In this document: positions 1 through 64,000 of the stretch, piece by piece | Numbering within the stretch: position 1 is the first letter of the stretch | How the letters are laid out: each line of letters starts with the position of its first letter | Source of the DNA: Promethearchaeota archaeon | GTDB taxonomy: Archaea > Asgardarchaeota > Lokiarchaeia > Sigyniarchaeales > SOKP01 | Direction of reading: 5' to 3' | Assembly (NCBI GenBank): GCA_016926735.1 | Contig: JAFGOA010000063.1 | Coordinates: forward strand, 1 to 64,000 | DNA length: 64,000 bases | Notes under the pieces: generated by a model | Databases searched by the model: none | What the model was told of the DNA's origin: nothing | Seen by the model: only the letters and a program-made list of their open reading frames with translations | Position numbers and translations under genes: made by a program

Positions 1-78
1 ATTTTTTTATTTAGTTTTTTTTCTTCTGTTGTTGTGTGTTTTTTGTTGTGTTCAAAATTGATTGTTTGAAAAAAAAAA
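1..78. other. T-rich low-complexity stretch
   Basis: This short stretch is almost entirely T and G on the + strand. I see no gene in it. It lies just downstream of the PSTK gene, which ends at 79 on the - strand, so its T/A runs could include a transcription stop for whatever lies to the left. Confidence 0.4.
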
Positions 79-711
79 TCAAAACATTTTTTTTTGTTTT
101 TTGAATATTTTTTTTTTTTTTTCGTTAGTATTTATTTCTTCTCCTAAAATTTGTAAGTTAGGTTCTTTATCCAATTTTATCATTTTCAGAACAATATCTG
201 AAATCAATTTATCAAGATTTAATTCTTTTGACATATCTACTGTATAATCTGGTTGATCCCATTTATATTTTTGAAAGCTATCAAATTTTCTATTTATATT
301 AAAAATAACGTTATCAGGTATTGTATATCCTCTTTTTTTATTCCATTCTATGCAAATATTAAAAGGCGTAGCTATATAGATTATAAACATTCTTAATTTT
401 AAATTGCTAGATATTTCTCTTAATTCATGTCTCATGCTTGAATAATAATTTAAATCATCACTGATAACTATTTTCTTTTCAATCAGGTTTTTTTCAATTA
501 ATTTTAGATTCTTCTCTCTAACTAAAATCTCCTTTTTATGATTAAATTCCTTGTCATAGAGAGAATGTCTAATTTTATCTGTATCAATAATAATAGTCTC
601 AAAGTTATTTTGTATTCGTGAAAGTCCTTCCTTTAATTTTTTAGCAAAAATAGATTTTCCTGATGCTGGTAATCCTGTTAGACATATTAAAAAATTATTT
701 TTTAATTCCAA
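79..711 (-). CDS. pstK: L-seryl-tRNA(Sec) kinase (PSTK)
   Basis: This is a P-loop kinase of 210 residues that probably phosphorylates Ser-tRNA(Sec), the step before SepSecS makes selenocysteinyl-tRNA. Seen: Walker A GLPASGKS at residues 13-20; an Asp-containing strand IDTDKIRHSL; the motif DDLNYYSSMRHELR; and a later KFDSFQKYKWDQP segment. The NYY-SMR and KYKWD-P motifs are those I know from archaeal PSTK such as the Methanocaldococcus enzyme, and they separate it from adenylylsulfate kinases and Kti12. The C-terminus is a short lysine-rich tail over an A/T-rich repeat and may be slightly over-read. It ends close to the GIY-YIG gene upstream (6 bp gap), so the two may be co-transcribed. Lokiarchaeota are known to encode selenocysteine. 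No Sec gene partner is visible here. Confidence 0.8.
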   Translation of the reverse strand: MELKNNFLICLTGLPASGKSIFAKKLKEGLSRIQNNFETIIIDTDKIRHSLYDKEFNHKKEILVREKNLKLIEKNLIEKKIVISDDLNYYSSMRHELREISSNLKLRMFIIYIATPFNICIEWNKKRGYTIPDNVIFNINRKFDSFQKYKWDQPDYTVDMSKELNLDKLISDIVLKMIKLDKEPNLQILGEEINTNEKKKKIFKKQKKMF

Positions 712-717
712 AATAAC

Positions 718-984
718 TCATCCTTTTGAAAAATTTTTAATTAGATCAAGTTTTTTTTCTCGAGTAAAGCTTTTAATCTCTAATTCTCTTTTCATAGCTT
801 CCTTAATATCCATATATGATTCAAAATATTTTATTTCTATATCTTTTCCTTTACAAAATTTAGCTCCTCTATTATTTTTATGTTCTTTAAGTCTTCTCAA
901 TAAATCATTCGTATATCCAGTATAGAATTTTGTCTTTCCATTCTTAGTTGTAGTCTCTAAGATATATACATAAAATACAGACAT
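718..984 (-). CDS. GIY-YIG domain protein (UPF0213/YhbQ-like)
   Basis: A stand-alone GIY-YIG nuclease-fold protein of 88 residues, the usual length for the UPF0213 family. Seen: an N-terminal YVYIL strand in the place of GIY, a YTGYT segment in the place of YIG, the conserved LLRRLKEH helix, and a late Glu in KRELEIKSF that matches the metal-binding Glu of the fold. The family role is uncertain; a DNA-related structure-specific nuclease is usually proposed. It starts 6 bp upstream of the PSTK gene on the same strand, so the two are probably one transcript. I see no functional link between them. Confidence 0.8.
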   Translation of the reverse strand: MSVFYVYILETTTKNGKTKFYTGYTNDLLRRLKEHKNNRGAKFCKGKDIEIKYFESYMDIKEAMKRELEIKSFTREKKLDLIKNFSKG

Positions 985-1349
985 AAGTTTATTCCTCTTA
1001 TATTGAATAATTCTTAATTTAATTATAATCTCTTTTATTTTTATATATTTTATTTTTGATAATTATTCAGAGAAATCAATTTATATTTCAATAATATAAC
1101 TTATCAGAAAAAAAAAATTGAATAATATAATTTGTTTATTGAAGAAAATATTTATCATAATTCTATTATAATAACAATATTCTGAATCTTCTGATTTTTA
1201 CTAATTATTTGTAATTAATCAAATGATCTGAAAGAAATTAAAAAAAAATAAATTAGTAAAATAAAATTATTCTACTGTAGAAAAAAATTTATTGAAAATT
1301 TATTCTAATAATATTGAAAAATCAATAAATTTCTCATTATGTGATAAAT
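985..1349. other. Intergenic region between divergent genes
   Basis: About 365 bases of almost pure A/T between a - strand gene and a + strand gene. It must hold both promoters. I see no RNA gene or coding-like stretch. A GTGAT sequence at 1341-1345 may be the ribosome binding site for the next gene. Confidence 0.4.
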
Positions 1350-1985
1350 ATGGTTAAAGGAGTTGCACTTATTACTTGGGATACTATTGAGGGGGGTGTA
1401 GTTCAAATAAAATATCCAGATAATCTCAATGTCCCAAACAATATAGTGCAACAGATTCAAATTTCACATAATTTTTCTGAATCGTATATTATCACTGAAG
1501 AAAAGAATTGGAACTCAATTTCTTTTTTTAATAAAGAAAAAGAAGCAATTATAATGTTAATTCTAGAAAAATATGATGATGGATCTGATTATATTCCCGT
1601 TCTTGAAGAATTTAATAAAGAAATTGAAACTAATGCCAATGGAGGAGTTTTAAAAGAACATTTGAAAAGAATATATGATTTTAGTTTAAATGTATTTAGA
1701 ACTCGTGATGAAGTTATTTCAAAATTAAGTAATGAAGTTGCTCAATTACGAACTAAAGAGTATGATGTTCAAAAGAAAATTGAAAAAATAATAAATTCAG
1801 ATTATTTACCCGTAAAGAGTAAAATACAAATACTCCTTAGTATAAATGACTATCAAACATTTGATGATCTATTGGCTTCTATCAATACTTCAAAAAATTG
1901 GTTGCAGAAGGTATTAAACAATTTAGTAAATAAGGATATTATTGAATATAATAAAAAAAAAAAATTCTATCATTTACAATTCTAA
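1350..1985 (+). CDS. Longin-like domain protein with C-terminal winged helix
   Basis: A protein of 211 residues not assignable to a named family. The N-terminal half (VKGVALITWDTIEGGVVQIKYP, then a helix, then strands rich in Ile/Val) has the strand-strand-helix-strand order of a longin/roadblock-type domain. Residues 100-150 form a charged helix likely to be coiled coil. The last 50 residues read as a winged helix (helix INTSKNWLQKVLNNL followed by a wing IIEYNKKKKFYHLQ). An in-frame GTG lies at 1341, but ATG 1350 is preferred because GTGAT sits just upstream of it. If right, this couples a trafficking-type fold with a nucleic-acid-binding fold. The longin call is inferred from pattern only. 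Confidence 0.45.
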   Translation: MVKGVALITWDTIEGGVVQIKYPDNLNVPNNIVQQIQISHNFSESYIITEEKNWNSISFFNKEKEAIIMLILEKYDDGSDYIPVLEEFNKEIETNANGGVLKEHLKRIYDFSLNVFRTRDEVISKLSNEVAQLRTKEYDVQKKIEKIINSDYLPVKSKIQILLSINDYQTFDDLLASINTSKNWLQKVLNNLVNKDIIEYNKKKKFYHLQF

Positions 1986-2088
1986 ATATATTTACTTTTT
2001 TCTCATAATTAAAAAATATTCTTGGTAAATAAATATAAATTCAAGTGATCGATGATTTTATTTCTAAAAAGTTCTTTATTAAAATTAT

Positions 2089-2361
2089 ATGAAACGGATT
2101 ATTATTGATGTTTTCGGGATTGTTCAAGGTGTATTTTTTCGTCATAATACACAAAAAATAGCAAGAAAACTTAATTTAACCGGATATGTTAGAAATATGT
2201 CTAATGGAAGCGTTCATATTGAGGCTGAAGGTCCACAAGAAAAATTAGAAGAACTTCTGAAATTTGCAAAAATAGGACCTATTTATGCAAGAGTAGATAA
2301 AATTAACTACAGATATATAGAACCAACTAATGAATTTAGTCACTTTAGTTATTCTTTCTAA
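2089..2361 (+). CDS. acyP: Acylphosphatase
   Basis: A complete 90-residue acylphosphatase, which hydrolyses acyl-phosphates such as carbamoyl phosphate and 1,3-bisphosphoglycerate in the cytoplasm. Seen: the family signature GIVQGVFFRHNTQ, with the phosphate-binding Arg at about residue 18, and TGYVRNMSNGSVHIEAEG, with the catalytic Asn at about residue 36. The length is typical. It stands alone between genes of the same strand, with about 100 bp on each side, so it probably has its own promoter. The call is secure. Confidence 0.95.
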   Translation: MKRIIIDVFGIVQGVFFRHNTQKIARKLNLTGYVRNMSNGSVHIEAEGPQEKLEELLKFAKIGPIYARVDKINYRYIEPTNEFSHFSYSF

Positions 2362-2477
2362 TTGAATTTATTAAAATTTTTAAAAATTATAGAATTATAA
2401 ACATTTGAAATATGCAATATTTTATTAAATAGAAAAGGTATAAATTAAATAATTATTATTTAAATATTTGAATAAAC

Positions 2478-3014
2478 ATGGTTGAACCAAATTATATCGT
2501 AAAGCTATGCCTTTTAGGAGAAGCATCTGTAGGGAAGACTTCTCTTGTTTATAGATTTGTTCAGAACTCTTTTCGAGAATCATATAAAAGTACTCTTGGA
2601 GTTAATTTATTAAAGAAAGATCTAATTATTGACGGGTATGGGGGTGTTTCAGCGCAAATCTGGGATTTAGGTGGTCAAGAAAGTTTTAAATCTTTACGTA
2701 AACTATATTTAGAAGGAGCTAATGGAGCTTTAGTAATTTATGATACAACAAATGTAAAATCTTTTAAAAAATTAGACGAATGGATTGGTAGTTTTAAAGA
2801 GACTAGAGGGATTAAACCACTTTTTCTTATTGGAAATAAAATAGATTTAGAAGAAAAAATAAAAGTTACCGAAGAAGAGGGAAGACAATATGCAAAAGAC
2901 AATGGGATGGATTTTATGATTACTTCTGCTAAAACAGGTAATAATGTTGAAATAGCATTTAGTAAAATTATAAAATCAATATTGGATGAGATCTCTCAGG
3001 ATGATTTAACCTAG
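2478..3014 (+). CDS. Rab/Ras-like small GTPase
   Basis: A 178-residue small GTPase of the Asgard Ras/Rab-like expansion. All five G motifs are present: G1 GEASVGKTS (14-22), G2 Thr in YKSTLG (39), G3 DLGGQE (63-68), G4 NKID (120-123) and G5 SAK (150-152). The WDLGGQE form, with Gly-Gly in G3, leaves Gln in the catalytic position. There is no C-terminal cysteine, so no prenylation is expected, and membrane targeting must come from a partner if it occurs. It is transcribed alone. The cellular role is unknown; the eukaryotic relatives act in trafficking and signalling. Confidence 0.92.
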   Translation: MVEPNYIVKLCLLGEASVGKTSLVYRFVQNSFRESYKSTLGVNLLKKDLIIDGYGGVSAQIWDLGGQESFKSLRKLYLEGANGALVIYDTTNVKSFKKLDEWIGSFKETRGIKPLFLIGNKIDLEEKIKVTEEEGRQYAKDNGMDFMITSAKTGNNVEIAFSKIIKSILDEISQDDLT

Positions 3015-3065
3015 ATATCTTTTTTTAAAATAATTATTAAAATGTTAATTTTGTCTTTAAATATA

Positions 3066-3428
3066 TTATATTTCATCATTCATTTCTATTTTTTGGCAGA
3101 TAGCTCTAATTGAATTAAGATATTCATGATATAATTCATTTAATAATTTAGCATCTTTTGCTTTTTTATAAGCCATAAGAAATAATTGATTTAATGATCT
3201 TTTATTATTTTCAGAATAAATATTGTTTTTTAATCCAATAAGATCACTATACTGATCCAGAAAATTACATAAGATATATCGATTCTCAATAGTCAGATTC
3301 GATCTATTTAATGCACCAAACATTCTGAGAATTAGAGGTGTTTTATATTTACTCCCTAAAGTATTGATTGTAGCTAAAATATTTGAAAAAACATGCTTAA
3401 GGGAATATTGATCTGAAAATAAACTCAT
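3066..3428 (-). CDS. Hypothetical all-helical protein
   Basis: I do not recognise this 120-residue protein. It is rich in helix-forming and polar residues, has no signal peptide, membrane segment or cysteine cluster, and ends in an acidic tail. It lies 100 bp downstream of the V4R gene on the same strand, so it could be the last member of the GTPase-thioredoxin-V4R transcript, although the gap is longer than between the other members. The clear ATG start and normal amino-acid composition support it as a real gene. Confidence 0.6.
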   Translation of the reverse strand: MSLFSDQYSLKHVFSNILATINTLGSKYKTPLILRMFGALNRSNLTIENRYILCNFLDQYSDLIGLKNNIYSENNKRSLNQLFLMAYKKAKDAKLLNELYHEYLNSIRAICQKIEMNDEI

Positions 3429-3528
3429 ATAAAAAAAAAGAATTAAAAAGATTTAATGAAAAAGAGTAATATGCTAATATCACTACTTTATTAAATAACT
3501 AATTTATAAAAACATGTTTTAAATTTTT

Positions 3529-4008
3529 TTAATCTTTTTGAAATACAATCATAAATTCACAAGAATCTTCTCCTGTTTGTAGACTGCAACTTAACTCTTG
3601 GGCAAAACAATGTACATCACTAATCCCTTCTACGATCCCTGCTAATAATCCTGCTTCAAAAGAACAGAAATTCGCTTTGGTTCTTATTTCTTGACCAATT
3701 AATCCTTGTAGTGATGAGTGGTTCTTTAATTTTAATTGAACAATTTCATCTGTTTTATTTGTTATTTCAACATCGCCTATGTTAAATTCTTTGATTATAT
3801 TTTTTATTTCATCAGGAATCTTATCTGGTGATACTATGTCTTTAGTTTTTATGAGTGAACCAAGTTCATGACCTAAATAATAAAAAATAGCTTCTAATTG
3901 CTGACCTAAAGCGAAAAGGGCTCCATATTTAAGATCTCCAATTGATTTTCCTTCCTTAAGATACATTTTCATTTGAGTTAATATTTTTGATAATAGTGAA
4001 CGATCCAT
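3529..4008 (-). CDS. V4R (Bet3-like) domain protein
   Basis: A protein of about 159 residues ending in a V4R domain, the small-molecule/protein-binding fold related to Bet3 of the TRAPP tethering complex. Seen: the domain's C-terminal signature, NFCSFEAGLLAGIVEGI followed by ELSCSLQTGEDSCEFMIV, with three cysteines and the Gly-Glu-Asp turn. An upstream in-frame ATG at 4038 exists, but ATG 4008 is preferred because AAGGAGAT sits 7 nt before it. It follows the thioredoxin-like gene by 35 bp and is in the same transcription unit as a Rab-like GTPase. Since TRAPP is a GEF for Rab GTPases, a GTPase-regulating role is an attractive inference. Ligand sensing is the alternative. Confidence 0.75.
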   Translation of the reverse strand: MDRSLLSKILTQMKMYLKEGKSIGDLKYGALFALGQQLEAIFYYLGHELGSLIKTKDIVSPDKIPDEIKNIIKEFNIGDVEITNKTDEIVQLKLKNHSSLQGLIGQEIRTKANFCSFEAGLLAGIVEGISDVHCFAQELSCSLQTGEDSCEFMIVFQKD

Positions 4009-4043
4009 AAATTTATCTCCTTTTTTTTCTTCATTCAAATTTT

Positions 4044-4346
4044 TTATATTTTTACAGAGGCTATAAATGCATACAAAATACTATCAATAATATCCTCCTC
4101 CTCGATATTTAGCATTAATTTCCTTTCTCCAATAATTAATGTTGGAACGGATGTAATATTATATTTATTTATTAGCTCTCTATTTTCTTGCATGTTTATA
4201 TTGATTTTATCAATCTGTAATCTTTTACCAAACATAGATATATTGATTCTTTTTAATTTTTCTTCCACAGGTTTACAAGGCATACAATGTTGCGACGAAA
4301 AAAACAAAATTTTTGGATAATCTTGTCTAAAATTCTCATCAATCAT
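4044..4346 (-). CDS. Thioredoxin/glutaredoxin-like protein
   Basis: A 100-residue thioredoxin-fold protein. Seen: FFSSQHCMPC with a CxxC active site at residues 21-24 and SVPTL with the cis-proline at about residue 67. The helix after CxxC (KPVEEKLKRI) and a final amphipathic helix fit the fold. It lacks the WCGPC motif of canonical thioredoxin, so it is more like glutaredoxin-type disulfide reductases. It lies 14 bp after the GTPase gene and 35 bp before the V4R gene on the same strand, so the three are almost certainly co-transcribed. The substrate is unknown; cysteines of the V4R protein are possible targets. Confidence 0.82.
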   Translation of the reverse strand: MIDENFRQDYPKILFFSSQHCMPCKPVEEKLKRINISMFGKRLQIDKININMQENRELINKYNITSVPTLIIGERKLMLNIEEEDIIDSILYAFIASVKI

Positions 4347-4360
4347 GCAAAATACAAGTT

Positions 4361-4900
4361 TTATTTATCTTTATATTCAAAATATAATTCTTTTATAATT
4401 TCCTGAAATCCTTCATATACTCCTGCACCAGTCTTTGCTGATGTGTTAAAATATTTTAAGAATCCCCTATCATCAACTAGTTTATCAATTTTTTTACTAT
4501 CCAAATCTTTTTCATCAATTAGGTCTATTTTATTTCCAAATAAGACAATAGGGATATCACCACAATATTTTTCAATATCTTCATACCATTTTGGTATATT
4601 TTTAAAGCTATCTTCATTGGTATGTGAGAAAACAATGATCGCTGCTTTACTTCCTTTATAAAATGTAGGTCTCATAAAATTCCATTCATCTTGACCTGCT
4701 ATATCCCAAAAAAACAATTTACAACTTTCGCCATCTATTTCTTCATCATATTTTGAAAATTGAGCGCCCATAGTCTTAATATAGTCTTTTTGAAATGATC
4801 CTTTCGTATATTTTTTTATAAGTGATGTTTTTCCCACAGCTCCATCGCCAATAACTGTTATTTTAAAGACAAATCCTCTTTTTTCATCATAATCTTTCAT
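4361..4900 (-). CDS. Rab-like small GTPase, first gene of GTPase-Trx-V4R operon
   Basis: A 179-residue small GTPase with all five G motifs: G1 GDGAVGKTS (18-26), G2 Thr in KTMGAQ (43), G3 DIAGQDEW (66-73), G4 NKID (123-126) and G5 SAK (154-156). The DIAGQ form is close to eukaryotic Rab/Ras. An N-terminal MKDYDEKRGFV extension precedes the first strand, and no C-terminal cysteine is present. It leads a tight operon with a thioredoxin-like protein and a V4R/Bet3-like protein. That suggests a regulated GTPase module, with V4R in the place occupied by TRAPP in eukaryotes, but this is inference. Confidence 0.92.
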   Translation of the reverse strand: MKDYDEKRGFVFKITVIGDGAVGKTSLIKKYTKGSFQKDYIKTMGAQFSKYDEEIDGESCKLFFWDIAGQDEWNFMRPTFYKGSKAAIIVFSHTNEDSFKNIPKWYEDIEKYCGDIPIVLFGNKIDLIDEKDLDSKKIDKLVDDRGFLKYFNTSAKTGAGVYEGFQEIIKELYFEYKDK

Positions 4901-5156
4901 TTAATCACTCTGAAGAAATCAATATTTCATTTGTATAATAATATGAATATTAGATAATTATATTTTCTGTTATTTATTAGTTATTAATTTATAATATATA
5001 TTATAAAACTTTTATTAAAAACTATCCAAGTCTCATTACAGACAAAATCTTATATTTTATTTTTGTGAAATTATTTTTTTCAAATTTAATATTAAAATAT
5101 TAGAATTGGATATTAACAAAATAAAAAACAATGAAAAAAGAAGATAGAGATTCAAA

Positions 5157-5633
5157 ATGAAATTATTGATAAGAGTTCAAAATATTATTGATCAACTATA
5201 TAAAATGAAAAAAAAAATAGCTATAGCTGAATCCTGTACAGGAGGATATATCTGTCATATGATTACAAACATATCTGGAGCCTCAAAAATATTTGAACGG
5301 GGAATAATTTGTTATAGTAATCAATCAAAAATGGAATTATTGGCAATTAATAAAGAGAATTTAGAAAAATATGGAGCTGTCTCTGACATAGTTGCATCTC
5401 AACTTGCAAAGAATATTAAAGAAATTTCAAAGGTTGATTTAGGAATTAGCATCACTGGTATAGCAGGTCCTAATGGAGGTACATTATTAAAACCTGTTGG
5501 ATTAGTTTTTATTGGATTTGCATTCTTAGATAAAGTTCTTGTAGAAAAGTATCAGATAAAGGCTAGTAGAATTATTTTTAAGGAAAAGGTTTTAGAAAAA
5601 GTTTTAAGCTTTTTGGAACAATACGTGAAATAA
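5157..5633 (+). CDS. pncC: Nicotinamide-nucleotide amidase (CinA C-terminal domain)
   Basis: A stand-alone 158-residue CinA C-terminal domain protein, which deamidates nicotinamide mononucleotide to nicotinate mononucleotide in the pyridine nucleotide cycle. Seen: AESCTGGYICHMITNISGAS with the catalytic Ser at about residue 26, GIICYSNQSKMELL, YGAVSD, and SITGIAGPNGGT. The length is that of PncC without the N-terminal CinA domain. The ATG start follows a purine-rich AGATAGAGA stretch. It is flanked by opposite-strand or distant genes and is probably monocistronic. The family is secure, and the amidase activity is by analogy. Confidence 0.93.
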   Translation: MKLLIRVQNIIDQLYKMKKKIAIAESCTGGYICHMITNISGASKIFERGIICYSNQSKMELLAINKENLEKYGAVSDIVASQLAKNIKEISKVDLGISITGIAGPNGGTLLKPVGLVFIGFAFLDKVLVEKYQIKASRIIFKEKVLEKVLSFLEQYVK

Positions 5634-5759
5634 AGAAAAAAAAGGATTTTATCCTATTAATTATTTTTAAAATTGTTTTATTACAATAAACAATTGTAAA
5701 TTAAAATTAATAGTTCAAAATATCATGAATATAAGTGAATAACCTTAATTTATAAAACA

Positions 5760-6134
5760 CTATTTAATTTTATGTGTTTTTGAGCATTTTATACATATGA
5801 ATTGAAAGATATTATTTTCCCATAATTCAATGATTTTACCTAAACCTAACGAAGAATTCAAATAGAAAAAATCAATAAACTCAATTTCATTGCCACAATT
5901 TAAGCAATTTTTTTTTTCCAAATCATTGTAATTAATACCTATATCATTTAATAAATTTTTAAAGATCTCTCTTCTGGAAATTATAAATTTCTTCCAAATT
6001 TTAATAATTTTTCTTTTTTTTCTTTTTAAGTTAGAAGGGGTAATTTTAATAGAACTTATAATAGAATTTGGTGAATTTTTTTCATTTTTATCAAGAAGAA
6101 TTGAATCAAAACTAATATTATGCATTAAAACCAC
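5760..6134 (-). CDS. Small zinc-ribbon protein, function unknown
   Basis: A 124-residue protein I do not recognise. Residues 1-75 are basic and helical, with a lysine/arginine cluster (KRKKRKIIKIWKK). The C-terminal 50 residues contain NCLNCGNEIEF and ICIKCSKTHKIK, two CxxC pairs about 35 residues apart, as in a zinc ribbon. The basic patch plus zinc ribbon would suit nucleic-acid binding. It is transcribed alone, convergent with pncC. Confidence 0.6.
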   Translation of the reverse strand: MVLMHNISFDSILLDKNEKNSPNSIISSIKITPSNLKRKKRKIIKIWKKFIISRREIFKNLLNDIGINYNDLEKKNCLNCGNEIEFIDFFYLNSSLGLGKIIELWENNIFQFICIKCSKTHKIK

Positions 6135-6481
6135 TTGAATAAATACTTAAACTCGAAATTTATGTCTTTTTTTTTTTAAAATATAATTTATTAGAGCTTG
6201 AAAATTAATGAAATATATAAATATTTGTCGATTTTTGATCATATTTGATAATTAAGTTTTAAAAATATATTTTCATAAAAAATTAATGCAAGTACAGAGG
6301 AAAATATCGTAATATATTGTTTTTTATATAATAGAGAGAATAATTTATTCTTATTTCAAATTATTTTATTTCACAGGAATAGATAAAAATTCAATAATTT
6401 TATATTGTTGTTTGTTTATTAAAATTATGGGTTCATAATATATGATTATCTAATAGATAGTTATTTGTTTAGGGGTATATT
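6135..6481. other. Intergenic region between divergent genes
   Basis: About 347 bases of A/T-rich DNA. It must hold promoters for both neighbours. I see no RNA gene, repeat or coding-like stretch. AGGGGT at 6472-6477 is close to the start of the next gene and may act as its ribosome binding site. Confidence 0.4.
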
Positions 6482-6940
6482 ATGGTAATAAGGGAAGTAG
6501 GTATCCTCTTTAGAGGTAATGATTTAATTAATGTTCAATATCATGTAACAAGTGGAAAGATAGATCATGATATTAGGAGCGCTTTTTTCACTGCCATAAT
6601 TGATTTTGCAGAATCCACTTTTAATTCTAATAAGATGAAATATTTGGGAGGAGAAAAATATATTATTGCTTTTTTAGAAGATAAGATTTCTTCTATTGAT
6701 TTACCCATTGAAGAATCATTTTATGCATATATGATTCTCGATAAAGAAAAGAAAATGGAGAAATATTTCAATAAAGTAATTAGTCCTCTTTTATTTAAGG
6801 TTATTAGAAAATTTAAGAATATGTATAATGGTAAATATCTCTCTAAGACCAGTCAATTTACTGAATTTAAGAAAAATTTAGATGAAATTTGTGGTTCTAT
6901 GACTCAAAATATGGATCAAAAATTAAAAGGCACTTTTTAA
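6482..6940 (+). CDS. Longin-like domain protein
   Basis: A 152-residue protein with the secondary-structure order of a longin domain. Two strands open the protein (REVGILFRGNDLINVQYH), followed by a helix (AFFTAIIDFAESTF), a strand (KYLGGEKYIIAFLED), a further strand (FYAYMILDKEK) and a long helix (YFNKVISPLLFKVIRKFK). No transmembrane segment follows, unlike SNARE longins. Stand-alone longin/roadblock proteins are common in Lokiarchaeia and are thought to regulate small GTPases. Its 3' end overlaps the 3' end of the deoxyhypusine synthase gene on the other strand by 4 bp. The fold call is from pattern only. Confidence 0.55.
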   Translation: MVIREVGILFRGNDLINVQYHVTSGKIDHDIRSAFFTAIIDFAESTFNSNKMKYLGGEKYIIAFLEDKISSIDLPIEESFYAYMILDKEKKMEKYFNKVISPLLFKVIRKFKNMYNGKYLSKTSQFTEFKKNLDEICGSMTQNMDQKLKGTF

Positions 6941-7884
6941 TCTGTAATAACTGTCTTTAAATACCAGTAAATTAATGGGAGTACTATTGTTGCATCTGAA
7001 ATTATTGTAGAATATTCTGCTTTTTCATGTATTTTGCCCCAAGACATTGCTTCTCTTAAAGATGCTCCACTAAGTCCTCCTGGTTCTGGGCGATCCATTG
7101 TGATTTGAATTGCATATTTAGCTGAGTTTGGACAAAATTGTTGGGATTGAAAGATAAAATTTTTAGGAGTTCCTCCTCCTATAATACATACGCCAGATGT
7201 TTTTGCTTCCCATGAAATATCAACTAATTCTAACATATCTTTAAAATGATTAAGATTTAATCCTCGATTATGAAATCCTAATTGTAATGCTAATCCTGAA
7301 TCGGTAAAAGCAGGACAGAAAATTGGTATATTTTTTTCTGAAGCAATTTTTAAAATAGATTTTGAATTCTCTGGCAATTGTTTACCTAAAAAATTTAAGA
7401 ATTTACTAACTGACATAGAGTTATCAGGAATTTTTAATTTAGATATGAAATCTTCTAATCCTTCATAGACCGAATTCGGTAAAAATACATCATAAATACG
7501 ATTAATCTCTTCTTCATGCAAAAAACTATCATCTATTTTATTAATATCAATATCTCCTTGAAGATGTTGATAACCTAAACTTTCAGCAATATCATGAGTT
7601 AAATTAGCTCCAGTAGTGACTAAGATATCAATAAATCCATCTTTTATAAAATCATAAATTATCCCTTGCATTCCTACAGGAACCATAGCACCAGCTAAAC
7701 CAAAAAATTTTACACAATTTATGTCTTTTACCATTGTTTCATAAATATTACATGCTTTAGCCAGTCTTTTAGCATTAAAACCTGTATTAATAAATTGATT
7801 AATTATTTCTTTTATTGTACTATCCTTTTTGATTCTAAACTGATTAACTTCCTTAAGGTGATCTTTAAAATCTTTTTCATTCAT
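6937..7884 (-). CDS. dhs: Deoxyhypusine synthase
   Basis: A 315-residue deoxyhypusine synthase, which transfers the aminobutyl group of spermidine to a lysine of aIF5A. Seen: TTGANLTHDIAES near residue 90, CPAFTDSGLALQLGFH near 190, the active-site lysine segment GGGTPKN (Lys at about residue 240), and LREAMSWGKI near the C-terminus. The length fits archaeal enzymes. Its ATG overlaps the stop of the upstream agmatinase gene (ATGA at 7881-7884), so the two are translationally coupled. Agmatinase supplies putrescine for polyamine synthesis, so the operon connects arginine, polyamines and hypusine. aIF5A itself is not in the window. Confidence 0.95.
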   Translation of the reverse strand: MNEKDFKDHLKEVNQFRIKKDSTIKEIINQFINTGFNAKRLAKACNIYETMVKDINCVKFFGLAGAMVPVGMQGIIYDFIKDGFIDILVTTGANLTHDIAESLGYQHLQGDIDINKIDDSFLHEEEINRIYDVFLPNSVYEGLEDFISKLKIPDNSMSVSKFLNFLGKQLPENSKSILKIASEKNIPIFCPAFTDSGLALQLGFHNRGLNLNHFKDMLELVDISWEAKTSGVCIIGGGTPKNFIFQSQQFCPNSAKYAIQITMDRPEPGGLSGASLREAMSWGKIHEKAEYSTIISDATIVLPLIYWYLKTVITD

Positions 7885-8792
7885 AATTTGTTCTTATTTA
7901 ATGTTATAAATGATATTAATTCGATTATAATTTTAGCTGCTAAATTTGAAGTAATCTGATTTGATAAATCTAAATTAGGAGCAACTTCAACTAAATCAAA
8001 TCCAATAATTTCAAATTCATTTGTTATTTTTTTTAACATTATCCAAAAGTCCCTATAGGTAAATCCTCCAGGAATTGCAAATCCCGTAGCAGGAGCAATT
8101 GAGGGATCTAATGCATCAATATCTATTGAAATATAAAGAGTCTTAATCCCAGAAGATTGAAAGAAGTTAATGATCTTATTGATATATTCATCTAGACCTA
8201 ATTCTGGGACGAGATATGAGTTTAAATAAGTAATATTTTCATTCTGAGCAATCTCAATTTCAGGTATATCGATATCCCTTGTTCCAGCTATTAAAAGATT
8301 TTTGTTATGTATATACTCTAAATCAAAGATTCTATGGGTAACGGTTGCATGTGAATATACTCCTTTATCCCATTCTTCATATAAATCCAAATGTGAATCA
8401 AAGATTAAAACTCCCAAATTTTCTTTATTTTCTAAATTTCTTCCAATTGCTTTAAATACAGGAAAAGTACAGAAATGATCCCCTCCAATCATTATTGGAA
8501 CTATATCTTTCTTTTTATTATAAATTTTATTGACATAATTTTTAATTTCATTGATATTAGTATCAACTTCATTTGGAATTATATTCACATCCCCAATATC
8601 TACAACATTTAGTTCAGGAATTGACATCCCTAATTCTGTAGTTAAAGCTAAATTATTCGTTACATCTCGTATTATTTGAGGTGCAATTGAAGAATTTGGT
8701 GCTTTTATAGATGTTAAATAGTCCCATGGAATTCCAAATATTACAAATTCAGTATTTTCATCAATAATAATCCCATAATCATAAAAAGTCAT
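7881..8792 (-). CDS. speB: Agmatinase (ureohydrolase)
   Basis: A 303-residue ureohydrolase of the arginase/agmatinase family, most likely agmatine to putrescine plus urea. All metal ligands are visible: GGDHF (His106), FDSHLDLY (Asp132, His134, Asp136) and SIDIDALDP (Asp224, Asp226). The late FDLVEVAPNLD is the family's conserved Glu/Asp segment. It follows ArgRS by 23 bp and overlaps deoxyhypusine synthase by 4 bp on the same strand. That context favours agmatinase over arginase or guanidinobutyrase, because putrescine feeds spermidine and then hypusine. Confidence 0.92.
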   Translation of the reverse strand: MTFYDYGIIIDENTEFVIFGIPWDYLTSIKAPNSSIAPQIIRDVTNNLALTTELGMSIPELNVVDIGDVNIIPNEVDTNINEIKNYVNKIYNKKKDIVPIMIGGDHFCTFPVFKAIGRNLENKENLGVLIFDSHLDLYEEWDKGVYSHATVTHRIFDLEYIHNKNLLIAGTRDIDIPEIEIAQNENITYLNSYLVPELGLDEYINKIINFFQSSGIKTLYISIDIDALDPSIAPATGFAIPGGFTYRDFWIMLKKITNEFEIIGFDLVEVAPNLDLSNQITSNLAAKIIIELISFITLNKNKL

Positions 8793-8815
8793 AATATCTC
8801 TCTTTTTTATTTAAT

Positions 8816-10501
8816 TTACATATTTTCAGGAGCTTTGATTCCTAAAAGACTTAATCCATTTTTTAAGATAATACGAGTGCATTCAGCTAATAATAATCGT
8901 CCTTTTCTTAAATCTTTATACTCTTTCAATATATTGCAGCTATTATAAAATTTATTAAATGTTTGGGAGAGCTCAATAAGAAAAGTAGCGATTATATGTG
9001 GCTTATACTCTAATGCTGCTTTTTCTACAATCGTGCTAAACTCTCCTAAAATTTTAGATAATTCAAACTCTATATCTTCTTTGAATATACTAAAATCTAT
9101 CTCGTTTGATATTGAATCTTCTGTTTTTCTTAAAATACTACAAATTCTTGCATGTGTATATTGAATATAGGGTGCAGTTTCTCCTTTAAAATCTAACGCT
9201 TTTTCCCATGAGAACTCAATATCATTTGTTCGATCGTTTGATAAATCTCCAAATATTATTGCACCAATACCAATTTGTTCAGCTATTTTTTCTTTTTCAG
9301 GTAAATCAGGATTTTTTTCTTCAATAATCTCTCTGACGGTTTTAATTGCTTTATCTATAACATCACTAAGATGGATAAAATTTCCTTCCCTAGTTGACAT
9401 CATAACCCCTTCATAAGTCATTGTACCAAATTCTATATGTATGAATCTATTTTCATCATAACCTATCATTCCTAAGAGAGTAAATAATTGTTTGAAATGT
9501 AATTTTTGTGGGGCGCCTACTACATATAGAATTTTATCTGGATTATATTCTTTGATACGATATAATGCTGCGGCAATATCTCTTGTATGATATGTGGAAG
9601 CACCATCAGATTTTTGAATAATCATTGGGGTTTTTATTTTTTTATCTTCTAATTTAATAATTAATGCATTATCAGATATTTCTGTTTGAATATTATCTTT
9701 TAAAAAATCAATAGTATCTGTTAATTTATCATTATAAAAGGATTCACCTTGAAAATAATCAAATGAAATATTCAATCTGTCATAATATTTGCAAAATTCA
9801 TTTAAACTTAAATCTCTAAAATGTTTCCAATATTTAACTTCCTTGGAAGATCCTTTTTCTAAATTTTTGAATGATTCTCTCGCTTTTTCATCCAAACCAG
9901 GATTTTCTTTTGCTTTTTTTCCAAATTTAATATATATTTTCACCAAATAATCAATAGCATTATCTTTTAATTTATCATCATCTCCCCATTCATCAAAAGC
10001 AACCATTAATTTTCCAAATTGAGTACCCCAATCACCTAAATGATTTATTTTTATTATTCTATATCCTAATTTTGAAAGAATATGATATAATGCATTTCCA
10101 ATTACAGTTGATCGTAAATGAGCAATACCAAATGGTTTTGCGATATTTGGTGATGAAAAATCTATAATAATTGTCTTTCCTTTCCCTATTGTTTGTGAAC
10201 CATAATCCTCTTTTCTTTTAAAAATTTCACATAAATTATTTTTTATTAGTTCTTCTCTGTTAACAAAAAAATTAAGATAAGCTCCAATATTTTTCACATT
10301 TTCAAAAAATTTATTCAATACTAATTTTTCTGCAAGATCTGAGGCAATTTTTTTAGGATCTTCTTTAAATTCCTTAGAAAAGCGAAAACACGGAATAGAG
10401 TAATCTCCAAACTCTGCATTAGGCGGGTTTTCAATCAAAGACTTATCTATATTAACAAATGGTTTTAATAGGTTTATGATCTCTTCTTTAAACTTAATCA
10501 T
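8816..10501 (-). CDS. argS: Arginyl-tRNA synthetase
   Basis: A 561-residue class I arginyl-tRNA synthetase. Seen: an N-terminal Add1-type tRNA-binding domain (residues 1-100), the HIGH-equivalent in FGIAHLRSTVIGNAL near 128, HLGDWGTQFGK just after it, the KMSKS-equivalent MMSTREGN, ETAPYIQYTHARICSI at the start of the DALR anticodon-binding domain, and a normal C-terminus ending in APENM. It is the first gene of an operon with speB and dhs. The 345 bp upstream are non-coding and should carry the operon promoter. Family and function are secure. Confidence 0.97.
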   Translation of the reverse strand: MIKFKEEIINLLKPFVNIDKSLIENPPNAEFGDYSIPCFRFSKEFKEDPKKIASDLAEKLVLNKFFENVKNIGAYLNFFVNREELIKNNLCEIFKRKEDYGSQTIGKGKTIIIDFSSPNIAKPFGIAHLRSTVIGNALYHILSKLGYRIIKINHLGDWGTQFGKLMVAFDEWGDDDKLKDNAIDYLVKIYIKFGKKAKENPGLDEKARESFKNLEKGSSKEVKYWKHFRDLSLNEFCKYYDRLNISFDYFQGESFYNDKLTDTIDFLKDNIQTEISDNALIIKLEDKKIKTPMIIQKSDGASTYHTRDIAAALYRIKEYNPDKILYVVGAPQKLHFKQLFTLLGMIGYDENRFIHIEFGTMTYEGVMMSTREGNFIHLSDVIDKAIKTVREIIEEKNPDLPEKEKIAEQIGIGAIIFGDLSNDRTNDIEFSWEKALDFKGETAPYIQYTHARICSILRKTEDSISNEIDFSIFKEDIEFELSKILGEFSTIVEKAALEYKPHIIATFLIELSQTFNKFYNSCNILKEYKDLRKGRLLLAECTRIILKNGLSLLGIKAPENM

Positions 10502-10846
10502 AGTTCAAAAATTGAAAGATAATAAAAATTAAAAATCTTTTTATGAATTTTAGATAATTTTCCTTTTAGTTTTTCTTTTCTGTAATAGAAATCTGTTTTA
10601 TTTTCATAATGTAATATGTTTGACTATAAATTATTATAATAATGTTATCATAAAAATCTAATTTCAGATATTTCCTTGGAAAAAATAAAAAATACCAAGG
10701 TTTAAAAATTCTTTAACTATGTTTTTGTAAAACAAATTTTTTTATAATTTAGAAGGTTATTAGTTACATTAAAAAATTTTTCAAATTTTAAATTATAAAA
10801 CAATTAGAAATCAAAAGTTAGTAAACTTCCGATAAGGTGAATTACT
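10502..10846. other. Intergenic region between divergent argS and GTPase genes
   Basis: About 345 bases, A/T-rich, with no RNA gene or coding-like stretch seen. It should contain promoters for the argS operon (left) and for the GTPase gene (right). AAGGTGA at 10834-10840 is a strong Shine-Dalgarno-like sequence 6 nt before the proposed ATT start of the GTPase. Confidence 0.45.
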
Positions 10847-11383
10847 ATTTCAATTTATGATGCAACTTTTAAGCTGGTAGTCTTTGGGGATGCAGGTACT
10901 GGAAAAACTACTCTTACTCATAGATTTTTAACAAATTTATTCAAATCAGATAGTACTATGACTATTGGTGTAGATTTTAATGTAAAAAGTCTTGAAGTAA
11001 ATGGAAAAAAAGTAAAATTACAAATTTGGGATTTTGGTGGAGAAGAGAGATTCAGGTTTTTACTACCAACTTATGTTAGGGGTGCTGCTGGAGCTTTATT
11101 CATGTATGATATAACAAACTTTTCTTCTTTAGCACATATTGATGATTGGTTGATGGTTGTGAAAAAAGAACTTAAGCCGGATCATGTATTTCCTATTTTA
11201 ATGGTTGGGGGAAAAGCTGATTTGGTTGATCAAAGAGAAGTTCCTTCTGATGAAGGTATAAATATTGCAAAATCCAGAGGTTTAAGTGGATATATTGAAT
11301 GTAGTTCAAAGACAGGAAAAAATGTTGAAAAAACATTTGAAGGTATCACCCAGCTTATGATAAAAAATTCTCGTTTAGAATAA
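10847..11383 (+). CDS. Ras/Rab-like small GTPase with ATT start and altered G4
   Basis: A small GTPase of about 178 residues. The first ATG (10958) lies after the P-loop, so it cannot be the start. The frame is open back to a TGA at 10838, with no ATG, GTG or TTG before G1, and an AAGGTGA box sits 6 nt before ATT 10847. I therefore take ATT as the start. G motifs in this numbering: G1 GDAGTGKTT (14-22), G2 Thr39, G3 DFGGEERF (62-69), with Glu in place of the catalytic Gln, G4 GGKADL (121-126), with Gly in place of Asn, and G5 SSK (153-155). The changed G3 and G4 suggest slow hydrolysis or altered nucleotide preference. No prenylation cysteine. Confidence 0.88.
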   Translation: MSIYDATFKLVVFGDAGTGKTTLTHRFLTNLFKSDSTMTIGVDFNVKSLEVNGKKVKLQIWDFGGEERFRFLLPTYVRGAAGALFMYDITNFSSLAHIDDWLMVVKKELKPDHVFPILMVGGKADLVDQREVPSDEGINIAKSRGLSGYIECSSKTGKNVEKTFEGITQLMIKNSRLE

Positions 11384-11428
11384 AAAATAGAAAATCTACA
11401 AAAAAAACAGTTGTTAAAAAAAGAGAAT

Positions 11429-13231
11429 TTATATCTTATCTTGTTCTTGTGGTTCTCCATATTTTTCACGATAAATAGGATCATTAATTTGAAGAATCCT
11501 CCGTTGTACCTTTCCAATTAAGTTTTTTGGAATATCATCAATAATATCAATATAGTAAGGTCTTTTGAAATGAGTTATATTTTCATTAATCCAATCTTTA
11601 ATCTCATCTAATGTGATTTTGGATCTTGGAATTAATTTAATCCATGCTTTAATTACTTCTCCAAAACTTTCATGCGGTATCCCTGTTATTGCTACTTCTG
11701 AAATTTCTGGGTGCGCCATTATCAATTCCTCTACTTCTTTTGGAAATACAGAATATCCTTTTACTTTTATGAGTTCTTTTTTTCGGTCTTTTAAAACAAC
11801 GGTTCCATCTTTATTCATAAACCCAATATCTCCTGTTAACAACCATAATTTCCCCTTATATTCCCGAAAAACTGAACTTGTTTCTTCTGGTTGATTTAAG
11901 TATTCTAACATCACCTGTGGTCCATGGATACATAGTTCACCAATATGTTCTTCCCCATAATTTGTATCTTCTGGATCTCCCAAACAAATTGGTCCTTTGT
12001 TAAAGTCATCTATTGGCCAAATCCCCCATTCCATACCTGGATAAGGTAATCCAATTACTCCAACTGGACTTTCTCCAAATAAATTTCCCGCACAAACAAC
12101 AGGACTCGCTTCTGTTAATCCATATCCTTCGACGAGATTTCCATTTGTATTTCTTACAAATGCATCACGAACACTTTCATGTAATGGTCCTGCTCCAGAA
12201 ATACATAATATTAATTTTCCCATTATTCCCGGATATTTATGCATTTTCTTAAATTCTGCCAATCTCTTAAATAATAATTCTGCTCCTACATAAGCAAATC
12301 CTCGATTTGTTGCCAATTTCTCAATACTTTCCACAATCTCCTCAGTTGGAGGTGGTTTTGGGAAGATTAACATCCATCCACCAAAAACAATAGTTGCATT
12401 CATTACTACTGTATGAGCAAAACTGTGAAAAAAGGGCATTACTCCAATATTTCCTAATTCGGGTTCTTCTCCTCCTAACCAAAGTTTACTCTGATAGGCA
12501 TTCGCATATGTATTAAAGTGTGTTAAAATTGCTGCTTTAGGTAAACCTGTTGTACCTCCTGTCATAATATACGTTGCAGGATCTAATTTTACATCTAGAT
12601 CTACTTTTGGTACATTTGGTTCTATTTGCATAAGGTCAATAAATTTAAAAGCACCAGGAAAATCAACTTTTCCAGTTGGAATTTTCTTAAATATTTTTCC
12701 TAAAATTCTTTTAATACCTAAACCATGTGCTAAGTCCGCTATATTAGTATAAATTACTTTTTCTACACTAGATTTATTGATAATAGGTTTTATATTATCT
12801 TTATATAAATAATCCAAAGCAATTAGCACTTTAGGTTTAATTGCTTGTAATTGATGTAATATTTCTATTGGTTTATATGTAGGATTAATTCCTGAAACTA
12901 TTGCACCAATTCTAATTACAGCATAATATGAAACAACATATTGTATACTATTAGGTAAATGTAATGCTACAACATCTCCTTTTCTAACACCCAATTTATA
13001 TAGAGCTGTAGCAAATTTCAGTACATATTCATGAAATTCTGAATAGGATACCCATGTATCCAAAAACCACATTAAATGTTTATCTTGATATATCTTTACT
13101 TTTTCATCAAGTATGTCATTTAATGACTTTTCTTCAAATTGAACGGTTTTTGGGACATTTTCAGGCCACCATTTTTGGAACCATACTTTTTTTTCGTCAA
13201 TCTGATATGTATCATCTTTATTTACAGGCAA
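11429..13231 (-). CDS. fadD: Long-chain fatty acyl-CoA synthetase (AMP-forming)
   Basis: A 600-residue member of the ANL superfamily that activates a carboxylic acid to acyl-AMP and then acyl-CoA. Seen in order: YIMTGGTTGLPKAA (phosphate loop), a hydrophobic substrate channel region, EGYGLTEASP (adenine-binding motif), LLTGDIGFMNKDG (ribose-binding Asp), DRKKELIKVKGYSVFPKEVEE (hinge and CoA domain) and LIGKVQRR (catalytic A10 lysine). The length and the KVKGY-VFPKEVE form fit long- or medium-chain acyl-CoA ligases rather than acetyl-CoA synthetase. No beta-oxidation genes flank it, so the substrate is inferred. It is convergent with the GTPase gene. Confidence 0.9.
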   Translation of the reverse strand: MPVNKDDTYQIDEKKVWFQKWWPENVPKTVQFEEKSLNDILDEKVKIYQDKHLMWFLDTWVSYSEFHEYVLKFATALYKLGVRKGDVVALHLPNSIQYVVSYYAVIRIGAIVSGINPTYKPIEILHQLQAIKPKVLIALDYLYKDNIKPIINKSSVEKVIYTNIADLAHGLGIKRILGKIFKKIPTGKVDFPGAFKFIDLMQIEPNVPKVDLDVKLDPATYIMTGGTTGLPKAAILTHFNTYANAYQSKLWLGGEEPELGNIGVMPFFHSFAHTVVMNATIVFGGWMLIFPKPPPTEEIVESIEKLATNRGFAYVGAELLFKRLAEFKKMHKYPGIMGKLILCISGAGPLHESVRDAFVRNTNGNLVEGYGLTEASPVVCAGNLFGESPVGVIGLPYPGMEWGIWPIDDFNKGPICLGDPEDTNYGEEHIGELCIHGPQVMLEYLNQPEETSSVFREYKGKLWLLTGDIGFMNKDGTVVLKDRKKELIKVKGYSVFPKEVEELIMAHPEISEVAITGIPHESFGEVIKAWIKLIPRSKITLDEIKDWINENITHFKRPYYIDIIDDIPKNLIGKVQRRILQINDPIYREKYGEPQEQDKI

Positions 13232-13455
13232 AATATATTCACTCCCAACTTATATTGATTTTTTTTATTCGATTACCCTGCTTAAAAGAATAAAATTGAA
13301 ATTAAAATACTAATAAAATTAGAAATTTTAAATATTTCTAATTGCAGCAGTACAAAGTATAATTATATATTATATTTTCTAGCATTGTAAAATTTGAAAA
13401 AAAACCCCGATTAATAATATAATAAAAGAAAAAGAAAAAAATTAAAGGAAAACTT

Positions 13456-14469
13456 TTAAAATTCTGTCTCATCCATCCAAATAAATGTTACCAGAAAAAC
13501 AATAATAAATACTCCAGCTAATACTATCATACTTATTATACTGATAATCTCAGCACTCGAACTTTGAAATATTAAGACATTTGATCCCATAAATAATGCT
13601 GCTAAAATATATCCTAAGATATGGCTTTTATAACTTCCTGATTTCTGTCTTTCTGCAAAATGATTTACTATAGAAACAAAGATTATTAATATAAATCCTG
13701 CTGTATAGAATACTTCTATAATTTTAAATTCTCCATAAGCTAAAATTAAAAGAAAAATAAATAATCCAAGTTCTACAATATTCACATACCACATTTTTTT
13801 CTTCTGAGTTTTTTCTACAAATATTGATTCATATTCACTCACTCCCTTATTCGCTAACAAAACAAACAAAGATCCTACTGCTAGTGCAGTACAAAGACAA
13901 TAACTTATATTATAAATATGATATGTCAAATCTTGCCAAATTGATAGCGAAAATAAGAAAGAAATACGCAAATATTCACCTACTATCGAAATCGTACAAA
14001 AAATAGGTAAAAGTGCTGCAATGACCATAAGAATTTTTGTATAGAAAGGAGTTTTGGATTCATCCCAATTATCTTTTTTTCTAGTAGTCACATGCCAAGC
14101 TACTGACATAAAACTTAAAATCGAAACAAAAGGAGTTATTATTGGTAAAATAAAAATAAAGATTACTACTATTGCAATAGCACCATAAAATAATTTCAGT
14201 CTTAAAGGAACTATTGCAATTGTGCTATCCATATTATCAAAACTCATCGCAAGTCTATTTAAAAAAATTGCTATGAAAAAAAACCATGATAAACTAAAGA
14301 CTAAAGGACATAATACTTTTGTCATCCAAAAAACAAGATTTACATCAGTCGAATACCATAAACTAAAATCTGCAAACATAAAGATTAAAAATGAAGATAA
14401 AGGAATTATGATAAGTGTAACTAAAACAATTAATCTACTAACTATTATACCTCCAACTTTACGGGACAT
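13456..14469 (-). CDS. Polytopic membrane protein, about 10 TM, unknown function
   Basis: A 337-residue integral membrane protein with about ten hydrophobic segments and short charged loops (for example KKMWYVN and ERQKSGSYKS). I see no transporter or enzyme signature. It lies 197 bp downstream of the ABC ATPase gene on the same strand, so it might belong to the same export unit, but the gap leaves that open. The N-terminus MSRKVGGIIVSRL is a positive-inside start to the first helix. Confidence 0.75.
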   Translation of the reverse strand: MSRKVGGIIVSRLIVLVTLIIIPLSSFLIFMFADFSLWYSTDVNLVFWMTKVLCPLVFSLSWFFFIAIFLNRLAMSFDNMDSTIAIVPLRLKLFYGAIAIVVIFIFILPIITPFVSILSFMSVAWHVTTRKKDNWDESKTPFYTKILMVIAALLPIFCTISIVGEYLRISFLFSLSIWQDLTYHIYNISYCLCTALAVGSLFVLLANKGVSEYESIFVEKTQKKKMWYVNIVELGLFIFLLILAYGEFKIIEVFYTAGFILIIFVSIVNHFAERQKSGSYKSHILGYILAALFMGSNVLIFQSSSAEIISIISMIVLAGVFIIVFLVTFIWMDETEF

Positions 14470-14666
14470 TAATTTATCAATTCTTATTATTATCTATTAA
14501 ATAATATTATAATTAATTTCTTTCTATTAAATTTTTATAATACCCTAACTCAAATGAAGAATTTTATAACTTAAAAATAAATCAATCTATTTTATTTTTA
14601 ATGTAAATAATTGAAGTAAAAATAAAATAAAAATTAGAACCTTATAATAAAATAGAGATTAAAAAA

Positions 14667-15359
14667 TCATTTTATATTTTGAATTTTACCACGTTTCATA
14701 GTTATTATTTTGTTTGCATAACTATTTAATTTATCTCGATGAGTGACTACGACTACAGTTGTATCCGAATCCTTATTAATTTCTTTTAATAGATCCATAA
14801 TTTCTTTTTCTGACTCGGGGTCTAGATTTCCCGTGGGTTCATCTGCTAATATTACTCTTGGTCTATGAATGATTGCTCTTGCCAATCCACATTTTTGTTT
14901 TTCTCCACCACTTAATTGAACTGGAAAATGATCTTTTCTTTCAATTAAATTAACGTCTCTAAGTGCTGTTATTGCTCTTCTTTCGATCTCAGAAGTTCTT
15001 AAGACTGTTGGCCATAATACACTTTCCACATTTTCCATTGCTGTTAAAGTATTGATTAAATTGAAATCTTGAAAAACAAATCCAATTTTCATTCTTCTTA
15101 TACGAGAGAGTCTATCTTCTTTTGCTCGAGCTATGTTTTCTCCATCAAAGATAATTTTTCCGGAATCAGGAATATCTAAACCTGATAGAACATTTAATAA
15201 TGTAGACTTACCACATCCAGTTGGCCCTTGGATTATTACAAATTCACCAGATTTAATTGTTAAATTTACATCATTCAAAGCATGTATGATTGCACCAGCG
15301 CGTCGATATTCCTTATTTACATTCATCGCTTCAATCATAGTATCTTTAGATATTGGCAT
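14667..15359 (-). CDS. ABC transporter ATP-binding protein (LolD/MacB type)
   Basis: A 230-residue ABC ATPase. Seen: Walker A GPTGCGKST (45-53), Q-loop FVFQDFNLINTLTAMENV, signature LSGGEKQKCGLARAI, Walker B VILADEPTGNLD and H-loop VVVVTHRD. The Q-loop and the TGNLDPESEKEIM segment are typical of the LolD/FtsE/MacB group that works with FtsX-domain permeases. It directly follows the FtsX-like permease gene (5 bp gap), so the two form one transporter or mechanotransmitter. The substrate is unknown; such pairs move lipids, lipoproteins or peptides, or regulate envelope enzymes. Confidence 0.93.
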   Translation of the reverse strand: MPISKDTMIEAMNVNKEYRRAGAIIHALNDVNLTIKSGEFVIIQGPTGCGKSTLLNVLSGLDIPDSGKIIFDGENIARAKEDRLSRIRRMKIGFVFQDFNLINTLTAMENVESVLWPTVLRTSEIERRAITALRDVNLIERKDHFPVQLSGGEKQKCGLARAIIHRPRVILADEPTGNLDPESEKEIMDLLKEINKDSDTTVVVVTHRDKLNSYANKIITMKRGKIQNIK

Positions 15360-15364
15360 TTTTT

Positions 15365-15910
15365 TTACTCACCTACTCTTTTTAATGCTATTAATGGTCT
15401 TACTTTTAATACTTTACTATAAATTATAATAATTGAAAAGAGTTGTACACCTATAAATAAAAAGCTGGTCACAAGTATAGGTACCAATTCAATCAATATT
15501 GAAGGAAGATCAAATTCTATATCTGCACTTGCGAGATACGCAAGAATTGCTGTGTAATGAAATACAACTTCAATTACAATAATTAAACCCATAAGCGTAG
15601 TAAAAATTATAATTCCTGAAATAATAGATATTATATTTTTATTGGTATATCCTATGCATTTAAGTGTCGCCCAATCTCGTCGTTTACGGGAAACTAAAAT
15701 AAAAGCATAAAGTAAAGACATGGCTAAGCTGACAATTAAAAAAATTAAAATTAGATATCCTGCTGAACCAGTAAACCCATTTTCATATGTGTTATTCCAA
15801 AATAGACTTGTTAAAAAAATCAATAATGTATAAATCAAGGTAAATATTATAAAGGTTCTTTTTTCCCTTAGTGTTAAAAGGACTCCTTTTCTCCATATAC
15901 GCAATCCCAA
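15365..15910 (-). CDS. Minimal FtsX-like ABC permease
   Basis: A 181-residue permease with one N-terminal TM helix, a short outside loop, and the three-helix FtsX module. Seen: FIIFTLIYTLLIFLTSLFW (TM1), the cytoplasmic coupling segment RKRRDWATLKCIGYTNKNII, and a C-terminal KVRPLIALKRVGE, the typical end of FtsX-domain permeases. Most family members are about 400 or 800 residues with a large outside domain, and this one has almost none. The start is TTG at 15910, with GGTTGA 6 nt upstream, and no ATG is available. It forms an operon with the ABC ATPase that follows. Confidence 0.8.
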   Translation of the reverse strand: MGLRIWRKGVLLTLREKRTFIIFTLIYTLLIFLTSLFWNNTYENGFTGSAGYLILIFLIVSLAMSLLYAFILVSRKRRDWATLKCIGYTNKNIISIISGIIIFTTLMGLIIVIEVVFHYTAILAYLASADIEFDLPSILIELVPILVTSFLFIGVQLFSIIIIYSKVLKVRPLIALKRVGE

Positions 15911-16013
15911 ACTATGTCAACCTTTTTTTTTATATAAATATATAAGCTATTAATTTAAATTATAGTACTATATTAGTTATATAAATAAAACACGCATATA
16001 ATATTTAGGAAAA

Positions 16014-16415
16014 ATGTCAAATTTAGAATCTATTATTGATAATCTTTTGGATAAAGAGCAAAACGTACATGGTGTAGCTATTATTGGAAAAGATGGACAA
16101 TTAATAACCCAAACAGAAAATTGGAATATTGCAAATGATTTATCTCTAATCAATAAATTACTCCAAACACATTTAAAATTAGGAGAAAAGGGGATCTCAA
16201 GCATTGAAATCCAAGGAATTAAATATATGATTGTTGAAAATACTGAAGAAAGAAAGATTGGAACTAATATAACAGGGAAAGGTCATTTGATAATTTGTCC
16301 TGTTCCTATTGGAGGTACTGGTGCACTTGTTTGTTATATTAATCCACAAATTAGTCCTCGAGATGCATTATTCACAGTTCAAGAATTTGCAAAAGAATTA
16401 GATAATATTATCTGA
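16014..16415 (+). CDS. Profilin-like / roadblock-like protein
   Basis: A 133-residue protein of the profilin/roadblock structural class. It starts with a helix (LESIIDNLLDKE), then VHGVAIIGKDGQLITQTENW, a helix (LSLINKLLQTHLKL), strands SIEIQGIKYMIVENTEER and GKGHLIICPVP, GALVCYINPQI, and a final helix (ALFTVQEFAKELDNII). Length and order fit Asgard profilins, which bind actin, as well as roadblock/LC7 proteins, which regulate GTPases. The Trp in TENW, the IQGIKYMIV strand pair and the C-terminal helix make me favour profilin, but motif reading cannot separate the two safely. It is monocistronic and divergent from the FtsX operon. Confidence 0.6.
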   Translation: MSNLESIIDNLLDKEQNVHGVAIIGKDGQLITQTENWNIANDLSLINKLLQTHLKLGEKGISSIEIQGIKYMIVENTEERKIGTNITGKGHLIICPVPIGGTGALVCYINPQISPRDALFTVQEFAKELDNII

Positions 16416-16467
16416 ATTAATATTTTTTTCTTTTCTTTATTTTGAATAATAAAATAAATAGTTGATA

Positions 16468-18834
16468 TTATTCTCCCATTTTAACAACGATTTCATGACT
16501 TTTGTTATCATTAAAAATTGGAATTAAATTTCCATTAATATTTTTATTATCTACGATGATCTCTTGAATTCCTTTTGAGATATGATCTGGATTTTGAACA
16601 ATAATTTTATATATTGAATTTCTATAATTTCGAATCACATTAAATCCATTCCATGATTCGGGGATGCATGGATCAATCAGTAGACCTTTAAATTCAGGTC
16701 TTATACCAAGTATCCAATCTGTTGCTGCTTTTAATGTCCAAGCAGCTGTTCCTGTAAGCCATGAATTTCTTGCGTTTCCAAATTTAGGATGATCATTACC
16801 AGTAATCATTTGAGCAAAAACATAAGGTTCTGCCCTATGAATATCTGCGATATTATTTTTTGTTGTTGGTGCAATTTTTTCATAATATTCATAAGCATAA
16901 TTACCTCTACCTATAATACATTCTGCTATTTCAGCCCAAGGATTAGTATGACTAAAAATACTTCCATTTTCTTTAAGACCCGGTGTAAAAGAAGATATTC
17001 CTCCAAATTTAGGATAAAAACGTGAATAAGGGGGATTCAATAATTTTATTCCATAGTCTGTAACTAAATATTTTCTCACAGAATTCATACATTTTAAAGC
17101 TCTCTCTTTAGGTGCAATACCACTAAAAACAGCCCAAGATTGTGTATTGAGGAAAATTCTTCCTTCCTTATTTTTATGACTTCCTATTACTGTTCCATCA
17201 TCATCAAAAGCACGTATATACCATTCTCCATCCCATGCTTTTTTATTGAGAAGATCTTTCATTTCATCCGCAAGTTTTTTAAATTCTAAACAATCATCAT
17301 TAATACCTGATTGCTGTGCAATATCATACAAATCTAATAAAGCTTTATGGTATTGCATTGCAACCATTATACTTTCACCCTGTTTATGAGGTCCACGCAA
17401 TTGTAGAGTATCGTTCCAGTCCGCTGTACCAATCAATGGGAATCCATGGGGGCCTGTATGATTTTTAGTGAATTCTATAGCTCTTTTAAGATGATCATAC
17501 ATATTTTCTATAGTTCCTTCAACATAGGGTACATTTTCTTTCAAAATAGAATAGTCTCCTGTTTCTTTTATATAATTACTTAAGGCGAATATCATCCATA
17601 AATGATCATCACCAAAAAAAACTTGTTGCTGGTTTGTATAGTTAGGAAAATCTCCTTTTTTTGTTATTGGATAATATAAATGATATACCTTTCCGCTTTC
17701 AAATTGAATTCCTGCTGTTATTAATAGTTTCTGACGGACTTTTTTTGGAAGTCTATCACAAACCCCCAAAGTATCTTGATTAAAATCACGAAATCCTATA
17801 CCTCTCCCGATACCGGTTTCATAAAATGAAACATAACGAGACCAATCAAAAGTTGTTTTACATTGATATGGATTCCAGATATTTACAATTAAGTTAAAAT
17901 TTTTATCTGGTGTATTTGCTTCAAATCCTTTTAGGTAATTATTCCAATTATTTTTTAATTCTTTAAAAGAGGATTCAATCTTATCAATATTATCATATTT
18001 ACTTATAAATTCCTTTATCTTTGTTTTATTTTGAGAAAGTCCTAAAAGAAAAATCACCTTTTTAGTTTCATTTGGTTTTAAAGTTATTTTACTTGATGTT
18101 GCGGCTATAGGATTTCCACCTAAAGCTATAGAATTAGAACAAGCACCTTTTTCGACTCCAATAGGATTTTCTTCTGAACGATAATTTCCAATAAAGCTTT
18201 CTCTATCTCCATCATAAGTTTCTATATTATTGCTAGAATAAAAGAAAAATAATCCATTCAATAAGCTAAAAAGGTTATAAACCATTGAATTAATTTCCTC
18301 ATCATATTTTGAGACAGCAATATTTAGATTGTATTGTAAATCTTTTTGATCGCTATCAGCATCCCAAATACAAAATTCAGCATATGAGAATAGATCTAAA
18401 TTTTTTAATTTAGAAGTTTCATTTTTAACGGTTAATATCCATAACTCTAAATCATCATTTGGAGGTACAAAATACAACACTTCACTATTGATTCCTTGAT
18501 AAGAGGAACTGATTTTTGTATATCCAAGTCCATGAGCGCACTTATAATCATCGAGTTTTTTCATCGTTGGTTGCCAAGTAGGAGACCAATATTCGGATGT
18601 CTCTCTATCTCTTAAATATAAATATCTACCTGGGCGGTCTACTGGAATATTGTTATATCTATATCGAAGAATCCTATTTTCTTTTGGATCAATATAAAAA
18701 CTATAACCCCCTCCTGTATTAGAGACCATAGCACAATATTTTCCATTGTTAAGATAATTAATCCATGGTGTAGGTGTGTCTGGTCTAGTAATAATATATT
18801 CTCTATTATCTTCAGAAAAATAACCATAATTCAT
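16468..18834 (-). CDS. GH94 cellobiose/chitobiose phosphorylase family enzyme
   Basis: A 788-residue glycoside hydrolase family 94 phosphorylase. Such enzymes split a beta-linked disaccharide with phosphate into a sugar 1-phosphate and a free sugar. Seen: an N-terminal beta-sandwich with YGYFSEDNREYIITRPDTPTPW, GRYLYLRD, the (alpha/alpha)6 barrel with FFGDDHLWMIFAL, the catalytic acid segment GTADWNDTL near residue 470, and the C-terminal NSWLTGTAAWTLKAATDWILGIRPEF. The ends match full-length cellobiose phosphorylase. There is no signal peptide, so it works in the cytoplasm on imported sugar. Cellobiose is the first guess, and related substrates cannot be excluded. No sugar transporter is adjacent. 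Confidence 0.92.
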   Translation of the reverse strand: MNYGYFSEDNREYIITRPDTPTPWINYLNNGKYCAMVSNTGGGYSFYIDPKENRILRYRYNNIPVDRPGRYLYLRDRETSEYWSPTWQPTMKKLDDYKCAHGLGYTKISSSYQGINSEVLYFVPPNDDLELWILTVKNETSKLKNLDLFSYAEFCIWDADSDQKDLQYNLNIAVSKYDEEINSMVYNLFSLLNGLFFFYSSNNIETYDGDRESFIGNYRSEENPIGVEKGACSNSIALGGNPIAATSSKITLKPNETKKVIFLLGLSQNKTKIKEFISKYDNIDKIESSFKELKNNWNNYLKGFEANTPDKNFNLIVNIWNPYQCKTTFDWSRYVSFYETGIGRGIGFRDFNQDTLGVCDRLPKKVRQKLLITAGIQFESGKVYHLYYPITKKGDFPNYTNQQQVFFGDDHLWMIFALSNYIKETGDYSILKENVPYVEGTIENMYDHLKRAIEFTKNHTGPHGFPLIGTADWNDTLQLRGPHKQGESIMVAMQYHKALLDLYDIAQQSGINDDCLEFKKLADEMKDLLNKKAWDGEWYIRAFDDDGTVIGSHKNKEGRIFLNTQSWAVFSGIAPKERALKCMNSVRKYLVTDYGIKLLNPPYSRFYPKFGGISSFTPGLKENGSIFSHTNPWAEIAECIIGRGNYAYEYYEKIAPTTKNNIADIHRAEPYVFAQMITGNDHPKFGNARNSWLTGTAAWTLKAATDWILGIRPEFKGLLIDPCIPESWNGFNVIRNYRNSIYKIIVQNPDHISKGIQEIIVDNKNINGNLIPIFNDNKSHEIVVKMGE

Positions 18835-18967
18835 AAAAAAATCTCAAATTTAAGAAAAATTTGTATAATTATAACAATAAAGTAATATAAATTAAATTTT
18901 TTAAAATAAAGAATTAAAGCTAGATCTTATATTTTTTATATTACTTAATTAGAATAAAAAAAAAAAC

Positions 18968-20455
18968 ATGACTATCCACGAGACTAATATTCTTTTAGAA
19001 CCTCCTAACGAATATTTTATTCCAGAAATCTCTGCCAAATTTAAAAATGAAAATTTTATCTCATTAAAATATGCTGAGGGGATTTTTTCAAGATATATGA
19101 ATTTATGGAATAATATGCTTATATGGGGAGATAATAAGGATATTATGAATACTTTACTAAAAGACTATAAAGACAAAATAGACCTTATTTATATTGATCC
19201 TCCTTTTTTTACAGGTAGTGAATATAATAAGCGGATTTTTCTAAATAAGCAATATATTAAAAAAATTTCATATAATGACAAATGGAATAATAATTTAAAT
19301 TTATATTTAAATTTCCTTCAAGAAAGATTAAATATCATGAAAGATCTTTTATCAAAACAAGGATCGATCTATGTTCACCTCGATTGGCATGTCAACCATC
19401 ATATTAAACTTCTTATGGATAGAATATTTGGTACTGTAAATTTTAGAAATGAAATTATTTGGTTTTATCCTGCAGCATCCTCTCAAACAAAAAGATATTA
19501 TGTTCGATCATATGATTCTATTTTTTTTTACACAAAAACAAATGAATATATTTTTAATGATACCCCAGAGATTTACATGGATTATTCTAATCGGGTAAAG
19601 GATGCATTAAAAAAAGATCAAAATGGGATTTATTATCACAGAGGAGGAAGTCATGATGGTAAAAAATTAAAAAAAAAAATCTATTTAAATAAAAGAGGGA
19701 TATTTCCAAGAGATGTTTGGATAGATATTCCATACGTTAGAGCGAATACTCCTGAATATCAAGGTTTCTTTACACAAAAACCAGAAAGACTACTTAAGAG
19801 AATAATTTTAGCTTCTAGTAATAAAGATAGCATTGTTGCAGATTTTTTTTGTGGATCGGGAACAACTATTGCTGTAGCAGAAAAATTAGGACGAAAATGG
19901 ATTGGATGTGATAAAAATAAAGAATCAATAATTACAACTTGGAAGAGATTACTTGAATTAAATAACTCTAATGATTTGTTAAATTGGAATGATAAATATA
20001 AAATATCCCTTAATCCATTTAAGTTATTTAATATGAATAAAAAAAAAAAAGAAGTTAAAATTCCTAAAAAAATATTCAAAATTAATAATAAGAAGCACTT
20101 AGACTCTCTTTCGAAATCTGAGTCTAATATTGAATTAGATATTAAGAGAAATAAAAATAAAATAAAGCTAGAATTTGTTAATTTCAATGTCCCTTATTTT
20201 GATTTGCTTAATGATGATGTAAAATTATCTATAAAAGATTGGTATGAATTGATTGATTCCATTTCCATCGATTTTAATTATAGAAATGAAATTTTTAAAC
20301 CAACTTGGATTTCATATAAAACCCCAAAAAAAAGGAAATTATCTCTTGAAACTGGAGAATTTGAATATGAAGAACATAATTCTTATACTCTTAAAATAAA
20401 AGTAATTGATTTTCTTGGATTTGAAACAATGAAAAATATCACTATTAATACTTAA
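18968..20455 (+). CDS. DNA adenine methyltransferase, beta class (type III Mod-like), orphan
   Basis: A 495-residue amino-methyltransferase. Motif IV IDPPFFTG (Asp77-Phe80) comes before the SAM-binding motif I VADFFCGSGTT (about 290-300), the order of beta-class enzymes such as type III Mod subunits. Between them lie a YVHLDWHVNHHIKLLMD helix and a target-recognition region. Residues 350-495 form an extra C-terminal domain with a lysine-rich linker and an all-beta end of unknown role. No Res helicase or other restriction gene flanks it, so it is probably an orphan methyltransferase with a regulatory or protective role. The sequence specificity cannot be read. It is convergent with truD. Confidence 0.88.
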   Translation: MTIHETNILLEPPNEYFIPEISAKFKNENFISLKYAEGIFSRYMNLWNNMLIWGDNKDIMNTLLKDYKDKIDLIYIDPPFFTGSEYNKRIFLNKQYIKKISYNDKWNNNLNLYLNFLQERLNIMKDLLSKQGSIYVHLDWHVNHHIKLLMDRIFGTVNFRNEIIWFYPAASSQTKRYYVRSYDSIFFYTKTNEYIFNDTPEIYMDYSNRVKDALKKDQNGIYYHRGGSHDGKKLKKKIYLNKRGIFPRDVWIDIPYVRANTPEYQGFFTQKPERLLKRIILASSNKDSIVADFFCGSGTTIAVAEKLGRKWIGCDKNKESIITTWKRLLELNNSNDLLNWNDKYKISLNPFKLFNMNKKKKEVKIPKKIFKINNKKHLDSLSKSESNIELDIKRNKNKIKLEFVNFNVPYFDLLNDDVKLSIKDWYELIDSISIDFNYRNEIFKPTWISYKTPKKRKLSLETGEFEYEEHNSYTLKIKVIDFLGFETMKNITINT

Positions 20456-20488
20456 ACAGTTTATTTACACTTTAAAAGTAATACAAAT

Positions 20489-21880
20489 TTAAGTTGATTT
20501 TATTAATTCTCTAAGAAGCATTGTAGCATAAGAACCTTTATTTAAAGAGAATTCGAATTTTAGCTTCTTGTTTTCTGGATAAATTTCATCCTCAACAATT
20601 TTTATTATTTTAAGACCAATTGGTTTTATTGTGATTGCTCTATATGATCCTTTCATTTTAAATTTTTCAAAAAATTCACTTTGAAAAATTTCTGAACTGA
20701 TTCCTTCTTCATCTATAATCTTTTGAAATATATCTTCCATAAGTGGAAATTCACTAAGATCTGTATGATATCCTACAATTGGAGCCACAATAACGGCTTT
20801 ATCTAACTCAATAGCTTTTTTTAAGAATTGATCATAACTCTCTCCAAAAATATAACTTACATTTGTAATATTTCCTTTTGTATCATCTAAAATACAGACT
20901 CGATCACCTTCAATTGGGTTAAATAATGAAATTCCCTTTTTAACTCTTAAAGAAAGCATTTTATTAAATATATATGATTGAAATGCATTAACTATTAGAT
21001 TAAGAACATTTGGATTTAACCTTTTAAAAGCACCCTCAAAATCATTAGGATTATTTATTATATGATATATAAGTTTACTTTCATAGGATAAGCTTTTGGG
21101 AAATTCTCTATAAAGTTGTTGAAGAGCCTCTGGGGTATTTAAAGATAATCCAATATTGTTTCTAATTTTACTTAATTCTATATTTTCTGTAGAGTATGTA
21201 TTACTCACAAATTCTTTGAAAGCACTCTCATAATCTCCCTCTAATAAAAACCTCCCAATAAGGTGAGAATTTGGACGATAAGTGCCAAATCTTTGCAATC
21301 CAAAGAAGTTAGGGATTCCTTTTTTTGACAATATATCAAAAATTTGATTTATTTTAAATTCTAAATTCTCTTTATTTTCAATATTTCTAATTGTAATACT
21401 AAAATTATTTCCCCTATTGCTTCCTAACATCACAGGTTTTTTAGAAGGATAAATGGATCGTATAAAAGTATCTCTTAATTTAAGCTTTTTAAGCTCTTTA
21501 ATATAGTTTCCTCGTATTGAAATCTTCTGTACACTTATAGAACATTTATCTTTCAATCCAGAGTAGAAAATATGCTCTTTTGGTATATGTAATGCTCTTC
21601 TTATCTCTTTAAGTGCATTGAATGTGTCTTTATTAATTTTAATTAGATTAAAATTCGTAAATTTGTCTTTTTTTTCTGAATATGAAGGACTTTCTCTATC
21701 TTCTTTTATTTCTAAAATCTGCCCTGATTCCGTTATCTCTTTTACAATAAAATCTTTAAAATTATCCTTATAAATTCCCCCTATTCCCTCTATTTCAGGA
21801 GTTGAATAGATTTGTATTCCTGTAAAATTCTCTATCTCTTTCTCATTATCTGCATTTTTAAAAGTATAATTAAAATTCAT
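20489..21880 (-). CDS. truD: tRNA pseudouridine synthase TruD
   Basis: A 463-residue TruD-family pseudouridine synthase, which modifies U13 of tRNA in bacteria and more positions through the eukaryotic relative Pus7. Seen: FYSGLKDKCSISVQKISI with the catalytic Asp at about residue 111, NFFGLQRFGTYRPNSHLIGRFLL, and NAFQSYIFNKMLSLRVKKG. The length includes the TRUD insertion domain between about residues 210 and 360, as in archaeal members. It lies 25 bp after pth2 on the same strand, an arrangement known from other archaea. The call is secure. Confidence 0.95.
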   Translation of the reverse strand: MNFNYTFKNADNEKEIENFTGIQIYSTPEIEGIGGIYKDNFKDFIVKEITESGQILEIKEDRESPSYSEKKDKFTNFNLIKINKDTFNALKEIRRALHIPKEHIFYSGLKDKCSISVQKISIRGNYIKELKKLKLRDTFIRSIYPSKKPVMLGSNRGNNFSITIRNIENKENLEFKINQIFDILSKKGIPNFFGLQRFGTYRPNSHLIGRFLLEGDYESAFKEFVSNTYSTENIELSKIRNNIGLSLNTPEALQQLYREFPKSLSYESKLIYHIINNPNDFEGAFKRLNPNVLNLIVNAFQSYIFNKMLSLRVKKGISLFNPIEGDRVCILDDTKGNITNVSYIFGESYDQFLKKAIELDKAVIVAPIVGYHTDLSEFPLMEDIFQKIIDEEGISSEIFQSEFFEKFKMKGSYRAITIKPIGLKIIKIVEDEIYPENKKLKFEFSLNKGSYATMLLRELIKST

Positions 21881-21905
21881 AGATAATCAATTTTCTAGAT
21901 TTTGA

Positions 21906-22262
21906 TTATAATAGTTTAAGATTCCCAGTTATCTTATCAATCTTATTTGATAAATCTGGACCGATTCCTAGAGCTGTGGTGGTTCCTGGTTCTAATTGAG
22001 TCAATCCTGCATCATTTATTATAGAACAGATAATATTATTTCTTTTTAATTTTCCAAATATATCCTCTAATTCTTCAAGACTTTGTATTTTCAGAACAAC
22101 CTTCTTTTGACCCGAATTTATCCAATCTTTCCATATTTTTGTATTCTCTTTTCTAACCCTATTTGAAGAACTAATGCTTGCATGACAGGCCTGAGCACAC
22201 TTTTTTCCTGCTCCCATCTTTAAATCGGTTCTGATAACAATTATTTGCTTTATTTCTTCCAT
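21906..22262 (-). CDS. pth2: Peptidyl-tRNA hydrolase 2
   Basis: A 118-residue Pth2 enzyme, which releases the tRNA from prematurely dropped peptidyl-tRNA. Seen: IIVIRTDLKMGAGKKCAQACHAS (Lys and His of the active-site face), KVVLKIQSLEEL, and DAGLTQLEPGTTTALGIGP, the conserved C-terminal signature. The length is exactly that of the archaeal/eukaryotic family. It sits directly before truD and 106 bp after the NusA-like gene, all on the same strand. Confidence 0.96.
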   Translation of the reverse strand: MEEIKQIIVIRTDLKMGAGKKCAQACHASISSSNRVRKENTKIWKDWINSGQKKVVLKIQSLEELEDIFGKLKRNNIICSIINDAGLTQLEPGTTTALGIGPDLSNKIDKITGNLKLL

Positions 22263-22368
22263 AAAATTAATCCTATTGTTAAATTAAATTCCTTCATTAT
22301 TTATATCCTTTATAATATATAAGGATTTTAGGAAATTGAATAAAAATTGGAAAATAAGTTCTTAAAGT

Positions 22369-22878
22369 TTATTCATATTCTATTCTTACTATTTCTTCAG
22401 TTAATTCCATTACAAGCTCTTCTAACTCTTCTTTTGTAAAAAGAATTCGATCAATATCTTGTTTTTGGAGCACTGCCCGAAATTCAGTATCTCCAGTAGC
22501 TAAAAAGATTTCATTTAAAGATTTTACTTTCCCCGGTGAGATTAAAGCTTCAATTACTAGTCTAGGGTTATTGATTTTCTCAATTAGAATAATCTGATCT
22601 ATCTCATAGTTTTCTTTTATCCAATTTAATAGATCTTGCGAAAATTTTAATTTATCTCCCTTTCCTATAACAATAATAACAACATCCTCATAATCTATAG
22701 CTTTATAAAAGGATATTTTTTCTAAAAAACTAAACTTTCCACTCTCCTCTAATTCAAGTAAATCCTTCGCTAAATCTAATTCAAATGAAGTGATCTGTTC
22801 TTCATCCAATTTCTCTTGACAACTGGTACATAAAAATCCAGATTTTATACAGGTCTCACATGCAGGGAGAAATTTCAT
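22369..22878 (-). CDS. Archaeal zinc-ribbon/KH-like protein (NusA-like family)
   Basis: A 169-residue protein with an N-terminal CETCIKSGFLCTSCQEKL zinc knuckle (two CxxC pairs, residues 7-20), a helical linker, and alpha-beta repeats ending in LFTKEELEELVMELT. I recall archaeal proteins with this layout annotated as NusA-like, with a KH-type domain after the cysteines, but the GxxG loop of a classical KH is not obvious here, so the KH part may be degenerate. It lies 13 bp after the eL38 gene and precedes pth2-truD. The context is translation/RNA, which suits an RNA-binding role. The exact function is not known. Confidence 0.6.
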   Translation of the reverse strand: MKFLPACETCIKSGFLCTSCQEKLDEEQITSFELDLAKDLLELEESGKFSFLEKISFYKAIDYEDVVIIVIGKGDKLKFSQDLLNWIKENYEIDQIILIEKINNPRLVIEALISPGKVKSLNEIFLATGDTEFRAVLQKQDIDRILFTKEELEELVMELTEEIVRIEYE

Positions 22879-22891
22879 AATAAAAAACCAT

Positions 22892-23095
22892 TTATAATTC
22901 TATTATGTCGCAACCAACATCTCTTAATAATCTTTCAGCAGAGCCAGGATCAGTTTTAAAGGTATATAATGACTTTTTTGTTCTTAATTTTAATTTAACA
23001 ATATCTTTTACTCTTATTACTCGACAATGAACTGCTCGATCTGATATCTTTATAAACTCTTCTTCACTAAATATTTCTTTTGGCAATTTAAACAA
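22892..23095 (-). CDS. rpl38e: Ribosomal protein eL38
   Basis: A 67-residue protein matching the large-subunit ribosomal protein eL38, which is restricted to eukaryotes and some archaea. Seen: the conserved run CRVIRVKDIVKLKLRTKK followed by SLYTFKT and a C-terminal helix ending in CDIIEL. The start is TTG at 23095. A second in-frame TTG at 23086 would give MPKEIF, the usual beginning of archaeal eL38, and may be the real start. It opens a four-gene operon (eL38, NusA-like, pth2, truD) and is divergent from eL40. Confidence 0.9.
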   Translation of the reverse strand: MFKLPKEIFSEEEFIKISDRAVHCRVIRVKDIVKLKLRTKKSLYTFKTDPGSAERLLRDVGCDIIEL

Positions 23096-23306
23096 CTATA
23101 ATATTTGTTATTGAAATAAATCCTTAGTATGTATTATCTTATTATTTATTAAATTTTAATTTTATCACTTGTGTTTTCTTAGAAGAATTATCCATCTCCA
23201 AAATTCTAACAGATTCAAAAATTTTATTTTATATGTATTTTTTCTTATATTAATCTCGAAGAGACTGGTTTTGTATAAAAAATAAATAAATAAAAATTGA
23301 ATTATC

Positions 23307-23468
23307 ATGCCACTTGATGACCCATATAAAAAAACAATTGCTCGCCATCACTTACTCATGAAAACAGTCTGCAGAAAATGTGGTTCTTTAAACCCATTAA
23401 AAGCAAAAAAATGCAGAAGATGTCATAGTAAGGATTTACGATTAAAGAAAAGAGAAGTATCAAAATAA
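23307..23468 (+). CDS. rpl40e: Ribosomal protein eL40
   Basis: A short gene of 53 residues encoding eL40, a zinc-binding large-subunit protein. Seen: [18 protein letters not shown], then [19 protein letters not shown], with CxxC and CxxC ten residues apart, and a basic tail [13 protein letters not shown]. It has the expected archaeal length and no ubiquitin fusion, unlike eukaryotic eL40. The gene is divergent from eL38, and the 211 bp between them must carry both promoters. It is convergent with the next gene, 4 bp away. Confidence 0.95.
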
Positions 23469-23472
23469 TTTA

Positions 23473-23706
23473 TCAAACTGGTGAATCCTCACCAAAAAAT
23501 AGTTTTCTCTTTAATACTTTAATTTTAAGCTTTTCAATAACTTTTTCTATTTCCAAGATTTCTTCATAGTTTAATTTATCAAAAAAGATATCCTTAATAT
23601 AATTTTCACAGAAGTCTAATTCGGGATTAAAATATATTGAATATTTTAATAGTAGATCTATTTTTCTTTTTTGTAGATTTGGAATTAGATTTAAAGTTTC
23701 ATGCAC
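23473..23706 (-). CDS. Small hypothetical protein
   Basis: A 77-residue charged protein I do not recognise. It is mostly helical, with one cysteine and a run of lysines near the C-terminus (KLKIKVLKRKLFF). It ends 4 bp from the end of the eL40 gene on the other strand. An 88 bp gap separates it from the methyltransferase gene upstream on the same strand, so they may share a transcript. Composition and the ATG start support a real gene, with moderate confidence. Confidence 0.5.
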   Translation of the reverse strand: MHETLNLIPNLQKRKIDLLLKYSIYFNPELDFCENYIKDIFFDKLNYEEILEIEKVIEKLKIKVLKRKLFFGEDSPV

Positions 23707-23794
23707 TTTTTACCATAAAATTACATCATCTTTTTCCAATAATTCTTTTAAAACTTCCATATATCCATTAGTTTTGGTTTATATTTTGATGTTA

Positions 23795-24403
23795 TTATCG
23801 TTTTTGGAATATATAACAACGCCAACTCATATTATATATTTTTTTATCCAAAAATCCTTCTCGAACAAATTTAAATGAGCACTGACTTAGAATAAAATTT
23901 AATTTCTCAAATGAATAGAGATAAATCTTACGATCATAAATCTTATCTGCATTTTTAAATTTATCAATTCTTTCTCCTTGTCCATCTTGTGTAATAATCT
24001 CAATAAATCCCCCATCTCCTAATAAATTATAAAGAATTCGAAATAATTTAGGCATTTGTCCCTCTGAAATATGAATAATTGAACCTGAAGAAAAAATTCC
24101 ATCAAATAATCCTAAACTCTCATCTAACTCAAAAAAGTTTTTAACTAAAAAAGTACATTGTGGTGTCTTTTTTTTTGCAATCCTTATTGATTCTTCACTA
24201 AAATCTACTCCAACAACTTCTGCGCCTAAAGAGTGTAATCTCATACTTTCATGACCTGTACCACATCCTAAATCTAATATTTTAGGAGAATCATTAAAAT
24301 TAGATAAGAAATCTTTTATTGTTGGTAAAAGAATATTATTTGGATACCATTCTTCAGCACATTTTTCAGCATTTAGATCATAAAACCTTTTGATATTGTT
24401 CAT
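23795..24403 (-). CDS. Class I SAM-dependent methyltransferase
   Basis: A 202-residue Rossmann-fold methyltransferase. Seen: motif I ILDLGCGTGHESMRL, the acidic end of strand 2 in VVGVDFSEESI, motif II/III region FDGIFSSGSIIHI, and a C-terminal strand pair. The order fits UbiE/small-molecule methyltransferases. There is no substrate-specific motif, so the acceptor is unknown. It lies upstream of a small hypothetical gene on the same strand. Confidence 0.88.
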   Translation of the reverse strand: MNNIKRFYDLNAEKCAEEWYPNNILLPTIKDFLSNFNDSPKILDLGCGTGHESMRLHSLGAEVVGVDFSEESIRIAKKKTPQCTFLVKNFFELDESLGLFDGIFSSGSIIHISEGQMPKLFRILYNLLGDGGFIEIITQDGQGERIDKFKNADKIYDRKIYLYSFEKLNFILSQCSFKFVREGFLDKKIYNMSWRCYIFQKR

Positions 24404-24768
24404 GCTTCTCTCTTTAAAAAAAATACAACTTTATTTTTAACTTTTCTATTCATTTGAAATCTATTTTTGAGACTGTAAAATTAAAAATTAATTTCATGGA
24501 TTTTCTTAATACAGTAAATAAAAAAATAAAAGAAAAAAAAGTAAGAATAAAATCTTATTCATACTTCCATTTCCTTTATTTCTTTATTTCCAACCAAAAA
24601 ATAGTCTTTCGCCCAATATCCTTTACTAAGTAAAGACAAGTTAGATTAATTTAAATGATTTGAGGTACACTTTTCTAATTATTATACTATATAAACAGAA
24701 AAAAAAGAGTAGAAATACCTATAATGTAAAAAATACGGAAAATATTTATTATTGAGATACATTATTAT
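24404..24768. other. Intergenic region with a short coding-like stretch
   Basis: About 365 bases without a firm gene. On the - strand, 24559-24639 reads as a 26-residue peptide containing LSKGYWAKDYFLVGNKEI, starting at TTG and ending in TGA. The composition (Trp, Tyr, Gly, charged residues) is protein-like, so it may be a micro-ORF or a gene remnant. Nothing else is seen. Confidence 0.3.
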
Positions 24769-27018
24769 CTAAAATCTTGAAAATTCATTATTTTTCAGAT
24801 ACAAATTTAAAAAACGACCATTTCTTGTAGATGTTATTAATTTTTTCTTTTCTAATTTTCTTATATGATAATTAATTGTACTTGGTTTAAAATTAAGTCT
24901 ATTTGCAATAATCTTCGGAATTATGCCTGGTTGATTTTCAATAATATCTAATATTTTTAAACTTGTTTCTGATTTTATTAATTTATCCTTATATTTTTTT
25001 GAATGATTTTTTTCGCTTATTGGGTAGAAAATATTATATTGTCCAATTTTTCTTTTTTTGATTATTTCATGTTCTAATAAAACTCTTAAGTGCCATTGTA
25101 ATTGACCATTAGAAAGATTACATTCTCTTAATAATTCTTTAAAATGGATTTCTGAATTACTAAGGATTTTCTCAATTATATTCTGCCGGTTTTCATTATC
25201 AAATATCTTATCAAAATTAATCTTTGGAAAAGCTTCATTTTTAGTATCTCTCGATTTTAAATATTGTCTATATTCTTTTAGTGTAAGTCCCATAGAAAAT
25301 GAGATTAAAATTAATATTACTAATGCTATTAAAAGCAAGAAATAAGGAATTATAAAAATTAAGAAATCATTTGAAAATAACCCAATATTGTTTCTATAGT
25401 TATAATTTATCTGATAGTATTGAAGTGTAATTACACCTGCATTTAGGATAAGATTTATTCCATTAACAAGAGTATTTTTCTTAATTGTCTTTAATTTTTT
25501 TATAGATTTGTTGTCATTAAATAAAATACAACCACCAATCCCTAATATTAACATTGTTAGAATCAAATTAACATAAAAAAAATCTATAGAATAATCAATT
25601 GATTCTAATGAGAGAGTAATATACATAATTTCTATATCGTCTCCCCACGAACCATCTGTTGCATCTGACCATATTATATGTAAATTACCATTGGGATCAA
25701 AAGCCATTGATGGATTTGCGCTGTTATCGTCATTCCAATATATTTTGTTATTATCATCAGATATAATTGTAATATTTGACCATCCCGTTGCATTATTAAA
25801 ATGATTTAGCATAATTTCAGGATCACTTCCCCATATTCCACTAGTATGTCCTTGCCATGAAACATAAGGGTTTCCTAAATCATCCATAACTATATTTGGA
25901 AGCCAATTATCACGATTATTCCATTTTGTTTCATCATCAGATATAATTGTGGCATTCGACCAAGAATACCCATCATTTGAATAAACACTCATTATTTCTG
26001 TATTATTACCCCAAATACCATCTGTTTCATCCATCCATACTACAAATATCTCTCCTTGATGATTCACTGCTATTGATGGGAAATAAGACCATCCATTATT
26101 CCATTCTGTACCATTATAACCATCTGAAATAACCGTAGCATTTAACCATGTTTTCCCATCTAGAGAGGAGGAATATAAAATATCCATATCATCACCCCAA
26201 ATTCCATCAGAATTACCACACCAAACAAGATACAATTTTCCATTATCATCAAAGGTTATTCTTGGAGAAAAATAATCTCTTGAATAAAACTTGACCCCAT
26301 TATATTCATCTGAAATTACAGAAGCATTCGACCATGTTTTTCCATCTAAAGAAGAAATATACATAATTTTTGTATCACTTCCCCATATTCCATCTGTTTC
26401 ATCCTCCCATACTATATGAATCGTATTTGAATTATCAATTACCATATCTGGATAAGTGCTTACGCCATTATTCCAATATATTCCATCAAACCCATCTGAA
26501 ATTACCGTAGCATTCGACCAAGATATTCCATCTAAAGACGAGGTACACATTATTTCTGTGTCGCTTCCCCAAATTCCATCTGTATTATCTTCCCAAACGA
26601 CAAAAATCGTTCCATTATTATTGACGGAAATAGAAGGGTTTGCACTACTTCTATCATTCCAATATACTCCATTAAAACCATCTGAAATCACAGTAGCATT
26701 TGACCATGATAATCCATCTAAAGAAGAAGCATACATTATTTCAACATCGCTACCCCATACACCGTCTGTATTATCTTCCCAAACTATATGAAATCTTCCA
26801 AAAGAATCAATAAATATATCTGAATTAATACTATTGTTATCATTCCATAAATAACCCTCTACATCCTCTGAAATAATAATTGTATTCGAATTTTTAATTA
26901 AATTCCCCTTATTGAAATTTCGATGGCTTAAACTTAATGAAGGTTGAAATAAAGAAACTATCAATAATGAAAAAATTAATAATACTAATAATTTAATCTT
27001 CTTCATGCCGTTGATCAA
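24769..27018 (-). CDS. Membrane-anchored beta-propeller with two cytoplasmic winged helices
   Basis: A large protein of 749 residues (745 from ATG 27006; TTG 27018 is the alternative start). Residues 5-32 are a signal peptide/anchor. Residues 45-470 hold seven repeats of about 60 residues, each with WSNATVISD and a VWEDxTDGIWGSD motif like BNR/sialidase blades, which would close a seven-bladed propeller outside the cell. Hydrophobic segments near 480-500 and 545-575, and a weaker one between them, cross the membrane. The C-terminus holds two winged helices, one with HFKELLRECNLSNGQLQWHL and one with IIANRLNFKPSTINYHIRKL, typical of ArsR-like DNA-binding domains. This would be a one-component transmembrane regulator. 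The neighbouring secreted-protein genes at 27310 onward are plausible targets. Confidence 0.8.
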   Translation of the reverse strand: MINGMKKIKLLVLLIFSLLIVSLFQPSLSLSHRNFNKGNLIKNSNTIIISEDVEGYLWNDNNSINSDIFIDSFGRFHIVWEDNTDGVWGSDVEIMYASSLDGLSWSNATVISDGFNGVYWNDRSSANPSISVNNNGTIFVVWEDNTDGIWGSDTEIMCTSSLDGISWSNATVISDGFDGIYWNNGVSTYPDMVIDNSNTIHIVWEDETDGIWGSDTKIMYISSLDGKTWSNASVISDEYNGVKFYSRDYFSPRITFDDNGKLYLVWCGNSDGIWGDDMDILYSSSLDGKTWLNATVISDGYNGTEWNNGWSYFPSIAVNHQGEIFVVWMDETDGIWGNNTEIMSVYSNDGYSWSNATIISDDETKWNNRDNWLPNIVMDDLGNPYVSWQGHTSGIWGSDPEIMLNHFNNATGWSNITIISDDNNKIYWNDDNSANPSMAFDPNGNLHIIWSDATDGSWGDDIEIMYITLSLESIDYSIDFFYVNLILTMLILGIGGCILFNDNKSIKKLKTIKKNTLVNGINLILNAGVITLQYYQINYNYRNNIGLFSNDFLIFIIPYFLLLIALVILILISFSMGLTLKEYRQYLKSRDTKNEAFPKINFDKIFDNENRQNIIEKILSNSEIHFKELLRECNLSNGQLQWHLRVLLEHEIIKKRKIGQYNIFYPISEKNHSKKYKDKLIKSETSLKILDIIENQPGIIPKIIANRLNFKPSTINYHIRKLEKKKLITSTRNGRFLNLYLKNNEFSRF

Positions 27019-27230
27019 GTTTAATATATTTACCCAAATAAAAAAAAAAAGTTGTTATATCTATCAATAATGAGATCTCATTTTAAATAATCTTCGTTAA
27101 ATCAATCACCAATTTTAATTTTGAAATTTTTAATTTCTATTCTCAATCAATATTGGGCTTTAAATCGTACTTTTAAATAACTTACAGTCGAAAATCAAAA
27201 AATTTCCTTAACTTTAATGATTCTTGAAAA

Positions 27231-27309
27231 ATTCAATATCGTCCCATATTCCTTTAAATATGGCTGAAAATGAAAGAGTATTATAATTTTAATAAAAATA
27301 AAATATCAA
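27231..27309 (+). promoter_or_regulatory. Promoter/leader copy 1 with CCATATT palindrome
   Basis: This 79-base stretch upstream of the first secreted-protein gene is nearly identical to 30283-30361 upstream of the second. At 27244-27263 it contains a 20-bp inverted repeat, CCATATT-CCTTTA-AATATGG, followed by GCTGAAAATGAAAGAG and a TATAATTTT element about 20 bp further on. The palindrome lies just before the likely TATA box, the place for an activator or a BRE-overlapping regulator. The winged-helix membrane protein encoded next door is a possible binder. That link is inference. Confidence 0.6.
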
Positions 27310-30078
27310 GTGAAAAAAATGCAAAAACAAAAATTAATTAAAATTAAAGCAAAACTTGTAATAGCTCTATTTTTAGTGAATATGATCTGTGGATTTGGAT
27401 TCTTAGCTTTAACATTAGCAGATGGTGGTGTTATGGGATTAAGTCTCTCATCTAATAATATTAAAGAAGGAGAAAGCATCACTATTACATGGTCTTATTT
27501 TCATCCTCCTTCTCCTGATGGTGGAAAAAATGATTATAGTGATTTTGATATACAAATTTATACAAGGGTAAAAGATCAAGATACAGGACAATGGGGGTCA
27601 TGGATTCATAGAGCTGGTGTTGATTGCAATTATCGTAAATATCAAAGTTATCCTCTCTCATTTGAAGAGGGTGGAATATACCAAATAAAATTAGTTCAAC
27701 ATGCTCGCAAATTAGGTCATACGGAATATGATGGGACATATCATTGGGTTGGGATTACAGGTAATTGGGTAAATGCTGAAGAGATCTCAAATGAAATTAC
27801 TGTAGAATATTCAATGAAAGTCCAATTAGATACAACTTATATGGAAGAAGGTGATAGCATCACAATCTCTTGGATTCTTATTAATAAAGAATGTAATGAT
27901 TATCTCGATGGATATCAATTAAGCTATTCTGATTATGATACTGAAATATGGATGCAAAAAGATTCTGGTGAGTTTACTAAAATTGCTACAGTAGATATGG
28001 TTGGTGCAAGTTGGATTAACGATAGATCACAAACACAGTATTATACAAAAATGATACTTGAATCTGGGAATTACAAATTCCTTCTAAAAGAATACTCTCG
28101 TGAAAAAGGATATGTTGATTTGAATCCTGATTTTTACAAACGAGAATGGCATGGTATTAGAGAAGATAATCTACTCTATGAAGAAGAAAGTGAATATCTA
28201 ACTGTAAAAAGTATCGTTGATTTAACTATAAGTGAATCTTATATAGAATTAGGAGAATCAATAATACTCAATTGGAATGTTCCCCAAATAGATCAATATT
28301 ATGATTATTATACATCTATTTATGAAAGTAGAAATGGAAAACCATGGGAAAATATCGAATCTATTGACGGTTCAGGATCAATATCTTATGAATATATACC
28401 TCAGAAACAAGGGATTTATATTTTTAAGGTTGATATCTATGCTAGGATTTTTAATTCTAATGATAATAATATTTCAGAAACAGGGAACTATTTATTGTTT
28501 AAGAACCAATCTACTAAACCATGTGAAGTAAATCTTGAAAATTTATATGATTTTAAGGATGATATTTTAGGTATGGTTCCAACTGGTTGGCAAAGAACTG
28601 AATATAAAACATCATCATTTGAAAATGCCGGAAATTCTAATGATCTATATACTAAAGTAGTCAATAGTGATCAACTAGATTTAGATATTCCCGATAGTAG
28701 TGATGCCTCCGGAAATATGATAGAATTTTATGCAACTAATTATGGAAGAAGCATCATTCAAAGAATAGGTAAAGAATTTAATATTCAAAATCTTGCTTCT
28801 GAAGAAGATAAAAAAGTAATTTATCTAAGTTTTGATATAGGGCATTCATATTGTGGATCTGACCAAGATAGAGGAGCAGAATTAGAGATAAAATTAGCAG
28901 GGCAGTATAATTGTTTTTCAATAAAATATAAATTGTCTATAGATCATGCTACAATTAGTATTGGTCATACAAATTATTATCCACATGATTTAGAATATTT
29001 AGATATGGAGGTTATTTATAACGAAATTCCTTCTTCAACTATGACCCATCTTGAATTTATATTATCCTTTGCTAATGATGATAATGGACTTACTAAAGCT
29101 ACTTGTCAATCATATGTTAATGGTGCATTTAATTCAATAAATTCTGCATCTCTTAGTGTATTATATGAATTAAAGAATATTTTTATATCTCATAATACAG
29201 CAATGTACCCAGCAAGCACATCAAAATTTTATTTAGATAATTTCTATTATGAAGTAATGGATATAGAAGGAGGAAGTGATTGGGAAGATGTGAAGTTTCC
29301 AATTCCAATAATGTATATAGAAGCTCCTCAAATTCCACGTCTTTATACTGATATATTCTTTTATTCTGCAGATAAAACTACTCATACATTTGATCTTACG
29401 CTTAGTATTCCTTTATATCTTACAGCTTCTATGCCTCTTACGTTTCCAATACCTTTAGATGAAGATATTAATTATGCTTATATCAATGAACGATCATTTA
29501 TATATTATGAAGGACAACCAAAACCAAGTGCTACAATTCTCTATCATAAAATTGAAAGTAAAGCTAAAATTACCCAAATTATGTTTCCTGGATCAAATAT
29601 AGTCGTTAGAACTGTATTTGCAGATTTTGATTTTAAAAATGCTGTTAGAACAACATGTAATGATCCTATTGATTATTTTAACGCTGATTTTGAGGATTTA
29701 GGTGACTTTATTCATAAATGCGGGGATTATTTCAATTGGATAAAAACAAATCCACAAAATGAAAATCTCGGATCATTTACATATGATTATGATTATAAAG
29801 GATATGATAAATTTGAAGATATAAAGGAACCTTGGATTAATGATGAATTGAGTTATTTATTTGACATTTCTCTCACAGAAAATGATTATTCAATAAATTT
29901 ATTCAGTATTCCATATGCCTATTTTGGAATTACGGCATCATATTCTTGTCTTAGAATTATGAAATATAGTATAATGTACCATTTTGATGCGGAACATACT
30001 AGTTGCTCTTTTTCTGTATGGCAACCTGAAAATTATTTTCCTCCATTTGGAATTCCTCAGATTCAAATAAGAGCATAA
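27310..30078 (+). CDS. Large secreted protein with Ig-like domains
   Basis: A 922-residue exported protein, unrecognised as a whole. The start is GTG 27310 or ATG 27319; the leader reads KKMQKQKL-I then a hydrophobic segment (LVIALFLVNMICGFGFLAL), a signal peptide. Three Ig-like units follow, each opening with a variant of (E)EGESITITW, at about residues 48, 182 and 310. Residues 420-660 look like a jelly-roll/LamG region, and the rest has further beta-rich segments with no C-terminal anchor seen. The leader and the second Ig unit (ECNDYLDGYQLSYSDYDTEIW, KFLLKEYSREKGY) are shared with the next gene, so the two are tandem paralogues. A surface adhesin or binding role is inferred. Confidence 0.78.
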   Translation: MKKMQKQKLIKIKAKLVIALFLVNMICGFGFLALTLADGGVMGLSLSSNNIKEGESITITWSYFHPPSPDGGKNDYSDFDIQIYTRVKDQDTGQWGSWIHRAGVDCNYRKYQSYPLSFEEGGIYQIKLVQHARKLGHTEYDGTYHWVGITGNWVNAEEISNEITVEYSMKVQLDTTYMEEGDSITISWILINKECNDYLDGYQLSYSDYDTEIWMQKDSGEFTKIATVDMVGASWINDRSQTQYYTKMILESGNYKFLLKEYSREKGYVDLNPDFYKREWHGIREDNLLYEEESEYLTVKSIVDLTISESYIELGESIILNWNVPQIDQYYDYYTSIYESRNGKPWENIESIDGSGSISYEYIPQKQGIYIFKVDIYARIFNSNDNNISETGNYLLFKNQSTKPCEVNLENLYDFKDDILGMVPTGWQRTEYKTSSFENAGNSNDLYTKVVNSDQLDLDIPDSSDASGNMIEFYATNYGRSIIQRIGKEFNIQNLASEEDKKVIYLSFDIGHSYCGSDQDRGAELEIKLAGQYNCFSIKYKLSIDHATISIGHTNYYPHDLEYLDMEVIYNEIPSSTMTHLEFILSFANDDNGLTKATCQSYVNGAFNSINSASLSVLYELKNIFISHNTAMYPASTSKFYLDNFYYEVMDIEGGSDWEDVKFPIPIMYIEAPQIPRLYTDIFFYSADKTTHTFDLTLSIPLYLTASMPLTFPIPLDEDINYAYINERSFIYYEGQPKPSATILYHKIESKAKITQIMFPGSNIVVRTVFADFDFKNAVRTTCNDPIDYFNADFEDLGDFIHKCGDYFNWIKTNPQNENLGSFTYDYDYKGYDKFEDIKEPWINDELSYLFDISLTENDYSINLFSIPYAYFGITASYSCLRIMKYSIMYHFDAEHTSCSFSVWQPENYFPPFGIPQIQIRA

Positions 30079-30282
30079 CTACCTTTTTTTTTTCTTTTTT
30101 TTCTATTCTAATTATAAATACTAACAATTTAAAATCTACAAAATAAAATCAAACAATTTTTTAAAAATTCTGAGTTGGATTTGAAAAAAAAAACTGTTTT
30201 GGATTCTTCATATCATTTGAGAAGTCTTTAATAATACAATTCTGATAAATTTTTTTTTCATACAATTTTTTAAAATTTCCAT

Positions 30283-30361
30283 ATTCAATATCGTCCCATA
30301 TTCCTTTAAATATGGCTGAAAATAAAAGAGTAATATAATTATATTAAAAATAAAATATCAA
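30283..30361 (+). promoter_or_regulatory. Promoter/leader copy 2 with CCATATT palindrome
   Basis: The second copy of the conserved upstream region, with exactly the same 79-base distance to the GTG start as copy 1. The CCATATT-CCTTTA-AATATGG palindrome is at 30296-30315. The few differences from copy 1 are in the A/T run before the start. Conservation of a non-coding element beyond the signal peptide shows either recent duplication or selection for shared control. Confidence 0.6.
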
Positions 30362-33300
30362 GTGAAAAAAATGCAAAAACAAAAATTAACAAAATTTAAG
30401 GCGAAACTTGTTATAGCACTATTTCTTATCAATATGGTTTGTATATTCGGATTTGGAAGTTCTACTTTAGCATCCGAATCTATGAATCCTCAATTTGATA
30501 TAAATGAAGGATATTGTGCTACATATGATTTTGAAGATGAGCTTGTAGGAGCTGAAGGAACTGCTATTTCATTTGTTAATAGTATGTATGATAAATATGG
30601 AACTGTTTATGCAAAAATAACTGATTCTGGCGATCCTCATCAATATTGCTTAGAAATGTATGAAGGACGTATATCATCAACTATGCATGTTCAAAATATG
30701 TTCAACACAGCAATAAATGAAGGTACTGTTGAATTTTGGTGGTATCCATATCAAACAACTCATACAGGATGCATATCACTAATTCCAGAAGAAGGAAGTA
30801 ATTATGGAATTGTAATACAATATACAAATGAAGGTGGATGGACATATTATAATGGACAAGCATGGATAGATATTAATGGTGCTACATATTCAGCATTAAC
30901 ATGGCATCATATCAAAATATCATGGGATTGTGATGATACCTATTATAAGCTGTTTATTAATAATGTTGATGTATCTATTGCCCATGGTGATGAATTGTAT
31001 TATCGAGGTGATTCAAATAATTTTGATTCATTACTTTATCTTAGATTTTGGTATGGATGGAGTGATAATACTGTAGGAAAAGAATTATTTGATGCTATCG
31101 GGTATTCTTGGGATTCTAATTATAATATCGGCGATAACAGAATTGTTGATCAATTATATGAGGGTGATACTGTTACTCTCTCTTGGAATCTTATTGATAA
31201 AGAATGTAATGATTATGTCGATGGATATCAATTAAGTTATACTGATTATGATACTGAGATATGGATACAAAAAGATTCTAGTGAGTTTACTAAAATCGCA
31301 ACCCTGGATTTTTCCGGTGGTTTTAGTGGTGGTGTATCAAGCACTCAATACTATACATTGACAATACCTATAGCGGGAAATTACAAGTTCCTTCTAAAAG
31401 AATATTCCCGTGAGAAAGGCTATTTAATAACCTCTGAAATGATATGGCATAGCATTCGAGAAGATAATTTAATATGCGAGGAAGAAACTGACGTTTTAGT
31501 TGTTGATGAACTTCTTTATAATCTAAATCTAATTCCAAATAGCGTTCATCAAGGAGAACAAACAGAAATATCTTGGAATGTGGATTCTAAAGATGAAGAG
31601 GGTATCATTTATGAAACAAGTCTTTCTCTTAAATATCCGGGGGAAGAAACATTTCAATATATATCAACTTATGAAGGAATTGGGGAATTTAGTTATGAAA
31701 CTGAACCATTAATTGAATTGGGAGAATACCTTTTTCACGCTAATTTGTCTCTTACATATAACTCTGAGATCATCTCAACCACTTCAGAATTTCTACCATT
31801 TTTAGTGAATAGAATCGATATTAAAAATGAGGATCTTAGTGATTATTCTCAACTTGAACCTCTTATTGATTATGAAATTAATCCTTCCTCTTACAATCCG
31901 GAGAATAATGATATAGTCATACCAAATATTGATAATTATTATGAGATTGGAGAAGGAGATGATAAAAAACCAGTATTAGGGTTTCCATTAATATATGATA
32001 CTCCTGCAGATTTAGATATATTTTCTCAATCTATTTTAATACAATCTGTTTTAACAGGTGACAAAACAATTATTGATTTCGAAAGTTCTAATGATATAAT
32101 TCCTTTCCCTAAAGAAAATGGCAATTACACTATTGAAATATTAGGTCATTATTTATACTGGAATACGAATACTCAAGGATTTGAATTTCATAAATGTCGT
32201 TCATCTCAAAATACCTTTGAAATAGAATATGAAATTGAGATAAATAATTTAAAAGATGGGGCTATTGCAGTACCTGATCCTGGAATATATCCCGCAACTT
32301 TTGGATTTGAAGATGAAAATATACTCTTTTCAAATGAATATGGATTTATAAGTGATTATGATCAATACTCAGATGACGAGATTAGAATTCTTGATAATCT
32401 CAATGGTCATCAAAATATATTAATGATAAATGATCCAACAAATCCAAATGTTCAATCAAGAGTAGAACATATTATTAAAAATCCACAATCAAAAGGTGTT
32501 ATTGAATTCTACAATTTATTTCAATGGAATGATGCTCCAGGATCACAAACAATATCATTCATGGATGAAAATGATAATTTAGCTTTTAAAATTGAATTGG
32601 AACCTGAAGTATATCCTACATATAGCGATTTTAACATTAACGGATTTCATGGGATAGTACCATACTCTTATGTAATGCAAAACAGTTGGTATCATCATTC
32701 TATAGAATTTGATTTTGATAAAGGTACTCAAGGAGAGGTAATATGGATTTTAAAAGACAATGAGGGTGAAGTTATAAATCAAATTGATACATATATTTTA
32801 GATACAGAATCTTCTAGTAAAACGATCGCTACGATCCAAATAGAAACAAGTAAAGACGATAGTGGATATTCAATCTATTTCGATGCTTTTGGCTTCTCTT
32901 GGGATCCATTCTATAATGTTGGAGATAACCTACAGAGAGGATTTGAAGTAACATTTGATAAATTTGATTCTTTAGGAAAAATTCGAGTTTATCATGATAA
33001 TATCATTTCAAATGAATTATATTCAAATTCTGTAGTTATACCATACAAACAGGATGCTAAAAATCATCTTATTTATATAAGTGGTAAAGATTCTACAGGT
33101 GTTGAAACTTTCTCTAACATCATTGATTATAATAATGGAAATTACAAAGTAGATGTTAAAATTGGTTATGATTCTAAAGCAGCATGGTATATTCGAACTA
33201 AATGGGGACAGGGTCCTGAATATTTAGCTGATCGTGTATCAAAGGCTCTTAATGAAGGATTTAGACAATATTTTCCTATTGTTTTTAGGACAGGAACTTC

Positions 33301-33889
33301 TGAAGGATGGCTTGAACATCAAGAATTCACTCCTACTTCGGACCTAGAATATTCAATAGGAGATCGATTGGATGATTGGCATACTGATTTTAATTGGCAC
33401 ATTGATAAAAGTATTCCAGGTGAATCTAGTGATTTTGATCTTCTAATTATGTTCACATTTGATGATAGCTTGGTCTGGGATAAAAATATTGGTGGAATGG
33501 CTGGAGTGGGAGGTGATCGTGCTGTTATTAACCTTGGATGGATTCCTGGTGGTATAGATTACATTACAGGATTACCTGTAAATAATCAATGGAGTGATTT
33601 TTGTCATTTCACTATTTTTGGACTTTTAGGTATGTTTTTCCTTGGATTTAATCATCCTGGAATCCTTAGCATGATAATGCATGAAGTTGGACATTGTTTT
33701 GGCATAACAGGTGAGGGGGACCTCATGAATGGAGGATCTGACTGTTTTGGATCTTTAGAGTCTACAGGTGATACATACATGTTTAGATTTTCAGTTATGG
33801 ATTATTTTTGGGGTTTTCGTGGATATCATAAAGTTTTTGATTATGGTCACCAAAAAACAATAAGAAATTATCTAATACAAAATTACTAA
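30362..33889 (+). CDS. Large secreted protein with LamG-like/Ig domains and C-terminal metzincin-like protease domain
   Basis: An 1175-residue exported protein. The leader is nearly identical to that of the previous gene (GTG 30362 or ATG 30371, then a hydrophobic segment). Two LamG-like units each end in a FDAxGxSWDxxYNxGDN motif, at about residues 240-260 and 845-865. An Ig unit at 260-375 is shared with the previous gene, and a second Ig-like unit follows. The last 200 residues contain HEVGHCFGIT (first His at about 1107) and SVMDYF (about 1145), which are the zinc-binding HExxH and a Met-turn as in metzincins. The third ligand, normally three residues after the Gly, is Gly here, with Glu/Asp nearby. 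A surface protease, or an inactive derivative, is likely. Confidence 0.75.
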   Translation: MKKMQKQKLTKFKAKLVIALFLINMVCIFGFGSSTLASESMNPQFDINEGYCATYDFEDELVGAEGTAISFVNSMYDKYGTVYAKITDSGDPHQYCLEMYEGRISSTMHVQNMFNTAINEGTVEFWWYPYQTTHTGCISLIPEEGSNYGIVIQYTNEGGWTYYNGQAWIDINGATYSALTWHHIKISWDCDDTYYKLFINNVDVSIAHGDELYYRGDSNNFDSLLYLRFWYGWSDNTVGKELFDAIGYSWDSNYNIGDNRIVDQLYEGDTVTLSWNLIDKECNDYVDGYQLSYTDYDTEIWIQKDSSEFTKIATLDFSGGFSGGVSSTQYYTLTIPIAGNYKFLLKEYSREKGYLITSEMIWHSIREDNLICEEETDVLVVDELLYNLNLIPNSVHQGEQTEISWNVDSKDEEGIIYETSLSLKYPGEETFQYISTYEGIGEFSYETEPLIELGEYLFHANLSLTYNSEIISTTSEFLPFLVNRIDIKNEDLSDYSQLEPLIDYEINPSSYNPENNDIVIPNIDNYYEIGEGDDKKPVLGFPLIYDTPADLDIFSQSILIQSVLTGDKTIIDFESSNDIIPFPKENGNYTIEILGHYLYWNTNTQGFEFHKCRSSQNTFEIEYEIEINNLKDGAIAVPDPGIYPATFGFEDENILFSNEYGFISDYDQYSDDEIRILDNLNGHQNILMINDPTNPNVQSRVEHIIKNPQSKGVIEFYNLFQWNDAPGSQTISFMDENDNLAFKIELEPEVYPTYSDFNINGFHGIVPYSYVMQNSWYHHSIEFDFDKGTQGEVIWILKDNEGEVINQIDTYILDTESSSKTIATIQIETSKDDSGYSIYFDAFGFSWDPFYNVGDNLQRGFEVTFDKFDSLGKIRVYHDNIISNELYSNSVVIPYKQDAKNHLIYISGKDSTGVETFSNIIDYNNGNYKVDVKIGYDSKAAWYIRTKWGQGPEYLADRVSKALNEGFRQYFPIVFRTGTSEGWLEHQEFTPTSDLEYSIGDRLDDWHTDFNWHIDKSIPGESSDFDLLIMFTFDDSLVWDKNIGGMAGVGGDRAVINLGWIPGGIDYITGLPVNNQWSDFCHFTIFGLLGMFFLGFNHPGILSMIMHEVGHCFGITGEGDLMNGGSDCFGSLESTGDTYMFRFSVMDYFWGFRGYHKVFDYGHQKTIRNYLIQNY

Positions 33890-33923
33890 ACTTCAATATT
33901 TTTTTTTTCTTTATTTTAATTTA

Positions 33924-35012
33924 TTGCTTACTTATTTATACTTTCATCTATATAACTTGCAATCTAAAATCAAAAAATTTTTTGAAATTCAAATTTATTA
34001 TACTTATGACCCTTGGCCAACAGCTATAGATCATGATAATTCGAAAATTACCTTAGAATATATAAAAGTCGGAGGAATAGACTTTTGGGAAATAGAACCA
34101 TCAGAAAATAGTGATATATGTTATAATCCTACGATTGGTTACTTGTATAAAGATGTTTTTGATGGGATGCTACCTTATAAGAGCACAGGCGCTATGGAGA
34201 ATAATCCCCTAAATTATGATAAATTAATTGCAGGGTGTCCTACATTATTTGAAAACATAAATAATGATTTCATTATGTCATTTAACTCAAGACATCCAGG
34301 AAAGAGAGGATCAGGAGATTATGATGGAGATGGGTTTTTTAGGCCGAGTATGACATGTTTTCTAGCTAATGATAGATCTATCCCACACTACAAGCTTGAT
34401 AATTGGATCAATTCATTAGAATTGAATTTACGAATAATAAGATCAGATGGAACAGTTATTAATCATGCTATGGGACAAACTCTAATTGGATTATTTCCGT
34501 CTAAAAATGCTTATAACTATGATATTTCTGATATAGAAGAATCTGCGGGTATGTTGGAACAAATATCTTTTTGGACAGGAATGCTCAGTACTGTTGGACT
34601 CATTCCAACACCATATACAGAAGCTGCTGGAGTGATTTTAGAAGTTATAACTATAATTATAGATGTAATATTAGCCCTTTCAAAATATCAATCTCAACCT
34701 CCAACTGAAAAAGTTATTACTGAAGGAGAAGACTTATCTGCAAAATGGGAGACAGGCTTTAATTCTTATTTTGCGAATCCAGACTTAAATAATTTTGGTA
34801 TGGATGTGAGAATTGATCCAGATTTTCAATTAGATAATTCTCCAGAAGATCCAGGATTTTATCAGATTCAATTTAGTTGGAAAGCCGACATCAGACGTTT
34901 ATTCTCCTTTTTTCTTAGTGATCAAAATATACTACCAAATTTTCAGTTCTTTTATAAAAAAATAATCACAGGTTCATACTATATAAATTTCGAATATAAA
35001 GGTTCGGAGTAG
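33924..35012 (+). pseudogene. Probable 5'-truncated secreted-protein gene
   Basis: An open frame of 362 codons whose first 30 or so codons (TTG start) are translated from the A/T-rich intergenic repeat (AAAATCAAAAAATTTTTT) also found at 30146 and 35105. There is no signal peptide, no palindromic promoter box and no ribosome binding site. From about residue 29 (DPWPTAIDHDN) the sequence is clearly protein-like, with a DYDGDGFF calcium-loop-like motif and a hydrophobic helix region near residues 215-250. I read it as the 3' part of a third member of the secreted array that has lost its promoter and leader. An intact cytoplasmic gene starting further in is less likely. Confidence 0.5.
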
Positions 35013-35142
35013 TGATTAATTAATCTAAACAATTACCTTTTTTTTTATTTCTATTTTATTTCTTTTTAATCATCTGATACTACTTACTAAAAATTTAAAA
35101 AATAAAATCAAAAAATTTTTTAAAAATTCTGATTTAAAGATC

Positions 35143-35155
35143 ATTATATATAAAA
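35143..35155 (+). promoter_or_regulatory. Likely TATA box of the thermosome gene
   Basis: ATTATATATAAAA is the best TATA-like element in the 205 bp before the thermosome start. It lies about 63 bases before the ATG, which would leave a leader of about 35-40 bases. The leader ends with CGTGAAATATT before ATG, a weak ribosome binding site. Confidence 0.4.
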
Positions 35156-35217
35156 ACTGAATTGCAAGTTTTAAATTTAAAATTCAAAAATTAAAAATCT
35201 TAAAAACGTGAAATATT

Positions 35218-36909
35218 ATGTGTGCACAACTAGGTGGACAACCTATTTTTATTATGAAAGAAGGCACTGAAAGAACTCGAGGAAAAGACGCTATGCAAAA
35301 TAACATCGCAGCAGCTAAAGTCATCGCTGAAGCGGTACGAACGTCGCTCGGACCACGAGGTATGGACAAAATGCTCGTAGATCAATTCGGAGATGTCGTC
35401 ATTACAAATGATGGCGCAACAATCTTAAAAGAAATTGATGTACAACATCCTGCCGCTAAAATGATGGTCGAGGTCGCTAAAACTCAAGACTCCGAAGTTG
35501 GCGATGGTACAACAACAAGTGTTATTCTTGCGGGGGAATTCTTAAAAAGAGCTGAAAAATTACTCGAACAAAAAATTCACCCTACTGTTATCGTCGAAGG
35601 GTTCAGAAAAGCCAGTGAAAAAGCTATCGAAATACTCGAAAGCATATCCGTACAAAGCGGAATTGATGATCATAAAGGTTTAAAAAATGCTGCTATGACT
35701 TGCATGTCTTCTAAAATCGTATCTGAAAGCAAAGAAATGCTTGCTGAATTATGCATTGATGCGATTACAGCAGTCGCAGAACAAAATGAAAATGGAGAAT
35801 GGGTTGCTGATATTGATAAAATCCAAATCCAAAAAAAACAAGGCGAAATGATTGATGATACCAAATTAATTAAAGGTATTATCCTCGATAAAGAAGTCGT
35901 CAGCCCTGGAATGCCTAAAACTATAAAAGACGCAAAAGTACTCCTTTTACAATCTGCTCTCGAAATTGAAAAAACTGAATTCGACTCTAAATTACAAATT
36001 ACAAGCCCAGATCAAATACAAGCTTTCCTTGATGAAGAAGAAAAAATGCTCAAAACTATGGCTGATAAAATTGAAGCCGTAGGAGCTAATGTCGTCATAT
36101 GCCAAAAAGGTATCGATGATATGGTACAACACTTCTTAACAAAAGCAGGTATCATGGCTGTAAGAAGAGTGAAAAAATCCGATCTCGAAAAATTAGCCCA
36201 AGCAACTGGAGGTAAATTACTCAATGGTCTTGATGATATCACTCCTGAATCCCTCGGAAATGCTGGACTTGTCGAAGAAAGAAAAATCATGGGAGATTCA
36301 TGGTTATTCATTGAAGAATGCACTAACCCTAAATCTGTTGTTATCTTAATCAGAGGAGGAACTGAATTGGTCATTGATGAAGTTGAAAGAGCCATTCACG
36401 ATGCACTCTGTGTTGTAAGAGATGTCGTAGAAGACCAAAAACTCGTCGGTGGTGGAGGTGCTCCTGAATTAGAAACTGCTGTTCAATTAAGAAAATATGC
36501 ATCAACCCTTGGTGGACGTGAACAACTTGCTGTTGAGGTTTTTGCTGATAGCCTTGATATAATTCCAAAAACACTCGCAGAAAATGCCGGACTTGACCAA
36601 ATTGACATTCTCATGAAATTAAGAGCTGCTCACCAAAAAGGTAATGTTTTCGCTGGATTCAATCTCGAAAATGGTGAAATCCAGAATAACATGACCGATG
36701 TTAATGTAGCTGAACCTACTGTTGTAAAAATTCAAGCTATTAAATCAGCCACAGAGGCATGCTCTATGATTTTGCGCATCGATGATGTAATTGCAGGAGT
36801 TAAAAGCTCTTCTGCTGATATGCCTCCAGGTGGAATGCCTCCAGGTATGGGTGGTATGGGAGGTATGGGCGGTATGCCTGGCATGGGCGGATATCCGGGA
36901 ATGATGTAA
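35218..36909 (+). CDS. thsA: Thermosome (group II chaperonin) subunit
   Basis: A 563-residue group II chaperonin subunit, which assembles into a double ring and folds cytoplasmic proteins using ATP. Seen: [15 protein letters not shown], the nucleotide-binding NDGATILKE and [13 protein letters not shown], a full apical domain, [11 protein letters not shown]-type segment ([13 protein letters not shown]), and a C-terminal tail rich in GGM ([15 protein letters not shown]), as in archaeal thermosomes. Codon use differs from the neighbours: many C-ending codons (GTC, CTC, ATC) in an otherwise A/T-rich genome, as expected for a very highly expressed gene. It has its own promoter. The call is secure. 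Confidence 0.98.
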
Positions 36910-37075
36910 TAAAATCAAAAACAAATTTTATTTCTTTTTTTATTTTAACATATTTGAAGAATTTTTATATTTTTTTAAGTCCCTCAAATCCATTTTTATT
37001 TTAGTTTATATATTTTTTTCAGAAAAAATTATCGATTAAAAATTTAAAATCTCTGAATATATAGTTCTAAAAAAA

Positions 37076-38914
37076 ATGGAAAAAGAACAAGAAAGACCTT
37101 ATGGATATATATATAAAGTAATAAATTGCATTAATGGAAAAGTGTACATAGGTCAAACGGTTAGTAGTCGTTGGTCTGCAAATAAAATTCCTATTGAAGA
37201 AAGATGGAATGAGGAAATTAGAGAAGCATATAATAAGTATAGAAATGGAAAATCACTTCGTTATATTGAAAGAGCTATTATTAAATATGGACCTGAAAAT
37301 ATGAATCTTTTTGAACAAGATATAGCATATAAAAATCAAAAAGAGCTGGATGATAAGGAGATTTTTTGGGTAAAAGAGTGCAAATCATCTAATAAAGAGT
37401 TTGGATATAATTCAACTGAGGGTGGAATGGGAGGAAAATTAAATGATGATGTAAAGGAAAAATTAAGTCAGATTAGTAAAGAATTTTGGAGTGATCCAGA
37501 ATACCGTGAAAAATTAACTCAGATTAATAGAGAAAGATGGAATGATCCAGAATATAGAGAAAAAGTCATCCAAGGTATGAAAGAGAGTTGGACTGATGAA
37601 CGAATAGAGAAAAAACGGGAAGAATTATTAGAAAAATGGCAAGATCCAGATTTTAGAAAACTAAGAACAGAAATAAATAGAGAAATTGGTCAAAGACCAG
37701 AATTTAAAGAAAAAATAAGCGAAATTTCTAAAGAGCTTTGGCAAGATCCAGATTATCGAGAAAAACAATGTAAGATAAATAAAGAGCGTTGGCAAGATCC
37801 AGAATTTCGAGAAAAACAGATAAATGAAAGAATACAACGGCAAAAAGATCCAGAATATCGAGAAAGAGTAAGTAATACAATGAAAAAAGTTTGGGAAGAT
37901 CCTAAATATAGAAAGAAGCAAAGTAAAATAAATCGAGAGAGATGGGAAGACCCAGAATATAAAGAAAAACAAAGAAAAATAATAAAAAAAAGATGGCAAG
38001 ATCCAGAATTTAGAGATAAATCTATAAAAATAAGACAAGAATATGGTAATACACCTGAATATAAGGAAAAAATGAGTGATATTGTTAAGGAACGTTGGAA
38101 AGACAATGAGTATCAAGAAAAAGTAAGGAAAGGTATGGAAAAAAAATGGCAAGATCCAAAATATCAAGATAAAATGAGTAAAATTCATAAAAATAAATGG
38201 AATGATCCAGAATATCGAGAAAAACAATTAAAAGCAAGACAACAAAAAAGAAAAGAAATTCCTGATAAATATCAATTTTTTAAAGATATTTTAAATATGA
38301 AATATAAAGATATTTCTTCCAAATATAAAATGGGCAGTACCGCCTTTACCAAGAGAATTAAGGAGACCCTAGGTGATTTTGGAGGTAAGAACTACACAAC
38401 AGCAAAGGAAATTTTAAAGGACAAAGATCTTGATGAGTTTATAAAGCAAATCGAAAATAAAGATAAAAAGATTAAAGCTCAAGATCAATCCAAAGAAAAG
38501 AATTCTAAAATTCAAGAGGATAAGAATTTTAAAGAAAAAGGTAAAGAGAAAGAAAAGAAGACAGAATCGATCCAAGATTCTAAAGAGAAACTCCAAAAAG
38601 TTGAAAAACGCTCTGATTCTAAATCTTCGATGAGCAAAGACTTGAAGCATCTAACCACCAGACCTCCTCGAAAGCGACCATTAATACAAGATTTTTTATT
38701 CATTAAACCCCCAGAGAAAAAAAGTGATTTTTTAGGGATAACAATGGCTTCAAAACCTCACAAAGATGATCTGAGAGGACTAATTCTAAATCGAGATAAG
38801 AAAGGAGATGATCTTAAGCGATTACAAATCACTAGTGAAAAATCTCAACCTAAGAATCCTGATATTATTCTAGCAGATAAAATAAAGAAAAAGCGTAAGA
38901 CTCATGAATTATAA
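37076..38914 (+). CDS. GIY-YIG nuclease with 15 WxDPEYREK repeats (homing-endonuclease-like)
   Basis: A 612-residue protein. Residues 7-120 are a GIY-YIG nuclease domain: YGYIYKVINCINGKVYIGQT, an Arg in the IEERW helix region, and a late Glu in KEIFWVKE. Residues 140-400 contain about 15 tandem units of 18-19 residues with the consensus (K/R)WQDPEYREK followed by a basic helix. This resembles the NUMOD3-type DNA-binding repeats of GIY-YIG homing endonucleases but is far longer than usual. Next come a helix-turn-helix-like segment (YKDISSKYKMGSTAFTKRIKETLG) and a very charged tail with PPRKRPLIQDF. It is probably a mobile, self-propagating nuclease with a solenoid DNA-binding arm. It lies just before the HerA gene. 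Confidence 0.8.
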   Translation: MEKEQERPYGYIYKVINCINGKVYIGQTVSSRWSANKIPIEERWNEEIREAYNKYRNGKSLRYIERAIIKYGPENMNLFEQDIAYKNQKELDDKEIFWVKECKSSNKEFGYNSTEGGMGGKLNDDVKEKLSQISKEFWSDPEYREKLTQINRERWNDPEYREKVIQGMKESWTDERIEKKREELLEKWQDPDFRKLRTEINREIGQRPEFKEKISEISKELWQDPDYREKQCKINKERWQDPEFREKQINERIQRQKDPEYRERVSNTMKKVWEDPKYRKKQSKINRERWEDPEYKEKQRKIIKKRWQDPEFRDKSIKIRQEYGNTPEYKEKMSDIVKERWKDNEYQEKVRKGMEKKWQDPKYQDKMSKIHKNKWNDPEYREKQLKARQQKRKEIPDKYQFFKDILNMKYKDISSKYKMGSTAFTKRIKETLGDFGGKNYTTAKEILKDKDLDEFIKQIENKDKKIKAQDQSKEKNSKIQEDKNFKEKGKEKEKKTESIQDSKEKLQKVEKRSDSKSSMSKDLKHLTTRPPRKRPLIQDFLFIKPPEKKSDFLGITMASKPHKDDLRGLILNRDKKGDDLKRLQITSEKSQPKNPDIILADKIKKKRKTHEL

Positions 38915-38915
38915 T

Positions 38916-38956
38916 ATTACCTAATCTCGAAAAACCTTGAGATTTAAGAAGGTAAT
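38916..38956 (+). terminator. Bulged hairpin after the GIY-YIG gene
   Basis: A two-part stem: ATTACCT (38916-38922) pairs with AGGTAAT (38950-38956), and AATCTC (38923-38928) pairs with GAGATT (38939-38944), with a 5-base bulge TAAGA on the 3' side and a 10-base loop. It begins next to the stop codon of the GIY-YIG gene. It could be a terminator, an RNA-stability element or a boundary of a mobile segment. It lacks a long T run directly after the stem. Confidence 0.4.
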
Positions 38957-39004
38957 TTGTAAATATATCTTAACCACTCATTAAACTTGATTTTTTGTTA
39001 ATAT

Positions 39005-41000
39005 ATGAATGATCCTCAAGAGCCATTAATTTGGCAGACAAGAATTAAAATAACCCAAGCACCTCATACTCTCGAGGAAAAAAAATTACCTAATATAACA
39101 TCTCAAGATGATTATTATGCATTACAACCAGTAGACAAGTTAGATACATTTTTGATGGACCCTTTTGGATTTCTAAACCGACAATCATATGGAATTGAAT
39201 TAACTTCAGAGAAAAAGATAAATTGGGTTTTCTATACCAAAGCTGAATCTAAACAAAAGGCATTCGAAAGGGGGTATACTTGGTTATCAGAATTAAAATA
39301 TCAATTCAAAGGATTGGATGGAATAGTAAGTGCTAAACCGATCTATTTGGGCGAATTTTTAGGAAAATCCAACCTAAATATTCATAATTGGAGTAGAATA
39401 CAAGAGATCACAATTCCAAAAGGGATTTTGAAGTATAAGATCAATATTCTTGAGAAATTCATCACCATTTTTTACCTTTAATCAAGCTCAAGCGCGAGAA
39501 ATCAAATTGTACTTAATTTGGTGTAAACTTCCCCCACGAGAAGATGAGCATCTTCATAAAAACACATTATATCTGTTTCGAATCTTTATCATATATAATA
39601 AAAAGAATTTAGATGAAGAGGATCTTTTGAAGATAAGAGGAAATATTGAATTTTTATGTGCTAATTTAGAGGATTTAAATGCGAAAAAATCAAGATTAAA
39701 ATATCCTAAAGATATCCAGTTCCATAATCTTTTATCTGGAGAAGTCTTTTCGGAAATAAAGGATAGATATTCTAAGAGCATATTGGATGAGAGTATTAAT
39801 TTCACATTTCCAACAAGCTTACCTTTACCGAGATTACCTATTTTAAAACATGATAATGTAAGATATATTGACCTCGATGATAAATTTATAGATGATGCCA
39901 TCCCACTTGGATATCATCTTAAAGATGGAGTGATAACAACCCATATTACTTATATCCCAATTAATAAATTTTCCCAAGATTGTGTAATATTTGGCAAATC
40001 TGGGAGTGGAAAAACCTATTTTCTCGCTAATTTAGTACATGAATTTTATAAAAAAACTAAAGATCGACGTTTAGGTATCCTTATTCTCAATGTAGCTAAG
40101 GAAAACCAAGAGATCTTCTATCAAGATTTTTTGATTCTAAAATATTCGGATGCTGATTTTAAAATTCCCTATTTTTTTAGTGATGATACAAATAAACTTG
40201 AAAAGCACCTACAAGAAACTGCTACTTATATCTGTGCCTCCTTAGGATTGAAGAATGTTTTTGAAAAGATAATTTATCGCTCTATGGTTGGGATAATTCG
40301 TTTAGAGGGGCATCTACCAAAGAATTTTTACGAATTATTGGAGCTAGTTGAAAATTATATGAATATTAATTCCTATGGTCCAGAGGAACAAGCTAATCTT
40401 ATGCAAGCATTTCGTAATCGAAAGAATGTATTTGAAGAAGAAAAAATCCAAGATGTTTTAAATCTTTCAGAAGAGATTCCTGAATGGTTGAATGATTGGA
40501 TGAATGGTAAGAATATTTATCTTGATTTATCAGTATGTAGCAAATTCATAAAATTGTTAGTTGTAAATGCAATATTCCAACTTATTAGGGTAATAACAAA
40601 AGATATTGAATCTGATGAATTAAGAAACCTCATAATCATTGATGAGGCTCATGTAATTCTTGAAAAACCTATAACTAATAATAGTGATGATGCTGATTTT
40701 ATCATGAAAGAACAAATGTCTAAAATCTTCTCTGAATTGTTGAAGGAATATAGAAGTCGGGGTGTGGGTTTTATTATTGTTGATCAATCACCTGAGCGTC
40801 TATTTGAAGATGTTTCTTCTCAACCAAGTATTAAATTCCTTTTACGTTTGGATTATCCTAATAATCTCTTATTTTCCGAAGATCCTGAAGAAAGACAAAT
40901 GCTTTCTCAATTAGAAAATCGCTTATTATTAGTAAATAATGGAACAACGGGTGAAAAATTTCTATTAAAGACTCCAAATCTATATAAATCAAACTATTAA
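39005..41000 (+). pseudogene. HerA/VirB4-type ATPase gene with a frameshift
   Basis: One gene in two frames: 39005-39481 (158 residues) continues in the next frame from about 39450 to 41000. The downstream part has Walker A IFGKSGSGKTYFLANLV, Walker B NLIIIDEAHVIL and the DUF87-type core of HerA/VirB4 translocases, a DNA- or protein-pumping hexamer. The upstream part supplies the N-terminal domain (WVFYTKAESKQKAFERGYTWL, FKGLDGIV), which runs on naturally into the second. A run of six T at 39468-39473 explains the break: with five T the two frames join. It may be a true mutation, a sequencing indel or programmed slippage. If intact, the protein has about 665 residues. A HerA ATPase beside a GIY-YIG nuclease and a PHP-domain gene suggests a mobile or defence setting. 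Confidence 0.75.
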
Positions 41001-41248
41001 ATCTCAATATCATTAATTGAAAACAACTTAAATTAAAATTATATAGGTAATTTCTAAATTTTCATATCCCAATTATATACAACAACAAATAGAATATGAT
41101 TATTGTTGATCTTAAAAAATCTGGAAAATGGTAATAAATAAATAAGAGTTTGAGTATTAGAAATTTGGACGAATTAATGCATAAAAACTAAATAAAGTTG
41201 TTTTTTTCAACCAATAAAGACAAAAATTAAAAAAGAGGTATTCAAACT

Positions 41249-42007
41249 ATTAATTTCACAAAAGGAAATTATTGGTTTAAGTGGGATTTTCATTGTCATA
41301 TGCCTGATGATCCAAATTGGAGTTTTTCTTCATCTTCACCTATATCTAAAAAAGATTTTGCAAAGAAATTTATAAATAAAGCTAAAGAGAATGAATTTGA
41401 ACTTATAGCTATAACTGATCATTTTAATTATCAAGATTATAAAGATAGTTATATGGCTTATATATATAACAGTGTAAAAAAAGAAATCTTAAAAATTATT
41501 CTTGGATGAGAGATAACTGCTAGGGAGGGACGTAAAGGCATTCATATCCTTGTGCTTTTCTCAGATAAAATCTCTAATAATTCAAATGAATTATTTGATA
41601 TTATTGGCAGAATAATGAATAAATCACATTCAGCTCGCAATGAAACAAGAAGCAGGGATATTCCTATATCCAAAAATAATATTGAAGAGATTTATAATAC
41701 TCTTAATGAACAGTTACCATCTAATCATTTTTTAATTATTTTCGCACATGTAGATAGTAACAAAGGGATACTTAATCAACATGATCTAGAAGGAACTTTA
41801 AGAAAAGAAAAATGGAATAAATCTAAAATAAAAGTAGCTCAATGGACAAAAGATTCTTTTTCTTATAGTTCTGGAATTTTAGATAATATTGGAAAGAATA
41901 TCAGTAATGACTATCAGAAAAAAATCCATGATGTAGGTTTTGATTGTAAAATGGTAGTTTTTGATTTTAATAATATGAATTTGTTATTATTGATATTTAG
42001 CTCATAA
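41249..42007 (+). pseudogene. PHP-domain protein (TrlF-type N-terminal domain) with in-frame TGA
   Basis: The frame is open from 41231 to 42007 except for one TGA at 41507-41509. Before it are KWDFHCHMPDDP (the first metal motif DFHxH of PHP phosphoesterases) and LIAITDHFNY (second motif). After it are EITAREGRKGIHILVLF and FLIIFAHVDSNKGIL, the next two PHP motifs. No ATG, GTG or TTG precedes DFHCH, but GAGGT at 41235-41239 lies 9 nt before ATT 41249, which I take as the start. PHP domains of this type usually head long SMC-like ATPases (TrlF group); here the frame stops after about 250 codons with no ATPase, so the gene is also truncated. The TGA is most likely a nonsense mutation. Confidence 0.7.
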
Positions 42008-42674
42008 GATATTGAGAATGATAATGAGATAATTGTGTTTTATCTTCTGGTTTAAGCCATAATTCATAAGCTAAAATATATCCGATATGATCTCTAAATT
42101 TTTTATCAAGATCTTCTATTATAGAATTATGTTCAATAACATTCATTAATTCATCTGCATATGATTCAACTTCATGTTTAACTATATTATATTCCTTTCC
42201 ATAATCGAGTTTTCTACTTTTTTCTAAAACACGTTTTATCAAATCATCTAATTGTACTATTTTATCATTCATTATATATCTAAAAATATCTGCATCCTTT
42301 TTTAGATTAAATCTCCTCAATAAAGATATTGTTTTTTCTATAAATAAGGGAGAAATTACATAATCTTTAAGTATTTTTTCTCCCGCCATCTTATGTCGTA
42401 GTATAACTAATTTTTGCTTTAGTTCATAAAAATCTTTTAAATTATTTTTATAATTGTTAATAACTCTACTTATATATAAGATAAGTGGAATTAAAATAAT
42501 AGCTAAATCTAAGCAAATTTCTGAGAATATTATATGTGCTTTTACATTTTCGCTTCCATGAACAAATATAAATAATATCAAAAAGGAAATCCCTATAGCT
42601 ACAGAGATAAACAATTTAAATAAATACCATGATTTTTCTCCATAATATTTACTTTTTTTAATTTTATTTGACAT
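41997..42674 (-). CDS. Two-TM membrane protein with cytoplasmic helical domain
   Basis: A 225-residue protein with two TM helices (FKLFISVAIGISFLILFIF and EICLDLAIILIPLILYI) near the N-terminus and a long, charged, helical cytoplasmic region after residue 75. The layout resembles small SLATT-type effectors of defence systems, but I cannot show homology. Its 3' end overlaps the end of the PHP gene by 11 bp on the opposite strand. It stands between the PHP remnant and the OLD-like pair in the accessory island. Confidence 0.65.
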   Translation of the reverse strand: MSNKIKKSKYYGEKSWYLFKLFISVAIGISFLILFIFVHGSENVKAHIIFSEICLDLAIILIPLILYISRVINNYKNNLKDFYELKQKLVILRHKMAGEKILKDYVISPLFIEKTISLLRRFNLKKDADIFRYIMNDKIVQLDDLIKRVLEKSRKLDYGKEYNIVKHEVESYADELMNVIEHNSIIEDLDKKFRDHIGYILAYELWLKPEDKTQLSHYHSQYLMS

Positions 42675-43406
42675 ATTATATATTTTGTTTTTAGTAATAA
42701 AATTATTATTAAAAAGAATTATTTTGGATTTAAATTTTTAATTATTTTCTTCTTAATAACAAATATCTTTATTTAAAACAAATATCTAAATAAAATATGT
42801 TTCATAAATTCGTAATATCCTTTCATTCTTATATTTAAATGATTGATAAAGAATTATCAGAAAATATTTCTATGTAATATCATATACTTTTAAATTTTAT
42901 ATCTAAATTCAATACTGTTTATTGTTTTATTTAATGATAATTCAATAGTTAAACACTTGAAAACATCTTAAAAAATCACCGCCTCGATTCAGGAAAAGAT
43001 ATTTATATACATCTACTACGCTGAATCTCAAAATTAAAAAAAATTACGTTCTTAATTTTTGAATTAAAATTCAATCTTAGGCTAAATTTAAGACTAAGAA
43101 TGCCTAATTAATAATTAAATCTTTTAAGATTTTATAATAAAATTGTTTAAGTTTAATAAGAAGCGAGATAAAAGGTTATACTTAGATTATACTTCATAGT
43201 AATTTTATATATAAAATAATAATTTTCACTTTTTTATTTCAATGAACATTGAAATAGTTTGAAGAATCTCAGAAATCTATCTATTTGATTTCTATGAACA
43301 TAAAAAGTAAATATTCTTTTTAAGATATTTTTTAGTCAAAAATATATTAATAATAACGATGATTTCTTCCAAAAAATATTATAATGAAAATAGATATTTT
43401 TAATAG
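42675..43406. other. Long intergenic region in the defence island
   Basis: About 730 bases without a gene in either strand that I can support. It contains a relatively GC-rich spot (CACCGCCTCGATTCAGG at about 42978-42994), a TATA-like TTTATATA at 43002-43009, and a perfect 7-bp inverted repeat listed separately. A small RNA is possible. No tRNA signature (GGTTCGAATC-type arm) is present. Confidence 0.4.
42986..43027. repeat. Inverted repeat GATTCAG-N28-CTGAATC around a TATA-like box
   Basis: GATTCAG at 42986-42992 and CTGAATC at 43021-43027 are perfect complements, 28 bases apart, with TTTATATA between them. It may be an operator pair flanking a promoter or the foot of a structured RNA. Nothing further can be read. 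Confidence 0.4.
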
Positions 43407-44615
43407 ATGGAGTTTAAAAAAGAAATTGATAACATAGATATTGAAAATTATCGAGCAATAGAAAAACTAAGCTTTTCAACAAAAAAAATAAATATTATTG
43501 TAGGTCGAAATAATACGGGAAAAACATCCTTAATGGATGCAATTTATTTAGGATTATTAAATATTAATTCTTTTGAGAATATCAGGAAGAAAGATTTTAA
43601 TTTTCCATTAAATAATCTTATTTATAAGAATAGAAAGCAAGCGAAAATTCTACTTGGGATTAATCATGAAAATAGAAAAATGACTTTTGAAACTATAATA
43701 GATTTTAAGAAACATATTCCAAAAGATCGTGAATTTAGATCTTTTTTATATCGGGAAAGGGAAGAAATTTTAGAAGATGAACTGAATAAAATTAAAGAAA
43801 AAATGAAATCACTTGATATTCCTGTAAATAAAAGAATGTTATTTGAAGAAGATTATGATTTGAGAAAGGCGGAGATTATTAATGATATTGAGATATCTTT
43901 TGATGAATCCTATTCTAACACTTTATTTTTTACATTGTTAATGAATAAAAATCCAATCTCAAAGTATGTATATAATAAAGAATACAAGAATAGATCTTTT
44001 TATTTTGGTCTAAATCCCTTTCAGAATATTGTAATCTATGAACTACTTCATGAACGAGTAAAATTTTTATTTAATATGATAGATCAAAGAAAAGTAAATC
44101 CAAAAGATAATTTTAAGAGAATACTTAATTCAAAAGATATATTTATTTTTTTGGAAGTATTGAAGGATAAATTTCCAAATATATATGACATTCGAAATAT
44201 CGATGACAATGTTAATATTGTTCTCTTAGATAATGATAATGAGAAAATTTTAATTCCTCTTGAATTAATGGGAGATGGTTTTAAATCATTATTATATTCA
44301 TATACGTTATTCTATATTTTTTCAGAAGGAATTTTATTGTTTGAAGAACCTGAAATATCATTACATCCTGGATATATGGAAATATTAGCAGAATTAATAT
44401 TGTCAAACATAAATAATTATCAATTTTTTTTTACAACCCATAGTTTAGATTTTATCGAAGCAATTATAAAGATAGCTAAGAAGGAAGATAAACTAAAATT
44501 TATTCAAATTATTAGACTTACCAATAAAAATGCCGTTGTTGATAGAGAAATTCTAAATGAAAATGAAATTTTAGACGAATTAGAGGAAATTAAAATCGAT
44601 TTAAGAGGGTATTGA
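43407..44615 (+). CDS. OLD-like AAA ATPase
   Basis: A 402-residue ABC-type ATPase of the OLD/AAA_15/AAA_21 group. Seen: an N-terminal strand pair (IDIENYRAIEKLSF), Walker A VGRNNTGKTSLMDAI, a helical insertion (residues 100-250), signature-like LMGDGFKSLL, Walker B GILLFEEPEISLHPGYMEIL and H-loop FFFTTHSLDF. There is no C-terminal TOPRIM domain. The next gene, starting one base after the stop, supplies a TOPRIM-like protein, so together they make a split OLD-type system. OLD-family enzymes act in anti-phage defence and DNA processing. The 730 bp before it are empty, so it has its own promoter. Confidence 0.85.
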   Translation: MEFKKEIDNIDIENYRAIEKLSFSTKKINIIVGRNNTGKTSLMDAIYLGLLNINSFENIRKKDFNFPLNNLIYKNRKQAKILLGINHENRKMTFETIIDFKKHIPKDREFRSFLYREREEILEDELNKIKEKMKSLDIPVNKRMLFEEDYDLRKAEIINDIEISFDESYSNTLFFTLLMNKNPISKYVYNKEYKNRSFYFGLNPFQNIVIYELLHERVKFLFNMIDQRKVNPKDNFKRILNSKDIFIFLEVLKDKFPNIYDIRNIDDNVNIVLLDNDNEKILIPLELMGDGFKSLLYSYTLFYIFSEGILLFEEPEISLHPGYMEILAELILSNINNYQFFFTTHSLDFIEAIIKIAKKEDKLKFIQIIRLTNKNAVVDREILNENEILDELEEIKIDLRGY

Positions 44616-44616
44616 G

Positions 44617-45306
44617 ATTCTTGTAATTTTAGGAGAAGGTAAATTCGATTCTTGGTTTTTTGATGAACTTCTTTCGAATTTATCTCAAGAAAATGAAAAT
44701 ATCTTAAATATAAAAACAGATTATGGAGATAAGTTCAGTAGTTTATTTAATTGTCTTGCGAGGAATTGCACAAAAAATTCTTATTATAAGAGTATTATAT
44801 GGGGTGATAAAGGAAGACAATTTATGTTATTAAAAGTATATCCTAAAGTATTAGGTTTTATTATAAGACATGTGAGGAAAAATTCATTGTTAATCTTATG
44901 TGAAGATAGTGATAATAGAAATACAGAACAACTTTATAATAATTGGAAAGATAATACTGAGAATTTTCTCTTTAATCCTAATAATTTTCAAAAATGTATT
45001 GATTTTAATATTATTTCAAACTCTAATATAAACATAGATATTGGTTCTAATAATTTGTTATCTTCATGTTATCATTATATTCCTAAAAGTTTAGAATATC
45101 AAATCGCATACATCAATATGATAGAAAATAATCTGAATATTCCTAATAATATTCAAAATAACCATCATGATTTTTTAAATAAAGTTGTAGAATTATTAGA
45201 TCAGAATCATGAAACATTAATTAGAAATTCAGTAAATTTACTTAGAGGAAAACAATGGTTAGTTCATATCTCTAATTCTATAATGAATTTTATATCTGAG
45301 ATTTAA
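44617..45306 (+). CDS. TOPRIM-like partner of the OLD ATPase, ATT start
   Basis: A protein of about 229 residues. The frame is open from a TAA at 44602, and no ATG, GTG or TTG occurs before the conserved N-terminal motif; the first ATG (44824) would remove 69 residues. GAGGG at 44605-44609 lies 7 nt before ATT 44617, taken as the start. Seen: LVILGEGKFDSWFFDELL, matching the first strand and Glu of TOPRIM/DUF3226 (VEGKxD), and LLILCEDSDNRNTEQLY, matching the DxD motif. The rest is helical and may be a HEPN-like or dimerisation region. It would be the nuclease half of a two-gene OLD-type defence system. Confidence 0.7.
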   Translation: MLVILGEGKFDSWFFDELLSNLSQENENILNIKTDYGDKFSSLFNCLARNCTKNSYYKSIIWGDKGRQFMLLKVYPKVLGFIIRHVRKNSLLILCEDSDNRNTEQLYNNWKDNTENFLFNPNNFQKCIDFNIISNSNINIDIGSNNLLSSCYHYIPKSLEYQIAYINMIENNLNIPNNIQNNHHDFLNKVVELLDQNHETLIRNSVNLLRGKQWLVHISNSIMNFISEI

Positions 45307-45781
45307 TCAATAAAGCTTTTCAATTGATATTAAAATTTTATTATTTTATACTTGTATAGTTATAATTCAAATAAAAGTCTAAAACATAGTTCTATATATT
45401 CTAAGAAAAATAATATTTGCTTCTTTTCAGTGATATTTCAAATTAATATAAATTGGTTGTTATAAAAACTACTAAAATAATATAATTATGTGATTTCTGT
45501 TGACATGGAGGGTAAATTTAAGTTTTTAAATAATTGTTAAGATTGTTATAAGAACTATAAAGGTATAGAGGACTTTAATTTTATAAATTTCTTTTATCAT
45601 GGATATTAAAATTCTTTAATAAACAATATAATAGAATATATTGAATTTTATATGATAATCAAAAATTATAAAAATACAGAATTTTTATTATTAATTAAAC
45701 ACTAAAAATTTACTTTTTTAAAAGAGGTTTTTTTGTCTTTTTAAAAAGGGATCTTTTGTCTTATTTTAAATTTAAAAGTAG
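45307..45781. other. Intergenic region before the four-gene cassette
   Basis: About 475 A/T-rich bases. Just before the cassette lies an imperfect direct repeat of TTTTTGTCTT (45729-45738) and TTTTGTCTTA (45753-45762), which may be a regulatory or transcription-stop element. A weak coding-like stretch at 45505-45609 is interrupted by a stop. No RNA gene is seen. Confidence 0.35.
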
Positions 45782-46204
45782 GTGATTAAAATAGAAGTAA
45801 ACCAGTCAGATGATGTAAATTCAAAAATATTAGATATGGGTGTGTTAGAAGAATTATTTGTTAGTGATAAAACGGCACGAACAATTGAATTCTTTATTCT
45901 TCATGAAAAATGGATTCAGAATAAAAAAGAATTAATGGAAATTTTAGATATCTATCCTGAAGCTATGAAAGAGATATTAGAAAGATTAGTAAAATTAGAC
46001 ATAATTGAGGTCGATAAAAAGATAGCAAGTTCAAAATTCTATAAAGTTAATAAAAAATCAAATTTAATAATACCATTAAGAACTTTAATTCATAATTTAA
46101 GTTTAAATAGAGCATTATTGATGATAGACGAGAATAAAAATGTTATAAAAGAAAAAGAATTAGAATCAAACATAAGGAGTTATGTAAATCAAGATGATGA
46201 ATAA
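45782..46204 (+). CDS. Winged-helix protein, first gene of unknown cassette
   Basis: A 140-residue protein with a winged helix at residues 25-100: KTARTIEFFILHEKWIQNKKELMEIL, then a recognition helix (PEAMKEILERLVKLDIIEV) and a wing with KFYKVNKK. Probably a DNA-binding regulator, perhaps of the cassette itself. The start is GTG 45782, and a start further in (ATA 45791) after AGGTGA is possible. It overlaps the next gene by 11 bp. Confidence 0.65.
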   Translation: MIKIEVNQSDDVNSKILDMGVLEELFVSDKTARTIEFFILHEKWIQNKKELMEILDIYPEAMKEILERLVKLDIIEVDKKIASSKFYKVNKKSNLIIPLRTLIHNLSLNRALLMIDENKNVIKEKELESNIRSYVNQDDE

Positions 46205-46892
46205 AGATAATTTTAATAATCTTTTTATAATTCAGGAAATTGGGAATTTTCCTACAATTATAAAAAGAAAGGATGAATTACTAAGAGAAATTGAGGAAGA
46301 AAGGAGTTATAATCTTTTATCAAGAGAAAATTTTTCAATTAAAGATTTAGATAATTTAAATAAATATATAAAAATAAATAATTTAGAAAAAAAAGAGATC
46401 TTTGAAGATCTAACAGAATCTGAATCTGAATTTATTGGTTTTATTTTAAAAGATAGAATAAAAAAAGAACTGAGAATTAAAATCAGAATCGATCTTGGAA
46501 AATATCATATATTTATTTTCCCTGAATGCCCCTCAAATTTAGTATATCGAAGTTTTTTATTACTAACATCTGACTTAGAAACATTTGAAAAAGATTTAAT
46601 AGATTATTTAGGTTTTAAAGAAAAAACAAAAGACTTTACATTTCTTCAAACAAAAAAAATTATTCATTTGTATATGAAAATCAAAAATGAAAATGAAATT
46701 ATAGATAAATTTCTGAACACATTTGCAAGTAAAGAAAGATTCCAAAATATTATTATACTCAATAATAAACTTTCTAAAGATAGTAGACGTATTTTAATAG
46801 GAGAAAAAACAAATTATCTTTCAAGTATAGGAAATATTTTTGATTTAGACTATATATTGAATATTAAAGAATATTTAAGAAGATTTATTTAG
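46194..46892 (+). CDS. Unknown protein, second gene of cassette
   Basis: A 232-residue protein I do not recognise. It has no signal peptide, TM helix or cysteine cluster. Residues 95-115 (RIKKELRIKIRIDLGKYHIFIFPECP) and the later alternation of strands and helices suggest an alpha/beta fold with a UBC- or RWD-like start (strand-strand-FxFPxxxP), but that is a weak guess. The 11-bp overlap with the preceding winged-helix gene shows co-translation. Confidence 0.6.
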   Translation: MMNKDNFNNLFIIQEIGNFPTIIKRKDELLREIEEERSYNLLSRENFSIKDLDNLNKYIKINNLEKKEIFEDLTESESEFIGFILKDRIKKELRIKIRIDLGKYHIFIFPECPSNLVYRSFLLLTSDLETFEKDLIDYLGFKEKTKDFTFLQTKKIIHLYMKIKNENEIIDKFLNTFASKERFQNIIILNNKLSKDSRRILIGEKTNYLSSIGNIFDLDYILNIKEYLRRFI

Positions 46893-46894
46893 AG

Positions 46895-47239
46895 GTGTTA
46901 GATATTTCTGATTGTAAGTTAAATTTTTATGATTTTTTTTTACTTCGAAAAATAACAACATATAAATACATAGGAGGGCACAAAACTAAATTGTCTCATA
47001 TTGTACGAGGTATAGAAAGAAGTGATGTAGGATATGTAAAAAGGGCTTTTAAAAAATTTCTGAAAATGGGTTTTTTTGAATCAGAAATGAGAAATAGAGA
47101 TTATTATTTTTCATTAAAAAGAGAATATATTAAACGTGTTTTTGAATTAATAGAGAAAAATAGTTGTCCCTATTGTTCAGATTATTTAAAAAAAAAAGAT
47201 TTTTGTAATTATTGTAAAAAAGAAATTTCACAAGAATAA
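46895..47239 (+). CDS. Winged-helix plus zinc-ribbon protein, third gene of cassette
   Basis: A 114-residue protein (GTG 46895) or 111 residues if it starts at ATT 46904, which has GAGGTG 6 nt upstream and is the better-spaced start. The first 85 residues form a winged helix (KLSHIVRGIERSDVGYVKRAFKKFLKMGFFESE and a wing NRDYYFSLKR). A C-terminal zinc ribbon CPYCSDYLKKKDFCNYC follows. The combination suggests nucleic-acid binding. It starts 2 bp after the previous gene. Confidence 0.62.
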   Translation: MLDISDCKLNFYDFFLLRKITTYKYIGGHKTKLSHIVRGIERSDVGYVKRAFKKFLKMGFFESEMRNRDYYFSLKREYIKRVFELIEKNSCPYCSDYLKKKDFCNYCKKEISQE

Positions 47240-47270
47240 TATATATCATAACCTTTTTTATATATTAAAG

Positions 47271-47870
47271 ATGTCATCAGAAGGCAATTTTAAAACACTA
47301 AGATTATTTGTTGAGAAAAGTCTCGCAAAAAAGATATTACTTACTCGATATTTAGAATTTATTTTAATTAGTTTTCTCGAATTAAAGAATTTAGAAATAA
47401 TAAAAATACGTCCATTTTATAAGACTTTTATAATTATATTTTTTCGGAATTTTATACAAAATGATAACCTAAAGCAGAATTTAAATAAATTTCTTATCGA
47501 TAATCCTATGATGGATAAATTCTTAAAAGAAAATAATATGGATTATTCAATACTTATTTTGGATTTTGAATATGAATTTAATTTTTGTGAAGAATTTCTT
47601 GGTGAAGATAATATTACTTTTAATTCAAAAGTTTTTTTATCTAAATTAAACGATTATATTGAGCAAAATCGCCAGGAAGTAAGACATTTAATAAATTTTC
47701 GTGATATTTTGGCTGAAAAAATAGAGTACGTAGGAAAATGTATTATTTGCGAAAAAAAGACACTATATAAATGTAAGAAATGTAACCAAAGCACGTGTGA
47801 AAATCATTTAAATAAAGGTTATTGTGATAATTGTGCTGATAAAATATTGGAAGAATATGATTCAAAATAA
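47271..47870 (+). CDS. Protein with C-terminal B-box/HIT-like zinc finger, fourth gene of cassette
   Basis: A 199-residue protein. The N-terminal 150 residues are alpha/beta with hydrophobic strands and no recognised motif (FYKTFIIIFFRNFI, SILILDFEYEFNF). The C-terminus contains CIICEKKTLYKCKKCNQSTCENHLNKGYCDNC, an arrangement of seven cysteines and a histidine as in B-box, AN1 or HIT zinc fingers, which are protein- or RNA-interaction modules common in eukaryotes. It is the last gene of the cassette, followed by the convergent HEPN gene 52 bp later. Confidence 0.62.
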   Translation: MSSEGNFKTLRLFVEKSLAKKILLTRYLEFILISFLELKNLEIIKIRPFYKTFIIIFFRNFIQNDNLKQNLNKFLIDNPMMDKFLKENNMDYSILILDFEYEFNFCEEFLGEDNITFNSKVFLSKLNDYIEQNRQEVRHLINFRDILAEKIEYVGKCIICEKKTLYKCKKCNQSTCENHLNKGYCDNCADKILEEYDSK

Positions 47871-47922
47871 TTTTTTGTATCAACTTATCGAATAACCTGA
47901 TCATAATAAGATTAGTAATAAA

Positions 47923-49419
47923 TTATAGAAAAATAGTAATTTTATCCTGAATAATCCTTTTTAATTTTTTAGATACTCTTTCATTATTAATCGTTTTATC
48001 AATATAGCCAAGAAAAAATCTTTTTCTCTGTTTTAAGATCTTTTCATTTTTTTTTGTATTTTTAAATTTATTGTCAAATTTCTTTCTATCTAAACTTCGA
48101 AGAAATTCTTTTTTTTTTAAAAAACTATCAAATTGATAATAAAATAAAAGTGATATTCTCGCGCATTGTAAAATCTGTTTTGTAATTAATTTTAGTTCTT
48201 CTCCATTTGTATTAATTATAGAACCATGGCTATAAGCATTTCTAATTTTATAAGCCTTATTTACTATATTATAAATACTTAGAGATTTGAATCCTAATAT
48301 TTGAAATATTTTTGAAATTCTTTGACTTAATTTTCGATTTAATTCACCAACATCTTCTGAAAATAAAGCTTCTAAACATGAAATTGCATAAGTAATTTGA
48401 GATTCAAATGATTCAATACTTATAAATGAGTTTAAATATCTACTAAAAGCTATTTTAATAAATGTCTTTTCTTTTGTAAAAATAGTTTCTCTTGTCTCAG
48501 TTTTATTAAAAATTGAAATAATTTGATTTAATTTAGGAATATCTTCATTATATAGAGTATAAACATAATTACGCCTAATATTAAGGAGGGGATTTTCATG
48601 TGTTATTAATCCTACATCAAATTCAAAATGAGAATTAGAATATCCATATCCCCCTATAAATGTAAGACCCCCCGCCAATACATTTGTAGGAATTATAGTT
48701 CTTCGTGTAAATACAGAACCAAATCTAAAGAAAATTAAAGATAAATAAATTATTCTTAAATATTGTAATATTTCTTCTTGTACTTTTTTTGAATTTAATG
48801 AGTTAATTTCAATAGGATAATTCCAAATTAAAACAGAATAGGGAAAATTCTTACAAGGTAAACCTCTAAAATTAAACTTAATATCCGTAGAGATAGTATT
48901 TTCAAAATCGGAAGGTTTTACTCTTCTTATTTTAAGATCTTTTGATAATTTTAATTTTAAGTTATTTATCCAAACACCTTCCAAAAACATTTTTATTTTT
49001 ATATAATAGAATTTTGGATCATTAGTCCAAATAGTCCAATTATCTATATATTTTTGTAATTTCTCTTTATTTGATTTCTTATTATATTTTCTTATTATTT
49101 CAATTAAAAATCCTTTTAATAGCAAATTTGATTTCTCTATGTCGAAATTTTGGTTTTTTTCAAATAATTCTAATATATCTTTATATTCTGAAAGTAAAAT
49201 TAGTTTATCTAGAAGAGGTTTATCAATTATAATTTTCTTTTTTTCTTCAATATCACTTTCTTCAAAATCATATTTTATTTCTCTATTTTTAAAATCTAAA
49301 GTTGATAAATTAGGTATGTAATAGTTCTTATATTTCAAATCTATACTATCTAATTCTTTAAATATTGAATTTGATAATCTTTCAAGTAATTTTATTAACT
49401 CAATCTTATTGAATATCAT
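47923..49419 (-). CDS. HEPN-domain protein (ApeA-like C-terminus), left of a divergent pair
   Basis: A 498-residue protein. Residues 1-320 are an unrecognised domain with mixed helices and strands. Residues 325-440 form an ApeA-like HEPN helical domain: ESQITYAISCLEALFSED, RKLSQRISKIFQIL, and the catalytic Rx4-6H motif in IRNAYSHG (Arg at about 393, His at about 398). HEPN proteins with this motif are ribonucleases used as toxins or abortive-infection effectors. The basic tail (LKQRKRFFLGYIDK) ends in VSKKLKRIIQDK. It is divergent from a second HEPN protein of the same length, with 114 bp between the starts. Confidence 0.78.
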   Translation of the reverse strand: MIFNKIELIKLLERLSNSIFKELDSIDLKYKNYYIPNLSTLDFKNREIKYDFEESDIEEKKKIIIDKPLLDKLILLSEYKDILELFEKNQNFDIEKSNLLLKGFLIEIIRKYNKKSNKEKLQKYIDNWTIWTNDPKFYYIKIKMFLEGVWINNLKLKLSKDLKIRRVKPSDFENTISTDIKFNFRGLPCKNFPYSVLIWNYPIEINSLNSKKVQEEILQYLRIIYLSLIFFRFGSVFTRRTIIPTNVLAGGLTFIGGYGYSNSHFEFDVGLITHENPLLNIRRNYVYTLYNEDIPKLNQIISIFNKTETRETIFTKEKTFIKIAFSRYLNSFISIESFESQITYAISCLEALFSEDVGELNRKLSQRISKIFQILGFKSLSIYNIVNKAYKIRNAYSHGSIINTNGEELKLITKQILQCARISLLFYYQFDSFLKKKEFLRSLDRKKFDNKFKNTKKNEKILKQRKRFFLGYIDKTINNERVSKKLKRIIQDKITIFL

Positions 49420-49533
49420 ATTTTTTATCCTTTTGTTATTTTTGAGTTAATATCTAATAACTTTTATTGATTTATAACCTTTTTCTCTTGAATCTTTACT
49501 ATATTAAATAAGAATTTGAAATAAAGATTTTAT

Positions 49534-51030
49534 ATGAAATCTCTTCCTTTTTTATATTTAAAACAAATATTCAAGATGAATATGGTAAAAAATAAAGATT
49601 GGTTATTTGAATTAATTAATCTATATCGAAATGATGTTAAAACTCCCACCGATATAAATGGTTTTGAACTAAATACTGGATTTGACTTAAGGCCACCATT
49701 ACAAATATCTATTTTATGGTTCGAAAGTGAGATAAATAATATTCAATTTTTTTTAATTAGTCATTCTAAAGAGTTCCCAGATAAACAGATTAATATTTTT
49801 GGACCATTTAAAATCCAGAATAAAATAGATATCGAAAATTTTGAAACTATTTTAAATACAGAAAAATTATTTAAACATATTAAAGATGACCAAAATGAAA
49901 ATCTTATTGATGATCTAAAGGAAAGATTGTTTAAAATCACACAAAATAATATTAAGCTTTTGGCAAATGAACCAAGAAATGCCTTTGGTAATAGTGGTGT
50001 ATTTTATGATATGTGTCATTATATAATATATGAGGGGAATATATTTAATAATTCTATAACCAAGATTATTCAAGCTTTTCATAAAACTAAAGAAATTAGT
50101 AGAAATTTATATATTATGCATAAAGAACTACCTCTAAAATATGAAATGATACCATTTTTTGCTGGATATATTCTTCCTCCTATATGGTTTGGAGAGTATC
50201 CAAAATTATCTATCACAGATAACCTAAAAGGTAAAAAACTAAGAGGATTTATCAAGAGGATTTACGAAGGGGAGATCGCTGGAAAAAAAATTATTATTGA
50301 GAATGATGGATATATGGGGATTGCTATAAATGATAATAGAGATGGACAATTCGAAAATAAGGAATTATATGATACAATTAAAATTCTAAATTTTTTTTTT
50401 GGTATTATCCTTCTTAAAGGATATAAAATTCAATCTATTCAAACAAGTGACTTTTCATATACAACCTATTTACCTAAGTCAGGTTACTTTACACAAACTT
50501 ATAGAAACCATTCGAAATCAGAAAAACTATTTAAAGAAAGAAATGAAAATTTAAAAATAAAAGAATTTATAAAAGCAAGAAATAAAATCTCTACAGATGA
50601 GCTAAAAAAAATAATAGATAATACTAATAAATTAATTCAATATGATAAAATCATAGATTTATTAGGTATATTCATTCAATCATATTCTAATTTATCTAAA
50701 AATGAGATTATTCAATCTTTTATCTTAAGTTGGACATTAATTGAAGAATATCTTAATTATATATGGGAATCTTTGTTAGAAGGGAAAAACATTTCCAATA
50801 GTAAAAGAATAGATAAGCTTAAAGGAAGAGATTTTACAGCGAGTATTATATCCGAAATATTAAATATAACAGGAAATATAGATAATAATGAACTAAAAAT
50901 CTTAAATCGATTGCGGAAGAAGCGAAATGCTTTTATGCATGATCTAAAACCTATAAATTATAAAATAGCAGTAGAATCTTTTGATTTAGCGTTAAACTAT
51001 TTGCAAAAAAGAATAAAAAAATTATTATAA
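49534..51030 (+). CDS. HEPN-domain protein, right of a divergent pair
   Basis: A 498-residue protein. The N-terminal 370 residues are unrecognised, with FFAGYILPPIWFGEYPKL and a strand-rich middle. The C-terminal region has a HEPN bundle: SFILSWTLIEEYLNYIWESLL and RLRKKRNAFMHDLKP, with the Rx4H motif at about residues 463-468. Domain layout, length and position mirror the divergent neighbour, but the sequences outside the HEPN motif differ. That suggests two variants of one type of effector with different sensor parts. ATG 49534 is the first start; ATG 49576 is possible. Confidence 0.76.
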   Translation: MKSLPFLYLKQIFKMNMVKNKDWLFELINLYRNDVKTPTDINGFELNTGFDLRPPLQISILWFESEINNIQFFLISHSKEFPDKQINIFGPFKIQNKIDIENFETILNTEKLFKHIKDDQNENLIDDLKERLFKITQNNIKLLANEPRNAFGNSGVFYDMCHYIIYEGNIFNNSITKIIQAFHKTKEISRNLYIMHKELPLKYEMIPFFAGYILPPIWFGEYPKLSITDNLKGKKLRGFIKRIYEGEIAGKKIIIENDGYMGIAINDNRDGQFENKELYDTIKILNFFFGIILLKGYKIQSIQTSDFSYTTYLPKSGYFTQTYRNHSKSEKLFKERNENLKIKEFIKARNKISTDELKKIIDNTNKLIQYDKIIDLLGIFIQSYSNLSKNEIIQSFILSWTLIEEYLNYIWESLLEGKNISNSKRIDKLKGRDFTASIISEILNITGNIDNNELKILNRLRKKRNAFMHDLKPINYKIAVESFDLALNYLQKRIKKLL

Positions 51031-51225
51031 TTAAAATAAGAAAAATATATAAAAAAATAAATTAATTCTCTTTTTTTATAATCTCTAAAACATATATATT
51101 ACATCTGATCATAGGTTGCATCTAATTCTGATTGACGTTCTTCTTAATATTCTTTTTCATATTTATATTTTTCATGATAAATTATTTTATATCGTTAGAA
51201 TTTTGGGAATTTTCTTAGAAATAAC
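51031..51225. other. Short non-coding stretch at the end of the HEPN gene
   Basis: About 195 A/T-rich bases between the right HEPN gene and the decayed gene on the opposite strand. I see no clear feature, although coding traces of the decayed gene might extend into it. Confidence 0.3.
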
Positions 51226-51868
51226 TTAAAGTTTAGGAAAGATAAAAATAATCTCTTCATAACCTTTAATCTTTCCATCTTTCAGAGAATACTATTTTAT
51301 CACCGGATTTATTAATAATCTATAATTTCGGGTCCTGATAAAAAATCTTGATTGAAGTTTTAATTAAATAATTAGATACTGGATCTTCCATTCCTTCTAA
51401 TGCTTGTATTATTGATTTTTCTTCTAATGAAATATATTCGTTAGTTTTAAAAATATCCTTAATTCTATGAAATATCCTTATTATTGCGTTCCGATCTTCA
51501 TATTTAAATTCTTTATAATTACAAATTAAATGTCTTGCTAAATCATTTGAGTTCTTTATTTTCCAGATTTCCTTTTCTTTTTTTGATTCTCTATTTATTT
51601 TTCTCTCTTTTTTTTCTAAATTGTTTCGAAATTTAAAGAAAGTTCCTTCTCTTATAATCGTCTTAACTATTATGTTCTGTTTCTCAAACCATTCTTTGTT
51701 GTCTTCGAGTATCTTTCTATATTTCCAATTATTTCTGAGGGTAGGATCATCTGGAATATAATTTTCGATTTCATTTAGAAATTTTTCCTCTGTTTCAGTT
51801 CCATAAAATTGGATTTTAATATATGCTCGTACTGAATCTATATATGAAGTGATAGATTTTTTTTTTAT
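51226..51868 (-). pseudogene. Decayed gene without a usable start codon
   Basis: On the - strand, 51868 to 51320 is an open stretch of about 183 codons with strongly protein-like content (IQFYGTETEEKFLNEIEN, RNNWKYRKILEDNKEWFEK, LARHLICNYKEFKYEDRN). The only ATG lies near the end, and no GTG or TTG precedes it. A 10-A run sits at its 5' edge. After a TAG at 51320, the same frame continues coding-like (INKSGDKIVFSERWKD) to a TAA, and a shift of one base then gives IKGYEEIIFIFPKL and a stop at 51226. These breaks mark a pseudogene that was once about 215 residues, or longer upstream. The family is not recognised. It follows the restriction-modification gene on the same strand and may have been its partner. 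Confidence 0.6.
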
Positions 51869-51933
51869 TCTTTAAAAGATTTTAAATAAAAAAACCAATA
51901 AATAAAATAAAAATATATGAATCCCGATTCTAA

Positions 51934-54909
51934 TTATATAAATAAATATTCTCTGATTACTTTACTAGATTCGACTGATTTAAGGATATTTAATCCATGA
52001 ACAATAATCTCTTTTAAATCTACTTGAATTAAAGAATTAAGTTCAGATTCTTTTATTTTATCCCCTTTTTCAATATAATTTCTTACTTTCTTATGACAAG
52101 ATTCTGAAAGTGACGCGATTAATAATTGTTCTTTAGTATTATTAAACTTAGGGATGTTGAAATAGAGTGGTCTTTTATGATGATGTCTTGTATCGCTGAT
52201 AATTTTTACGCTTTTAGATAATTCAGGAATATTTAGCATCCCACATAGATAGTGAGCTTCTATTTTATTAGTAGTGCCATAATAATAAAGAGTAGAATCA
52301 ATGAAAATTCTTCCATTAGGATCTTCGATAACAGCGGAACACAAGCTCTTAGCATTTGGAAATATAATCTTATAAGGCATCCTTTGTTTCTTTTTAACAA
52401 TAGAATTTGTACATAGTTTATTTCTATAGTTAATTCCGATATCAAACAAATCTTTGTTCAATACTTTAAAATATATATCTTTTATTAATTCCCAATGTTT
52501 TCTACTAAATGGTCCTAAAGAGGAGATTGAATACGCATAATTTTTATTTAAAGGTAAAAAAATATATCTGGGTTCTATATAAAAAGGATACATTTCTCTT
52601 GAAAGTGTAGCTTGAAAAAGACAATCAGTTTCTATCCTTTGATTTTTATAGTGAGATTTATTCCAAGGTGCTTTGGCTTGTGGGGATATCCAAGGATTAA
52701 TTACTGCAATATTACCATTTTGAACTATATTTGAGACTTCACAATAGAGAAGTGATTTTGGTATTAGATCGGCTCCTTGTAAGAACCTTCTATAATAATC
52801 GGAGAGATGACATGGTAGTAAATCATTTTTTTTTTCAGATTTTATTAATTTTTTAATGGTATATTTTTGTCCTGATTTTTCTTGGAAATAAATATATGGT
52901 TCACGATGATACATTTCTATGTCCTGCATATCATTATGATTAATAAAATGGCTTATTATGGGATACTTATCAAAAACCTTGTTAATAGGCGATTCTTGTC
53001 TATTATATAATGCAAATATACAACAACAATCTATATTAAAAACCATATCATCAAATTCAAATAGTTCAATATTTTCAAAGGGTTCAAATCGTCTAGCTTT
53101 CTCGTTTTGAGAGGACATAATAAGAGATTTAGGCATAACAAAAGCTATTTTTCCTTTTCCATCTTTTTTAAGATAAAGATCAGGAATTTTATATAGAAAT
53201 ACCACAGCTTCTTCTATATTGGTAATATTTTGAGCTGCTGGTTTTATATCAAATTGATCTGATATTTTCTTCATTGTTTTTTTTAATTTTGGATCTGCAT
53301 CTTTATAAGTTAACCAAGGAGGATTAGTTATTATAAGATCCATTTTTTTCCTAAGTAACAAAATTCGAATCCCAACTAAATTATTAAGAATGTACAACCA
53401 AATATGATCTTTATCTTTTATCTTTAGATCAAAAAGAATCTTAAAAAATTGGTGAATTGATTTATTATTTTCACTATCTTGTTCAGAATATATTTCCTTG
53501 AGAATTTCATTAGATGAAATTGCTGCATCCCAAGTATCCTTGAATTTATTAAAATCTTCCCAAACATTATAAATTGCTTTAATTAATAATTGAAAGCTTT
53601 CTATTTTCGATGGTTCTAAAAAGTCACTAGGAATTTTCAACTGTAGCTCATCACTAATGAGATCTACACAAAATGAATAATATTTACCTAATTCTAGATC
53701 GGATGATTCAGAAAATTCTAAGGGATCAATAGAATTGCAGAGATATATATTTATATCAATCTTCTCTATGAAATCCTTTTTATCTTTAAAATATAAAATA
53801 CAATTAGCTTTTGTAGTGAGTACTGCAATTGGATTAATATCAAATCCAAATATATTATTAATCGCATTAAACCATTGTTCGGGAAGATTACTATTTTTTA
53901 AGATATTATAGTATTGGTCTATATTTTTGTATATTTCAATTATAAAAGTACCAGAACCACAAGAAGAATCTAAAACACGATCTCCTATTTTATAGAATTT
54001 ATCTACCATTTTTTTACATAATAATTCAGGTGTATAATATTCTCCCAACTTATGTCGTACACCTGCTATTATCATTTCTTGATAAATCGTTCTAAATATA
54101 TCTGTTGCTTTTAAACTCAATAATTTTATTTTTTCAAAGTAATCATCACATAAATTAGGAACGTTGATTACCCAAAGAAAGAAATCATGATGAAATAATG
54201 AAATTCCTAATAATTCAAAGTAATTCTTTAAGTCTTTAAAGTAATCACGAGAATATTGCTCTGGATCAAGAAATTCTTTGTATAAAATTAATTTTATTAA
54301 CATACTTAGATAAGAATGTCTTAAGAATAATTCCTTTCCTACCTCTTGATCATGGTAAGCAAGAGAAAAATGTTTTTTCCACTGTTGAAAGCAAACAGTT
54401 TTTTCACCATTATGATCATCAAATCTATTTTCCAATCTTGAATATGCTAAAATATATAATGGTGAATTTACTCCAAAAAGAGTTGCAAATTGCTCTGAAT
54501 CAATTTTCTTTGGCTCTAATAAACATTCTAAGAGAGATTTAATTGTTTTTTCATTAACATCGCATTTATTTTTTAATATTAAATTCGTATCATAATACCA
54601 AATAAAAGATTCTGAAATAACTACCAGAAGTGATGGATTCCTTCCCCTTGTTTTATAATATTCTTCAATATACTGCCTTCCTTTAGATTCAACCCAAAGA
54701 TTTAATGTTTTTTTTTTTATCTTAAATTTAAAATCTATGATAATATCTCCAATTAAACAATCAGGTTTTCCCCTTAAAATTCGATTTTGAGCTTGATAAA
54801 CGAGTCCTATTCTATCAAACCAACTATCAAATCGATGTTCTATGTCATATTCATTAGAAGCTCTTTTGATTTTAGTAGTATCTATTTCTAAATCTTTTAT
54901 TAAGAACAT
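51934..54909 (-). CDS. Single-chain type IIG-like restriction-modification enzyme
   Basis: A 991-residue protein combining a nuclease and an adenine methyltransferase. N-terminal nuclease: FDSWFDRIGLVYQAQN, GKPDCLIGDIIIDFKFK and WVESKGRQY give the PD-(D/E)xK elements (residues 30-85). A helical connector with KLGEYYTPELLCKKMVDKFY leads into the methyltransferase: motif I VLDSSCGSGTFIIEI near 325, NIFGFDINPIA, and motif IV LIITNPPWLTY near residue 525. The last 350 residues are the target-recognition region. This is the plan of Eco57I/MmeI-like enzymes that cut outside their site. The specificity cannot be read. A decayed gene follows it, and an unknown gene is divergent from it. Confidence 0.88.
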   Translation of the reverse strand: MFLIKDLEIDTTKIKRASNEYDIEHRFDSWFDRIGLVYQAQNRILRGKPDCLIGDIIIDFKFKIKKKTLNLWVESKGRQYIEEYYKTRGRNPSLLVVISESFIWYYDTNLILKNKCDVNEKTIKSLLECLLEPKKIDSEQFATLFGVNSPLYILAYSRLENRFDDHNGEKTVCFQQWKKHFSLAYHDQEVGKELFLRHSYLSMLIKLILYKEFLDPEQYSRDYFKDLKNYFELLGISLFHHDFFLWVINVPNLCDDYFEKIKLLSLKATDIFRTIYQEMIIAGVRHKLGEYYTPELLCKKMVDKFYKIGDRVLDSSCGSGTFIIEIYKNIDQYYNILKNSNLPEQWFNAINNIFGFDINPIAVLTTKANCILYFKDKKDFIEKIDINIYLCNSIDPLEFSESSDLELGKYYSFCVDLISDELQLKIPSDFLEPSKIESFQLLIKAIYNVWEDFNKFKDTWDAAISSNEILKEIYSEQDSENNKSIHQFFKILFDLKIKDKDHIWLYILNNLVGIRILLLRKKMDLIITNPPWLTYKDADPKLKKTMKKISDQFDIKPAAQNITNIEEAVVFLYKIPDLYLKKDGKGKIAFVMPKSLIMSSQNEKARRFEPFENIELFEFDDMVFNIDCCCIFALYNRQESPINKVFDKYPIISHFINHNDMQDIEMYHREPYIYFQEKSGQKYTIKKLIKSEKKNDLLPCHLSDYYRRFLQGADLIPKSLLYCEVSNIVQNGNIAVINPWISPQAKAPWNKSHYKNQRIETDCLFQATLSREMYPFYIEPRYIFLPLNKNYAYSISSLGPFSRKHWELIKDIYFKVLNKDLFDIGINYRNKLCTNSIVKKKQRMPYKIIFPNAKSLCSAVIEDPNGRIFIDSTLYYYGTTNKIEAHYLCGMLNIPELSKSVKIISDTRHHHKRPLYFNIPKFNNTKEQLLIASLSESCHKKVRNYIEKGDKIKESELNSLIQVDLKEIIVHGLNILKSVESSKVIREYLFI

Positions 54910-55030
54910 AATAACAATTCTTTTTATTGAACGTGATTTTTTGAATCTTAAGGAAATTACAAATTTATAATACTCCTATATTTTTTTAAATCTTTGCTAT
55001 TAATGACTATAAAATAAGAGTAATATACAA

Positions 55031-55552
55031 ATGATACAACATAAATCTCTGAATTATTTATTGGAAAAAACATCTACTTTTAACCAAATTAAATTAGGAA
55101 AGATAAAAACTGCTTTAGAAAGTATAGCAAGAAAGAATGGTGAAGATGAATATTATGCAATAGATATATTAAATGAAAAAAGAAAAATAGAAATCGGATT
55201 AGATGAAGTAAAGACCTTAAGAAATAGATATATATGGATCTGGATAACTATACCTTATAAGGAAAATACTTTTTTAAAAATCCAAGAATTAAATGATATT
55301 TATAATCTTCCAAAAAAGGATTATATTAAATTATTAGAAATAGACAATAATAAATTTATTAAATTTGTAGAAAAAATTGAAATATGTGCTGTTTTTAAAG
55401 ATGTATTTGAGATTTTAAAAGAGAAGTATGATATTAATAGTACTTTTTTAAATGAAAATGAATGGATATACATTCAAAATACAAATATATGGAATGAAGC
55501 AGAAATCCAAACTGCTCGAGAATTAATTGCTGAAAAACTTTTAAATCAATAA
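55031..55552 (+). CDS. Unknown protein divergent from the restriction-modification gene
   Basis: A 173-residue protein I do not recognise. It is alpha/beta, has a Trp-rich strand (NRYIWIWITIPY), and ends in a helix (AEIQTARELIAEKLL). No membrane segment or cysteine cluster. It starts 121 bp from the start of the restriction-modification gene on the other strand. It might be a small accessory or controller of that system, but it has no evident HTH. Confidence 0.55.
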   Translation: MIQHKSLNYLLEKTSTFNQIKLGKIKTALESIARKNGEDEYYAIDILNEKRKIEIGLDEVKTLRNRYIWIWITIPYKENTFLKIQELNDIYNLPKKDYIKLLEIDNNKFIKFVEKIEICAVFKDVFEILKEKYDINSTFLNENEWIYIQNTNIWNEAEIQTARELIAEKLLNQ

Positions 55553-55819
55553 TAAAAACATCCCAAATACCTCTAATTCTCTAATCTTTTTCTAAAAGAT
55601 TATAGACCAAATAAAATAACAAAAATTTGAAGTTTTAAAAGAAAAACATTAGATTCTTAGATAAAAGGAATATATTGATTATTTATTGATGTATATATTC
55701 ACACTCAATTCATCCATATTAAAGAAAGCAGTCTTCTTGGGTGATAACGTATAAAAAACAAAGTATAAATATTATTTAAAATAAGTTTTTTTTACTAAAA
55801 TTAAATAATAAATTCTATC

Positions 55820-56275
55820 ATGAATTCTAAAGTAGGATATATTAAGATTGTTAATGTTTTAATTCTTCCCTTAGCTATCTTCATTTTTGTTAATAAGCTT
55901 TATCTTGATATCGTTTTAGACGGAATTCATTCATTTGGATCCACATTGGGAATTATTTTTATAATTTTTGTTTTTATAATGTTTATTATTGTGATATTAA
56001 AGGATTATTTTCAATCAAAATTAAAAAAAATGGATGAAACAATAGTTCCTTATCAATCAAGAACCTATGCTATCATTCTTGTTATAATCGGACTCTCACA
56101 ATTTATTTTAGGGATTACTCTCCCTTGGCTTATTAAAAATAGATTTGAGTGGATAAATATTGCCTCAAATATTGTATTACTCTTTATTGTAGATTGGGAT
56201 ATTGCATTTCCTAAATTCTCAAAAAAAATAGAAGGATTTCTTGAATTTATTAGGAGAATTTTACGATATACTTAA
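55820..56275 (+). CDS. Four-TM membrane protein, unknown function
   Basis: A 151-residue protein with four hydrophobic segments: IKIVNVLILPLAIFIFV, GIIFIIFVFIMFIIVIL, YAIILVIIGLSQFILGI and NIASNIVLLFIVDWDIAF. A short cytoplasmic loop with KDYFQSKLKKMDE lies in the middle. No family recognised. It is transcribed alone, with 267 bp upstream and a convergent hydrolase gene downstream. Confidence 0.65.
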   Translation: MNSKVGYIKIVNVLILPLAIFIFVNKLYLDIVLDGIHSFGSTLGIIFIIFVFIMFIIVILKDYFQSKLKKMDETIVPYQSRTYAIILVIIGLSQFILGITLPWLIKNRFEWINIASNIVLLFIVDWDIAFPKFSKKIEGFLEFIRRILRYT

Positions 56276-56358
56276 TTAAATTAAAAGTTAAAATAATTAG
56301 GATTAAAAATATACTTTTTTTTTTATAATTAAGATTCTTAAATAGAATAAGGTATTTA

Positions 56359-57231
56359 TTATAAATATTTTTTAAAGAACTCTAACATTTTTTTTGGAGA
56401 ATGGCTAAACCAATCATATGATTCTAATCTTTTTGTAGTTCCTTTAATCCAATACATTTCTTTTTCGACCTTTAATTCGTTATAGTATTCTTTTACCCAA
56501 TCAAGGTTTGCCCATGGATCTCCTTCTGCTTGAACTACTAAAGTAGGAACTGTGATATTTTTTACGTTAGATAAACATGATGCGTAAAAATCAACTCCGC
56601 CACGTTCAAGGTTTATTTCATTTGCTCCTCTTACTTTTTTTTCAGAAAATCCATATCCTTTGATAAAATCTGAAATAACTATTGGTTGATTTGCTATAAG
56701 TGCTTTGATATTCTTATATTCTTGAAGTCCATTTTCAATTCCATATGCATAAGTAGTGGAATTTGCCCCCATACAGTAACTTAGAAGACCTATATTGCTA
56801 TCTTTATAATCATTATGAGTTGATATAAAATTAACAGCGGCAAGTACATCCTTATATTCTTCAACACCTCCCGCAATCCATTCAATTATACCTTTTTCAC
56901 TATTGCCGTGGTTTCTTAAGTCATACATCAGCACAGTATATCCTTCTTTTATAAGATGCCTCATTGTATTCAAATAATTTATTTCTTTTTTGTATGGCTT
57001 TGTCACTCCTTTTCCTTTAGGCGTATACCCACTTCTGCTAGATTGCATTCCAAAATGAGTAAATATAATAACTTTTTCTTTCTTTCCTTTAATTAGCCAT
57101 CCAGATAAGGTAATACCATCACTTGCTTTAAATGTTACATCTTCATACTCAAATCCAAAATCTTTCGGATTACTAAATACGGGGGAATGTCCTGGTTTTG
57201 CAACTGAATTTGCGATAAATTTTTCTAACAT
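56359..57231 (-). CDS. Alpha/beta hydrolase with cysteine nucleophile position
   Basis: A 290-residue alpha/beta hydrolase. Seen: an oxyanion region VIIFTHFGMQ, MYDLRNHGNS, the nucleophile elbow GLLSYCMGANS, then QAEGDPWANLDW (acid) and a late His in YDWFSHSPKKM. The elbow has Cys where most members have Ser (GxSxG is replaced by LSYCMG), as in dienelactone hydrolase. The N-terminal VTFKASDGITLSGWLI is the typical cap-less start. The substrate is unknown. It is divergent from a TetR regulator, with three operator-like palindromes between them, so its expression is probably repressed until a ligand is present. Confidence 0.85.
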   Translation of the reverse strand: MLEKFIANSVAKPGHSPVFSNPKDFGFEYEDVTFKASDGITLSGWLIKGKKEKVIIFTHFGMQSSRSGYTPKGKGVTKPYKKEINYLNTMRHLIKEGYTVLMYDLRNHGNSEKGIIEWIAGGVEEYKDVLAAVNFISTHNDYKDSNIGLLSYCMGANSTTYAYGIENGLQEYKNIKALIANQPIVISDFIKGYGFSEKKVRGANEINLERGGVDFYASCLSNVKNITVPTLVVQAEGDPWANLDWVKEYYNELKVEKEMYWIKGTTKRLESYDWFSHSPKKMLEFFKKYL

Positions 57232-57314
57232 TTTAATTCCTCTATCCTATAATTTATTTTTATCTCACTTATCTTTTATATTATTTTTAAAGTAATTTTT
57301 AAAATTATCTTAAA

Positions 57315-57332
57315 TGAGTGACTCGTCACTCA
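57315..57332. promoter_or_regulatory. TetR operator-like palindrome 1
   Basis: TGAGTGACTCGTCACTCA has 7-base complementary arms (TGAGTGA and TCACTCA) around a 4-base centre. It lies nearest the hydrolase start (57231) and is one of three related sites in the 253-base divergent promoter region. Confidence 0.6.
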
Positions 57333-57347
57333 ATATTATTATTAGAA

Positions 57348-57363
57348 ATGAATCATCACTCAT
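57348..57363. promoter_or_regulatory. TetR operator-like palindrome 2
   Basis: ATGAATCATCACTCAT is an imperfect copy of the same motif, with one mismatch between the arms ATGAAT and ACTCAT. It is centred about 32 bp from site 1, roughly three helical turns. Confidence 0.55.
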
Positions 57364-57431
57364 ATATAAATGTTTTTTTTTGTAATAATAAAGCTTAAAA
57401 ATTATTAAGTATAATTTATTTATAAATAATT

Positions 57432-57447
57432 ATGAGTCATCACTCAT
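57432..57447. promoter_or_regulatory. TetR operator-like palindrome 3
   Basis: ATGAGTCATCACTCAT has perfect 6-base arms ATGAGT and ACTCAT around CATC. It lies 38 bases before the tetR start, the right place for autoregulation. Confidence 0.6.
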
Positions 57448-57484
57448 TATAATCATATTAATAACCAAAATCAAAATAATTTAT

Positions 57485-58066
57485 ATGTCAAAAAATAAAG
57501 AAAGAAGGCAGGAAATATTAAATCATGCTCTAAATTTATTTGTCGAAAAAGGGTATCATGAAACACGTACTTCTGAAATCTCAGAGAGTGTTGGAATTGC
57601 TTCAGGGACTTTATTTAATTATTTTGATAAGAAAGAGGAATTAATCAATAATTTATATATTCAAATTAAAGAGGAGCTTTTTTCAATTTTAATCAATAAA
57701 AAACCCTCAGATGAGCATATATACAGCTATATAAAGAGGAATTGGATGAATTTTGTTTCATGGGGTGTGAAAAATCATAAAAAAGTTCTTTTTATTATGC
57801 AAATGGAGGATTCTCCAATAATTTCAGAAGAAATTAAAAATAAGGTTGAAGCTAAAGTTGCTGATTATATCTCAATTTATGAAGAAGGGATTACTCAAGG
57901 GTTATTAAAAGATATTCCATCAATGCTTGGTTTAAGAATGTATTATAATGCTGTTTTTTCTACTATTAATTATATCGTTAAATTTGAATCGAATATAACG
58001 GAAGCACAGCAGGCTGAAATTTCAGAAAAAGCATTTAATAATTATCTATATGGAGTCAGACTTTAA
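57485..58066 (+). CDS. TetR-family transcriptional regulator
   Basis: A 193-residue TetR-type repressor. The N-terminal helix-turn-helix is clear: RRQEILNHALNLFVEKGYHETRTSEISESVGIASGTLFNYFDKKEELINNLY (read in parts at residues 7-58). The rest is a helical ligand-binding domain with no recognised signature. It is divergent from the alpha/beta hydrolase gene, with three palindromes in between, so it probably controls that gene and itself. The following membrane hydrolase gene starts 3 bp after its stop and should be co-transcribed. Confidence 0.93.
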   Translation: MSKNKERRQEILNHALNLFVEKGYHETRTSEISESVGIASGTLFNYFDKKEELINNLYIQIKEELFSILINKKPSDEHIYSYIKRNWMNFVSWGVKNHKKVLFIMQMEDSPIISEEIKNKVEAKVADYISIYEEGITQGLLKDIPSMLGLRMYYNAVFSTINYIVKFESNITEAQQAEISEKAFNNYLYGVRL

Positions 58067-58069
58067 GAA

Positions 58070-59020
58070 ATGGATCTTTTTACTCATTTTGTTTTTGGTT
58101 TGCTAATGTATGTCTTTTTTTTAAAAGATGTAACTTTTAATTATATCATACTTGCCTTATTTGCGTCAATTTTGCCTGATTTAGATGTTTTTTTATCTCC
58201 TTTAAAAAGAAAATTCAAATCAAATTACCTTGAACATCGAGGCGGATCTCATTCTTACATAATTGGAATAATAACATCTTTAGTTATTGGTTTATTATTT
58301 GCTTTACTCACACATCAATCATTTTTCTTATCTTGGCTTATAAGCTCGATTTTTTATAGTCTTCATGTATCTATGGATCTTCTTACAACATCAAAAATCC
58401 CCTATTTATATCCTCTTTCTAAAAAGGAATATTGTTTTTATGTAGAAAAAGCAGGTAGTCTGTTTACAATGATAAATTCAATAGTTTTTCTAATCTTATT
58501 GCAATTATTAGTATATAATTCTGCTGATATTTTTCTGCTTAATTTATATGCTAATTTTTATACCATTTTTTTTATTGCTTATTATATATACCGAATACTT
58601 TCAAAAATCCTAATCTCTTTAGATCTTAAAAAAGAATATAAATATTTTCCTGGAATTTTACCTTTTAATTATTTTCTATATAAATTTGATTATTCTGGAA
58701 GTAAAATATCACAAAGTATAGAGAGAAAATCTCATTTTTGGAAAAAAAAAAAGATACAAAATATTGATAACATATTAGATACTGAAGAAAAAGAGATATT
58801 CATGAAAGCTATAGAAAAGTGTAAAAAAATATACTATTACACAAAATGGACTTTGTTTCCTATTTTTATTCGAAATGGTGTTTTATTTACTGTGAAATTT
58901 TTCTTTTTAGAAACCATGATAAGGAATAGAACGATGTATATTCAATTTGATTTTAACAAACTTACTCACAATCTAATTAATACTTCTCGAGGATCTGGTA
59001 TTATTTCAACTGTTTGTTGA
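58070..59020 (+). CDS. Membrane-bound metal-dependent hydrolase (YdjM/DUF457 family)
   Basis: A 316-residue protein with an N-terminal YdjM-type membrane domain: MDLFTHFVFGLLMYVFF, ILPDLDVFLSP, LEHRGGSHSYIIG and SLHVSMDLLTT, the conserved His and Asp residues of the family, within five or so TM segments. Residues 185-316 are a mainly cytoplasmic, charged region. Bacterial members are tied to membrane phospholipid handling or DNA-damage regulation, but no activity is firmly known. It lies 3 bp after tetR. Confidence 0.85.
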   Translation: MDLFTHFVFGLLMYVFFLKDVTFNYIILALFASILPDLDVFLSPLKRKFKSNYLEHRGGSHSYIIGIITSLVIGLLFALLTHQSFFLSWLISSIFYSLHVSMDLLTTSKIPYLYPLSKKEYCFYVEKAGSLFTMINSIVFLILLQLLVYNSADIFLLNLYANFYTIFFIAYYIYRILSKILISLDLKKEYKYFPGILPFNYFLYKFDYSGSKISQSIERKSHFWKKKKIQNIDNILDTEEKEIFMKAIEKCKKIYYYTKWTLFPIFIRNGVLFTVKFFFLETMIRNRTMYIQFDFNKLTHNLINTSRGSGIISTVC

Positions 59021-59096
59021 AATTTTATAGAGACAATAATTATTTATAATAACCATAAAATTGTGATTAAATCCAACAACCTCATAAAAATATAAA

Positions 59097-60212
59097 TTAA
59101 GAGAAATATTTCAATGCTATTTCTTCTGCTTCACTAAAATTAGAAGATTGACCTTTAAAAGTTCTCAGTTCTTTAGAGAAATTTTTTTCAAACTCTTCTA
59201 CGAAATTCTTATGGGCAATTTCAGATGCTTGAGTTGAGTAATCAATAATTATAACGCTTATAAAGTGTTCACGAGATATAAATCTTACTTCCCTGCCTTT
59301 TAAATTAATTGATTCAAGCTCTTCTGGAGTTCTAGTTGTTTCTTGGACTAAAGAATTTATTACAGAGAAAACTCCTGCAATTAAACCTGATTCTTCTTGA
59401 TCAAATTTTCTGTAAAATGATTTATTAAACAATTCAATTCCACTTCTATTAAAAACCATTAACAAGTGAATTTTTTGTCTTTGTAATAACCAAGGATTTT
59501 TAGATACTTTCAAGAAAGCGTAACAATTTATATATACTCCTATGTGTTGAATGAATACGGTTAATATTGCAAAGTTAATAAATACATTAGCATAACTGCT
59601 GGGATCAGTGAATTCTATTGCAAATGGAACAATCGCAACAGAAAGTGATAAAAGAATTCCAACTATTAGTCTAGACATGAAAGTTTTTTGTTTTTTTGAC
59701 CATGCTTCTTTTTTGTTATTGTAAAGCATAACTACTAACAAGACAAATGTTATAAAATAGAAACACGCCATAATAATTGCTATAGGGCTTCTTGAATAAG
59801 TAAATAGATGGTATGCTTCAAATGATTCATTTATTACTGGAGGTCTTGAAATTAATCCTCCAATCATTGCAAATATAAACATAGACATTATTGTTTGTTT
59901 TATTGTAAATTGAGTATTTTTTTCAAATACTTCAAGTAACATTATAAGTGCGAATAAAGTAGACATATCTAATATTTCACTTATAATATGAAAGATTAAT
60001 GCAATATCATCATTGCTAAGTACTAATTTAAAATATCCAAAGAAATTTGCTAAGATGTGATTGGCTAGATAAAATATTAAATATGCTATAATTTTTTGTT
60101 TGGTCCTGATATAATTTCTAATGAAATGAATTAAAAACGATAATGATATTACTGCAAAAAGAAAAAAAGATAATTCATACATAATAATAAAGATAGTTGT
60201 CACATCTGCCAT
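59097..60212 (-). CDS. Seven-TM protein with C-terminal longin/roadblock-like domain
   Basis: A 371-residue protein. About seven TM helices fill residues 8-240, with short loops and an N-terminus probably outside, like 7TM sensor domains of histidine kinases. After residue 248, the C-terminal part reads HLLMVFNRSGIELFNKSFY (two strands), a helix (LIAGVFSVINSLVQETTR), REVRFISREHFISVIIIDYS (strands) and a final helix (AHKNFVEEFEKNFSKEL). That order is of a longin/roadblock-like fold, which binds small GTPases in eukaryotes. The combination would connect a membrane receptor to GTPase signalling. No kinase or HAMP motif is present. It has its own promoter. Confidence 0.72.
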   Translation of the reverse strand: MADVTTIFIIMYELSFFLFAVISLSFLIHFIRNYIRTKQKIIAYLIFYLANHILANFFGYFKLVLSNDDIALIFHIISEILDMSTLFALIMLLEVFEKNTQFTIKQTIMSMFIFAMIGGLISRPPVINESFEAYHLFTYSRSPIAIIMACFYFITFVLLVVMLYNNKKEAWSKKQKTFMSRLIVGILLSLSVAIVPFAIEFTDPSSYANVFINFAILTVFIQHIGVYINCYAFLKVSKNPWLLQRQKIHLLMVFNRSGIELFNKSFYRKFDQEESGLIAGVFSVINSLVQETTRTPEELESINLKGREVRFISREHFISVIIIDYSTQASEIAHKNFVEEFEKNFSKELRTFKGQSSNFSEAEEIALKYFS

Positions 60213-60623
60213 ATCATTACATCAAATTCTATTTAATTCATTTTCTAATTAATATTAGATTCAGAATTTAAGTTTTTTTTTTATTCATATGTTTTTTTTT
60301 TAAGAATCTTATGAAAAAATATCCAATATACGATTAAAATTTCTTGAAAGTTATGTTTTAATTTTTTAAAATTAACAATATTATATTATAACAGTCTAAA
60401 ATGCGAAAAGATGAAAGAGATCTTACAGTTCCAATTTCACTTTTAATTTATAAATTCAGGAAGATTTTCTCAAACTTATAGAATGAAAATTTTTTTTAGA
60501 CAAAGGTTGGATAAAGAATTAGATTTGAATTTGGATTTTTAAATTCTTATAATAACATAATTCAATTAAATATTTGATATAGAAAATTAATCAAACTTAT
60601 ATAATTTTAAAATAATAATTTAA
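60213..60623. other. Intergenic region with micro-ORF-like stretches
   Basis: About 411 A/T-rich bases between divergent genes. On the + strand, 60401-60481 reads as a 26-residue peptide starting MRKDERDLTVPISLL, and a 19-residue frame follows at 60483. Both are too short to call. No RNA gene is seen. Confidence 0.3.
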
Positions 60624-62063
60624 ATGAATAAACACATGGCTGATAAATTGGCAAAAATATCAGAAAGACATTATAGAAGAACATTGGGTGTACATTTAAC
60701 ATCTAAAGATATTTTTAATAGATATATTTTTCCAAGAATAAAAGATATCCTATATAATTATATTTGGGTTGATCTCTATGCAGGAGAGGGTAATTTAGTT
60801 CTTCCTATTTTAAATTCAGTTCCTAATAAAGAACGCATAGAATTCTTTAAAAACCATATTTATTTATTTGATATTCAAAAAGATATGGTTGAAAAATCTA
60901 TAGAAAATGCTATTGGATATGGTATTCCTAAAGATATAGCGAAAATAAATATATTTCAGAGAGATAATTTAGCATCTTTTCCAAAATTTCTGTTAAAAAA
61001 AAAGATTCCAATTTTCCATATTACTAATCCCCCATATCTTTATTTAGGATTTATAAGAAAACATAAAAATGCTCAAATTCATTTAAAATATTTTAAAGAA
61101 GAAAATCGAGGATATCAAGATCTTTATCAAATAGCTATGATGAATGATTTAAGGAATAATATCGAACATCTAATCTATATAATTCCCTCGAATTTTCTTT
61201 TTGGGTCATCTGTTTCAAATAAATTTAGAAATGATCTCTTGAAACACTTTAAAATTGAAAAAATGCTTATTTTTGAAACAAAAATATTTGAATATACTGG
61301 AATGAATATTTGTATAGGATTTTTCAAGAAAAAAAAAAGCCCTAAATCAGTTATAATGACTTTTAAAGGAATAAAAATAAAAAATGACAATAAATTTATA
61401 GAAAGAGAATATAAATTAAAACCAGAATATAATTATCGTGGAGGAAGTGATTTCGATGAATTTGTTCACTATTATAAAAATAAATCTTCATTAAATGTCA
61501 AATATTATCTTTTGAAAAAAGATATTGATGAAAATTTGGGCGATTATCCAATTAAAGTAATAAATTCAAGTGATTATAACTCAAATAAGTATAATAAATT
61601 AACTTTAACTGTAAATAAAAATTTAAAGGAAAAGATTGAGAAAAATATACTTTATGTTAGAACCGTTGATACTGGTTCCTATAAAGGACGGGTAGGACTA
61701 TATGTAATTAAAGATGATTTCCAAGTTGACGGAATCTATGTTTCAAGAAATACATATCGAACATCTCCTATTCACATTTTTATAGAACCTACAATTTCAA
61801 TAGAAGAGCAATATTTATTGAAAAATTATGTTAATTTTATTTTAGAACATTTTAGAGAAAATCTTGATAGTGACTTTTTAACTACATATAAATACTCTAA
61901 TGCAGATTATACACGAAAATATCTTGGATTAACTCAAACAAGAGAATTAATTCAGTCATTTCCAAATTTAAATCGAAATTTAGAAATTAAGGGTAAATTC
62001 CAAGACGCTATAAAAAATAGGGATTTCTTAAAAGTAAATAAAATTATGAAAAACTCCTTTTGA
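60624..62063 (+). CDS. N6-adenine DNA methyltransferase (gamma-type, TaqI-like), orphan
   Basis: A 479-residue methyltransferase. Seen: motif X-like RTLGVHLTSKDIFNRYI, motif I WVDLYAGEGNLVLPIL near residue 50, an acidic strand YLFDIQKDMVEKS, motif IV FHITNPPYLYLG near residue 132 and a motif VI-VIII region LIYIIPSNFLFG. The order I before IV is that of gamma-class enzymes. Residues 240-460 are the target-recognition domain with KGRVGLYVIKDD. No nuclease gene is adjacent, so it appears to be an orphan modification enzyme. The specificity is unknown. Confidence 0.85.
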   Translation: MNKHMADKLAKISERHYRRTLGVHLTSKDIFNRYIFPRIKDILYNYIWVDLYAGEGNLVLPILNSVPNKERIEFFKNHIYLFDIQKDMVEKSIENAIGYGIPKDIAKINIFQRDNLASFPKFLLKKKIPIFHITNPPYLYLGFIRKHKNAQIHLKYFKEENRGYQDLYQIAMMNDLRNNIEHLIYIIPSNFLFGSSVSNKFRNDLLKHFKIEKMLIFETKIFEYTGMNICIGFFKKKKSPKSVIMTFKGIKIKNDNKFIEREYKLKPEYNYRGGSDFDEFVHYYKNKSSLNVKYYLLKKDIDENLGDYPIKVINSSDYNSNKYNKLTLTVNKNLKEKIEKNILYVRTVDTGSYKGRVGLYVIKDDFQVDGIYVSRNTYRTSPIHIFIEPTISIEEQYLLKNYVNFILEHFRENLDSDFLTTYKYSNADYTRKYLGLTQTRELIQSFPNLNRNLEIKGKFQDAIKNRDFLKVNKIMKNSF

Positions 62064-62103
62064 TGATTTAAATACTACCAGCTCCCACTCCATTGTATAA
62101 ATT

Positions 62104-62181
62104 TTATAATGATTCAAACCGTTTTAATACTTTTAAGGCTCCAAAAGTATCCCATCTTTTGGGTTTATCAATCTCTTTCAT
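62104..62181 (-). CDS. Possible 25-residue micro-protein after the TspO-like gene
   Basis: Starting at ATG 62181, 11 bases after the stop of the TspO-like gene, a short frame reads MKEIDKPKRWDTFGALKVL and ends a few residues later with TAA. Its composition is protein-like and it would be in the same transcript. It might also be a C-terminal remnant of a longer gene. Support is weak. Confidence 0.3.
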   Translation of the reverse strand: MKEIDKPKRWDTFGALKVLKRFESL

Positions 62182-62192
62182 AAGAAAATAAA

Positions 62193-62972
62193 TTATTTTT
62201 TAAGTTTTTTATAAATTTCAAATACAATAAAAACACCAATAATGATCATTGCTGTTAATGCTGTATATCCCACTAATGGATTTAAAGAATTTTGCTTGAT
62301 AAAAATACCTAATAATGCCCAAATACTTACTAATGAAAACGCAATATCTTTCCGTGTATATAAAATCAAAAGATTAATAATTACTGCAACGCTGATTACT
62401 AAAATCGTCCAAAATTCTTCAGGTAAACCAAATCCATCCCAATTTATTGAGACTAGAAAAGCAGTTACATTTGCGATTGTTGCAATTGTTATCCACCCTA
62501 TATAGATACTGATTGGGATATGAATAAATCTATTTTCTCCCTTTGACACCTTAATTTTTCCAATACCTAAGCGAAGATACAATATTAACAAAGATATAAA
62601 TAAAATTATCATAATTAATAATGAAAGAGGTACTAGTTGATAATGCCAAGCGAATATCCAAGCAAAATTAGCAATATTACTCACGATAAAAAAAAAACTA
62701 ATTTTTTCTAAAAATGGTAAAGTTCCTTTTTCTTTTTTTAATAAATCTTTTGCTTGATAATAGCTAAAAACACCTAATAGAATGTAAATTATTGACCATA
62801 TACTAAAAGTAATTCCAGCAGGAACAAATAAATTAGGATATGCATCAGAAAGCTCAGCTGTGCTTTTATTATTTAAAGGTAGTATCACAGCTAACATATT
62901 TGCAATAAACATTAAAATAAAAGTAAATATGTTTAAAATTTGCATTAATTTTTTATTGTCTAATTTAATCAT
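62193..62972 (-). CDS. TspO/MBR-related tryptophan-rich membrane protein
   Basis: A 259-residue membrane protein with about eight hydrophobic segments. The family signature is seen near residues 45-65: SDAYPNLFVPAGITFSIWSIIYILLG, with further Trp-containing helices (NFAWIFAWHYQL, YIGWITIATIANVTAFLVSINW). The length matches the tryptophan-rich sensory protein relatives, longer than the 160-residue TspO. TspO relatives bind porphyrins or sterols. The ligand here is unknown. Confidence 0.8.
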   Translation of the reverse strand: MIKLDNKKLMQILNIFTFILMFIANMLAVILPLNNKSTAELSDAYPNLFVPAGITFSIWSIIYILLGVFSYYQAKDLLKKEKGTLPFLEKISFFFIVSNIANFAWIFAWHYQLVPLSLLIMIILFISLLILYLRLGIGKIKVSKGENRFIHIPISIYIGWITIATIANVTAFLVSINWDGFGLPEEFWTILVISVAVIINLLILYTRKDIAFSLVSIWALLGIFIKQNSLNPLVGYTALTAMIIIGVFIVFEIYKKLKK

Positions 62973-63357
62973 TTCTAAATGATCTCTATAGTATTAAAAT
63001 TATAAGTAATAATTAACAACTAAACGTTTAAAATTTGATATTATAGATTATAAATTTATCAAATAAAACAATATAAAATATACCTAGGATAATACAAAGT
63101 ATTAAAGAAAAGATATCAGAACAATTGTTCAGCAAAAATTATTAAAATACGATATAACACTTTATCAGTTTTTTTTCCTATATGATTTTATATTATATCA
63201 TAAATCATTACGCAATTATGATTTATTCTTATAATCTTATTTTTAAAAAGATATTTGTTTTATAACCAACATATATTTTAACTAAAATATCATAATTTTC
63301 TATAATTTTAATTCAAATTGAATATAAAATTGAATAATTAATAACAGAGGTGAATTT
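62973..63357. other. Intergenic region before the bcp gene
   Basis: About 385 bases, A/T-rich. At 63200-63208 and 63218-63226 lies a 9-base inverted repeat (below). GAGGTGA at 63347-63353, 4 bases before the ATG of bcp, is a strong ribosome binding site. No RNA gene seen. Confidence 0.4.
63200..63226. promoter_or_regulatory. Inverted repeat upstream of bcp
   Basis: ATAAATCAT (63200-63208) and ATGATTTAT (63218-63226) are perfect 9-base complements around a 9-base spacer, 130 bases before the peroxiredoxin start. A further TATGATTTTA copy lies at 63181. It may be an operator, possibly redox-related, but A/T richness raises the chance of coincidence. Confidence 0.4.
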
Positions 63358-63807
63358 ATGTTAAAAAAAGGAAATCCTGTACCAATGAATATTGAATTAT
63401 ACAACCAAGATGGACAATTAATTAAATTAACAGACTATAAAGGTCAAAAACTAGTAATTTATTTCTATCCAAAAGATAATACTCCTGGGTGTACTACAGA
63501 AGCTAAACAATTTAGAGATAATATAAAAGAATATGAAGAAAAAGGGATTAAAATAATTGGTATTAGCGCTGATTCTGTAAAATCACATAAAAGATTTCAA
63601 ACAAAATATGATCTCCCATTTTTATTGCTTTCTGATCCTGAAAAGGTTGCAGCTAAAGCTTTTGGAGCATTAGAGAGTGGTAGGGTTAAAAGACGAACCT
63701 GGTTAATAAACGAAGATTGGATAATCGAAAAAGTCTATGAAAAAGTATCAGCTTCGAAACATAATGATGAATTATGTACTTATTATGGTCTTAAACCTCT
63801 TTTATAA
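63358..63807 (+). CDS. bcp: Peroxiredoxin, Bcp/PrxQ type
   Basis: A 149-residue thiol peroxidase that reduces peroxides. Seen: LTDYKGQKLVIYFYPKDNTPGCTTEAKQFRDN (read in parts), with the peroxidatic Cys in TPGCTTEA, GISADSVKSHKRFQTKYDLPFLLLSDP, and RRTWLINEDW. The second Cys five residues after the first, found in many Bcp proteins, is absent. A Cys near the C-terminus (DELCTYYG) might act as the resolving residue instead. ATG 63358 follows GAGGTGA. Nothing suggests a selenocysteine form, since the codon here is a normal TGT. Confidence 0.93.
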   Translation: MLKKGNPVPMNIELYNQDGQLIKLTDYKGQKLVIYFYPKDNTPGCTTEAKQFRDNIKEYEEKGIKIIGISADSVKSHKRFQTKYDLPFLLLSDPEKVAAKAFGALESGRVKRRTWLINEDWIIEKVYEKVSASKHNDELCTYYGLKPLL

Positions 63808-63903
63808 TCTTTACTGAATAGGGTTCTAAAAAATACGATTTAAAATCAAGGAATATTAAAAAATGATCACTTTAAAATGAAATGAAGTTTAAAAAATCCT
63901 TAC

Positions 63904-64000
63904 TTAAATCATTTCTAATTCTTTCAAGTCTTCTTCATCATCATTTTGTATTTTCTCAATAAATTCAATTGCATTTTCTCCTTTGTTAGTTATATTGTAA
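63904..64000 (-). CDS. C-terminal end of a gene running off the window
   Basis: On the - strand, the last 97 bases encode the end of a protein (YNITNKGENAIEFIEKI, an acidic stretch and ELEMI, then TAA). YNITNKG is typical of the wing of a winged-helix regulator (PadR or similar), so a transcription regulator is likely. The start lies outside the window. Confidence 0.6.
   Translation of the reverse strand, partial: YNITNKGENAIEFIEKIQNDDEEDLKELEMI

What the first reader, a model, noticed from the sequence alone, without database searches (positions are those of the whole stretch)
45782..47870. Unrecognised four-gene cassette in the defence island
Four tightly packed genes (overlap 11 bp, gaps 2 and 31 bp) encode a winged-helix protein, an unknown alpha/beta protein, a winged-helix/zinc-ribbon protein and a protein with a B-box/HIT-like zinc finger. 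None matches a family I know. Their place between an OLD-type pair and HEPN effectors suggests defence or a mobile element. This and the adjacent HEPN genes are the best candidates for an undescribed system.
Basis: partly seen in the sequence, partly recalled or inferred. Interest (0 to 1): 0.68.

Follow-up and report, generated by a model that had tools for sequence, protein, structure and literature searches.

The report
Orphan four-gene operon in an Asgard
Four real, tightly packed genes sit among likely antiviral genes in an Asgard archaeon, two of them probable DNA-binding proteins, but no copy of the set was found in any other genome searched, so nothing beyond their position yet says that they form a defence system.

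Summary
In detail: four co-oriented ORFs (140, 232, 114, 199 codons) lie at the stated coordinates with an 11-bp overlap and 2- and 31-bp gaps. Codon statistics favour the annotated frame in each, and they are longer than shuffles of the same DNA give. None matches Pfam, NCBIfam or PHROGs convincingly.

Gene 1 is an ordinary archaeal winged-helix regulator; its PADLOC hit (PDC-M05A) covers only a winged helix. Gene 3 has a CxxC-x9-CxxC ribbon and a probable winged helix. Gene 4 ends in an eight-ligand finger (C4-C-H-C2) that also occurs in unrelated small Asgard proteins. Gene 2 is an orphan.

I tested whether genes 1 and 3 are a diverged copy of an archaea-wide divergent winged-helix pair. 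A control against other Asgard winged helices showed the match is not specific.

No copy of genes 2 or 4 exists in 228 Asgard genomes; none of the four was found in viral contigs, nor those tested in phages or plasmids, so co-occurrence cannot be tested. The neighbouring AAA/effector pair recurs once elsewhere without the cassette. Structure models are too poor to use (pLDDT 35-39). Best reading: a one-genome accessory operon, probably of mobile origin, with its own regulator. Defence is possible but unsupported.

The parts
45713..45770 (.). AT-rich direct repeat, 2.4 copies of 23-24 bp, just upstream of gene 1; possible promoter/operator
   Evidence: Tandem Repeats Finder score 77; but 27 of 200 shuffles of the upstream DNA give an equal or better repeat, so marginal
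45782..46204 (+). gene 1: 140-aa winged-helix protein, probable transcriptional regulator (start uncertain: GTG 45782 or a downstream codon)
   Evidence: similar to archaeal winged helices; PADLOC PDC-M05A hit E 3.6e-4 over residues 21-104 only
46194..46892 (+). gene 2: 232-aa orphan protein
   Evidence: no Pfam, PADLOC or NCBIfam hit with E up to 1 and only E 0.74 in PHROGs; no convincing relative in 228 Asgard genomes, viral contigs, phages or plasmids; AlphaFold2 pLDDT 35
46895..47239 (+). gene 3: 114-aa probable winged helix with C-terminal zinc ribbon C91-x2-C94-x9-C104-x2-C107
   Evidence: collinear but unspecific 9.4-bit match to a 92-position archaeal winged-helix profile
47165..47215 (+). 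zinc-ribbon coding part of gene 3
   Evidence: sequence
47271..47870 (+). gene 4: 199-aa protein, orphan N-terminal ~155 residues plus C-terminal zinc finger
   Evidence: relatives found only for the finger; AlphaFold2 pLDDT 38.5
47739..47834 (+). zinc finger of gene 4: C157-x2-C160-x7-C168-x2-C171-x4-C176-x2-H179-x5-C185-x2-C188
   Evidence: sequence; same pattern in short, otherwise unrelated proteins L002 and L004

Best explanation
The four genes are one transcription unit that occurs in this genome only, as far as could be searched: a fast-evolving or recently gained accessory operon, most likely of mobile-element origin, in a very AT-rich stretch that also holds defence genes. Gene 1 most likely binds DNA through its winged helix and controls its own operon. 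Gene 3 is probably a second, zinc-stabilised winged-helix protein. Genes 2 and 4 are the cargo, gene 4 meeting a partner protein or nucleic acid through its zinc finger. Shown: the genes, their packing, the winged helix of gene 1, the cysteine patterns, the absence of relatives. Inferred: co-transcription, autoregulation, mobile origin, and any role of genes 2 and 4.
For: Tight co-oriented packing and coding signal. Winged helix of gene 1: 40.5 bits to a profile from 66 archaeal proteins, shuffles at most 10.5. Zinc ligands in genes 3 and 4. GC of 20-23% in genes 1-4 against about 27-31% in most housekeeping genes of the window, and 21% for the 42-50 kb stretch. No relatives of genes 2 and 4 in 228 Asgard genomes nor of genes 1-4 in 97 relatives beyond domain-level hits. 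The adjoining AAA/effector pair is an independent two-gene unit, present in genome G055 without the cassette.
Against: No integrase, tRNA, terminal repeat, capsid or replication gene was recognised at the cassette's ends, and none of the four has a viral or plasmid relative, so mobile origin is inferred from orphan status and composition only. The empty site could not be shown: of the two flanking genes tried, neither was found in the same-genus genome. Neighbouring defence genes have the same low GC, so composition does not separate mobile element from defence.
Confidence: 0.5

Rival explanations
1. An undescribed four-gene antiviral system: gene 1 controls expression, genes 2-4 sense infection and act.
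For: Position between an AAA ATPase/effector pair related in its ATPase to PDC-M38A, AbiLi and AriA and two HEPN-like genes, with a type IIG-like restriction-modification gene beyond; defence genes often cluster (established knowledge).
Against: No recurrence anywhere, so co-occurrence with defence genes cannot be shown; no nuclease, NTPase, nucleotidyltransferase or other effector or sensor domain recognised in any of the four; the PDC-M05A hit of gene 1 covers only a winged helix, not the nucleotidyltransferase that defines M05A.
Confidence: 0.2
2. Genes 1 and 3 are a rearranged, highly diverged copy of an archaea-wide winged-helix pair (families A and B, normally divergent, about 60 bp apart), with two unrelated genes attached.
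For: Families A and B lie together in 51 places, 50 on opposite strands, in many archaeal phyla; gene 1 matches A at 40.5 bits and gene 3 is the best of all window ORFs against B at 9.4 bits, collinear over the domain and above all 2000 shuffles; both similarities fall in one operon.
Against: Control: other Asgard winged helices score 41-89 bits against A and up to 11.4 bits against B, so neither match is specific. Arrangement differs (same strand, gene 2 between) and gene 3 has an extra zinc ribbon.
Confidence: 0.2
3. Four unrelated genes placed side by side by chance, with no shared function.
For: No recurrence of the set; intervals elsewhere in this genome are short too; each domain found is generic.
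Against: An 11-bp overlap and 2- and 31-bp gaps on one strand, similar composition, and a common setting.
Confidence: 0.1

Closest known systems
archaeal single-domain winged-helix regulators (Csa3 C-terminal domain, TrmB/ArsR-like; family A here)
   Same: gene 1 aligns over the whole winged helix and its C-terminal helix
   Different: longer, charged C-terminal tail; not next to a divergent family B gene
archaeal small winged-helix family B (about 90 aa, W-GG-xHT...DNL-KG motif; no Pfam or NCBIfam name)
   Same: gene 3 is collinear with it and keeps a GGHKT-like motif
   Different: score not above other winged helices; gene 3 adds a C-terminal zinc ribbon
PDC-M05 (PADLOC candidate: nucleotidyltransferase plus HEPN)
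   Same: gene 1 matches the winged-helix part of M05A
   Different: no nucleotidyltransferase; M05 is a nucleotidyltransferase/HEPN two-gene module (PMC12988326)
HIT-type / B-box zinc fingers
   Same: similar spacing of eight Cys/His ligands in gene 4
   Different: below the Pfam cutoffs (E 0.013-0.024); attached to an orphan domain
archaeal dark-matter islands (PMC4158269)
   Same: cluster of small, narrowly spread, fast-evolving genes in which winged-helix regulators and mobile or defence genes are common
   Different: gene content not matched to any described island

Membership tests
PDC-M05 | M05A nucleotidyltransferase domain | tested here: not met
   hit limited to residues 21-104 of gene 1 = positions 7-88 of a 194-position model; no nucleotidyltransferase family found in Pfam
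PDC-M05 | adjacent HEPN partner | tested here: inconclusive
   two large HEPN-like genes follow on either strand, but neither has a family match
archaeal winged-helix pair A/B | gene 1 specifically in family A | tested here: inconclusive
   40.5 bits, but other Asgard winged helices score 41-89 bits
archaeal winged-helix pair A/B | gene 3 specifically in family B | tested here: inconclusive
   9.4 bits, above 2000 shuffles but within the range of other winged helices, up to 11.4
archaeal winged-helix pair A/B | divergent arrangement | tested here: not met
   genes 1 and 3 share a strand with gene 2 between; 50 of 51 A/B pairs are on opposite strands
RING finger (gene 4) | C3HC4 or C3H2C3 ligand order | tested here: not met
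   order is C-C-C-C-C-H-C-C
UBC/RWD fold (gene 2) | fold or profile match | tested here: inconclusive
   no Pfam hit with E up to 1; model pLDDT 35, Foldseek nothing at E up to 0.001
antiviral defence system | recurrent association with defence genes | tested here: inconclusive
   a single occurrence; no second copy of genes 2 or 4 in 228 Asgard genomes
antiviral defence system | protection against a virus | not testable with these tools
   needs an experiment

The most novel reading that the evidence does not exclude
An undescribed, Asgard-specific antiviral operon: a winged-helix switch, a zinc-ribbon winged helix and two proteins of unknown fold, one with a B-box/HIT-like finger as in eukaryotic immune adaptors.
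Probability: 0.12. Interest if true: 0.6.

Novelty: new member of a known kind. Interest (0 to 1): 0.25.

Why it matters
If it were a defence operon it would add an Asgard-only system to a group whose immune genes are studied for links to eukaryotic immunity. As it stands it is one more island of archaeal dark matter: a real operon without relatives, worth rechecking when more genomes of this genus are available. The report also sets a caution: single-domain winged-helix hits, including the PADLOC one, do not by themselves mark defence.

Tried and rejected
UBC/RWD reading of gene 2 and RING reading of gene 4: no profile support and wrong ligand order. Single-sequence AlphaFold2 models (pLDDT 35.1 and 38.5) and their Foldseek matches (none at E up to 0.001) discarded as uninformative. 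Weak gene 2 matches were opened in part: the own-genome C174 hit lies in an unrelated membrane-anchored protein, L011 and L013 in methyltransferase-like genes, and L008 and L055 show no related neighbours. Weak gene 3 matches were an acyltransferase-like protein, an RNA polymerase subunit and zinc-rich proteins. Gene 4 matches cover only the finger. The A/B pair idea for genes 1 and 3 looked good against shuffles but failed the specificity control; it is kept only as a rival. The query that found one family B locus was a consensus I recalled from memory; the family itself was then defined from fetched loci. Operator repeat upstream of gene 1: marginal (27 of 200 shuffles equal or better). Synteny: neither of two flanking genes was found in the same-genus genome. 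Rfam: nothing in 40-56 kb.

Full report
The window is contig C91 of an Asgard archaeon (G000, 3.9 Mb in 238 contigs). The four ORFs exist as described: 45782-46204, 46194-46892, 46895-47239 and 47271-47870, all on the + strand, with an 11-bp overlap and 2- and 31-bp gaps. They are more than chance: the open stretches (234, 226, 140, 123 codons) exceed 500 Markov shuffles as a set (longest: mean 74, maximum 147; fourth longest: maximum 72), and a codon model trained on other genes of the window prefers the annotated frame over the five others for each gene. GC is 20-23%, like the neighbouring defence-like genes and below most housekeeping genes of the window.

Gene 1 (140 aa) has no match above cutoff in Pfam or NCBIfam. 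PADLOC gives PDC-M05A at E 3.6e-4, but only over residues 21-104; M05A is a nucleotidyltransferase working with a HEPN protein (PMC12988326), and gene 1 has no such domain. Its best relative in 97 related genomes is a 129-aa winged helix in G071 (E 1.2e-5). That protein opened a family of archaeal winged helices (family A), which in 51 cases lies next to a second small winged helix (family B), 50 of them on opposite strands, most 10-140 bp apart, with no conserved further neighbour.

I then asked whether genes 1 and 3 might be a diverged A/B pair. Gene 1 scores 40.5 bits against a profile of 66 A proteins (2000 shuffles: at most 10.5). Gene 3 scores 9.4 bits against 50 B proteins, collinear over the domain, above 2000 shuffles (at most 8.7), and best of all window ORFs. 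A wider control changed the reading: other Asgard winged helices reach 41-89 bits against A and up to 11.4 bits against B. So gene 1 is firmly a winged helix of the general archaeal type, gene 3 probably one, and the pair hypothesis is open but unspecific.

Gene 3 (114 aa) ends in C91-x2-C94-x9-C104-x2-C107, a zinc ribbon. Gene 4 (199 aa) ends in C157-x2-C160-x7-C168-x2-C171-x4-C176-x2-H179-x5-C185-x2-C188; the order of ligands excludes a RING and fits a B-box/HIT-like cross-brace, in line with sub-threshold Pfam hits (E 0.013 and 0.024). The same pattern occurs in short, otherwise unrelated Asgard proteins (L002, L004). The first 155 residues of gene 4 and the whole of gene 2 (232 aa) have no convincing relative in 228 Asgard genomes, viral contigs, phages or plasmids. 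The scan of species genomes with gene 2 found nothing. These two collection scans find close relatives only. Structures predicted from single sequences are unusable (pLDDT 35.1 and 38.5), and Foldseek finds nothing at E up to 0.001.

Surroundings. Upstream lies an AAA_21/AAA_15 ATPase (43407-44615; best PADLOC models PDC-M38A, AbiLi, AriA) followed by a gene whose open frame begins at 44605, not 44824: 'ILGEGKFDSWFFDELL...'. A 41%-identical relative of that gene lies beside the same ATPase in genome G055, without the four genes, so the pair is a unit of its own. Downstream are two 498-aa genes with HEPN-like Rx4H motifs, without family matches, then a type IIG-like restriction-modification gene. 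No tRNA, Rfam family or strong terminal repeat frames the cassette, and two flanking genes tried as synteny anchors were absent from the same-genus genome.

Interpretation. The evidence supports a real operon, two probable DNA-binding proteins, two zinc-binding ones, and strict rarity. It does not separate a mobile-element operon from a defence operon. I favour an accessory operon of mobile origin controlled by gene 1 (0.5), with an undescribed defence system at about 0.2.

Noticed in passing
window 41237-42007 (+): A PHP-domain-like gene (WDFHCHMPDD...ITDHFN) with a single in-frame TGA at 41507-41509 (ILG*EITAREG) and a short 3' end: a decayed gene, or read-through.
   Followed up: partly
window 44605-45306 (+): The effector of the AAA pair has a 233-codon open frame starting before the first ATG; the homologue in L062 is 210 aa, so the ORF at 44824 is truncated and the true start is probably a non-standard codon such as ATT after GAGGG.
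   Followed up: partly
window 37076-38914 (+): A GIY-YIG-like nuclease with about a dozen 17-aa WxDPEYRE repeats (51-bp tandem arrays at 37457-38224), just beyond a thermosome gene.
   Followed up: no
L136 (genome G057) 212-1947: A divergent winged-helix A/B pair next to the start of a reverse transcriptase gene.
   Followed up: no
L069-L130: An unnamed two-gene divergent winged-helix pair (families A and B) is widespread in archaea, with no conserved neighbour and no Pfam or NCBIfam model for family B.
   Followed up: partly
window 51323-51871 (-): An open frame of 183 codons without an early ATG, GTG or TTG, between a HEPN-like gene and the restriction-modification gene; possibly a gene remnant.
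   Followed up: no
window 45782 and 46895: The GTG starts of genes 1 and 3 overlap ribosome-binding-site-like GGTG/GAGGTG, suggesting downstream, perhaps non-standard, start codons.
   Followed up: partly
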